From: Candidatus Kuenenia stuttgartensis
GTDB lineage: Bacteria > Planctomycetota > Planctomycetia > Planctomycetales > Planctomycetaceae
Reading direction: 5' to 3'
NCBI GenBank assembly: GCA_945861865.1
Contig: CAMAWN010000035.1
Location: forward strand, 1 to 38,115
Length of the DNA stretch: 38,115 nucleotides
How positions within the stretch are numbered: position 1 is the stretch's first letter; each line of letters begins with the position of its first letter. The position numbers and the translations under genes were made by a program. The notes under the pieces were generated by a model that saw nothing but the letters and a program-made list of their open reading frames with translations, made no database searches and was not told the origin of the DNA. This document shows positions 1-38,115 of the stretch, piece by piece.

Positions 1-314
1 GGAACCGGGTAGTCGCGGCAATCCAAGCGCAGTGGGAACGGGATCAGGTGCAAGTTGTCGACGCGTGGCCTCGTCGCAAAGAATTAATGCTCACCCTCCT
101 TGACGAGATTGCTGCGTCTCGCGGGGCATTACGGAACCGCCTCTCAAGAGCTCGATTTTCTCTGAAGCATCACATCGAGGACGAAACCAAGCCGTTGAAC
201 ACTTGGAGCGGGACCGCCGACAAAAAAACGAATCTGGGCAATGCCGAACCCGTGCCCGTTTTTTTGATCGAAGAGGGCAACATCCAGTCAGGAGCTGTGC
301 CCAATAGGCGCTGA
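1..314 (+). CDS. possible C-terminal end of a gene that starts before the window
   Basis: The third forward frame is open from the window edge to a TGA at 312-314. The first two thirds read like a charged, helical protein tail (motifs such as WERDQ, RRKELMLTLLDEIAASRG and LRNRLSRARF). No family was recognised. The last 35 or so residues are of lower quality, and a terminator-like hairpin with a T7 tract lies inside the frame at 221-266. The real gene may therefore end earlier through a frame difference, or the whole frame may be spurious. An internal GTG at 48 would give 88 residues, but nothing marks it as a start. The following gene begins at 384 on the same strand. Confidence 0.3.
   Translation, partial: NRVVAAIQAQWERDQVQVVDAWPRRKELMLTLLDEIAASRGALRNRLSRARFSLKHHIEDETKPLNTWSGTADKKTNLGNAEPVPVFLIEEGNIQSGAVPNRR
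221..266 (+). terminator. terminator-like hairpin with flanking A and T tracts
   Basis: CAAAAAAACG (221-230) is the exact reverse complement of CGTTTTTTTG (257-266). Between them, GGGCA (236-240) pairs with TGCCC (253-257), and seven T residues follow at 259-265. The A tract on one side and T tract on the other would allow termination in both directions. It lies upstream of the fibronectin-domain gene and would separate it from whatever precedes the window. The inner stem is only 5 bp, so strength is uncertain. Confidence 0.45.
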
Positions 315-383
315 CGGGCCGATCCGGGCGACGGTCCCTGCGTCAGGCATCCGTTTTTCTCCCTTTCCCCCCAGGAGTTGAGC

Positions 384-1307
384 ATGGCGAGCAATGCGTT
401 ACCCGCGAATCTGGATTTGCTGTTCACGTTGGCCGAGGACCTGGCGGATGGGCTGACGGTTTATCAGGGGGCGGTCGGTGTGCTGCACAACACCGAACTC
501 AAAGTGCGTGCCGATTTGCTGGCGGCTCAGACGACCCAGACGAATTGCCTGGCCGCTCGCACGGCGAAAGCGGCGTTGACCACGGCCCAGACCGTGGCGG
601 ATTCCAACACCCGCGCCTGGATCGGCATCACCCGCGATGTGCTGGCCGTGACGCTCGGTTCGCAGTGGTCGCCGGCCTGGATCGCCACCGGTTTCGCGAC
701 TGGCTCGCTGGCGATCCCCTTCAAAATGGAAGAACGCCAAGCCTTGCTGGCCGCTTGGCAGAGTTATCTGACCGCCCATCCCAATCTGGAGAATGCGCCG
801 CTGTTCGTCACCGCCGCGCGGGCCGGACTGCTCTACACCGCGCTGTCGGATGCCCGCAGCGCCGTGGCGGTGGGCCTCGTGAACTGCGGGCAAACGAAAC
901 TGCTCCGCGACGACGCCGAAAACCAACTCCGTCTGCGGATGCGGGGACTGATCGAAGAACTGACGCAACTGCTGGATCCCAATGACCCGCGCTGGCCGGG
1001 TTTTGGTTTGGTCGCTCCCGCCGACACCGATCAGCCGGGGATTCCCGAAGGCCTGCTGCTGACCGCCGGAGTGCCCGGGTCCGTGCTGGTCGATTGGGCC
1101 AATGCCCCGCGTGCCGCGTATTACCGCGTCTACCGTCAGGTGGTCGGCAGCGATCCGCAGTTCGTGCTGGCCGCCAGCGTCCAAGACAGCGACGCCACGC
1201 TCACCGGACTCCCCAGCGGAGCCACCCTGATCGTCCACGTCCTGTCCGTCAACGCCGATGGCGACGAAAGCCTCCCCAGCGATCCCCAACAAATCACCGT
1301 CCCCTGA
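384..1307 (+). CDS. fibronectin type III domain protein of unknown function
   Basis: A 307-aa protein starting at the ATG at 384, preceded by AGGAG at 373-377 with 6-nt spacing. An in-frame TTG six bases earlier is less likely. Residues 1 to about 215 are alpha-helical and alanine/leucine rich. They resemble planctomycete proteins of unknown function that end in a DPNDPRWPGFGL-like stretch before a beta domain. Residues of about 225-307 look like a fibronectin type III fold (YYRVYRQ, then a VHVLSVNADGDESLPS strand pattern typical of the last Fn3 strands). No signal peptide or TM segment is evident, so it may act in the cytoplasm or be exported by a route not visible here. The role is unknown; binding or scaffolding would be an inference from the Fn3 fold. 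Confidence 0.8.
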   Translation: MASNALPANLDLLFTLAEDLADGLTVYQGAVGVLHNTELKVRADLLAAQTTQTNCLAARTAKAALTTAQTVADSNTRAWIGITRDVLAVTLGSQWSPAWIATGFATGSLAIPFKMEERQALLAAWQSYLTAHPNLENAPLFVTAARAGLLYTALSDARSAVAVGLVNCGQTKLLRDDAENQLRLRMRGLIEELTQLLDPNDPRWPGFGLVAPADTDQPGIPEGLLLTAGVPGSVLVDWANAPRAAYYRVYRQVVGSDPQFVLAASVQDSDATLTGLPSGATLIVHVLSVNADGDESLPSDPQQITVP

Positions 1308-1399
1308 ACCACCGCTGGCAACCGCGAGCGATCTGCGGTTCCTCGCCCGTTCTGTTTGTGAGTTCCAGAAACCCCACCTTCATTTTTGGAGATTCCACG

Positions 1400-2092
1400 A
1401 TGGCATGGTTTAATTGTTCTCCCTGTGATCTTCACCGAAGTGTTCCCGACGCGAACATCGGGAAGTCTGCCAAGTGTCCGCAGTGCGGCCAACATCGCAC
1501 GATTCAGCAACACAAATCGAATTCCGGCGAGTCGCCGGTCGAACCAACGACCTTCGAGTTTAACTCGTTCGAGCATGACGAACCGAAGGCCGCAGCATCA
1601 TCGGGAACACGGAAAGCCCCTCGCGACGCCGACGATTGGCAGGGTGGTCCTCAAGCGAACAAGAAAAAGCCGACTTCGACGGATCTCAACTCAATGTTCA
1701 ATCGGGCTCGCGAATGGGCCGAGACAACCGAGACCGGCCGCGTATTCGAATCTTATCAGGCGGTGAAATACCTACGCTTGTCATGGCGCATTGGCCGTAT
1801 TTTGTTGACGGTCTTTGCAGCAGTCGGCAATGCTTACTTTATTGTCAATCTCATTCGCTTAGTAACCGACATTCCTGGGGGAGTAAACGACTTTCTGTAT
1901 CTCGGTGTGATGCTGTTGATGGGCATCTTAGGTTTGGTCGTGATAAATCTGTATTTTGTGTGCCTGTATTGGAGCTTTCGTGTTGGACTTGAAACCGTTG
2001 CAGTCCTCTTTGACATCGCCCAGGATCTCAGCCAGGTGTCTCGGGACATCAAGCGACTGGCGGGGCAAAACTCAGAGTCCGTGAACGATTGA
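1400..2092 (+). CDS. zinc-ribbon protein with two TM segments, DUF4282-like
   Basis: A 230-aa protein. The ATG at 1400 is chosen because GGAG lies at 1388-1391 (8-nt spacing) and the protein opens directly with a zinc ribbon: C6-x2-C9 and C26-x2-C29. The open frame continues upstream but there overlaps the Fn3 gene and reads as low-quality sequence. Residues of about 40-110 are polar and probably disordered. Two hydrophobic segments follow (around LLTVFAAVGNAYFIVNLI and LYLGVMLLMGILGLVVINLYF). The tail, with LETVAVLFDIAQDL, resembles the C-terminal signature of DUF4282 membrane proteins. Local codon use is less GC-biased than in neighbouring genes. Function is unknown. The zinc ribbon could bind nucleic acid or protein; the DUF4282 match is by eye. 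Confidence 0.75.
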   Translation: MAWFNCSPCDLHRSVPDANIGKSAKCPQCGQHRTIQQHKSNSGESPVEPTTFEFNSFEHDEPKAAASSGTRKAPRDADDWQGGPQANKKKPTSTDLNSMFNRAREWAETTETGRVFESYQAVKYLRLSWRIGRILLTVFAAVGNAYFIVNLIRLVTDIPGGVNDFLYLGVMLLMGILGLVVINLYFVCLYWSFRVGLETVAVLFDIAQDLSQVSRDIKRLAGQNSESVND

Positions 2093-2143
2093 TGACTGCG
2101 AGCGGCGCAGCCTGCTTCAGGTCGAGTCACGCACAAACCACGG

Positions 2144-2282
2144 TCACGCGGCGGCGGTTCCGCGCGTGCTCGGCAGGTTGTGGCGCGCGGTCATGAGGTG
2201 GATCGCCGCCGTCAGGCCGTGCAAGGCTTCGTCGATCTGCTGCGTCTCGCGGAGCACTCGCAGATTGTCCGCCAACACGGCT
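2144..2282 (-). pseudogene. detached duplicate of the 3' end of the MotA/TolQ-like gene
   Basis: This segment repeats 4272-4410, in the same orientation and including the stop codon. Over its best 114 bases (2169-2282) I count about nine mismatches. Read on the minus strand it encodes the tail of the MotA/TolQ-like protein (VLADNLRVLRETQQIDEALHG, then a TAAIHLMTAR block), ending in the same alanine-rich residues. Upstream of it the frame stays open for a further 30 codons up to an ATG at 2371 but no longer clearly matches the parent gene. No channel domain is present, so it cannot be a working paralogue. It is either the stump of an older duplicated copy or one of the direct repeats that mark insertion of the two-gene cassette at 2370-4208. 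Confidence 0.8.
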
Positions 2283-2369
2283 GCCAGCCGTGCCTTGTTC
2301 GCTGCCATCCCGTTGGTCACAGCGATAAGCTGACAGGCGAATCTGGATGCGGCCGCAAGGAAACGAGTC

Positions 2370-3266
2370 ATGCTGTTCGACACGCACACGAACTTGATGT
2401 GGTATCCCGACCATCTCTCCGACGAGTTCGTGCAGTTCGCTTGGGAGGCCAAGCAGGCCAAGATGCGGCTGTCGAAGGACGTCTACTTTGCCGGCAGCAG
2501 CGTGCAAGAACAGAACGCCTTCGACTCGCGACCCGAACAACTGCTCGCCGCGACCGCCGACGCCGACAAGGTGATCGTCTTCGGCATCAAGGCTCCGTTC
2601 ACGGGGATCAATGCCGATCAGGAGCTGATCGCGAAGTTCGTCCAAGAGCATTCCGATCGGTTCATCGGCTGGTGCTCGGTGGACCCGAATGATGCAGACT
2701 GCATCGAGCAACTCGAATACTACGTCAACGGTCTGGGGCTGCGCGGCCTGAAGTGCTCGCCGATTTACCAGAACTGGGATCCGCAAGACCCCAAGCATCT
2801 GCCGTTGTTCAAGAAGGCGGAATCGCTCGGCATTCCGGTCAACATCCATCAAGGAACCTCGTTCGTCCGGCCGGGGCCGTTGAAGTACGCGAACCCGATT
2901 CAGCTCGAAGACATCGCGATTGCTTGCCCGAATCTGCGCATCGTGATTGCTCACATGGGACACCCGTGGGAGACCGAGTGCATCGTGCTGATTCGCAAAC
3001 ATCCGAACTTGTTCGCGAATATTTCGGCGCTGCACTATCGGCCGTGGCGGCACTATCAAGCCTTTATCACCGCGATCGAATACGGCGTCGAGCACAAGCT
3101 GATCTTCGGATCGGACTTTCCCTCGGCGACGGCGGCTCAGGTGATTGCCGGACAGCACAAAGTCAACGACATCGTCGCCGGAACGAATTTCCCGAAGGTC
3201 TCCGCCGAGGTGATTCACAACATCATTTACGAGAACTGGAAACGGTTCCTGCCCGAATACGCGTAG
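2370..3266 (+). CDS. amidohydrolase-2 family metal-dependent hydrolase/decarboxylase
   Basis: A 298-aa TIM-barrel enzyme of the amidohydrolase-2 (ACMSD-like) family. Visible metal-site motifs are DTH near the N terminus (residues 4-6), a barrel-strand histidine in NIHQGT (near 158), IAHMGH (near 194) and the terminal aspartate in FGSDFP (near 247). The usual DxHxH motif is altered: the second histidine position is asparagine (DTHTN). The start is supported by an AAGGAA sequence just upstream. No signal peptide is present, so it should be cytoplasmic. The DapA-like gene follows after 30 bp, so the two are probably co-transcribed and may work on the same carbon compound, one hydrolysing or decarboxylating and the other doing an aldol-type step. 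The substrate cannot be read from sequence. Confidence 0.88.
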   Translation: MLFDTHTNLMWYPDHLSDEFVQFAWEAKQAKMRLSKDVYFAGSSVQEQNAFDSRPEQLLAATADADKVIVFGIKAPFTGINADQELIAKFVQEHSDRFIGWCSVDPNDADCIEQLEYYVNGLGLRGLKCSPIYQNWDPQDPKHLPLFKKAESLGIPVNIHQGTSFVRPGPLKYANPIQLEDIAIACPNLRIVIAHMGHPWETECIVLIRKHPNLFANISALHYRPWRHYQAFITAIEYGVEHKLIFGSDFPSATAAQVIAGQHKVNDIVAGTNFPKVSAEVIHNIIYENWKRFLPEYA

Positions 3267-3296
3267 TTGATTCACTGCGCGCTCGAAAGAACAACC

Positions 3297-4208
3297 ATGA
3301 ACACGCAACCGATCACCTCCGCCACGTTGGCGTCTTCTGTCATTTCCGTTCCGCCGCTGGCACGCCATGCGGACGGATCGTTCAATCGCGAGGAGAACCG
3401 AAAGCTGATTCGGCATCTCGAAGCGGGCGGGGTGACGACTCTGTTGTACGGCGGCAACGCGATCTTGGCTCACGTCTCGATCAGCGAATACGCCGAGATG
3501 CTGACACTGCTTTCGGAGTTGGCGGCGGAGCAAACGCTGGTCATCCCGTCCGTCGGTCCCGGCTTCGGCATGATGATGGATCAGGCGAAAATCCTCCGCG
3601 AGTTCGCGTTTCCGACCGCGATGATGCTGCCGAGCCGCGATGTCGTGACCTCCGATGGCGTCGCGTCCGCGCTGCGCCGGTTTGTCGAAGTGATGCAGCG
3701 GCCGGCGGTGCTTTACATCAAGAACGACGGCTTCATCGAGATCGACGCCGTCCAGCGACTTGCGAAGGACGGCCTGTTGTCGTGGATCAAGTACGCGACG
3801 GTTCGGGACAATCCGGTCAACGATCCGTACCTGCGACAATTGGTGGACACGGTCGGAGCGTCGCTGATCGTCAGCGGCATCGGTGAGCAACCGGCGCTTC
3901 CGCATCTGCGCGAGTTCGGTTTAGCCGGCTACACCTCCGGTTGCGTTTGCGTGGCACCGCGGTTGTCGATGCAGATGCTACGAGCGATCAAGGCCGGCGA
4001 CTTCGCCACCGCCGAACGCATCCAGGCAGTCTTTCGCCCGCTCGAAGACCTGCGGAATGCGATCAATCCGATTCGTGTGCTGCACACGGCGGTGGGACTT
4101 GCTGGCATCGCCGAAATGGGGCCGATCATCCCGTTGTTGTCGGAGGTGAGTGCCGCCGATCGTCCCGCGATCAAAGAGGCGGCAACGAAATTGTTGGCTC
4201 AATCGTAG
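3297..4208 (+). CDS. DapA/NAL-family aldolase or lyase
   Basis: A 303-aa protein of the dihydrodipicolinate synthase / N-acetylneuraminate lyase superfamily. Members form a Schiff base between an active-site lysine and an alpha-keto acid. The lysine is visible as K165 in the WIKYAT strand, equivalent to the GIK motif of the family. The preceding YIKND segment occupies the place of the catalytic-tyrosine strand. The substrate-carboxylate loop near residue 45 reads YGGNAILAH rather than the canonical GTTGE, so it is not a standard DapA of lysine synthesis. The ATG at 3297 fits the family N terminus; a TTG immediately after the upstream stop would add ten atypical residues. Together with the amidohydrolase it forms a small catabolic cassette between two direct repeats. 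Confidence 0.85.
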   Translation: MNTQPITSATLASSVISVPPLARHADGSFNREENRKLIRHLEAGGVTTLLYGGNAILAHVSISEYAEMLTLLSELAAEQTLVIPSVGPGFGMMMDQAKILREFAFPTAMMLPSRDVVTSDGVASALRRFVEVMQRPAVLYIKNDGFIEIDAVQRLAKDGLLSWIKYATVRDNPVNDPYLRQLVDTVGASLIVSGIGEQPALPHLREFGLAGYTSGCVCVAPRLSMQMLRAIKAGDFATAERIQAVFRPLEDLRNAINPIRVLHTAVGLAGIAEMGPIIPLLSEVSAADRPAIKEAATKLLAQS

Positions 4209-4265
4209 TTCGGACGTCTCCGTCCGAACGGTTGGCAGACCAGATGTCGGCGTCCGGTCTGCCAA
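4208..4265. repeat. two adjacent perfect hairpins in a convergent gap
   Basis: GTTCGGACG (4208-4216) pairs perfectly with CGTCCGAAC (4221-4229) across a TCTC loop. Two bases later TTGGCAGACC (4232-4241) pairs perfectly with GGTCTGCCAA (4256-4265) across 14 bases. The first arm begins on the last base of the DapA-like stop codon, and the second ends 6 bp before the stop codon of the MotA/TolQ-like gene on the other strand. They may act as a bidirectional transcription barrier, or be a REP-like mobile palindrome. No T tract follows, so a classical intrinsic terminator is not clear. Confidence 0.75.
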
Positions 4266-4271
4266 GTGCGA

Positions 4272-4410
4272 TCAGGCCGCAGCAGCTCCGCGAATTCCCG
4301 GCAGGTTTTGGCGAGCGGTCATCAAGTGGATGGCTGCCGTGAGGCCGTGCAAGGCTTCGTCGATCTGCTGCGTCTCGCGGAGCACGCGCAGATTGTCCGC
4401 CAACACGGCT
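4272..4410 (-). repeat. parent copy of the 139-bp direct repeat
   Basis: This is the 3' end of the intact MotA/TolQ-like gene, repeated at 2144-2282. Similarity begins at the stop codon of both copies and runs to the CGGCT at 2282/4410. It includes runs of more than 20 identical bases. The sequences 3' of the two stop codons are unrelated. The two copies are direct repeats about 2.1 kb apart enclosing the amidohydrolase and DapA-like genes. Confidence 0.8.
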
Positions 4411-5546
4411 TGAGTCTCGGCCAGCTTCCCTTCGCCGCGCGCGATCGTCGCCAATGACTGGGCCAATCCCACAAAGTCGTCACGGACGGCGACCGCCTTT
4501 TCGACGCTGGTCTGAATGAACGACAAGTGCTGCTCCTGCTTCGTGTCGACCAGCACGAGCGACTGCTGCAGACGCTCGGCGAGTTGGCCGTCGAAGACGT
4601 GATGCCGCTGCTGCAACACGTCGAGCGAGGATTGCCACGCGGTCAATTCCTGCTGCTGGCGTTGGTCGAAGCGTTGGAACAGGCTTTCGAGCGTGCGGCT
4701 CCACAGTTCGACCTGGCCGCTGAGCGTCGCGTGAATCGCAGTCAACGCCTCCTGATTGGCCGACTGCACGACCGACAAGAACGGCAGAATGCTGGGGTCT
4801 TTGATCTCGAAGCGGTTGAGCAATTCACGTTCGATCAGTCGGTCGATCGCGTGGACGATGCCGCGTTCGATCCGTTCGCAAACGAACAACGAGAACATCA
4901 TCGTCATCGCCGCCGCGAGGGCACACGTCGTCGTGTTGAACGCCGAGCCCATCTCACTGACGACGCCCGGCAGACGTTCAACGAGATCGTCGAACGAGAT
5001 GCCGCTGAGTGCCGTACCAAAGTGAATCACGGTCCCCAGAAAGCCCAGCACCGGCGACACGCCGGCCACGAAGCGAATCAAGCCATAGCTGGAATGCGAG
5101 TTCTCGTCATCGAGATCGGCGAGGTACTGCAGGTGCTCGCGGTAATCATCCGCCGAACCTTTCTCGGTGACGAAGCCCAACGCCGACGTCAGCCGCTTGC
5201 CGACTTTCGATTCTTGCAACCACTGCGGCTGCGAACGAATCCGGTCGAGCAATGCCTGAGCATTCGCCACCGGCTCGCGACCGTTTCGCGCAGGCAACCA
5301 GTCGTGCCGCAACGCGAGGCTCTCTTTTGGGAAAGCGACCACCTTCAACAACACGTCCACCAGCCCCCAGCAGAAGAGCGCGACGATGACGTACTCGACG
5401 GCGTGCTCCGTCGTGTAGGTGTACAGCATCGTGTCCCGCAGCGGAGTGAAGAAGACGAGCGCGTAGAAGCCGGCCGTCGCGGCGACTCCCAGCAGAAACG
5501 AAAAGCCCATCCCCTGACGACGAGCGATTTGCGGTTGTGACGACAT
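4272..5546 (-). CDS. MotA/TolQ/ExbB-family proton-channel protein
   Basis: A 424-aa inner-membrane protein. Hydrophobic segments are at about 12-33, 49-70, 155-176 and 201-224. The last two carry the family core: a GVSPVLGFLGTVIHFGTAL helix matching the ExbB/TolQ GLLGTV motif, and an SAFNTTTCALAAAMTMMFSL helix matching the polar threonine-lined TM helix. Residues from about 230 to the end are cytoplasmic, glutamine-rich and probably coiled coil, much longer than in TolQ. The start has AAGGA 8 nt upstream. It is the last gene of the operon, 27 bp after the 351-aa TolR/ExbD-like gene. With its partners it would use the proton gradient to drive a movement or force-transmitting periplasmic part. 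This could be an adhesion, transport or envelope function; the target is unknown. Confidence 0.88.
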   Translation of the reverse strand: MSSQPQIARRQGMGFSFLLGVAATAGFYALVFFTPLRDTMLYTYTTEHAVEYVIVALFCWGLVDVLLKVVAFPKESLALRHDWLPARNGREPVANAQALLDRIRSQPQWLQESKVGKRLTSALGFVTEKGSADDYREHLQYLADLDDENSHSSYGLIRFVAGVSPVLGFLGTVIHFGTALSGISFDDLVERLPGVVSEMGSAFNTTTCALAAAMTMMFSLFVCERIERGIVHAIDRLIERELLNRFEIKDPSILPFLSVVQSANQEALTAIHATLSGQVELWSRTLESLFQRFDQRQQQELTAWQSSLDVLQQRHHVFDGQLAERLQQSLVLVDTKQEQHLSFIQTSVEKAVAVRDDFVGLAQSLATIARGEGKLAETQAVLADNLRVLRETQQIDEALHGLTAAIHLMTARQNLPGIRGAAAA

Positions 5547-5573
5547 GAGTTTGTCCTTCTGAAGTCGATTCGG

Positions 5574-6629
5574 TCATTGCGCTGCGGACCGGCTGCCGTT
5601 GGGAGAACCCATGATGGGTGTCCCTTCGGGCAGAGGTCGAGCGGCGACGGTGAAGCCTTCGCGATGAGCGAGGGCCTGAAGTTTGCGGAACAAAACGAAG
5701 CTGTCGGGATAGACCCAAAACGTGATCGTGCTACCTGGCTCGGCTTTCCGGAGTTCGTTGCGGAATGCGGAATCGGGACGTAACGCGACGTCGCTGCGTT
5801 CTCCTGCGAGGTCGGCTTCGGGCAGGAGTTCAAACTGCGACACGCTGGCTCGGACCATGCCGAGTTGCTGCTGTGTCTCGATGACGTAGTTGAGATTCCA
5901 GCCGCGCACAGGCCCCACGGAGCCGGAGTACTTTTTCAGTCGCAAGATGACATCTCGCTGCCGATCGATTTGGCCTTTCATGCGTTCGACCAATTCTTCG
6001 ATCGGCACGACCGTGACGGCACCGCCCTGACAGCGAAAGTGCAATTCGTTTTCGTTCTCGCTGATGACTCGGCTGACCGGTGTGATGCGGTGTTCCAGTT
6101 TTTCGACTCGATTCGGCTGCTTCTCGGCGGCAACGACTTCCGCTTGCCGCTTCTTCAGTCGCACACGCACGGCGTGAAGAGCGGCCTCCAAGAGTTCCGA
6201 TTCCTGTTGGTTGTCGCGCAACGCCGCGAATTCACCTTCGAGGTTCGAGGTCAGCGCGGTGAAACGATTCTTCTGCACGGCGTCTTGCGATTGCAGTTCC
6301 GTTAGTTGAGTTGCGTCGGCCTTGGCCGCTTGGCACAGTCGGTCGAGTTCTTGCTGCAACGAATCGGACTGCGATTGCAGCGCGGCGAGTTCGTGTTGGC
6401 GAGCCGCCTTGGCCTCTTCGTCTACGGGCGCTGCGATGACGACCGGCGGAGGTGTTTTGACGGGTGTCGTTTCCGGAATCTCTTCGGCGAGATTGACCGG
6501 CGCGGTCTTGGCTCGGATACCGGCGAGGACCATCAAGATGATCAGAATGCCGACGACATTGGCGACGACGTCGAGGAACGAGTCGGAGCCGAATTCCATT
6601 TCTTCGCGCGGTTTCTTGCGGCGGCTCAT
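5574..6629 (-). CDS. TolR/ExbD-like single-TM stator partner (351 aa)
   Basis: The protein has a short basic N terminus, then one TM helix at about 18-38 with an aspartate at its entry (D20, in DSFLDVVANVVGILIILMVL). This is the arrangement of the proton-carrying aspartate of ExbD/TolR. Residues of about 60-200 are coiled coil rich in Q, E and A. The C-terminal third is folded, including a GSTITFWVYPDSFVLFRKLQ segment resembling the periplasmic ExbD/TolR beta-alpha unit. It is much longer than ExbD (about 140 aa). Its ATG overlaps the stop codon of the preceding gene (ATGA at 6626-6629) and has GGAGG 7 nt upstream. This implies translational coupling and a fixed ratio of the two TolR-like subunits. 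Confidence 0.8.
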   Translation of the reverse strand: MSRRKKPREEMEFGSDSFLDVVANVVGILIILMVLAGIRAKTAPVNLAEEIPETTPVKTPPPVVIAAPVDEEAKAARQHELAALQSQSDSLQQELDRLCQAAKADATQLTELQSQDAVQKNRFTALTSNLEGEFAALRDNQQESELLEAALHAVRVRLKKRQAEVVAAEKQPNRVEKLEHRITPVSRVISENENELHFRCQGGAVTVVPIEELVERMKGQIDRQRDVILRLKKYSGSVGPVRGWNLNYVIETQQQLGMVRASVSQFELLPEADLAGERSDVALRPDSAFRNELRKAEPGSTITFWVYPDSFVLFRKLQALAHREGFTVAARPLPEGTPIMGSPNGSRSAAQ

Positions 6630-8650
6630 CGCACACCTCCGCCGCCCGGAATTGTCGCGCGAGAGCGGGAAGTCTCGCGCGACGGCTTGGCTGCATCGGG
6701 ATCGGAATCGAGGTACTCGACGTTGGATACGAGGCCGAGATCGAACAGTGCGGAGTTCAATCGCTGATGAACCTGCTCGCCACCAGGGACGACTTCGTAC
6801 TTGATCGTCGGCACCCAGTGATAGCCTTCACTGGCATTCGGCCAGTCGGATTGCGCACGGTCCATCGCGATCAAAACGCGGTCGACCAGACTTTGCGTCT
6901 TCACGCCCGCTTCGACAGGAATTTCAAATTGGCCAGCAACCATTACTCGTCGAGACGAGATGCGGATCGTGATTGCCTTTTCGAGTCCGATGCCCGAACG
7001 AGGCATCAAGTATCGCCGCTTCATGCGTGCGAGGTTGCCGCTGCTCGCGGAGCCGTTCGTCGAGTTGTTCGCGGCGCGAGGATCGTTGCTCGGTCGTGAG
7101 TTGGGCTGCGACGCGCTGGGCTTGTTCGCAGGTGCTCCGGGAACTCCGTCCTTCGAGGATGCGGCCTTCGTGCGCTCGCCGCTGAATGGAAATGGTTTTG
7201 AATCGTCGTTCTCGTAGCGTCGAGCGTTCGGCTGCGGCAGTTGTTCTTCCGGCGGTTTGTCACCAGATTGGGAGCGACCAGTTTGTGCGACTTGTTTCCC
7301 ATCCGTGCGTCGTTGGCTAGCGGGGGGCGTCAACCCACCGGTGCGTGGACCGCCGTCAGACTCAGGTGCTACTGCTGACCCAACGCCTGGCGATCGCTGA
7401 TTCGACGGAGGCCCAGACACAGCTCGCCCGTTCGGTAGAGACGGTGCCGCTGCTCCGCCGGATTGCGATGCACCGGCTGGCCCGTTGGTTGTGGATGACT
7501 TGGACGACGCGCCGGCTTTCGGACGATTGAATCCCGTCGGTGAATCGCTGGTCTCCTTCGGGACAAAGGTTTGAGCGGTCAGATCGAGTTGCAGTTGCTC
7601 TCGTTGCTGGTCGCGCTGGCGAGCCAGTGCCAGCATCAGCTTGTCACGCTCGCCCAAAACTTGTGTGACTGCGGCTTGGCAGATTCGCTTGGCTTCGGGA
7701 TCGGGGCTGGACGAGTCGATCTCCATGTCGTCCGTGATGAGTTCGTAACCGTGCGGCACCTTGAGCTGTGTCAAAAGACTTTTCGCGATGTGAAACGCGA
7801 GGGCTCCGTTTGGCCGGATCAGCAACAGCACATACGGCTCGCGCTCTTTGTCGTTGAGCGCGGCCAAGTCGGTCTCGAAGGAGTCGGCATCTTTGGTCGG
7901 ATCGGCGTCCGCCGAGTGAACTCGTTCGTAGGCTTTCCAGTAGTGGAACAGTTCACGCGACGCCATCAGCAGCGGGTTGAAGCCGGTCGTGAATCCATTC
8001 AGATCGGCGGGCGACAACCGGACGTCTTCGGGCAGGAAGCGAATGCAGTCCTGAGTGCATTCGATGAGGATTGGCCGTTTGGTCGTCCCGGTGCGGCCGT
8101 CGAACGGCATAAACGCGAACTTGCTTTTCGCAGTCTGCTGCCGCTCCACGGCTTTCGCGAGTCGCAATTCAGCGTCCGACAGGTCGCTTTGCAGCGAGTC
8201 GATCTCCGTCTGCAATCGCTGTCGTTCGGAGGCCGCCTCTGCTTGCTGGGTGTGGATGGCCTTGAGCCGATCCTCAGTCGAGGCGGCTTTGACTTTGGTG
8301 CGCATCACGGCCGACTCAGCCGTTGCCAACCGGTTCTTCATCTGCGAAAGCTGGTTCCGCAGAGCGTCCCGCTCTTCGGTCAGTTGCTCGACTCGTGTCT
8401 GCCATTCGGGGGTGGGATCGGCTTCCGGCTCCGGTGCGAGGACGATTGGATCGGGTGCCGCAACGGGAGGCTCCTCGGATTTCAGCCGTTGCTGCATCGC
8501 GGCTTGTTTTGCCTTGTCGACGGCGGCGGCTCGGATGCGACTGGTCGCGACCAACAGCAATAAGATCAGCGACCCCATCGTGCAGACCAGCACGTCGAGA
8601 AACGGAAACAGCGACATCTTGCCGGTGTCGGCTCTGCGTCGGCGACTCAT
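6626..8650 (-). CDS. large TolR/ExbD-like single-TM protein with disordered linker (674 aa)
   Basis: The ATG at 8650 is chosen because GGAG lies 5 nt upstream and the protein then opens like its partner: a basic MSRRRR start and a TM helix at about 15-36 with an aspartate at its start (D19 in FPFLDVLVCTMGSLILLLL). A coiled coil follows (about 85-180). A folded domain of about 190-350 contains YVLLLIRPNGALAFHIAKSLL, resembling the ExbD/TolR periplasmic unit. A long Ser/Pro/Gly/Asn-rich disordered region runs from about 390 to 560. The last 110 residues are a separate folded domain (ITIRISSRRVMVAGQFEIPV). Longer upstream starts give an unlikely basic extension. It is the first substantial gene of the operon and is coupled to the next gene by an ATGA overlap. 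Confidence 0.8.
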   Translation of the reverse strand: MSRRRRADTGKMSLFPFLDVLVCTMGSLILLLLVATSRIRAAAVDKAKQAAMQQRLKSEEPPVAAPDPIVLAPEPEADPTPEWQTRVEQLTEERDALRNQLSQMKNRLATAESAVMRTKVKAASTEDRLKAIHTQQAEAASERQRLQTEIDSLQSDLSDAELRLAKAVERQQTAKSKFAFMPFDGRTGTTKRPILIECTQDCIRFLPEDVRLSPADLNGFTTGFNPLLMASRELFHYWKAYERVHSADADPTKDADSFETDLAALNDKEREPYVLLLIRPNGALAFHIAKSLLTQLKVPHGYELITDDMEIDSSSPDPEAKRICQAAVTQVLGERDKLMLALARQRDQQREQLQLDLTAQTFVPKETSDSPTGFNRPKAGASSKSSTTNGPAGASQSGGAAAPSLPNGRAVSGPPSNQRSPGVGSAVAPESDGGPRTGGLTPPASQRRTDGKQVAQTGRSQSGDKPPEEQLPQPNARRYENDDSKPFPFSGERTKAASSKDGVPGAPANKPSASQPNSRPSNDPRAANNSTNGSASSGNLARMKRRYLMPRSGIGLEKAITIRISSRRVMVAGQFEIPVEAGVKTQSLVDRVLIAMDRAQSDWPNASEGYHWVPTIKYEVVPGGEQVHQRLNSALFDLGLVSNVEYLDSDPDAAKPSRETSRSRATIPGGGGVR

Positions 8651-8766
8651 GGTGCTCCGTCGAGTTGGTTGACTCGCAGGAGATCGCCCGGCTCGGACAT
8701 TTTCGCGCAACGATCGCGAAGCACGTCGTCGTGTGCCGACGACGAGGCTGTTCTCGCCTGTGCCAT
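8647..8766 (-). CDS. possible 39-aa coupled leader ORF
   Basis: The ORF starts at the ATG at 8766, preceded by AAGGGGGG. Its TGA overlaps the ATG of the 674-aa gene (ATGA at 8647-8650), the same coupling used inside the operon. The peptide has no hydrophobic segment and no recognised motif (it contains VLRDRCAKMSEPGDLLRVNQ). It could be a small real protein, a translated leader that feeds ribosomes into the operon, or chance. A longer form from 8874 is possible but has no better support. Confidence 0.3.
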   Translation of the reverse strand: MAQARTASSSAHDDVLRDRCAKMSEPGDLLRVNQLDGAP

Positions 8767-9027
8767 GATCCCCCCTTGGGCGGCCGGCAACAAATGCCGA
8801 TGCGGCGGCGCTGCCGTCGCTGTGACCGCTACGACCCATAACATCGGCGCAGATTCACATCCGGTTGAACTCAAACCGAGGCTTGTTTGGAAGTCAGTTT
8901 CCTTCGGCCGGTTCCGCCGCTGATTTCGCCAGGAAACGAACGCCGCGCGGACGCTGGCAAGAGCGTGAGGGCAGGGCTATCGTCACGCGACTGGATTACT
9001 TGGCCCAATGCCTGACTGGGAGTGCTC
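8767..9027. other. divergent intergenic region between the stator operon and the Nramp-like gene
   Basis: This gap holds the 5' control regions of two opposite transcription units: the minus-strand stator operon and the plus-strand transporter. I see no convincing sigma-70 type pair, palindromic operator or riboswitch in it. GGGAG at 9018-9022 is the ribosome binding site of the transporter. The region between 8870 and 9010 reads as non-coding. Confidence 0.5.
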
Positions 9028-10857
9028 ATGACCGATCAAAGCCGCTCGTCTGTCGCCGCATCCTTCGAAGCTCCGCATCCCGGCTCAAAAAACATGCCGC
9101 GCTGGACCACGGGTGAATTGATTGACGCTCCGCGGTTCACGAAGCAAAGCCTGCTGGCGATGATCGGGCCAGGGCTGGTGATGGGAGCCTCGGCCATCGG
9201 CGGCGGCGAGTGGCTGTCGGGGCCGGCAGTCACGGCAAAGTATGGAGCCGCCCTCTTGTGGGTCGCGACGGTCAGCATCCTGGTGCAGGTGCTCTACAAC
9301 ATCGAGATCAGCCGTTACGCGCTTTACACCGGCGAGCCGATCTTCACGGGCAAGTTTCGCATCCCACCACATCCGATGTTTTGGTTGGTGTTTTATCTGC
9401 TGCTCGATTGGGGCGCGATCTTCCCGTATCTCGTCGTCGGCGCGGCGGTCACCCTCGAGAAAATGTTCATCGGCGACAACTTCGATCCAGAGACCACACA
9501 TTGGTGGATTCACAAGCTGGTCTCGACCGGCATCTTCGTGTTCTGCGTGCTACCGCTGCTGGTGGGAGGCAAGGTCTTCAATTCGCTGAAGGTCATCATG
9601 TCGGCGAAGCTGGTGATCGTGATCGGCTTCTTGTTGTTTGTGTCGGCGGTGTACTCGCGGCCGGCGCATTGGTTCGAGATCGCGTCTGGGTTGTTCAAGG
9701 TGGGGACCGTTCCCATCGTCCAAGGGGAGGACCGCAATGGAAATGGAACGCTCGATCCCGGCGAGGACTTCGATAGCGACGGCCATCTGGATGTCGTCGA
9801 AAAATCACTGCCAAAGACCGTGGACACGAACGGGGATGGCAAGCCCGATGCTTGGGACAAGGATAGCCGAGGCAAGCCGGTCACATTTCTCGACGAGGAC
9901 GGCGACGGCAAGCAAGATGGGGCGAACATCGACAATTTCGTCGTTTCGTTTTTGAGCGAAGGCCGCTGGCCGAAGGTGGACTGGTCGTTAATCGGGTTCA
10001 TCGCGGGGCTGGCAGCGATTGCCGGAAACGGCGGGCTGACGAACACGCCGATCAGCAACTTCACACGCGATCAAGGCTGGGGCATGGGTCATCATGTCGG
10101 AGCGATCCCCAGCATCGTCGGCGGGCAAGGCATTGAGTTGTCGCATGTCGGCTGTGTGTTTCAGGTCACGGAAGAATCGCTGCCGCGCTGGAAGCGGTGG
10201 TATAAGCATGTGGCTCGCGATCAGATTTGCGTCTGGATGATGGCTTGCCTGATCGGCGTGTCACTGCCGAGCATCTTGTCGGTCGGCTTCATGCCGCGCG
10301 GCACCGAAGTGCCGGGCGCGGTGGTAGCCTCGATGACCTCTGAAGGTGTCGCCAAGACCGTCATGAATCCGACTTCCGGCACACTGGCCGCGCTCCCCGC
10401 GTTTTCCTGGCTGACCGGATCGGGCTGGGCCGAGAGTCTCCGCATCGCGACGCTGTTTTGTGGATTTCTGGTGCTGATGACCAGCATGATCTCGACGATT
10501 GACGGCTTCGTGCGCCGCTGGGTCGATGTCTGCTGGACTGCGGTTCCGCGCTTGCGGGAACTCGACACGAAGTTCATCAAGTACCTCTACTTTTTTGTGC
10601 TGATCGGCTACGCGACTTGTTGCCTGACGATCATCTGGCTAGCTGGCAGCGAGCCGAGCACTGTCTTCAAGCTGGCGACGACCGGCTACAATTTCGCGTT
10701 TGCCTTCAGTTGCTGGCACACGATTGTCCTCAACACCACGCTGCTGCCTCGCGAGTTGCGCCCGCACATGGCGATTCGCGTGCTGATGGCGATCGGCGGC
10801 GTGTATTTCTCATTCCTGGGCGTGATGGGCGTGCTCAAGTTCGCCGGTCTCGTGTGA
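9028..10857 (+). CDS. Nramp-fold transporter with an EF-hand-like calcium-binding insert
   Basis: A 609-aa polytopic membrane protein; the ATG at 9028 has GGGAG at 9018-9022. Its first helices match the Nramp divalent-metal transporter pattern (GPGLVMGASAIGGGEWLSGP, then KYGAALLWVATV). The metal-binding DPGN of TM1 is replaced by GGGE, so the cation is uncertain. Between TM5 and TM6, on the outer side in the Nramp topology, lies an insert of about 70 residues with four consecutive 12-residue EF-hand-type loops. They lie at residues 235-246 (DRNGNGTLDPGE), 247-258 (DFDSDGHLDVVE), 266-277 (DTNGDGKPDAWD) and 289-300 (DEDGDGKQDGAN). Such loops bind calcium in EF-hand, dockerin and thrombospondin-3 proteins. 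Transport gated or stabilised by external calcium is an inference. Confidence 0.82.
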   Translation: MTDQSRSSVAASFEAPHPGSKNMPRWTTGELIDAPRFTKQSLLAMIGPGLVMGASAIGGGEWLSGPAVTAKYGAALLWVATVSILVQVLYNIEISRYALYTGEPIFTGKFRIPPHPMFWLVFYLLLDWGAIFPYLVVGAAVTLEKMFIGDNFDPETTHWWIHKLVSTGIFVFCVLPLLVGGKVFNSLKVIMSAKLVIVIGFLLFVSAVYSRPAHWFEIASGLFKVGTVPIVQGEDRNGNGTLDPGEDFDSDGHLDVVEKSLPKTVDTNGDGKPDAWDKDSRGKPVTFLDEDGDGKQDGANIDNFVVSFLSEGRWPKVDWSLIGFIAGLAAIAGNGGLTNTPISNFTRDQGWGMGHHVGAIPSIVGGQGIELSHVGCVFQVTEESLPRWKRWYKHVARDQICVWMMACLIGVSLPSILSVGFMPRGTEVPGAVVASMTSEGVAKTVMNPTSGTLAALPAFSWLTGSGWAESLRIATLFCGFLVLMTSMISTIDGFVRRWVDVCWTAVPRLRELDTKFIKYLYFFVLIGYATCCLTIIWLAGSEPSTVFKLATTGYNFAFAFSCWHTIVLNTTLLPRELRPHMAIRVLMAIGGVYFSFLGVMGVLKFAGLV

Positions 10858-10950
10858 CCCCAAGGGGACTGTCGATCCTTCCCAACCCTTCGGTCGGTTG
10901 CGAAACTGCCGCTCGAAAGATTATTGAGCCTGCCGGGAATCGCATTGTTT

Positions 10951-13900
10951 ATGTCGGGAAGCCAGCCAATCGGAGATTCTGCTGAGACAACTCCGCCTGA
11001 GCCGGAGAGTTTGCAGAACGCTCCCATCCCCAGTGTCCCGAATGCGGCACTCGCCAGCGGGTTTCAGGACATTCTCGGCTATCTGAATTTCTCCGGCGGC
11101 AAGCCGGATGTGAAGTTTCAAGATCGGCTGAATCGCTGCCATTCAGAGTGGGGCTGGCCGAATTCGTGGGATTCGTTTGAAGCAGCGCTGCTGGCGCGGC
11201 TTGGTGAACTCGAAACGAATTCGGCGGCGTTCAAAGATTCAGAGCAGGCGCGAGCGGTCCTCAAGCTCACGTTCCATGATCTCTGGCCGGCGTACCGACA
11301 GCATCATCGAGACTTGCTGTTTCATCTCAGTGACGCCGATTTCCAGCAGCCGTTGTTTCTCGCTCGGTTATTTGAAGCGGTGCTCGCTCAAGGCTCACCG
11401 TGGGACGAGACCGAGCGGGTCGTCAGCGGAACGCTCGAATCGCTGAATGACTTTATTGGTTTCCGGCCGGTGGCCGTGCTCGAAAACGATCGCAAGATGG
11501 AGCCGTATCCCAGGGAACGCTTCCGGCCGGTGCCGATCTATTTTCAAGGAGTCGGCGCGGGACGCGGGCCGTATCAAGAGCTCATCGCGAAGACGATGGA
11601 GTTGATGCAAGGGGTGCCGGCGAATTTGTCGCAGAACGCATTCTTTGATCTGCGGAATTTGGAGGAGATCGCCTGCGACGTGCGGGCTCACGATCACAAT
11701 CATCCGGTTTACAAACGCACGAACTACATGTTTGGCGAATGGGACCCGCACCACATCGACAACAAGGGGAACTTTCGCCGGTTCATCTTGCGGAAGATTA
11801 TTCTCGACTCGCTGCTGAATTGGATGGCCGAGCAGACCGAGCAGCCGCCGGAGGAATCGCTGTTCGACGCGGCTTCGGTGTTGTGTGGCACGATGCTGAT
11901 GGCGTCGGCGATCAGCGGATCGGGACCGGACACGCACGACTCGACGATCACGTTGACATCGTTGCTGCCGCGAGTCGCTCGGCAGCGTGATGCCTTCTAC
12001 GAACGCCTGCTGGACGATGCGAAAGGCGAACGCGGCCAACGCCTGAAGGCCGCCGCGAAGAAAACGCAACAGCCATTCGGACATGTGCGGCAGTCGCTCA
12101 ATTTGTATCTCGCGAATTATGGGGCGAGACAAATTCAGTACCGGCATCTGGCGGGGTTGTACGCGATGCTGGGCCGGCCGCAGGCCGCACGCGAAACGGC
12201 CGCCATCATCCCGTCGGTCGCCGCACGCTTCGCCTGCGAAGTGCATTGGCGAATGACCGCCGCGCATCGTTATCTCAGTTCCGGCCAGCTTCTGCCGGCG
12301 GTGTCGCTGATCGCGGAAATCGAGGACTATTTCAAACGGGGCATCGAGTGCGGCGCGTTCCCTGACCCGTGGAATATCCTCGGCTTTCAGGGGTTGTTTC
12401 CGTTGTTCTCGTCGCGTGAGGACAGCATCCCCGATCAGCGGCTGGAAGAACTGCTGTCGATCGTCGAGCAGTACCTCTCGGTTTATTCGCGAGCCTTGGG
12501 CGAATCCGCCGCGCAGGGGGATCGCGAACTCACACGCCGGTTGTCCGACTGCTTCCGCACGTTTGCCGAGTATTGGGATCAGTTCGCGAGCGTCACCGTC
12601 GAAGACATGCCGCACGTCGCCGGCCGTGAGAGTTGGGAATCCGCGACACACGTTGCCGACGTGCTCTCCGAATGGCGTGCGGCTGGCGAAGCGGCGGGCG
12701 ACGTGAGCTTCTGGCGACGGCACATCGACCGCTTTACGACGGCGAAGTCGTATGCGCTCGTCGTGAAGGCGTTGCTCGAAAAGGCAGACTACGTCGCGGC
12801 GATGGCGCTGTTGATGCAGTGGCTGAGTCAGAATGAAGTGGTCGGCATCGAGTCCGGCTCTTATTCGCTGCCCGCGCTGCTGACCGAATGGATGACGCAA
12901 GTCACTGCGGAGCCGACCGACGGCTCGCCGCAGCCCGATCGCTGGCCGCTGATCCGACGCTTCTTCTCGTACCTCGAAGTCAACGCCGGTGAGTTCTGGG
13001 AAGTCCCTGTGCTCGACGGAGTGGTCGATGATCGGCCCAAGAAAAAGCCGAAGCCGAAGCCGGAATCGCTGGACGAGGATCTCGGCGAATTCGATGACGA
13101 TGACGGCGGGCTGCTCGACCCGGACGACGAGGAGGACGAAGACGATCCGTTTCGCAATGCGTATGAAGATGTCTCGTTCCAAGACAGTGCCGACGACGGC
13201 GTCTCCGGCGAACTGATGGACGACGGCGCTGCCCCGGGTTCGACCGAGATGGAATATCTCAGCAAGGCGCTCGAACCGCGGCTGAAGTTCTCGGTCACGC
13301 TGGCGCAGTTGTGGCAAATGGCGGTCGCGTGCTTGATGCGCAATCCGCCGGCTGGATTGCAACGTAATCCGCAAGAGGCTCGGCGGCCCGATCTCGAAGA
13401 TCCGCAGGCTGTGATCAGCGGCTGGGTCAAACATCTCGGCGAGATGCAGCACGGCCTCCGCAAGTTGATGGGCGCGTTGTGGGATTTCGAGATCGCCACG
13501 CCGTCGGGCGAGCACGACTCGAACGTCGAATACGACCTGCAATTGCAGACGAAGCTCTACATGGTGCAGACGGTGATTGCCGCACAACTCGCCTGCCGTA
13601 TCGGCGAGCGTGGCTTGGGCTGCTTCCTGCCCGGCGGCGACACACGCAAGAAATCCAAGGCCGCGAATGACGACCTGCACATGACCGTGCTGTACCGAGC
13701 GGTCCTGCGCGGCGACGTGGCTGAGGTCAAAGCGACGCTCCCCAGTCTGCTGACGGTGCTCGCCCGCAAGCCGCTCTTGTATGTGCCGCTCGACGTCGGC
13801 GGGCATCCCAAGCAAGTGCTCGCCGCGCGGTTGCTGCAATCCGACATCCGCTTCCTGCTCACGCAACTTCCGCGATTCGGCCTGCTCAAGGAGACGTGGC

Positions 13901-15090
13901 ACCTGCTTCGAACCGCGCACCGCATGGAGAAGTCGTCGCGCCCTGGCGAGATGGCGGTCACCGAATTTGATCGCCTGTTCCGCACGGCCATGCGGTCCTC
14001 GGCCGAAGCGTTGCTCCGTTCGGCCGCGACCTGGGACAACGGGACATTCCCGCAAGAGAAACTGGTCGAACTGCTGCACAGTCTGATGAAACCCTTCGTT
14101 GAGGAATGGGTCAGCCACAGTGGGACCATGCGGCTTTCGGCCGTCGAGAGCATGAAACGCGACGCCGTCTGGGACGAAGTCCGCGAGTTCATCACCAAGT
14201 TTGGAGCCGAACTGTTCCACGCCAAAATGCTGACGCTCGGCAACGTGCGCGCGATCCTGCACAACGGCATCCCGTGGTTCTTGAATTTCCTCGCCGAGTC
14301 CCAAGACCCGCTGCGTCCCAGCCCGCTGCTGGAAGCTCTCGACAGCGGCGCGATCGAAACCGATCACGTCGTGCATGTGCTCGAACTGATCTACATGACC
14401 GTTGTCGACAAGTTCGACCGCTTCCTGGAATACAACACGACCACGACGCAGTCCGACTACGGCGAGAAGTTTTTCTTCCTGCTCGACTTCCTGCGTGTCG
14501 AAGCGGACTACGACCGCGACGCCTGGAACTTCACGCCGCTGAACCTGGTCCATCAAGTCCTCTGTCATGGAAACCTGCCAGAGGCCGTCGCCGCCTGGGA
14601 ACGCAGTTTCGAGAAACGCGCCCGCGAATCCGCCACCGGACATCTTCGCCACTTGAACGCCGCCGAACGCAAATACGGCATGAGACTCCCCGCCGTCAGC
14701 GATCGCCTCAACGAGCACTTCATCAAGCCGCTGGCTGTGAACCGGATGCTCGCGCACCTCCCGCAAGTGGTCGCCGACGCGCAAGCTCAACGCGCCGAGT
14801 CACCCTCCTTCGACAGCCTGCGCCGCGAGATCGACGCTTACCTCGCCGACAGCACCGGCTCCGGCATCGAACTTCCCGCCTGGATGCAGAACCTTGAAAA
14901 GGAAGTTCTGCGACTCAACTTTCCGGCCTCCGCCAACTCCCCCGCCGAAGCCGAATTCAACGTCCCCCCCCGCCTCGTCAGCCTGGAAGAGATGACCAAA
15001 CAACTCGACTCCTGGCTGCAACTCACGCCCCGCAAGCGCGCGGCGAAAAAGAAGCCGCCCGAACCGCCCGCGTCGGGCACGCCACGATGA
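10951..15090 (+). CDS. giant cytoplasmic protein of unknown function (1379 aa)
   Basis: The start is uncertain: the ATG at 10951 is preferred, and an in-frame TTG at 10924 would add nine residues; neither has a strong ribosome binding site. There is no signal peptide or TM helix. The protein is largely alpha-helical with many short helix-turn-helix units (e.g. residues 390-470 and 560-640), suggesting a TPR-like solenoid, though no repeat consensus is clear. Residues of about 693-740 form a highly charged linker: first Lys/Pro (KKKPKPKPES), then almost only Asp/Glu. This linker separates two large helical halves, and the C terminus is basic (RKRAAKKK). I recognise no family or catalytic motif. 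It follows the transporter by 93 bp on the same strand but need not be functionally linked. A scaffold role would be guesswork. Confidence 0.8.
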   Translation: MSGSQPIGDSAETTPPEPESLQNAPIPSVPNAALASGFQDILGYLNFSGGKPDVKFQDRLNRCHSEWGWPNSWDSFEAALLARLGELETNSAAFKDSEQARAVLKLTFHDLWPAYRQHHRDLLFHLSDADFQQPLFLARLFEAVLAQGSPWDETERVVSGTLESLNDFIGFRPVAVLENDRKMEPYPRERFRPVPIYFQGVGAGRGPYQELIAKTMELMQGVPANLSQNAFFDLRNLEEIACDVRAHDHNHPVYKRTNYMFGEWDPHHIDNKGNFRRFILRKIILDSLLNWMAEQTEQPPEESLFDAASVLCGTMLMASAISGSGPDTHDSTITLTSLLPRVARQRDAFYERLLDDAKGERGQRLKAAAKKTQQPFGHVRQSLNLYLANYGARQIQYRHLAGLYAMLGRPQAARETAAIIPSVAARFACEVHWRMTAAHRYLSSGQLLPAVSLIAEIEDYFKRGIECGAFPDPWNILGFQGLFPLFSSREDSIPDQRLEELLSIVEQYLSVYSRALGESAAQGDRELTRRLSDCFRTFAEYWDQFASVTVEDMPHVAGRESWESATHVADVLSEWRAAGEAAGDVSFWRRHIDRFTTAKSYALVVKALLEKADYVAAMALLMQWLSQNEVVGIESGSYSLPALLTEWMTQVTAEPTDGSPQPDRWPLIRRFFSYLEVNAGEFWEVPVLDGVVDDRPKKKPKPKPESLDEDLGEFDDDDGGLLDPDDEEDEDDPFRNAYEDVSFQDSADDGVSGELMDDGAAPGSTEMEYLSKALEPRLKFSVTLAQLWQMAVACLMRNPPAGLQRNPQEARRPDLEDPQAVISGWVKHLGEMQHGLRKLMGALWDFEIATPSGEHDSNVEYDLQLQTKLYMVQTVIAAQLACRIGERGLGCFLPGGDTRKKSKAANDDLHMTVLYRAVLRGDVAEVKATLPSLLTVLARKPLLYVPLDVGGHPKQVLAARLLQSDIRFLLTQLPRFGLLKETWHLLRTAHRMEKSSRPGEMAVTEFDRLFRTAMRSSAEALLRSAATWDNGTFPQEKLVELLHSLMKPFVEEWVSHSGTMRLSAVESMKRDAVWDEVREFITKFGAELFHAKMLTLGNVRAILHNGIPWFLNFLAESQDPLRPSPLLEALDSGAIETDHVVHVLELIYMTVVDKFDRFLEYNTTTTQSDYGEKFFFLLDFLRVEADYDRDAWNFTPLNLVHQVLCHGNLPEAVAAWERSFEKRARESATGHLRHLNAAERKYGMRLPAVSDRLNEHFIKPLAVNRMLAHLPQVVADAQAQRAESPSFDSLRREIDAYLADSTGSGIELPAWMQNLEKEVLRLNFPASANSPAEAEFNVPPRLVSLEEMTKQLDSWLQLTPRKRAAKKKPPEPPASGTPR

Positions 15091-15106
15091 TTCCTGGAAA
15101 GGAACG

Positions 15107-15162
15107 AGCACGACGCGCCAGCGAGTGGTGGCCAACGAAACTACTCGCTTGCGCGTCGTGCT
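15107..15162. repeat. long imperfect hairpin, REP-like, in a convergent gap
   Basis: A 23-base arm at 15107-15129 (AGCACGACGCGCCAGCGAGT...) pairs with 15140-15162 (ACTACTCGCTTGCGCGTCGT...) with two mismatches across a 10-base loop. It lies between the converging ends of the 1379-aa gene and the DUF1501 gene. A related motif (GCACGACGCGCAAGCGAG) is, as far as I recall, common in planctomycete genomes, which favours a dispersed repeat. It could also block read-through from both sides. Confidence 0.75.
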
Positions 15163-15221
15163 AATGCGCTTTGCGAGGAACATTGTCGGTCGGCAGCCGC
15201 TTCGCCGGAGTCTGCGGACCG

Positions 15222-15236
15222 GCGTGCGAAGCACGC
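15222..15236 (+). terminator. small hairpin, weak terminator candidate
   Basis: GCGTGC (15222-15227) pairs perfectly with GCACGC (15231-15236) over a GAA loop, followed by TTGTT. It lies 130 bp downstream of the 1379-aa gene, after the larger hairpin. The T tract is interrupted and the stem short, so this is only a candidate. A tandem TTTGAAAC pair follows before the DUF1501 stop codon. Confidence 0.25.
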
Positions 15237-15269
15237 TTGTTCCACCCTGCGACTTTGAAACTTTGAAAC

Positions 15270-16727
15270 TCAGACCATGATTTCGCGGATCGGCTCGGCA
15301 CCTTCGACGCCGACTAGCTTCTGATCGAGGCCGCCGTAGAAGTACGTCAGGCGATCGGGATCGAGTCCGAGTTGATGCAGCATCGTGGCGTGCAGGTGCT
15401 TGACGTGGAACGGCTTCTCGACCGCCGCGCTCCCCAGTTCGTCCGTCGTGCCGACCGAGATGCCCCCTTTGATCCCGCCGCCGGCGGCCCACATCGTGAA
15501 GCCATAGGCGTTGTGATCGCGACCAGTTCCCTTTTCGTATTCAGCGGTCGGTTGCCGGCCGAACTCGCCACCCCAGACGATCAGCGTGGAATCGAGCAGC
15601 CCACGCGCCTTGAGGTCGGTCAGCAGCGCGGCGATGGGTTGATCGGTCTCGCCCGCGTGCAGATCGTGATTGTGTTTCAAATCTCCGTGAGCGTCCCAGT
15701 TGTCGTCGTTGTGTGCTCCGCCGGAGTAAATCTGCACGAACCGCACGCCCCGTTCGACAAGTCGCCGCGCGAGCAAGCATTGCCGAGCGACCGTGCCGCA
15801 ACGCTTGTCGTTCAGCCCGTACATTTCCTGAATGTGCTGCGGTTCCTGCGCGAAATCGACAGCCTCCGGAGCGGACGCCTGCATCTTGAAGGCGAGTTCG
15901 TAGCTGGCGACACGCGCGGCCAGCTTCGAATCATTTCCCAGTCGCACGGCGTGGTCGTCGTTAAACTCGCGCAGCGTGTCGAGCAATCGCCGCTGGCCGG
16001 CCTCGCTCAATTCGGCCGGGCGAGCCAGATCGAGGATCGGCGTCCCCTGCGAACGGAAAATCGTCCCCTCGTACTGCGCCGGCATGTAGCCGCTGTTCCA
16101 ATTCTTCGCCCCGCTGATCGGCCCGCCGCGCGGGTCGAGCATCACCACGAAGCCGGGCAGATTCTCGTTCTCGGTGCCGAGTCCGTAATTCACCCACGAA
16201 CCGATGCACGGCGAACCGCTCTGCACCTTGCCCGTATTCATCTGCAACATTGCTGAGCCGTGAATGGGCGAGTCAGCCGTCATCGAGTGCAGGAACGCGA
16301 TGTCGTCCACATGCTTCGCAAGATTCGGAAACAGCTCGCTGACCCAATGACCGCACTGGCCGTACTGCTGAAACTTCCAACGCGGCTCGACAATCCGCCC
16401 TTGGTTCTTCTTTCCGCCGCGGCCAAACGTCTTGACCGCGATGGTCTCGTTGTCGCGTCCGATCATCGTCGGCTTATAATCAAACGTGTCGATTTGACTC
16501 GGACCACCATACATGTAGAGAAAAATGACGCTCTTGGCCGGCGCATCGAAATGCGGCTTCTTCGGTGCGAGCGGATTCGCAAAGACTCTCTTCGCACCTT
16601 CGGCCGAGAGAGCAGATTGGCCAAAGAACGGCTGATCGAGCATCCCGGCGAGCGCGACGCCGGTGAAACCGCCGCCGGTTTGCCATAAGAATTCTCGTCG
16701 AGTTCGGCCGCAAAAATTCGCTGTCAT
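15270..16727 (-). CDS. DUF1501 family Tat-exported protein
   Basis: A 485-aa protein with a twin-arginine signal at the N terminus (TRREFLWQ, arginines 10-11, then a hydrophobic stretch to about residue 45), so it is exported folded. The body matches DUF1501, a planctomycete family related to sulfatases and alkaline phosphatases. Examples are the SVIFLYMYGGPSQIDTFDYK strand, HSMTADSPIHGSAMLQMNTG, WGGEFGRQPTAE and GRDHNAYGF. The ATG at 16727 is chosen because GGAG lies 8 nt upstream and it gives a clean Tat signal; upstream in-frame codons read as non-coding. It follows the DUF1549/1553 gene by 67 bp in the usual planctomycete gene pair. The pair is thought to work in the periplasm, possibly in polysaccharide or sulfate-ester breakdown; the actual reaction is not established. 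Confidence 0.92.
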   Translation of the reverse strand: MTANFCGRTRREFLWQTGGGFTGVALAGMLDQPFFGQSALSAEGAKRVFANPLAPKKPHFDAPAKSVIFLYMYGGPSQIDTFDYKPTMIGRDNETIAVKTFGRGGKKNQGRIVEPRWKFQQYGQCGHWVSELFPNLAKHVDDIAFLHSMTADSPIHGSAMLQMNTGKVQSGSPCIGSWVNYGLGTENENLPGFVVMLDPRGGPISGAKNWNSGYMPAQYEGTIFRSQGTPILDLARPAELSEAGQRRLLDTLREFNDDHAVRLGNDSKLAARVASYELAFKMQASAPEAVDFAQEPQHIQEMYGLNDKRCGTVARQCLLARRLVERGVRFVQIYSGGAHNDDNWDAHGDLKHNHDLHAGETDQPIAALLTDLKARGLLDSTLIVWGGEFGRQPTAEYEKGTGRDHNAYGFTMWAAGGGIKGGISVGTTDELGSAAVEKPFHVKHLHATMLHQLGLDPDRLTYFYGGLDQKLVGVEGAEPIREIMV

Positions 16728-16794
16728 GTTTTCATCTCCGCTGCGGCGTCTCTGCATCTTAGGCAACGCAAAGACGCTGAGGATCCAGAGAAAA

Positions 16795-19308
16795 TCAATC
16801 GAGATACACAAACTCATTGAGGTTGATCGCCAGCAGGCAGAATCTCCGCAGAGCTTCATCAGCCGAGACCTTTTCCTGCTGGACGTTGTCTTCCAGGTAC
16901 TTCACGCCGCGAATGATCTCGCGCTCGGTCGGTGCTCGTTGCAAGACGCGACTCAGGCCAGCTTTCACACAAGCCGTCGCGTCGTCGCCAACTTCGCGGC
17001 GCAGGCTGCGGACAAAGAGGGCGGCTTGCTCGTTCGCGAAAGTGCTGTTGATGAGTGCGAGTGCCTGCGCAGGTTGAGTCGTCGCGAATCGGACGGGGCA
17101 GGGCGAGTCGGGATCGGCGGCATCGAACGCCGACAACAACGGCACTGCCAATGATCGCTTGATGTGAACGAACACGCTGCGCGAGGCCGCCTCTTCGGGA
17201 GACGACTTCTCCCAATTTCGTCCGGGCACGGACTGGCCGGCGAGCACTTCGCGCGGAATCACCGGATAGACGCTCGGTCCTTCCGTCTTGTCGAGGTTCA
17301 GATTCCCGCAGACGGCGAGAATCGAATCGCGAACTTCTTCGGCGGAAAGTCGGCGCAGGTCAAAATGCGACAGCCGATCATTCTCCGGGTCAGAGTCTTT
17401 CGATTTCAAATTTGAAATTTCGGATTTGGTCACAGCGTTCGACATCCGAAATGAGTTTGACGTGACGATCAGCCGATGCAGCGGCTTCAGCTTCCAACCG
17501 TTGTTGACGAATTCACTGGCGAGCCAGTCGAGCAGTTCGGGATGCGTTGGCGGCGCCCCCATGTAACCGAAGTTGCTCGACGAACGCACGAGACCGCGGC
17601 CGAAGTGGAATTGCCAGACGCGGTTGACCATCACTCGCGCGGTCAACGGGTTCGTCGGACTCGCGATCCAATCGGCGAGCACTCGGCGGCGACCGGAGGA
17701 TTCCGATCCTTCGCGGTGCGCGGGCAACTCTGGTGGTTTGGCATTCGACGCCTGCAGCACGGAAGGGAACGCCGGTTCGACGCGGTCGCCGAGCGACTGC
17801 GGGTTGCCTCGCAGCAAGAGAAACGTGTCGCGCGGTTGTCCCTCTTCTTTGACGCACAACGCTTGTTCGAGGGAGCGTGGCCGCTGACGTTCGAGGTCAT
17901 TGCGATCTTTGTGCAGCGACTCGTAGCGGTCGTGGTCATCTTTTGAGATCAGCTTGCCGCGTTGCTTGCGGAGAATCTCGCGGCGTTTGCCGTCGAACTT
18001 GAAATCGTCGATCTCTCCCCCGGGAAGTTTGTTCTTGATCGCGTCTTCGACGGCGAGGATCTGTTTCTTCACCTCGGCCAGCTTGGCTTCCCAGTCGGCA
18101 GTCGCGGTCGCTTGCCGTTCACGAGCTGTGGCATCGCCGATGAACCGCAAGATTTCGTTGTCGCCGCCGTAGGGCTTGATGCCGTGAAAGAATGCCAACA
18201 GCGAGTAGTAGTCGCGCTGTGTGAACGGATCGATTTTGTGGTCGTGGCAGCGAGCACAATTGGCCGTCAGTCCGAGCATCGTCTGCGAAGTGGTCGCCAC
18301 GATGTCATCCAGCCCGTCGTAAAATGCCAGTGGTCGATCGGCCGGTTCGTCGTCCCACAAGCCGAGCCGATAGTAGCCGGTGGCGATGATCGAATCGGGC
18401 GTGACCTCGTCGAGTTCGTCGCCAGCCAACTGCTCGCGGAGGAATTGGTCGTACGGCTTGTCGGCGTTGAGCGCGCGGATCACATAATCGCGATACCGCC
18501 AGACGAACGGCTTCGGGTTGTCCCGTTCAAAGCTGTTCGACTCGGCGTAGCGCACGAGATCGAGCCAGTGTCTCCCCCAATGCTCGCCGTAGTGCCGCGA
18601 TTCGAGCAGGCGATCGACGACCTTCTCGTAGGCGTCCAAAGATTGATCGCCGACAAATGCAGCGACGTCTTTCGGCGACGGTGGCAAACCGGTCAACGTG
18701 TACGACAGCCGGCGCAAAAGAGTCTCCTTCGAGGCCGACGGCGCGGGATGAGCGTCATTCGCTTCGAGCTTCGCGAGCACGAACGCGTCGATCGGTGTTC
18801 GCACCCAACTCGCATCTTTGACTTGCGGAGCGTCGTGCCTCACGACCGGCCGGAATGCCCAGAAGTTGCGAGCCTCGTCGTCGACGACCGGTACATCGTG
18901 AGTTTTCGTTGCTGCCGCTGCTGCTTTCTCGGACCACGCGACGCCGCGCGTGACCCACTTCGTCAGGATGTCGATCTGCGACTTCGACAACTTTCCTTTC
19001 GGCGGCATCATGATGCCGTCGTAGTTGATCGCTTGAAGAATCAGGCTCTCGTCGGGCTTCTTCAAATCGACGGCTGGGCCGCTCTCACCCCCTTTGAGGA
19101 TCTCTTCGCGGCTGGTCAGCTTCAGTCCGCCTTGCAGCTTCTTTTCCGAGCCATGACACGCGAAGCAGTTCGCCTTGAGGACCGGCAACACGTCTTTCTC
19201 GAAGAAGGCGACGTCGGCATCGGACGGAGACTCGGCGCGAAGATCGGTCGCCATCAACGCACTGAGCGTCAAACCGAGAACCAAGAATCGGAGGGCAGTC
19301 GGAGTCAT
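16795..19308 (-). CDS. planctomycete cytochrome c / DUF1549 / DUF1553 exported protein
   Basis: An 837-aa protein with a signal peptide (cleavage near residue 25). The N-terminal planctomycete cytochrome c domain carries haem motif C48-x2-C51-H52 (CFACHG) and the distal MMPPKGKLS segment with possible methionine ligands. DUF1549 follows (about 150-360), with a second CxxCH in NCARCHDHKIDPFTQRDYY, then DUF1553 in the C-terminal half (NPLTARVMVNRVWQFHFGRG, FDLRRLSAEEVRDSILAV). Haem attachment would be periplasmic, suggesting electron transfer coupled to the DUF1501 partner downstream. Near residues 627-640 the protein reads VTKSEISNLKSK, encoded over an AT-rich palindrome (17403-17418) and apparently longer than in relatives. 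AAGG precedes the ATG. The gene is divergent from the AddB-like gene with 126 bp between. Confidence 0.92.
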   Translation of the reverse strand: MTPTALRFLVLGLTLSALMATDLRAESPSDADVAFFEKDVLPVLKANCFACHGSEKKLQGGLKLTSREEILKGGESGPAVDLKKPDESLILQAINYDGIMMPPKGKLSKSQIDILTKWVTRGVAWSEKAAAAATKTHDVPVVDDEARNFWAFRPVVRHDAPQVKDASWVRTPIDAFVLAKLEANDAHPAPSASKETLLRRLSYTLTGLPPSPKDVAAFVGDQSLDAYEKVVDRLLESRHYGEHWGRHWLDLVRYAESNSFERDNPKPFVWRYRDYVIRALNADKPYDQFLREQLAGDELDEVTPDSIIATGYYRLGLWDDEPADRPLAFYDGLDDIVATTSQTMLGLTANCARCHDHKIDPFTQRDYYSLLAFFHGIKPYGGDNEILRFIGDATARERQATATADWEAKLAEVKKQILAVEDAIKNKLPGGEIDDFKFDGKRREILRKQRGKLISKDDHDRYESLHKDRNDLERQRPRSLEQALCVKEEGQPRDTFLLLRGNPQSLGDRVEPAFPSVLQASNAKPPELPAHREGSESSGRRRVLADWIASPTNPLTARVMVNRVWQFHFGRGLVRSSSNFGYMGAPPTHPELLDWLASEFVNNGWKLKPLHRLIVTSNSFRMSNAVTKSEISNLKSKDSDPENDRLSHFDLRRLSAEEVRDSILAVCGNLNLDKTEGPSVYPVIPREVLAGQSVPGRNWEKSSPEEAASRSVFVHIKRSLAVPLLSAFDAADPDSPCPVRFATTQPAQALALINSTFANEQAALFVRSLRREVGDDATACVKAGLSRVLQRAPTEREIIRGVKYLEDNVQQEKVSADEALRRFCLLAINLNEFVYLD
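17403..17418. repeat. AT-rich perfect palindrome inside a coding region
   Basis: ATTTCAAATTTGAAAT is self-complementary over 16 bases and stands out in a GC-rich gene. On the minus strand it is translated in frame as part of SEISNLKSK within DUF1553. It sits in a loop between the TSNSFRMSNA strand and the FDLRRL helix, where an insertion would be tolerated. Confidence 0.6.
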
Positions 19309-19434
19309 GCGGAGCCTTGCTTCGGATTCGTTGTCGTGGCGGTCAAAGCCGACAATTTATCGCCTGGCGAGGTTCTCGCGATACCCAAACGCTCGGCTGG
19401 CAATCGTAGCTTGGCGGCTTCACAATCCGCCGCC

Positions 19435-22371
19435 ATGACGACGTCGATCGCACGCGAGTTTCTGGGTTGGGAGCGACCGCTGCTGGAGTCAGCGGTGGAG
19501 TGGCTCGCTCGGAAATCTGCGGGGCGCGGCGAGCTTGATCTCAGCGGCGTGATCGTGGTCACGCCGGGGCGACGGGCTGGACGACGATTGCTCGAACTGT
19601 TGGTGATGTCGGCAGAACGTGAAGGTCAACGGCTGACGCCGCCGCGGATCGAAACGCTGGGTGAGTTGCCGGAGCAGCTTTATCCATTGCAGCGACCGCT
19701 CGCGAGCGATCTGGTTCAACAACTGACTTGGGCGAAGGTGCTGCGCGAATCGAAACGGGACTTGTTGCAGAAGATCGTCCCGCGACCTTCCGCCGACGAT
19801 GACGCGTTGGCGTGGTGGGCGATGGGGACGTTGTTGTGGAAACAGCACGGCGAATTGGCGGCGGGCGGACGCGATTTTGGCGATGTGGTCAAACTCGGCC
19901 GCGAAGAGCAGGGAAGTGTCGAAGCAATTCGCTGGAAGGCGCTGCATCAAGTCCAGACGGCGTATTTGCGGACGCTCGACGGGTTGAGTTTGTGGGACAC
20001 ACAGACGGCTCGACTGGTCGCGATTGAACGTCGCGAGCCGCACACGGATCGTGATCTCGTACTCGTCGGTACGGTCGACATGAATCAAGCGACGCGGCAG
20101 ATTCTCGATCTCGTCGCGGATCGCGTGACAGCGTTGATCGCCGCGCCTCTGGATCGAGCGAATTGGTTCGACACGCACGGCTGCTTGTTACCCGAACGGT
20201 GGTGCGAAGCGCCGATCGATATCCCATCGGAGCGGATTCGCGTCTGCGAGGGACCGGCCGAACAGGCCGAGCAGGTGGCTCGTGAGTTGTCGGCTTTTGG
20301 TGCGCGATTCCGAGCCGACGAAATTGTCGTCGGGCTGGCGGACGAACGTCAGGGGCCGTTCGTCGAGCGGCAACTCGCGGCGTGTGGCGTCGCGACTCGC
20401 TGGATCGAGGGAACAAAGTTGTCGGACTCCGGCCCGTGTCGGCTGCTGCTGGCGGTGGCGGAAGTTTTGGAGCGGGGACGATTCGAGGGCTTCGCGTCGT
20501 TCGTGCGGCATCCGGACCTCAATGTGTGTCTGAGTGGGCGAGTGAATCTGGCGGCCCTCGACGAGTCCTTCTGCGAGCACCTGCCACTGCGACCGGACAC
20601 GCTGTTGGCGATTCTCGAACAGCCCAAGGCGACGCAAATGCGGCTGCGACGAAAGGGACGCAAGATCGTGGGGCAGGTTTCCAACCTGCCCGGTCGTTCA
20701 AACGCCGATGATGACGGGCACGTTGGAAACGTGCCCCACGAAGTGCTCAGCAGCGTGCGCGAGTTGCTCGCGCCGTTGCGGATCGCGGCGAGGCCGTTGA
20801 ATGAATGGGCGGAGCCGCTGCGGGCGTGGGTGTCGTCGGTCTACGGCGGTCGCGAGGTCGACAACGCGTCGCGGGAAGGTCGAGTCTTGGTCGCCGCACT
20901 CAAGGAACTTAACAAAGTCATCGACGAGCTGGCGGATGTGCCAGCGTCAGTCGCGCCATCGGTCCCTGTGGCAGATGCGATTCGCTGCGCCGTGCGACGG
21001 ATGTCCGACGAACCAGTGCCGCCGGAAGCGATGCCGGATTTGGTCGAGTTGCTCGGTTGGTTGGAGTTGCCTCTGGATGACACGCCGGCCGCGATCGTGA
21101 CGTCGTTCAATGAAGGCTTCGTGCCGACGAGTTTGAACTCCGATCTGTTCCTCCCGAACGAACTGCGACGGCGATTGGGCCTGAATGACAATGCTCGGCG
21201 ATTCGCTCGTGATGCGTATGCCGTGACGTTGTTGCAAAAGACGCGGCGTGAGGTCGTGTGGCTGGTCGGTCGTCGCGACGCCGAAGGCAGTCCGCTGATT
21301 CCCAGCCGCCTGTTGTTCGCGGTCGATCCCGACCGACTACCGGAGCGCGTCCTGCGGCTGATGGATCGGGAGGGCGAGGCTCCCGCCGAACTGCCTGTGA
21401 TTGTTGGCGACAATGACGAAACAACGGCTCGGCAGGAGCCTCGCCCTCCCGGAGACTTCGGTCTCGACGTCCCTCGTCCTGAACGAGTCGCCGAGTCGTT
21501 CGGGTTGACCGAGTTGCTGAAGCCGGCTCGCGAACTGATGCTGAGCGTGACCGCGTTCAAGTCGTATCTCGCGTGTCCGTATCGGTACTTTCTGCGGCAT
21601 GAACTGGGGTTGGGAGCGGTCAACGATCGCGCGGTCGAATTAGACGGGCTGTCGTTCGGTAACGTGTTGCACGACGTATTGCGGTTGTTCGGTGAGTCTG
21701 ACGCTCGCGACTCCGACGACGAGAACCGACTGCGACGCTGTCTGCTGGAATTGCTCGGCGATGTCGCGAACGAACGGTTCGGGCCGCAGCGTCGAGCGGC
21801 AGTCAATGTGCAACTCAAGCAGATGGAATCGCGGCTGGAGGTCTTCGCCACTTGGCAGTCGAAGTGGCGTCGCGACGGTTGGGCGATCGAGCACGTCGAG
21901 CGGTCGATCCGCCCGGAGCCGAACGGTTCGGATGCCGCGTCGTTTCAGGCGGAGGGCGTTTCCGTCTGGCTGCAAGGTCGGCTTGATCGCGTCGATCGCA
22001 ATGAATCGACCGGAGCCTGCGTGATCTTCGACTACAAGTCGGGCGACCGAGGAGACTCGCCGGAAGAGAGTCATCGGAAGAAGGGAGATTGGATCGATCT
22101 GCAACTGCCGTTGTACCGGCACTTGGCTCGCAGTCTTGCGTTGTCGGATGAGCCGTTGTTGGGCTACATCAACCTGCCGAAAGATTTGGCGGGCGTCGGC
22201 CACTCGTTGGCCGAATGGTCGCCGAACGATTTGGCGGACGCGGATGAAAAGGCTAAGCAAGTTGTACTTGGAATCGCTCGTCGTGAGTTCTGGCCACCGG
22301 CGACAACTCCGCCGGGAGTGTTCCGCGACTTCGATGACATCTGCCAAGTGGGCGTTTTTGGTGCCGAATAA
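19435..22371 (+). CDS. AddB-like PD-(D/E)XK nuclease / inactive helicase subunit
   Basis: A 978-aa protein. The ATG at 19435 is preferred although no Shine-Dalgarno is seen; the frame stays open far upstream but there runs antisense to the DUF1549 gene. The C-terminal PD-(D/E)XK nuclease domain is clear: YLACPYRYFLRHELGLGA near 712, LDGLSFGNVLHDVLRLFG, then GRLDRVDR (near 848) and IFDYKSG (near 864) with the catalytic D and D-x-K. The N-terminal two thirds resembles the degenerate helicase part of AddB/RexB (VVTPGRRAGRRLLELL). The AddB iron-sulphur cysteines are incomplete: CPYRYF is present, but only one cysteine is seen near the C terminus. AddA is not in the window. Two palindromic repeats are translated inside it (residues 412-435 and about 645-673). 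A role in double-strand break end processing is inferred. Confidence 0.82.
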   Translation: MTTSIAREFLGWERPLLESAVEWLARKSAGRGELDLSGVIVVTPGRRAGRRLLELLVMSAEREGQRLTPPRIETLGELPEQLYPLQRPLASDLVQQLTWAKVLRESKRDLLQKIVPRPSADDDALAWWAMGTLLWKQHGELAAGGRDFGDVVKLGREEQGSVEAIRWKALHQVQTAYLRTLDGLSLWDTQTARLVAIERREPHTDRDLVLVGTVDMNQATRQILDLVADRVTALIAAPLDRANWFDTHGCLLPERWCEAPIDIPSERIRVCEGPAEQAEQVARELSAFGARFRADEIVVGLADERQGPFVERQLAACGVATRWIEGTKLSDSGPCRLLLAVAEVLERGRFEGFASFVRHPDLNVCLSGRVNLAALDESFCEHLPLRPDTLLAILEQPKATQMRLRRKGRKIVGQVSNLPGRSNADDDGHVGNVPHEVLSSVRELLAPLRIAARPLNEWAEPLRAWVSSVYGGREVDNASREGRVLVAALKELNKVIDELADVPASVAPSVPVADAIRCAVRRMSDEPVPPEAMPDLVELLGWLELPLDDTPAAIVTSFNEGFVPTSLNSDLFLPNELRRRLGLNDNARRFARDAYAVTLLQKTRREVVWLVGRRDAEGSPLIPSRLLFAVDPDRLPERVLRLMDREGEAPAELPVIVGDNDETTARQEPRPPGDFGLDVPRPERVAESFGLTELLKPARELMLSVTAFKSYLACPYRYFLRHELGLGAVNDRAVELDGLSFGNVLHDVLRLFGESDARDSDDENRLRRCLLELLGDVANERFGPQRRAAVNVQLKQMESRLEVFATWQSKWRRDGWAIEHVERSIRPEPNGSDAASFQAEGVSVWLQGRLDRVDRNESTGACVIFDYKSGDRGDSPEESHRKKGDWIDLQLPLYRHLARSLALSDEPLLGYINLPKDLAGVGHSLAEWSPNDLADADEKAKQVVLGIARREFWPPATTPPGVFRDFDDICQVGVFGAE
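20668..20739. repeat. 72-bp palindromic element inserted in frame (double hairpin)
   Basis: The unit is bounded by GTGGGG and CCCCAC. It contains two perfect hairpins: GGGCAGGTT/AACCTGCCC (20671-20679 with 20683-20691) and GGGCACGTT/AACGTGCCC (20716-20724 with 20728-20736), each with a 3-nt loop. Its two ends are also related to each other as inverted copies. At 72 bp it adds exactly 24 codons, reading VGQVSNLPG... to ...DGHVGNVPH, so the host frame is kept. As I recall it, GQVSNLP is a recurrent peptide in planctomycete proteins from this repeat; I could not check copy number. Confidence 0.85.
21367..21451. repeat. 85-bp palindromic element within the AddB-like gene
   Basis: The 17-base arm CGGGAGGGCGAGGCTCC (21367-21383) is the exact reverse complement of 21435-21451, with 51 bases between. 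It is translated as REGEAPAELP to ARQEPRPPGD between the helicase-like and nuclease parts, where a flexible linker is expected. A 14-base match to the right arm (GCCTCGCCCTCCCG) recurs at 22447-22460. Confidence 0.85.
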
Positions 22372-22387
22372 AATGGAGTGACTTCGA

Positions 22388-22531
22388 ATGCACCGGCTCG
22401 CGAAGTGGCTGTTGATCGGCGGCTTCGTGATTTCTTGTGCAAAGCGGCCTCGCCCTCCCGAACGCAGGACTCGCTTGCCCACGCCCCGCTGTCGCCGTGA
22501 CAATCATCTCGCAAATCGGAGGCAATCATGA
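22388..22531 (+). CDS. possible 47-aa lipoprotein-like ORF, perhaps truncated
   Basis: The ATG at 22388 has GGAG upstream. The first 17 residues look like a lipoprotein signal (MHRLAKWLLIGGFVISC: basic start, hydrophobic core, then a lipobox-like VISC). After the cysteine the sequence becomes Arg/Pro rich, and there the DNA contains a fragment of the palindromic repeat seen at 21367-21451. Its TGA overlaps the ATG of the PTPS gene (ATGA at 22528-22531). It may be a remnant of a lipoprotein whose remainder was lost or replaced by repeat DNA, or a chance ORF. Confidence 0.35.
   Translation: MHRLAKWLLIGGFVISCAKRPRPPERRTRLPTPRCRRDNHLANRRQS
22447..22460. repeat. fragment of the GGGAGGGCGAGGC repeat
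   Basis: GCCTCGCCCTCCCG is identical to the right arm of the element at 21367-21451, 1 kb upstream. No second arm is seen nearby, so this looks like a solitary half-element. It lies inside the small lipoprotein-like ORF. Confidence 0.5.
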
Positions 22532-23025
22532 GCGATGCTCAATTTCGTGTGCGAGTGACCAAAGACCATCTTGTCTTCAGTGCCGCGCACTTCATCACCT
22601 TCAACGGCAACATCTGCGAGCGGCTGCACGGACACAACTGGCGCACCGCCGTCGAACTGACCGGGCCGCTCGATGAGAATCGCTACGTCTTCGACTTCAT
22701 CGCCCTCCGCGACGCCATGCAGAAGATCGTCAATGAACTGGATCATCGCGTCCTGCTGCCGACTCAGCATCGCCAGATTCGAGTTCAATCCGACGAACGT
22801 GAAGTCACCGTGACCTTCGAGTCACGCCGCTGGATCTTCCCGCGTGAGGACTGCGTTCTGCTCCCTGTCGAGAACACGACTGCCGAAGAGATTGCCGCCT
22901 GGATCTCGGCTCGGCTGCGCAGCATTGTGGTGGCGCAGCCCGGAGCGAACATCAGCACGATCCAAGTCGAGGTCGAAGAAAACTTCGGCCAATGGGCCAT
23001 CTGCGAACTTCCGGCCGATGGCTGA
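22528..23025 (+). CDS. 6-pyruvoyltetrahydropterin synthase / QueD family protein
   Basis: A 165-aa protein of the PTPS/QueD (T-fold) family, acting on dihydroneopterin triphosphate-type substrates. Zinc ligands are visible as H21 (FSAAHF) and H34/H36 (ERLHGHNW), and the candidate catalytic cysteine as C30 (NICERLHG). LDH at 71-73 and VENTTAEEIA near 113 match the histidine and the glutamate-bearing PTxEN motif. The length is slightly above the 120-140 aa norm, with an insertion around 80-105. The start has GGAGG 6 nt upstream. It could serve queuosine, biopterin or pterin synthesis. H4MPT genes lie 1.5 kb away on the other strand, so a role in methanopterin-type cofactor supply is possible but unproven. 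Confidence 0.9.
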   Translation: MSDAQFRVRVTKDHLVFSAAHFITFNGNICERLHGHNWRTAVELTGPLDENRYVFDFIALRDAMQKIVNELDHRVLLPTQHRQIRVQSDEREVTVTFESRRWIFPREDCVLLPVENTTAEEIAAWISARLRSIVVAQPGANISTIQVEVEENFGQWAICELPADG

Positions 23026-23073
23026 TCGCCGAAAGCCGTTATCCCACTTTTTGAATGCCGATCGGAATCCATC

Positions 23074-24495
23074 ATGTCCCACCGCATGACTGCGCTGACA
23101 CTCGTAGCGTTGTTTGGATCGCTGTTGACCTCGCTGGCGCACGCTCAGTTTGGTGGTGGCGGCGGTGGATTTGGTGGCGGACAAGGCGGAGGGCAGGGGG
23201 GTGGACAAGGAAATCAGGGGGGCGGTTTTCAAGCGGCCGGCGGGATCACGATCGACGGCGATGGCGTCCTGTCGGTTCCGAAGGCGAAGACGATCTCGCC
23301 CGACGTCGCGAAGAGGCGGATGCAGGAACTTGCGAAGCAGTACTTGCCCGAAGACATCAGCCGCAGCAGTTCGTTGCGAAAGGTGTCACTCGTCCGATTG
23401 GAACGCGCGATCGCCGAGTTGCTGGAATCCGACAAACCGATCCCAGAGTCGATGCAGTATCTCGCCGGCTTGCAGCGCATCGACTTCGTCTTCGTTTTTC
23501 CGGAGACGAAAGACCTCGTCATCGCCGGCACTGCCGAGGCATTCGCTCCCGATGCGAGCGGCCGAGTGGTCAGCGTCAGCAGCGGCCGACCGGTACTGCG
23601 ATTGGACGACCTGCTGGTCGCGATGCGCACCGCGGAACGAACCTCGCAATTCGGTTGCTCGATTGATCCGGTCGAAGAGCGACTCGCGGAGTTGCAGCGG
23701 TTCGTGAAGGCGAATTCGAGTCCCGCGTCCGCCAATGTGGCTCAGCAGCGGTTCCAGCAGATGCAGAAAATCCTCGGTGATCAGGAGGTAAAAGTCTTCG
23801 GCGTTCCCAACGACACGCACTTCGCACGAGCCTTGGTCGAGGCCGATTATCACATGAAGCTTATCGCCATCGGACTCGAAGACCCGAAGGTGCCGGGCCT
23901 GCGGAGTCATCTCGCACTCGTGCAGCCGGGAGCGAACACGCTCAAACGCTGGTGGTTCCTGCCGCTGTACGACTCGTTCAAAACCAGCGGCGACGGACTC
24001 GCCTTCGAGTTCTCTGGTCAACGCTGCCAACTGATGTCGCAAGAGGAACAAGCCGACGCTTTCGGCAAACGCTCCGACGCGCCGTTCACACGCCTGAGCA
24101 CGCAGATCTTCGCGAAGGGCTTCACGGAGAAATTCCCGGAGCTAACCAAACGGATGCCGATCTTCGCCGAGTTGCAGAACCTGTTCGACATCTCGGTGCT
24201 CGTCGCGCTGATGAAACGGGAGCAGCTTCCGCAAAAAGCTAACTGGCAACCCGGCTTGCTGTTGGACGACGCGAATCTGCCGGTCCTACGCGGCCCCGTT
24301 CCCAAGCACACGAAGTCTCTGCTGAATATGAAAATGGCGGGAGGCATCGCCATCGGTCTGCTTAGCGGCGGAGTCATCATCGACAGTCAGCAGGTCGTCT
24401 CGCAGGAGCGCAAGAACTCGGAAGAGGTCGTCGCACGACGAAAATCCGAGACGCCTCCCAGCGATCTCGACTCCAAACGTTGGTGGTGGGATTGA
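23074..24495 (+). CDS. DUF1598 exported protein
   Basis: A 473-aa protein with a signal peptide (cleavage near residue 24, after AHA). It is followed by a glycine/glutamine-rich low-complexity stretch (about 26-55) and then the DUF1598 domain (about 75-410), a family I know mainly from planctomycetes. Recognisable parts are LRKVSLVRLERAIAELL, YLAGLQRIDFVFVFPETKDL, VEERLAELQRFV and the histidine-bearing DYHMKLIAIGLE. A glycine-rich hydrophobic stretch near 425 could be a membrane anchor or amphipathic segment. The C terminus is charged and ends in tryptophans. Its stop codon is only 7 bp from that of the convergent ATP-grasp gene, with no room for a separate terminator. Function is not known. 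Confidence 0.88.
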   Translation: MSHRMTALTLVALFGSLLTSLAHAQFGGGGGGFGGGQGGGQGGGQGNQGGGFQAAGGITIDGDGVLSVPKAKTISPDVAKRRMQELAKQYLPEDISRSSSLRKVSLVRLERAIAELLESDKPIPESMQYLAGLQRIDFVFVFPETKDLVIAGTAEAFAPDASGRVVSVSSGRPVLRLDDLLVAMRTAERTSQFGCSIDPVEERLAELQRFVKANSSPASANVAQQRFQQMQKILGDQEVKVFGVPNDTHFARALVEADYHMKLIAIGLEDPKVPGLRSHLALVQPGANTLKRWWFLPLYDSFKTSGDGLAFEFSGQRCQLMSQEEQADAFGKRSDAPFTRLSTQIFAKGFTEKFPELTKRMPIFAELQNLFDISVLVALMKREQLPQKANWQPGLLLDDANLPVLRGPVPKHTKSLLNMKMAGGIAIGLLSGGVIIDSQQVVSQERKNSEEVVARRKSETPPSDLDSKRWWWD

Positions 24496-24502
24496 GCGTG
24501 GG

Positions 24503-25447
24503 CTACGTCACCGCTTCAATCACGATGCGCGCGACGGCCATGCCCGTCACCTTCTCGAATGCTCGCCAGCCGGGGACCGCGTTGACTTCGATCACAAAAC
24601 CCTGGCCGTCGCGATCGTACAAAATGTCGATGCCGGCGAAACGTGCGCCGGTCGCCGCCGCCGCTCGCAAGGCCCACTCGGCCTCGAGGTCCGTGACGAT
24701 GTGAGCCTCGCCGCGTCCGTCACGCGACACATTCGTCCGAAAGTCTCCGTCCGACACGCGCCGCATCCCGCCGAGCACTCGGCCGTCGAGCACCAGCACG
24801 CGAATGTCGAATCCGCGATGCGCAACGAACCGCTGCAAGTACAGCACCGCATCCAATCGTTCGAGCGTCCGAAATGTTCGCAACGCAAGGTCTGGATCGC
24901 TGACTCTCAGAATGCCGCGCCCTTCCGACCCGAAGATCGGCTTCACAACGACGTCACCACCGAGTTGCTCAAACGCCGCGAGCGCGTCGTCGGAATTCTC
25001 ACACACGACCGTTGCCGGCACTGGCAGCCCCGCCGCTTCGAGCTTCGCGGTCGTCAAATACTTGTCCACGGCACACTCAACCGACTTCGGCGAATTGAGC
25101 ACCGCCACGCCGCTCGCCTCAAGCCGCGCGAGCACATCCATCCGATAAACCACCTGCTCCAGCGACCCCGGCGGCATTGTCCGAATGATGACCGCATCAA
25201 ACGTCGCGAGGTCCACGTCTTGAGTGAGGCTCGCGCCCGGTCCCCTCTCCCCTTGGGAGAAGGCTAAGGCTAGGGTGAGAGAACCAACCGTCGTTTGACT
25301 TTCACTGCCCTCAACCGGCCGCATCCCGCAGCTCGCAACAATCCGAGGAAACTCCAACCGCACGACTTCGTGCCCCAGTTCGCCCCCGGCCCGCTGCAAC
25401 TCGCGCACGTACCAACTGTCCGAATTGCCGAGCACACCGATCAGCAT
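24503..25447 (-). CDS. RimK-like ATP-grasp ligase, probably H4MPT-linked
   Basis: A 314-aa protein starting at the ATG at 25447 (GGAGG 8 nt upstream); the longer frame upstream overlaps mch and is not coding. ATP-grasp signatures are KYLTTAKLEAAGLPVPATVV, VVKPIFGSEGRGI (lysine and glycine-rich loop), DIRVLVLDGRVLGGMRR and FVIEVNAVPGWRAFE (metal-binding E and N). RimK relatives add glutamate to cofactors or peptides. Relatives next to C1 genes (MptN of archaea, OrfY of methylotrophs) are thought to modify H4MPT. It follows mch by 17 bp, which supports that role. Residues of about 54-70 (GSLTLALAFSQGERGP) do not belong to the fold and are encoded by a repeat at 25236-25284. Confidence 0.87.
   Translation of the reverse strand: MLIGVLGNSDSWYVRELQRAGGELGHEVVRLEFPRIVASCGMRPVEGSESQTTVGSLTLALAFSQGERGPGASLTQDVDLATFDAVIIRTMPPGSLEQVVYRMDVLARLEASGVAVLNSPKSVECAVDKYLTTAKLEAAGLPVPATVVCENSDDALAAFEQLGGDVVVKPIFGSEGRGILRVSDPDLALRTFRTLERLDAVLYLQRFVAHRGFDIRVLVLDGRVLGGMRRVSDGDFRTNVSRDGRGEAHIVTDLEAEWALRAAAATGARFAGIDILYDRDGQGFVIEVNAVPGWRAFEKVTGMAVARIVIEAVT
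25236..25284. repeat. repeat element translated in frame inside the ATP-grasp gene
   Basis: On the minus strand this reads CTCTCACCCTAGCCTTAGCC followed by a hairpin in which TCTCCC (25246-25251) pairs with GGGAGA (25255-25260). Sequences of this form (CTCACCCTAACCC...CTCTCCC...GGGAGAGG) are widely dispersed in bacterial genomes, from memory. It is read as SLTLALAFSQGERG between the N-terminal domain and the LATFDAVIIRTMPPGS strand, where relatives have a short loop. Confidence 0.72.
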
Positions 25448-25464
25448 CGTGTCGCCTCCCCCGC

Positions 25465-26415
25465 TCAGATACCGAACGAACGCCGCAAGACATCCGGCGC
25501 GATCTGCCCGAAGCAGTGCACTCGCCCCGTGTCGAGATTGTGGAACACGACTTCCGCCGGGCTGAAGAGATGCGGGTCGATCTTGTAGAAGTCTCGCCCC
25601 GCATCCTCGAAGATTTCGGCAAACGGTTTGCCATGCGCGGCTGATCCGCACGATGGCACCTTTGGTCCGATCGCCGCAATCGACTCATCGTCGCCGCGCA
25701 CCATCAAGGTCACTCGGCCGCCGTATAAGATTGCGTCGTTCGTGCGCCCGATCCCGGCGAAGTCGTCTTGCGCCACGGGAGGCAACGGGACGATGCCAAC
25801 CGCAGAACGCACTCGCCAGACGTCGAAGCCCAACTCGAACAGCTTGTGCAGCGACGTCTCGACCGAGCGGGCAACGACCTGAAAATTACCAGCGCTGCTG
25901 GCCGTGCGAGCCGCCAGCAGCACGGTCAAATCCGCCGGCACTCCGGTTTTTTCCGCGATCGCGTCGAAGACCTCGGCCGTCGGTAGTTTGCCGGTTTCGA
26001 GTACGCCGACCGCGTGAGACGGTGACTCGCGGTAATCCAATTTATGAAACAACTCTTCGCGAGCCGCTGCCGCACGCATCGGTCCGGAACCCATCGCGAA
26101 GAACTTGCCGACGCTGATTTGCCACCCCGCGTACTGGCTCAGCAGACATGCCTCGACCGGCCAGTCGGTGATGACTTGCACATGAGGCCACGCGACCTCG
26201 CCAATCAAACCCGGCACAATCCGCACCTCGCCCAGCCCTGACAGACAAATCTCGGCCAGGAACCGACCGGCTTCGAGACTTCCTTCCGCTTTCACGCCGA
26301 GATCGACGATCTGACCGCCGTTGTCGAGTTCCACCAAGGTGCCGCGCAGATCACCGACCAGCGGCAACATCGGCTGGACCAATTCATTCGCTCGCTTGTT
26401 GAGCATCACCGACAT
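25465..26415 (-). CDS. mch: methenyltetrahydromethanopterin cyclohydrolase
   Basis: A 316-aa Mch, the usual length. It interconverts methenyl-H4MPT and formyl-H4MPT in the cytoplasmic C1 pathway that oxidises or detoxifies formaldehyde. Family motifs are present throughout: GRFLAEICLSGLGEV, WQISVGKFFAMGSGPMRA, VVARSVETSLHKLFELGFD, SCGSAAHGKPFAEIFEDAG and the terminal FSPAEVVFHNLDTGRV with PDVLRRSFGI. The start at 26415 has only a weak purine-rich site upstream; a second in-frame ATG lies three codons in. The ATP-grasp gene follows by 17 bp. A palindromic repeat lies 28 bp upstream of the start, between it and the secreted-protein genes, so mch may have its own promoter. Other H4MPT genes are not in the window. 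Confidence 0.95.
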   Translation of the reverse strand: MSVMLNKRANELVQPMLPLVGDLRGTLVELDNGGQIVDLGVKAEGSLEAGRFLAEICLSGLGEVRIVPGLIGEVAWPHVQVITDWPVEACLLSQYAGWQISVGKFFAMGSGPMRAAAAREELFHKLDYRESPSHAVGVLETGKLPTAEVFDAIAEKTGVPADLTVLLAARTASSAGNFQVVARSVETSLHKLFELGFDVWRVRSAVGIVPLPPVAQDDFAGIGRTNDAILYGGRVTLMVRGDDESIAAIGPKVPSCGSAAHGKPFAEIFEDAGRDFYKIDPHLFSPAEVVFHNLDTGRVHCFGQIAPDVLRRSFGI

Positions 26416-26442
26416 TTGCAGTTCTTTCTTGGCGTGCCGAAA

Positions 26443-26538
26443 AAAATAACCCGAAGCGTCAACGAGGGCAAACGCTTCAAGCCGCGATCATGGAGGACGT
26501 GTAGAGCGTCCGACTTCGCTGACGCTTCGGGTTATTTT
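26443..26538. repeat. 96-bp inverted-repeat element supplying a stop codon
   Basis: AAAATAACCCGAAGCGTCA (26443-26461) is the exact reverse complement of 26520-26538, with 58 bases between. The right arm covers the TAA stop (26532-26534) of the secreted 183-aa gene, so the repeat provides the last codon and stop. The GAAGCGTCAGCGAGG-type motif is, as I recall, a common planctomycete repeat. It separates mch from the upstream exported-protein genes and could form a strong transcript hairpin. Confidence 0.85.
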
Positions 26539-27083
26539 GACACCTTCTTTTTCACGAACTCTGGAAGCCCTTGTGGCTGAAATCGCAGACGAATCTCTTC
26601 TTGGCAGCAATCGCACGGCTTAAGTTCGTACATCGCGATCGAGCAGATGTCGCACCAGTAATCCATGTATTGCCGAATCCCCTTCTCGTCGAACACGAAC
26701 ACCATCTGCACCTGCAAATACGGAGCGGCCTTCTGCCGTGACCCGACCAGATCAACTCGCCGATTTCGCAATCGCTCATCCTGGTAGAACGCTCGGCCAC
26801 GCCAGTCCGGGACGACTGGGATCAATTCCCCAGCGTCCGTTTCCAAGACGACTTGAGCTTTGAATTCATCCGCCGCCTTCACGCCACGGCGTTTCAAACT
26901 CTCTTGAAGAAACACGACCTTGCCGCTGAAAAGTTCTTTCGGCGTGTCGTCTTTGTCTTTCGCGACAGCATTCGACTTCGCGGAGGCTTTGTCAGCGACT
27001 GACTTCGACACGGGCTCTTGCGCGAGGCACAACGCCAGGCCAATCAGCGCGACAAACAGACAGACGCCCCAACGACTCCACAT
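26532..27083 (-). CDS. secreted cysteine-rich protein of unknown function (183 aa)
   Basis: The protein has a signal peptide (hydrophobic segment about 5-21, cleavage near ALCLAQ), then a Lys/Asp/Ala-rich linker to about residue 48. A compact domain follows (KVVFLQESLKRRGVK, LETDAGELIPVVPDWRGRAF, RRVDLVGSRQKAAPYLQVQM). Near the C terminus there is a cysteine cluster, WCDIC then PCDCC, spaced C-x2-C-x9-C-x-C-C, which looks like a metal site. No family was recognised. It starts 2 bp after the stop of the preceding 223-aa gene and is surely co-transcribed with it. Its stop codon lies inside a palindromic repeat. Confidence 0.75.
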   Translation of the reverse strand: MWSRWGVCLFVALIGLALCLAQEPVSKSVADKASAKSNAVAKDKDDTPKELFSGKVVFLQESLKRRGVKAADEFKAQVVLETDAGELIPVVPDWRGRAFYQDERLRNRRVDLVGSRQKAAPYLQVQMVFVFDEKGIRQYMDYWCDICSIAMYELKPCDCCQEEIRLRFQPQGLPEFVKKKVSK

Positions 27084-27085
27084 GG

Positions 27086-27757
27086 CTACTCGCCTGACTT
27101 GCCGATGACGACCATCCGCAACGCGACTTTCGTCCCGCCCTTGGCAGAGATTGTCGTGCTCAACATCGTGTGTTCTTTCGCTGCGTTGTGAGTCAGAGTC
27201 GGCTTCTCAACCGGCTTTTCGGAGGGCAACAGCGAGAAGATCGCTGGATGTGTCGAGCCGGCCGTCTTGGCGCTTCGCTGCGACAACGCATCGAATTTCT
27301 CGATCGGCTTCGGGTCAGTGTCCACCGCAGCCGGGATGGCCAACAAGAAATCCGCCAGATCGCTGGTCCCAACATGATTGCCGTCTTCCGGCTGTTGGCC
27401 GTATCGCAGCGTGTAGACGCCGGCCTTGATTTCTTGGCCTCGGAAGTCGGTGTATTTCGACTTCGCTTGCACCTGCAACACTCCAAGCAACTCGCCGGGA
27501 GCAAACGGGTACTTCACGCTCAGCGTGGGTTTGAAGTTGGCTTTGGTCGAAACCTCTTTGATCAGCCACACCGCACAAACCACACCAGCCTTATCGACGA
27601 CCCGCTGTCCCTTCGCATCAACGACGGCGGCCACCTCTTTCGACAGTCCTTCGGGCAGCCCAGAAACGTCCTCCAGTTTGCCATCAGCGCGAACGAATCC
27701 TGCCGATGACCACAGCGCGGCGAAAATGAGAGCCAAAAACATTTTTTGCAAACGCAT
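27086..27757 (-). CDS. secreted protein of unknown function (223 aa)
   Basis: The ATG at 27757 follows GAGGAGA and gives a good signal peptide (cleavage near residue 24, after VRA). The mature part is beta-rich (VVCAVWLIKEVSTKANFKPT, GELLGVLQVQAKSKYTDFRG, KAGVYTLRYGQQPEDGNH) and carries a helical LADFLLAIPAAVD segment, then a Pro/Ser linker and a final beta stretch (TKVALRMVVIGKSGE). No catalytic motif or family was recognised. The next gene starts 2 bp after its stop, so the two small secreted proteins probably act together. Confidence 0.75.
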   Translation of the reverse strand: MRLQKMFLALIFAALWSSAGFVRADGKLEDVSGLPEGLSKEVAAVVDAKGQRVVDKAGVVCAVWLIKEVSTKANFKPTLSVKYPFAPGELLGVLQVQAKSKYTDFRGQEIKAGVYTLRYGQQPEDGNHVGTSDLADFLLAIPAAVDTDPKPIEKFDALSQRSAKTAGSTHPAIFSLLPSEKPVEKPTLTHNAAKEHTMLSTTISAKGGTKVALRMVVIGKSGE

Positions 27758-27866
27758 CGGATGAATCTCCTCGATGAACTGAGCGAGCGGCAATTGGGCC
27801 GCGATGTTGGCGGACAAAATGATTGGCGAATGGTACTCGCGCTGCCGACTGAATTCATCAAACACA

Positions 27867-27896
27867 ACAGCCCGGCTGTTCGGAAACAGCCGGGCT
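27867..27896 (-). terminator. strong hairpin downstream of the DUF1326 gene
   Basis: CAGCCCGGCTGTT (27867-27879) pairs perfectly with AACAGCCGGGCTG (27884-27896) over a CGGA loop. On the minus strand it lies 39 bp after the DUF1326 stop codon and is followed by GTTGTGTTTG, a partial T tract. This fits an intrinsic terminator ending the DUF1326 transcript. The two secreted genes further on would then need their own promoter in 27758-27866, where I could not identify one. Confidence 0.65.
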
Positions 27897-27934
27897 GGAA
27901 TTTGGATTCTGCTGGCAGAGACGACTCAGCGGGA

Positions 27935-28612
27935 CTACGACTTGACGCGGAACGTCGCCAGGAACGCGCTACGGGTGTTGTTGTTCGTCCATTTGCCGTT
28001 CAGGCTTCCGCCCTGGTAGGACTGGCTCAGGGTGTAGGCGGGTGAGAAGTTTTCCACCTTTGTCAGCGGCTGGTAGTAGATCAACTCGTTGGTGCAGACG
28101 CAGTCATTCTTCTTCATCTTCCGAGTCTCGATCGACGCCAACTTGCCGGCGGAGAACACTCCTTTGCCTTCGAGGTGATCGTTCTCCAGCTTGATCGGAG
28201 CAGAGACGACGTTGAGCACGTTCTTGGTCAAGTCTTTCGCGGAGTTCTTCACGAAGGCGACCAACGCCTCGCGTTGTTCGGACGAGGCATTTTCATCGAC
28301 GATGATGACCGCCGCCGTTTTTCCCGGTTTCATGGGGAAGACGCCATCGCTGCCGAGCGTTCCTTCGGCTTTCACAACCAGTGCCACTCCCAGGCCGTCG
28401 ATCGTCACGTCCGTCCAAGTTCCCTTTTCAATCTTCCAAGCCATCACGGCTTCTTTGCCGGCGAGAGCCATTTCCGCATTCGCGAAGCACGGCCCGGTGT
28501 AGACGTCGCAGGTCCGAGCCTCCAAATACTCACCCGTGATCGTGCCGGCGAATGCTGTGTCGGCCGAGATCATCAACAACATGCTCGTCAGGAGAAAACG
28601 CGTTCTCATCAT
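27935..28612 (-). CDS. DUF1326 exported protein
   Basis: A 225-aa protein with a signal peptide (cleavage near DTAFA-G) and a DUF1326-type opening, GEYLEARTCDVYTGPC, in which two conserved cysteines start the mature domain. The core continues with VTIDGLGVALVVKAEG, GKTAAVIIVDENASSEQREA and a C-terminal pair of cysteines (DCVCTNELIYYQPL). DUF1326 proteins otherwise known to me are often cytoplasmic, so the signal peptide is notable. Two adjacent ATGs (28612, 28609) follow AAGGAG; the second has the better spacing (7 nt). The function of the family is not established. It is part of the minus-strand run of exported-protein genes. Confidence 0.85.
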   Translation of the reverse strand: MMRTRFLLTSMLLMISADTAFAGTITGEYLEARTCDVYTGPCFANAEMALAGKEAVMAWKIEKGTWTDVTIDGLGVALVVKAEGTLGSDGVFPMKPGKTAAVIIVDENASSEQREALVAFVKNSAKDLTKNVLNVVSAPIKLENDHLEGKGVFSAGKLASIETRKMKKNDCVCTNELIYYQPLTKVENFSPAYTLSQSYQGGSLNGKWTNNNTRSAFLATFRVKS

Positions 28613-28714
28613 CAAGCTCCTTGAGGTCAGCGGAATTCCATGTTGCGGATGCAACGGAGGAGATTGTTTCTTCGAGGGGTTCAAACGGACAAGAGAAATC
28701 CTGAGGATCGCACT

Positions 28715-31573
28715 TCACTTGGCTGCCGCTTGAGCGGTGGCTTCGGGTGGCTTGGGCGGATCGAACTGGCGAATCGGTTGAGCGTTCGTGCCGTTCCAAA
28801 CGCGGAGGACTCCATCTTCGCCAGCGGCGACGACGATTTGCTCGTCGCGAGAAACTGCGGCGCAGTACATGAAGTCGGTCCCTCCGGCAAACGCTCGCGG
28901 TTGCGAGCCATTGGCCGCATTGTGGTAGCGAACGGTCTTGTCGCCACCGGAGCTGATCACGTTTTCGGTGACTCCCAGGAATTGGATCGACGTCACCTGC
29001 TTGGCGTAGCCGGGGATCGTACGGGATTGTTCGCCGGTTTCGACGTTCCAAATTTTAATGGCGTTGTCGGCCCCCGCGCTGGCGAGCAGGCTGTTGTCGG
29101 CCTTGATGGACACACCGAGCACATGGTGCGTGTGGCCTTCAAACGACTTGACCAGCTTACCGGCGGCGATGTCCCACAGCTTGACGAACTTGTCCGCCGC
29201 TCCCGTGACGAGGTACTTGCCGTCGCGGCCGAACTCGATGCTCATAACAGTATCGCTGTGAGCGTCCTTGAATTCCTTGGCGATTGCCTGAGTGGCGACG
29301 TCCCAAATGAAGAGTTCACCGCTGCGAGACGCTTCGCCGCCGCCGGTCGCGAGCCACTTGCCGTCGCGGCTGAACGCGAGACTCAGTACGCGGGCGGCGA
29401 ATGGCGAACCGGCGAAGTCGAGCGGCGTTTCCTTTTTCGGGCCGAGTTGTCCGATGAGTGACCACGTCGGAATCGTCGTCCACACGGCCGCCGTTTGATC
29501 GGCCGAGCCGCTGACCACGAGACCGTTCGGTCCCGTCACGATCGCTCCGACCGCAGCCTTGTGGCCGGCGAATGTTTCGATCGCTTTGCCGGTGGTGCTG
29601 TCCCAAACGTGAATCAAATTGTCGTCGGATGACGTGAGTAACCGCTTGCCATCGACGGAGAACGCGACACCTTTCACCGGCTTCAATCCGGCGGCGTCGG
29701 CATCGGTCGCAGTCTTGAGGTCGGCATCGGCCTTCGTGACTCCAGCCGTCATTGCATCTTGCTGAACCTTCGCGGCAGCGACTTGTTCGACGGCCGACTT
29801 CGCGGCTGTTTCGGCCAGCGTGATCGCTCGCATCGCCGAGGCGACGGTGTCTTGCCGTTTCTTCAGTTCATCCATTTGCTTCGTGACTTCGGCAGCGGCG
29901 TCGGTCGAGACCTTCGCGAGAGCTGCGTCATCCTTCTTTTCGTCGGCCGCTTTCTTCGCCGCTTCCGCTTTCGTCACAGCCTCTTTCACTTTCGGGTCTT
30001 GTTCGGCAACAGCCTTATCGGCGTTCGTCTTGGCTTCGTTCGCCTTCTTGACCGCTTCGTCGCGTTCTTTTTGATTGGTCTCTGCGGCTTTGAACGCGGC
30101 CTCGGCCAGAGCCTTGAATTGCTGCGCGACCTTCTGATCTTCGGTGCGTTCGACAACCGCGCGGTTGAGCGCGACGTCCCCCTTGAGTTCCGCGACCTGC
30201 GCGCCGGTCTGGTTGTTCCACAGTTTAGCGATGTTGTTGGGGCTGCCGGTCGCGACGAACAGGCCGTCGGCTCGAACCGCGACCGAATTGACCGGGCCGC
30301 CGTGAGCGAACTGCCGGACTTGATTGCCAGCGGCGAGATCCCAAACACGAGCCGTTTGGTCTTCACTGCCAGACAAGATTTGAGTGCCAGGGGCGATCAG
30401 CGCGAGCGAATTGATCGGACCCGTGTGCCCTTTGATTTCCTTCTCCGGCGTGAACGGAGCCGCCGCCGGAATTGGCCAGATGCGAATGATGCTGTCGGCT
30501 TGGCCGACGATGACTTTCGCTCCATCGGCGGTGAAGACCACCGCTTTGGCCGGCGCGGGAGATTCAATCTTGTTGGCTTCGGTCCCATCCGCGAGGTTCC
30601 AAACTCGGATCGTCTTGTCCTCGGAAGCGGACGCCAACTTCGCGCCGTCTGCGCTGAACGCGAGGCTGTGAACCGCACCTGCGTGGCCAGCGAGCACTTT
30701 GCCCGCAGCCCCGTCCGCGAGATTCCACAATTTGATCGCGTTATCGGCTCCGGCCGTCGCGAGCGTTTGTCCGTTTGGACTGACGGCCACAGTTGTCACG
30801 ACGGCACCGACAGCGATCTCACGCGTGCGATTCGTGGCGGGACGCTGCCACAACTTCACCGTGCGATATCCGCCCGATGCGATTGTGCGACCGTCCGGGC
30901 TGAACGCCAGCGAGTGGACGAAGTCGCGATGTGCGGCTCCGGTCGGATACATCGGCTTGCCGTTGTGCTGGATCGCGTTGAGATTCGGATCGATCAGGCG
31001 TCCGATTTCATCACCCGTCTCGACATCGAGCAGCAGCACTTGATTGGCTCGTCCTGCCGCGACGTAGCGGCCCCAGGGAGCCATCGCGACCGAGTAAATC
31101 GCCTTCGCGGTCGCCGGCACCGGCTGCCAATTGACTTGGTCCTTCATGCCCCCCATGCCGCCGGTCGCGCCTTCGAGGATCCACTGCCGCAGCGTGCCGA
31201 GTTCCTTCGGCGTGAGCGCCTTGGCATCGACCTTGTTCGGCAACGGCGGCATCGCCGGACCTTTGCCTCGCGAGGCGACCAGGTACAGCAAACTCTTGTC
31301 CGGATCCTTCGGAACGATCGACGGGCCACGCTTGCCCCCCTTGATCATCGCGTCGAGCTTCTCCAGGTTGAGCTTGCTCTCCTGCTGGCCAAGGTTGTGG
31401 CAGGCGATGCAGTTGTTTTCGAGGATCGGCAGGATGTCCTTGTCGAAATCGACCGGCCGGCCGAGATTGACCGCTTCGGGCGTGATCGCGCCGGCGGCAG
31501 GCTTGGTCTCTTGAGCGAAGGTGGTTGATGCCAACAGGGCCAAAGTCAGCGACAGAATGGTGAGGCGGGGCAT
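28715..31573 (-). CDS. exported cytochrome c / WD40 repeat protein with internal coiled coil
   Basis: A 952-aa protein with a signal peptide (cleavage after TFA, near residue 20). A planctomycete cytochrome c domain carries C55-x2-C58-H59 (NCIACH) and a PAMPPLPNKVDAKALTP distal loop. WD40 repeats then run from about 165 to 470 (e.g. HSLAFSPDGRTIASGGYRTV, GAVHSLAFSADGAKLASASE) and from about 625 to the end (TVMSIEFGRDGKYLVTGAAD). Between them, residues of about 470-625 are an Ala/Lys/Glu-rich coiled coil with no proline, so the beta-propellers are separated by a long helical arm. The ATG at 31573 gives a clean signal peptide; the upstream extension is not coding. The neighbours upstream are a PPC coiled-coil protein and a DUF1549 protein, suggesting an exported multi-protein assembly with haem groups. 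Confidence 0.9.
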   Translation of the reverse strand: MPRLTILSLTLALLASTTFAQETKPAAGAITPEAVNLGRPVDFDKDILPILENNCIACHNLGQQESKLNLEKLDAMIKGGKRGPSIVPKDPDKSLLYLVASRGKGPAMPPLPNKVDAKALTPKELGTLRQWILEGATGGMGGMKDQVNWQPVPATAKAIYSVAMAPWGRYVAAGRANQVLLLDVETGDEIGRLIDPNLNAIQHNGKPMYPTGAAHRDFVHSLAFSPDGRTIASGGYRTVKLWQRPATNRTREIAVGAVVTTVAVSPNGQTLATAGADNAIKLWNLADGAAGKVLAGHAGAVHSLAFSADGAKLASASEDKTIRVWNLADGTEANKIESPAPAKAVVFTADGAKVIVGQADSIIRIWPIPAAAPFTPEKEIKGHTGPINSLALIAPGTQILSGSEDQTARVWDLAAGNQVRQFAHGGPVNSVAVRADGLFVATGSPNNIAKLWNNQTGAQVAELKGDVALNRAVVERTEDQKVAQQFKALAEAAFKAAETNQKERDEAVKKANEAKTNADKAVAEQDPKVKEAVTKAEAAKKAADEKKDDAALAKVSTDAAAEVTKQMDELKKRQDTVASAMRAITLAETAAKSAVEQVAAAKVQQDAMTAGVTKADADLKTATDADAAGLKPVKGVAFSVDGKRLLTSSDDNLIHVWDSTTGKAIETFAGHKAAVGAIVTGPNGLVVSGSADQTAAVWTTIPTWSLIGQLGPKKETPLDFAGSPFAARVLSLAFSRDGKWLATGGGEASRSGELFIWDVATQAIAKEFKDAHSDTVMSIEFGRDGKYLVTGAADKFVKLWDIAAGKLVKSFEGHTHHVLGVSIKADNSLLASAGADNAIKIWNVETGEQSRTIPGYAKQVTSIQFLGVTENVISSGGDKTVRYHNAANGSQPRAFAGGTDFMYCAAVSRDEQIVVAAGEDGVLRVWNGTNAQPIRQFDPPKPPEATAQAAAK

Positions 31574-31614
31574 GGCAGGTCTCTTGAGGCAGAGTGACAA
31601 ATTTGGTGTGCGGC

Positions 31615-31660
31615 GTGTCAGCACCGCTTTCAACGGAACGATCCCAAGCGGTGCTGACAC
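31615..31660. repeat. 15-bp perfect inverted repeat between exported-protein genes
   Basis: GTGTCAGCACCGCTT (31615-31629) is the exact reverse complement of AAGCGGTGCTGACAC (31646-31660), with 16 bases between. The match continues outward imperfectly (GCGG and CCGC). It fills most of the 101-bp gap between the PPC protein gene (stop at 31675) and the cytochrome-WD40 gene (start at 31573). It could stabilise or attenuate the joint transcript, or be a dispersed repeat. There is no T tract. Confidence 0.75.
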
Positions 31661-31674
31661 ACCGCGCTTCAAAA

Positions 31675-34600
31675 CTATTTCGAGACGTTGATGGCCACCG
31701 CTCCGTCGGAGGCGGCGACCGCTCCGTCGAAGTCGGCAGAGGCTCGGACAACGGCGTTGGCGATCGCACCTTCCGTGGCATCAGCGGTTGTGGTGACGAT
31801 GATCGCCCCTTCGGCCTTGTCGGCGGGAATCGTGATTTTCTCAGCCGCGAGTCCAACGACGCCCGGAGGCGGAACGAGTTCGAGGGTCACTGGTCCCGCG
31901 AATCCGTTGACTCGTTGAATCGTGACTTTTACTTCGACCTTGTCGCCACGTTTGACCGCACCGGCGTTGGCGGGAGCCGTCGTGACATTGACCGCGTTCG
32001 GCTTCACGGTGATGACGATGGGAGTCGAGGGAGTGAAGACATTGACCGCGTTCGCCTTCGTTGCGTTGTTGGTGTCGGTGAGGACTTTTTCTTTGGCGGT
32101 TTTGTCGGCCAGGGCCGCTTTGTTCTTGTCATCGGCCGCTTTCGCGTCTGCTTCGGCTTTCGTCTTGGCGGCGATGGCGGCCTTGTTTGCGGCGTCGGAA
32201 TCGGCGAGAGCTTTGTCGGCAACCGCCAGTGCGTCGGTCGCTTTCTTGGCTTCTTCCTGAGCGGCGGTCAATGCTTTCGCGGTGGCTTCCTTGTCCGCGT
32301 CGGTCGTGGCTTTGTCTTTGGCTTCGGTCGCCTTCTTTACGGCCTCGGTCGTTTCAGTCACTTTCTTGGCGGCAGCGTCTTTGTCGGTGGTCGCCTTCTT
32401 GAATGCGGCATCCGTCTCAGTCGCCTTCTTGATGGCAGCGTCTTTGTCGGCGTTGGCTTTCGTCAACGCTTCGGTCGCTTGAGTCGCGGCGGCGACTGAC
32501 AGGTCGAGCACTGCCTTGGCTTTGTCAGCGAGTTCCGGCCGGCGGCGGTATTGCACAGCGGCGGTCGCCTTCATGTAGAGCGTGTAAGTTCCGACCGGCA
32601 CATTGTTCGGCAAAAAGATGCGAAAGACTCCGTCGGCCGCCCCTTTGTTGATCGGCTTGTTCTCGACCTGAGCGTTCTGCGGAGTGCCGACGAACGTCAG
32701 CGTCACGTTTTCATCGAACCCGTTCCGCTTGATGAGTTTCACCGGCACAAGGATTTGTCGGTTGTGGTTGGCTTCGACTCGGAAGACATCGGTGTTGACT
32801 TGGAATGGGTAGGCTTCGGGTGTGATTGCCAGACACAGGTCTCTCGAAAGTCGAGAGATTGGGCCAGCCGCAGCGGCGTTACCGTCCCAAACGGTCGTGG
32901 CTGCTCGGCCAACGTGAGCGACGTCGCGAGCCGCTGCCTTTTGAGCCGCGATGGCGGCGGTCACGGCCGTGTTTGCGTCGGCGATTTTCTTCTCGGCCGC
33001 AGCTTGAGCGTCCGTCGCTGTTTTGAGTTTCGCGACCGATTGGTCATGCTCCGTAACGGCTTTGGTCTTGGCTTGCTCGCTTGTTTTGAGAACGTTGGCG
33101 GTGTCAGTCACCGCTTTGTCGGCCGCGGTTTTCTCTTGAACAGCGACTTTCGAGGCAGCGTCGGCATCGTTTGCGGCTTTCTCGGCCGCTGCGAAAGCGT
33201 TTTTCAGTTCCTGCTTGTCCTTGTCTTTGTCGAGGTCCGCTTTCGCCGTCGCCAATTTGTCGATCGCGGCCTTGAGCGCGGTTATGGTGTCAGCCGCTTT
33301 CTTGTCAGCGATCACTTTTGCATCGGCAGCCTTCTTGGCGATGTCAGCGTCCGCTGTGAATTTTGTTTCGGCGGCCTGCCGAGTCGCGAGGAATTTCTTT
33401 TCGTCTTCGGCCGCTTTCGCGACATCCTGTTGAGTCTTCGGCAAGGCATCGACTGCCGGCTTCACGGCCGCCTTCGCGTCGGCGACGGCTTTGACTTTCG
33501 AGCTGTCTTCGATGCGAGCTTTCGCCACGATTTTCGCGAAGCCAAACGTCCCGTCGGCAGCGTCCTCGGTCGCGGAGAAGACGATCGTTGAGTTTGTCTG
33601 ACCGGGACCGATGCTCGTCCCTTTGCAGGTGATTCCCGCCGGCAAGTTCTCGATCGTGACGTCGATCGCACCGTTGAAGCCATCGCGGCGAAACGCGATG
33701 ACTCGGCAAGAGAAATTTTCGCCTTTGCGAAGATTTGCTGGGTATGTGGCGGCGGTCGTGTTGTTGTCGGCCAGCGGAGCTTCCGGCAGCAGGACGACTT
33801 TGAAGTCGGGAGCCTCTTTCCGAATCGCCAAGCGATAAACCATGCGAGCGTCACCGCGTGATTCGTAGTAGCGGTCGCGGATCGTCAGTCGATAGGTGCC
33901 GTCGGCCGGCACGACGAACTGAAACGCCGGATCGTCGCTGAGTGTCTCGAAGACGTTTGGAATCAAGTTCGTGCCAGTGTCGTCTTGAGCCGTGATGCGC
34001 TGGACGGTTTCGACGCCCTTGTCGTCCTTGGTGACTCGGTCGAGCGTGATGTACGGATCGGCCAGCGAACCGTGGCGGTCGCCGAATGCTTCGATCCAAT
34101 ACGACTCTTGCGCCTTCGCGTCGAACGTGAAGAAATCCACGTCACCGCGCGCTTGAAACTGCCCGGCGACTTCGGTCGGGACCGTGAGCTTGTTGGCTTG
34201 AGCCGGAGCGTCGTTCGGTTCTTGTTCGAGGCCGACCGGTGCTGAGGCCACGAACAGCGTCATCGGGTTCGCGTTGCCGGCCGGAGTGTTCCAGACATAA
34301 CTGAAGGCATCGACTCCCCCCTGGATTGCTCCGAGGTTGTCGGCCGCTTGCATGTTCTCGACATCGCCCGGCACCGTGACGGAGACCGCGACCTTTTCGA
34401 GCGGCCGGCCGTCAACGCTGACTCCGGCCGGTTGCCCGCCCGGCAGATTGCGCCCGAAGAGTGTGATCTGCGTGTTGGCTCCGGCGGCTCCGGCGGGCGG
34501 CAACGCGAAGTCGATGTACGGTCCCGTCGTGATCGTCATCCGATAGAAGTGATCGACGCTGCCGCCGTAAACATGGTCGATGACTCGCACGAAGTAATCG

Positions 34601-35301
34601 CCGTCGGCAGGGAGTGTCACATCCAGCACCGTGTCGCGTTTCGCGGTGCCGCGAGCGGATGCCAAGCGGCGTCCGATTTGAACCGCTTGAGGACTTGGAG
34701 CAGCGGGCGCTCCAGCAGCGACCGGCGGAATGACGCCGGTCGCGTCGTAGAGTTCGACGACCGGCTTGAGCTTTGAGTCGATCCGCCCGGACTGACAAAC
34801 GCAGACAATTCGCTGTCCCGCCTTGCCGATGAATTTGAAGTAGTCGTAGGCATTGCCGTCGGTGCGACCGCTGACCGTGGAGTTTAATTCGAGCGGCGTC
34901 GCCTGTTCGCGAGCGTTGTTCGGTTCGACTTCGCTGATCTCTTTGCGGGAGCCGACCACAAAGAGGCGCGGATTGCTGACTCCGAAGCGGCCACCGAAGC
35001 GGACTTCGTAGATGCCATCCGGCACTCCGGCCGCGACGTTGACGACAAACGTGTTGGCGACCGGAGTCTTCACGCCGTTCGCATCCGTGACCTTCTGCGC
35101 GGCGGTGATTCCCGGATGACTGAAGATCAGTCGATTGGCTTCATCCATCTCGACGCCATTGGCGATCGCGATGTCGGTGGCGACCCCGGCCTGTGCTCCG
35201 GGCGGAAACACCGAGAACAACTTCGCTTGCGGAAGTTGAGCAAACGCGGAGGTCGATCCGATCAAAACCGTGGCGGCAACGAGCGCGAATGTGCGAGTCA
35301 T
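31675..35301 (-). CDS. exported PPC-domain protein with two alanine-rich coiled coils (1208 aa)
   Basis: The ATG at 35301 follows a GATGAGAG purine stretch and starts a signal peptide (cleavage near AFA-Q); another in-frame ATG lies 12 bases upstream. Two PPC (bacterial pre-peptidase C-terminal) beta domains are seen, opening with SEVEPNNAREQATPLELN (about 110-230) and LEQEPNDAPAQANKLTVP (about 350-475). A coiled coil of Ala, Lys, Asp and Thr spans about 600-790. A beta domain follows (NRQILVPVKLIKRNGFDENV, PNNVPVGTYTLYMKATAA). A second coiled coil covers about 925-1080, and a last beta domain ends the protein (VTIQRVNGFAGPVTLELVPP). The beta modules on either side of the second coil share a pattern (KRNGFDENVTL and QRVNGFAGPVTL), so they may be repeats split by the coil. 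It is probably structural or adhesive in the periplasm. Confidence 0.88.
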   Translation of the reverse strand: MTRTFALVAATVLIGSTSAFAQLPQAKLFSVFPPGAQAGVATDIAIANGVEMDEANRLIFSHPGITAAQKVTDANGVKTPVANTFVVNVAAGVPDGIYEVRFGGRFGVSNPRLFVVGSRKEISEVEPNNAREQATPLELNSTVSGRTDGNAYDYFKFIGKAGQRIVCVCQSGRIDSKLKPVVELYDATGVIPPVAAGAPAAPSPQAVQIGRRLASARGTAKRDTVLDVTLPADGDYFVRVIDHVYGGSVDHFYRMTITTGPYIDFALPPAGAAGANTQITLFGRNLPGGQPAGVSVDGRPLEKVAVSVTVPGDVENMQAADNLGAIQGGVDAFSYVWNTPAGNANPMTLFVASAPVGLEQEPNDAPAQANKLTVPTEVAGQFQARGDVDFFTFDAKAQESYWIEAFGDRHGSLADPYITLDRVTKDDKGVETVQRITAQDDTGTNLIPNVFETLSDDPAFQFVVPADGTYRLTIRDRYYESRGDARMVYRLAIRKEAPDFKVVLLPEAPLADNNTTAATYPANLRKGENFSCRVIAFRRDGFNGAIDVTIENLPAGITCKGTSIGPGQTNSTIVFSATEDAADGTFGFAKIVAKARIEDSSKVKAVADAKAAVKPAVDALPKTQQDVAKAAEDEKKFLATRQAAETKFTADADIAKKAADAKVIADKKAADTITALKAAIDKLATAKADLDKDKDKQELKNAFAAAEKAANDADAASKVAVQEKTAADKAVTDTANVLKTSEQAKTKAVTEHDQSVAKLKTATDAQAAAEKKIADANTAVTAAIAAQKAAARDVAHVGRAATTVWDGNAAAAGPISRLSRDLCLAITPEAYPFQVNTDVFRVEANHNRQILVPVKLIKRNGFDENVTLTFVGTPQNAQVENKPINKGAADGVFRIFLPNNVPVGTYTLYMKATAAVQYRRRPELADKAKAVLDLSVAAATQATEALTKANADKDAAIKKATETDAAFKKATTDKDAAAKKVTETTEAVKKATEAKDKATTDADKEATAKALTAAQEEAKKATDALAVADKALADSDAANKAAIAAKTKAEADAKAADDKNKAALADKTAKEKVLTDTNNATKANAVNVFTPSTPIVITVKPNAVNVTTAPANAGAVKRGDKVEVKVTIQRVNGFAGPVTLELVPPPGVVGLAAEKITIPADKAEGAIIVTTTADATEGAIANAVVRASADFDGAVAASDGAVAINVSK

Positions 35302-35351
35302 GGCTACTCTCATCGTGAATGGCGGGAAAGTTCGGAGTCTCGAAACGGACA

Positions 35352-35414
35352 GAGGAATGGGAACAACGGAATGGACTCGATCAAGGTCGATGCATTCCTG
35401 TGCCTCCATTCCTC
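35352..35414. repeat. 9-bp inverted repeat in an intergenic gap
   Basis: GAGGAATGG (35352-35360) is the reverse complement of CCATTCCTC (35406-35414), and a shorter GGAATG/CATTCC pair lies between them. It sits between the DUF1549 gene and the PPC protein gene. It may be a decayed dispersed repeat; the function is unclear. Confidence 0.4.
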
Positions 35415-35439
35415 AGCCAATGGTTTTCCACGATTCGGA

Positions 35440-35457
35440 TTCCGGCCGCAGCCGGAA
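35440..35457 (-). terminator. GC-rich hairpin after the DUF1549/1553 gene
   Basis: TTCCGGC (35440-35446) pairs with GCCGGAA (35451-35457) over a 4-nt loop, 11 bp beyond the stop codon of the upstream minus-strand gene. No T run follows on that strand. It may weaken read-through or protect the mRNA end rather than terminate fully. Confidence 0.35.
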
Positions 35458-35468
35458 CGACGAACGAA

Positions 35469-37976
35469 TTAGTGGTTGAACAAAAACTCCTTCGTGTTGA
35501 TCAGTGCCCAGAGAATGTCCTCGTAGGCGATCTTCGGAGCGGCTTCATGCTTGGCAAGGTGAGCCAGCGCGATCTTTTGTTCGTCGGCGTTCGGTTCTCT
35601 CGAGTAAACCCAGCGGTAAAGTTCCTTGACCTTCTCTTCGTGCGTGCGAACCTTGTCATTGGCCATCGTGGTTGCTCTGCCGGAGGCGTTGGCGATTTTG
35701 TCTTGGACTTCGCTGCTGTTGAGCAGGTGTAGACTCTGTGCGAGATTCGCCTCTTGCGAGCGTTCGCATTCGCAGGCGGTGTCGCCTTGCGGTTGGCCGA
35801 AGACCTTCAAGAAATACGGGCCGATACTGGCATCCGGCAGTTGGACCGCTTTCGTGCCGGGAGGCAGTGAGCCGAAGTTTTGTGTCGTGTTCGTCACGCG
35901 ATGGAAGCCGTCGTAGAGCACTTCCGCCGTCAGACGCTTCGGGTAGTAGCGGGAGAAGTTTTGCTTGTCCTTCAAGTTGTAGTCGTTCGGCAGAGAACTG
36001 AGCTGGTAGGTGCTCGACGAAGTGATCGACTTGACGAGCCACTTCAGATTGAAGCCGCTGTCAATGAAGCCGGCCGCTAGCTTGTTGAGCAACTCCGGGT
36101 TGGACGGCGGATTCGTCTCACGCATGTCGTCTTCGGGTTCGACGATGCCTCGGTCAAAGAAGTGTTTCCAATAGCGATTGACGACCGATTTGGCGAAGAA
36201 CGGATTGTTCTTGTCGGCCATCCAATCGGCGAGGAAGTGTCGCGGGTCGCGATCCGGAGCGATCTCCAACGCGGGTGAACCGAGGCCGGTCGGCTTGAGC
36301 GACTGACCGTTGCGAGGATTCGTCGCAGCGGCAACGCCATCATTGTGGAAGACTCGCTTGTCGCGAGACGCCTTGCTCATGCCGGGATCGAAGCTGTTCT
36401 TCTTGCCCACGCGGGTGAAGAAGGCGCTGAAGCCGTAATAGTCGTTTTGGCTCCACTTCTCGAACGGGTGGTGATGGCAGCGAGCACATTGAATTCGCAG
36501 GCCGAGGAACAGTTGCGCCGCGTCTTCGACTTGTTCGTTGTTCTCATCGACTTCGCGATACCAGACCACCGCCGGGTTCGACGTCGAGTCCCCCGACGCG
36601 GTCAGCACTTCACGGACGATTTGATCGTAGGGCTTGTTCTCGTAGAGGTTCGACCAGATCCATTGATAGAAGCCGTAGGTTGCCGACGAATCGTCCGGTG
36701 CGCGGTTCTTGTTCCGCAAGACGAGGTTCCACTTGTTGGCGAAGTAGTCGGCGTAATCAGGCGAATCGAGCAAACGATCCACCAGCTTGTCGCGTTTGGC
36801 CGGATCGGTATCGGCGAGAAACGCTCGGACTTGTTCTTCGGTCGGCAGTGTGCCGGAGACGTCGATGGAAACTCGGCGCAGGAACGTCGCATCGTCGGCC
36901 AGCGGAGACGGCGGGATGCCGAGCACTTTCAGTTTGCCGAACACGGCGTCGTCGATGAAGTTCTTGCTGGCCGGAACAGAGGCGATGTCGGCACCCAGCG
37001 GAATGGTCGCCCGGAACGTCGAGACCGTTCCTTGATAGCGAGCCATGATCGCCACTTCACCAGCGAGGTCGAGCGTCTTGATCATGCCGGTGTTTGTCGC
37101 CTCGGCCATCTCGGTGTCATTGGCTTCGAACAGCGCCATGCGAGTTACGTCTTCGGTCGTGCCGTCGCTGTAGGTCGCGATGACCGTGATCTGCTGATCG
37201 GCTCCGCGATCCATGACTCGGCCTTCAGGCAGACACTTGATGCCGGCGACATAGGCGTCCTTGTCGGAACCGTAGGGCATGCCTTGCTCGACCCAGCGCG
37301 AGATCAGGCGGAATTCATGGCTCTCGACATCCATTCGTTTGCCGCCGCCGTGGGGCGATCGGCCGGTGGCTTTCATCAGCAACAGGCTGTCGGATGGCGA
37401 AGTCGGCGAGACTCGTCGGCCGCGATTCTCTTTGACGAGGAACTCATGGTCTTCGTCAGGATAAAACCCAAGCAGCGAGAGCTTGAAACCATTCTGCCCG
37501 GACGCCTTGCCGTGGCAACCGCCGCTGTTGCAACCGAGCTTCGTGAAGATCGGGACGATTTGATTTTTGAAGTTGATCGGGATTTGGTTCTCGACCCCCT
37601 CGACGTGGACTGGAGTCGAGACATTTAATCCGTTGCCGGTGACCTTGAGAGTGGCATCGCCGTCCTTGATCGGCGTCACCAGACCTGTGGCATCGACGTT
37701 GACGATACCGGCCGGTTCGGCGGTGTACTGCACCTTGCGGGTGTGGTCTCGAAGCTGGCCGCTGGAATAACTGCCGGTGATGTAGACCTGCTGGCGCGCG
37801 TCTCGGCTTCGCAGCACGATGGGCTTGCCATCGGCGGTCGGCTCAATCTTGAGGGCGGACAGTTGGCCGGGGTCACCCAATCCCTTGGGCTTGGCTGGTT
37901 CCGCAAACGCGGAGTGGAAGGTCGCGAAAGCACTCGCGACGGTCACGGAAAACAGCAAACGGTTCATCATCCTCAT
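35469..37976 (-). CDS. exported DUF1549/DUF1553 cytochrome-like protein with Ig-like domain
   Basis: An 835-aa protein. The ATG at 37976 follows GAGGAG at 7-nt spacing and begins a signal peptide (cleavage near AFA-E). Residues of about 35-130 look like a bacterial Ig-like (Big2) domain (VQYTAEPAGIVNVDATGLVT). The next domain has the variant haem-like motif GCNSGGCHG (C-x4-C-H, near 150) found in this protein class. A second Ig-like part (ITVIATYSDGTTEDVTRMAL) precedes DUF1549 (ATFLRRVSIDVSGTLPTEEQ), with a canonical C-x2-C-H in IQCARCHHHPFEKWSQNDYY near 495. DUF1553 makes up the rest (SVVNRYWKHFFDRGIVEPED, YYPKRLTAEVLYDGFHRVTN). It leads the minus-strand run of exported proteins. A periplasmic redox role with the cytochrome-WD40 protein is plausible but not shown. 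Unlike the pair at 15-19 kb, no DUF1501 gene follows. Confidence 0.92.
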   Translation of the reverse strand: MRMMNRLLFSVTVASAFATFHSAFAEPAKPKGLGDPGQLSALKIEPTADGKPIVLRSRDARQQVYITGSYSSGQLRDHTRKVQYTAEPAGIVNVDATGLVTPIKDGDATLKVTGNGLNVSTPVHVEGVENQIPINFKNQIVPIFTKLGCNSGGCHGKASGQNGFKLSLLGFYPDEDHEFLVKENRGRRVSPTSPSDSLLLMKATGRSPHGGGKRMDVESHEFRLISRWVEQGMPYGSDKDAYVAGIKCLPEGRVMDRGADQQITVIATYSDGTTEDVTRMALFEANDTEMAEATNTGMIKTLDLAGEVAIMARYQGTVSTFRATIPLGADIASVPASKNFIDDAVFGKLKVLGIPPSPLADDATFLRRVSIDVSGTLPTEEQVRAFLADTDPAKRDKLVDRLLDSPDYADYFANKWNLVLRNKNRAPDDSSATYGFYQWIWSNLYENKPYDQIVREVLTASGDSTSNPAVVWYREVDENNEQVEDAAQLFLGLRIQCARCHHHPFEKWSQNDYYGFSAFFTRVGKKNSFDPGMSKASRDKRVFHNDGVAAATNPRNGQSLKPTGLGSPALEIAPDRDPRHFLADWMADKNNPFFAKSVVNRYWKHFFDRGIVEPEDDMRETNPPSNPELLNKLAAGFIDSGFNLKWLVKSITSSSTYQLSSLPNDYNLKDKQNFSRYYPKRLTAEVLYDGFHRVTNTTQNFGSLPPGTKAVQLPDASIGPYFLKVFGQPQGDTACECERSQEANLAQSLHLLNSSEVQDKIANASGRATTMANDKVRTHEEKVKELYRWVYSREPNADEQKIALAHLAKHEAAPKIAYEDILWALINTKEFLFNH

Positions 37977-38115
37977 GGACTGCTCCTCTTCATGACGGAG
38001 TGGCATCGGGAGGTCATCCCGCGTGAGACCGAAACAATCATTCAAAGCCTCGAACCGAGGATCAACCCGGCAACGAGGCGGTTGTCAGTTGGAGTCATGC
38101 TGCGACGTCACCGAG

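Follow-up and report, generated by a model that had tools for sequence, protein, structure and literature searches.

The window, the whole 38,115-nt stretch of DNA analysed here, comes from Kuenenia, a planctomycete, and carries a gene for an AddB-like nuclease subunit in which two unrelated palindromes are translated in frame. The features of the gene are as follows.

19435..22371, + strand: AddB-like nuclease subunit of 978 aa, called from PDDEXK_1, AddB models and fold matches
20668..20739, + strand: REP-A dimer (BIME/REPIN-like) at site 1, translated as residues 412-435; called from repeat search, folding and stem pattern
20671..20691, + strand: hairpin 1 of the dimer, GGGCAGGTT-TCC-AACCTGCCC, with its outer tag GTGG at 20668-20671
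20716..20736, + strand: hairpin 2, an inverted copy, GGGCACGTT-GGA-AACGTGCCC, with its outer tag CCAC at 20736-20739
21367..21451, + strand: REP-B at site 2, unrelated to REP-A, residues 645-673 (REGEAPAEL...ARQEPRPPG), score 20, in frame

The AddB-like label originally given to the gene is backed by fold matches and by sequence models that fall short of their cut-offs. Pfam PDDEXK_1 was found at residues 703-954 (E 4.6e-28), and addB_alphas matched with E 8.1e-26, under the model cut-off; the NCBIfam AddB models match only below cut-off. Searched by fold, the AlphaFold model (mean pLDDT 83.1) has AddB chains of AddAB as its five top hits, led by 4cei_B (Foldseek E 1.7e-29) and 3u44_B, and the protein combines an AddB fold with a C-terminal PD-(D/E)XK nuclease. 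As had been expected of a tolerated insertion, the peptide at residues 412-435 lies away from the nuclease motifs of that C-terminal domain. The two longest internal segments with pLDDT below 50, residues 404-430 and 646-677, are those into which the palindromes fall, a low confidence partly expected at inserts because most aligned sequences are gapped there; in the model, both palindromes are predicted to sit in loops of the host protein.

The element at site 1 spans 72 bp, laid out as GTGGGGCAGGTTTCCAACCTGCCC, 24 bp and GGGCACGTTGGAAACGTGCCCCAC, and encodes VGQVSNLPGRSNADDDGHVGNVPH within the ORF that starts with the ATG at 19435. Both hairpins have perfect 9-bp stems and 3-nt loops, and the two halves pair with each other through 27-nt arms that are 93% complementary. 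Folded as RNA with short flanks (20660-20747, 88 nt), the element reached -56 kcal/mol (z -7.4), a stability equalled by none of 200 shuffles, while its stem pattern had two matches in the window and none in 100 shuffles of the window. The in-frame palindromic double hairpin of the original prediction is real, with stems, loops and frame as claimed. The second palindrome, absent from the original prediction, also folds very stably (21360-21458, z -8.3). Four other strong inverted repeats lie in the window, at 15107-15162, 26443-26538, 27868-27897 and 31610-31665, none with a coding signal in a single open frame on both sides. In the window about 160 bp separate the AddB-like gene from the gene that follows, as against about 1.57 kb in two orthologous loci (L027 and L030).

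REP-A as a repeat family

The genome of the window (6.24 Mb in 351 contigs, of which the window is one; 90% complete) yielded 242 matches to the REP-A stem with at most two mismatches, compared with 4 for a reversed control. The unit is repeated elsewhere in its genome, as the prediction required, and the proposed search of related genomes found the stem in multiple copies in all eight others (33-459 matches each). A chance palindrome is ruled out by these matches, by the window shuffles and by a 200-kb shuffled-DNA control in which no strong inverted repeat was found.

The anatomy of the family was read from a sample of 40 stretches of 20 kb (800 kb), picked by position only, which contained 48 REP-A stems (at most two mismatches) forming 31 elements. 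The tag GTGG was present on 41 of the 48 stems, in 2 of them on both sides; GTAG was found on none, and 7 were untagged. Dimers accounted for 21 of the 31 elements, with both tags outside in 16, one outer tag in 5 and an inner tag in none. Across this genome the family occurs both as single 27-bp hairpins and as pairs covering about 57-110 bp. High copy number, a short hairpin, a variant foot tag, inverted dimers with tags outside and mostly extragenic placement are the marks of GTAG-class REP/BIME elements; by anatomy, REP-A is a REP dimer of the BIME/REPIN type, of the GTAG class with a GTGG variant tag. Strong inverted repeats of any kind numbered 74 in the same sample, a count that skips 3 further repeats at stretch ends, and 13 of them, from 9 families, are in frame within ORFs. 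One cytochrome gene (PSCyt2/PSD1; C19, L083:15055-16586) holds three different in-frame palindromes.

A cognate RAYT for REP-A was not found in this genome, which is 90% complete and in which the only gene passing the RAYT cut-off (L033; NF047646 score 87.7 vs 80) lies beside another repeat, of the GGGTGGCACGCCCTGACC type, at L033:1037-1183 and 1873-1957. The gene and its flanking repeats form a REPtron-like arrangement of a family other than REP-A. A second tyrosine-transposase-like gene, below the RAYT cut-off, is enclosed by a 23-bp inverted repeat (L032:156-178 and 902-924). No REP-A stems occur in these two loci or in L034 (2.3-3.3 kb each).

REP-A copies inside genes

The original prediction had called for a count of in-frame against other copies. 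The 77 distinct elements examined comprise the 31 position-chosen ones, the window's own and 45 reached via pattern or BLAST matches; a simple Markov score, trained on the sample's long ORFs and placing the true frame first in 743 of 828 tests, gave their coding context. Intragenic in-frame copies recur: 28 of the 77 elements are read in frame within ORFs, flanked on either side by coding signal. Of the remainder, 37 are at gene edges, 6 have noncoding DNA to either side, and 6 stand between coding flanks that differ in frame or are separated by a stop. The match-reached copies are biased to well-kept ones, and the estimate of the genome-wide share is taken from the position-chosen elements, not from 28/77. 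Only 9 of those 31 are intragenic and in frame, compared with 61% of random points under the same rule (2375/3880), and 22 of 31 are not, compared with 39%. REP-A avoids coding DNA, and its intragenic copies are depleted.

The in-frame copies occupy 26 host ORFs, 24 of them with a Pfam domain, among which are enolase, PheT, RNase R, QueG, a P-type ATPase and planctomycete cytochromes; read from the ORFs, these 28 copies would be in-frame palindromic inserts in conserved genes, as in Rickettsia. The enolase element is located between the N- and C-terminal domains. Two cytochrome-related ORFs (L128:2237-4930 and L118:8083-12591) each hold two REP-A elements. A preference for DNA-repair genes, suggested for other REPs (PMC3733652), was not seen here: by Pfam, with 2 ORFs unmatched, the AddB-like gene is the sole plain repair gene among the 26.

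Analysis of the reading register revealed a strong bias. The 5' hairpin is read in one register, giving a VGQV-type peptide, in 26 of the 28 in-frame copies, where 43% is expected (76/175; p about 5e-8) if the other 49 copies are read in every frame without stops. All 9 position-chosen in-frame copies use this register at the 5' hairpin, and at the 3' hairpin it is used by 23 of 28. Its codons are the most host-like, and stops occur in 5 of 180 readings, as against 9 and 86 (register 2) for the other two. Lengths divisible by 3 are mildly enriched, in 22 of 28 in-frame copies vs 29 of 49 others. Selection on the protein probably underlies the bias; insertion favouring one codon phase may be an alternative source. 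We found no prior report of a register bias of intragenic REPs in the open-licence literature.

Palindromes at shared coding sites in related species

Orthologues of the AddB-like gene revealed presence and absence of the site 1 element between species. The closest orthologue (G120, L027) has 66 bp of the element, G122 (L030) has 60 bp with a decayed right hairpin, and G083 (L037) has a single hairpin of about 30 bp in a gene copy that ends at the contig end. The element is absent in G056 (L028), G121 (L029) and G123 (L031), and an unrelated stretch occupies the site in G103 (L038). All eight sequences have an open frame across site 1, the one from G083 being cut by the contig end. No insert of this type was seen by eye in 26 orthologues of other genera (L039-L064). 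The alignment thus bears out that the 24 residues are an insertion, always frame-preserving, and that they are not conserved where the DNA palindrome is lacking. The 72 bp do make up 24 codons here, as predicted, but a fixed 24-codon unit is ruled out by the varying lengths among orthologues and genome copies.

The nine-genome tree, (G103,((G083,G114),(G122,(G056,G121,G123,(own,G120))))), in which four of six inner branches are well supported, fits either one gain of the element followed by losses or repeated gains, and either may have occurred; G120-G123 were taken as close relatives from this tree and from AddB identities of 75-88%. The empty alleles of G056, G121 and G123 might be scars of right-arm deletions, as hinted by their final bases, which by eye resemble the right arm.

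The second palindrome of the gene belongs to a family of its own, with 3-155 REP-B matches in each of the nine genomes searched (11 in this genome, 155 in G122). Related REP-B copies are present at site 2 in G121, G122, G123 and the contig-end-cut G083. In G120 another palindrome, with a core that by eye recurs in the PheT gene of G122, follows a REP-B remnant, and G103 has yet another palindrome, which by eye recurs in its RNase R gene. When this genome, G121 and G122 are compared at site 2, 1-3 of 27 arm positions differ; the corresponding figures are 11-12/42 for the flank, 9-16/31 for the spacer and 30-43% for the AddB 4-fold sites. Mere tolerance would not lead one to expect arms better conserved than the spacer, as they are in these three genomes; homogenisation, recent conversion or selection may account for it. 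G123 is a counter-case, with a rearranged right arm (11-12/27 differences).

A DsbH-like gene presents a different situation. REP-A is found there in five genomes at a position where G056, G121 and G103 share a native 19-residue stretch, and a stretch similar to it is carried by five paralogues. The native and REP alleles are scattered over the tree. The substitution of up to 19 native residues, coupled with this scatter, goes beyond plain insertion and suggests, from the alleles compared, that REP-A can take the place of native sequence.

To place such sites across species, 7 of the 26 host genes were compared between this genome and up to eight other related genomes, using protein alignments because 6 of 24 loci could not be placed by matching DNA flanks. 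Counting only strong palindromes (score at least 14, which omits weak ones such as that of enolase in this genome and those at AddB site 2 in G120 and G103), 43 were found, vs 0 in codon-shuffled genes. They occupy 14 alignment positions, 10 of which are common to at least two species and 6 of which hold at least two unrelated families, families being counted as different at a position when they have no common 11-mer. Five families occur at the RNase R site and six at one hydantoinase site, all within open ORFs. The clustering was significant, with 29 family-level events at 14 positions where 24.5 were expected and 0 of 20000 simulations as clustered at a tolerance of 30 aa (0.0003 at 60 aa). 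Seven of the 14 positions, and 4 of the 6 multi-family ones, had been picked for REP-A in this genome; the other seven, including the six-family site, and the remaining 2 multi-family positions had not.

Repeat status of the families besides REP-A and REP-B rests on fewer copies. In the 800 kb of this genome, two motifs were clearly multi-copy, F with 8 matches and J with 7, against 0 in controls; motif E had 5 against a control of 2, barely above it, and the remainder had 0-5. Several of these motifs recur by eye between genes of other species. A GTCAGCCCCCCGG-type repeat of the G122 RNase R gene has a weak match in the window at 7324 (+), within a - strand ORF (6626-8839). Three unselected neighbour genes served as a control, too few to generalise: in one, two species have a repeat-like insert at a small variable site; a second shows glycine-rich length variation, and the third has nothing.

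Origin of the shared sites and relation to known elements

We consider it likely that a non-autonomous REP dimer inserted in a loop of the AddB-like protein and was retained because the frame was kept, the register was free of stops and the encoded peptide was tolerated. The same filter would act on other copies, so that REPs are rarer in coding DNA than chance and the intragenic ones nearly all lie in one register. If each protein has only few permissive loops, several families would end up sharing these loops across species, with decay or loss in some. Movement would be by a HuH (RAYT-type) transposase, and families would replace one another over time in proteins that are presumably expressed with their inserts. 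Shared positions alone are no proof of replacement in time.

A more active process, compatible with this retention in permissive loops, is possible though doubtful: new palindromes would target or overwrite old ones, their sites serving as recombination targets through single-strand transposition into hairpins or through template switching. The numbers of unrelated families at the hydantoinase and RNase R sites point this way, as do the native residues of the DsbH-like gene, which are displaced rather than split, and the sister genomes G083 and G114, whose similar spacers go with differences that include a paired stem position. In yeast coding DNA, template switching homogenises inverted-repeat arms (PMC8604942). 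Palindrome-free sites in some species (PheT, AddB site 1) are, however, what mere tolerance predicts. In its broadest form, the proposal is that of fixed docking loops in conserved proteins of this planctomycete lineage, where unrelated mobile palindromes displace each other and native residues by hairpin-directed exchange that preserves the frame, in essential genes too; we hold this tentatively, as the less probable course.

It is improbable that the hairpins are kept for a function in DNA or mRNA, such as ribosome pausing at domain boundaries or mRNA stability, with structure conserved rather than sequence. Strong palindromes do occur at one hydantoinase site in 6 of the 8 sequences that reach it, and the RNase R site has them in 8 of 9 rows (two of the rows come from G083, and the ninth is a piece that ends there), the folds at both AddB palindromes are very stable, and the site 2 arms are better kept than their flank in three genomes; but the right arm is rearranged in G123, hairpins are decayed or absent in genes that stay open (enolase here, and AddB site 1 in G122, G056, G121 and G123), and intragenic copies are depleted instead of enriched. 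Least credible, and very improbable, is a single ancient insert per site that diverged past recognition. It would suit AddB site 2, with one family in five genomes and a related spacer in four, but each of the nine genomes has REP-A and REP-B as two distinct multi-copy families, and families counted as different at a position have no common 11-mer; the multi-copy argument is weaker for the other motifs.

The original prediction had drawn a parallel to the palindromic elements of Rickettsia, the best-known case of protein-coding palindromes; the parallel holds for the way of working and fails for the anatomy, which is that of a REP dimer with a GTGG tag. According to PMC3767692, Rickettsia elements (RPEs) resemble REP-A as in-frame palindromic inserts in conserved genes, with inserts of different RPE groups at the same site of orthologues and phenylalanyl-tRNA synthetase beta among the hosts; a hot spot and a common origin are weighed there and left open, with one diverged ancient insert favoured for RPE-4, -6 and -7. 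REP-A differs in its host, which lies outside the Rickettsiales and in another phylum, and in that at least REP-A and REP-B are separate multi-copy families at the same sites. The Rickettsia elements and REP-A are set apart here by the reported tag, which PMC3733652 gives as CGTC for R. conorii.

By the account in PMC3733652, GTAG-class REPs share with REP-A the small-loop hairpin, tetranucleotide tag, tags-outside dimers, high copy number and mostly extragenic placement with some intragenic copies; one family of Opitutus terrae has GTGG as its commoner tag, REPs in frame within repair genes, recBCD among them, had been described by 2013, and one note concerns Xanthomonas recB, where unrelated families share a coding site. 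Intragenic in-frame REPs and same-site Rickettsia elements are thus known already. REP-A is distinguished from the REPs of PMC3733652 by the concentration of in-frame copies in one register, by unrelated families at the same site and by showing no repair-gene preference. The ORF fusions of MITEs (ERIC, Correia; PMC2229807) likewise join a small mobile repeat in frame to genes; terminal inverted repeats and target-site duplications are features of those elements by a table of that paper, and the comparison with REP-A is one of layout. Within the open-licence literature our searches brought up nothing on planctomycete palindromes exchanging in frame, and no report of native replacement or of clearly separate families at one coding site.

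Conserved genes outside the Rickettsiales, with separate families sharing a coding site, make the choice between a hot spot and a diverged insert directly testable, and the register bias provides a quantitative sign of inserts that are read as protein. If the pattern is general, mobile palindromes would contribute notably to how the loops of these proteins vary; if the exchange at docking loops is true, it would mean a continuing remodelling of protein loops.
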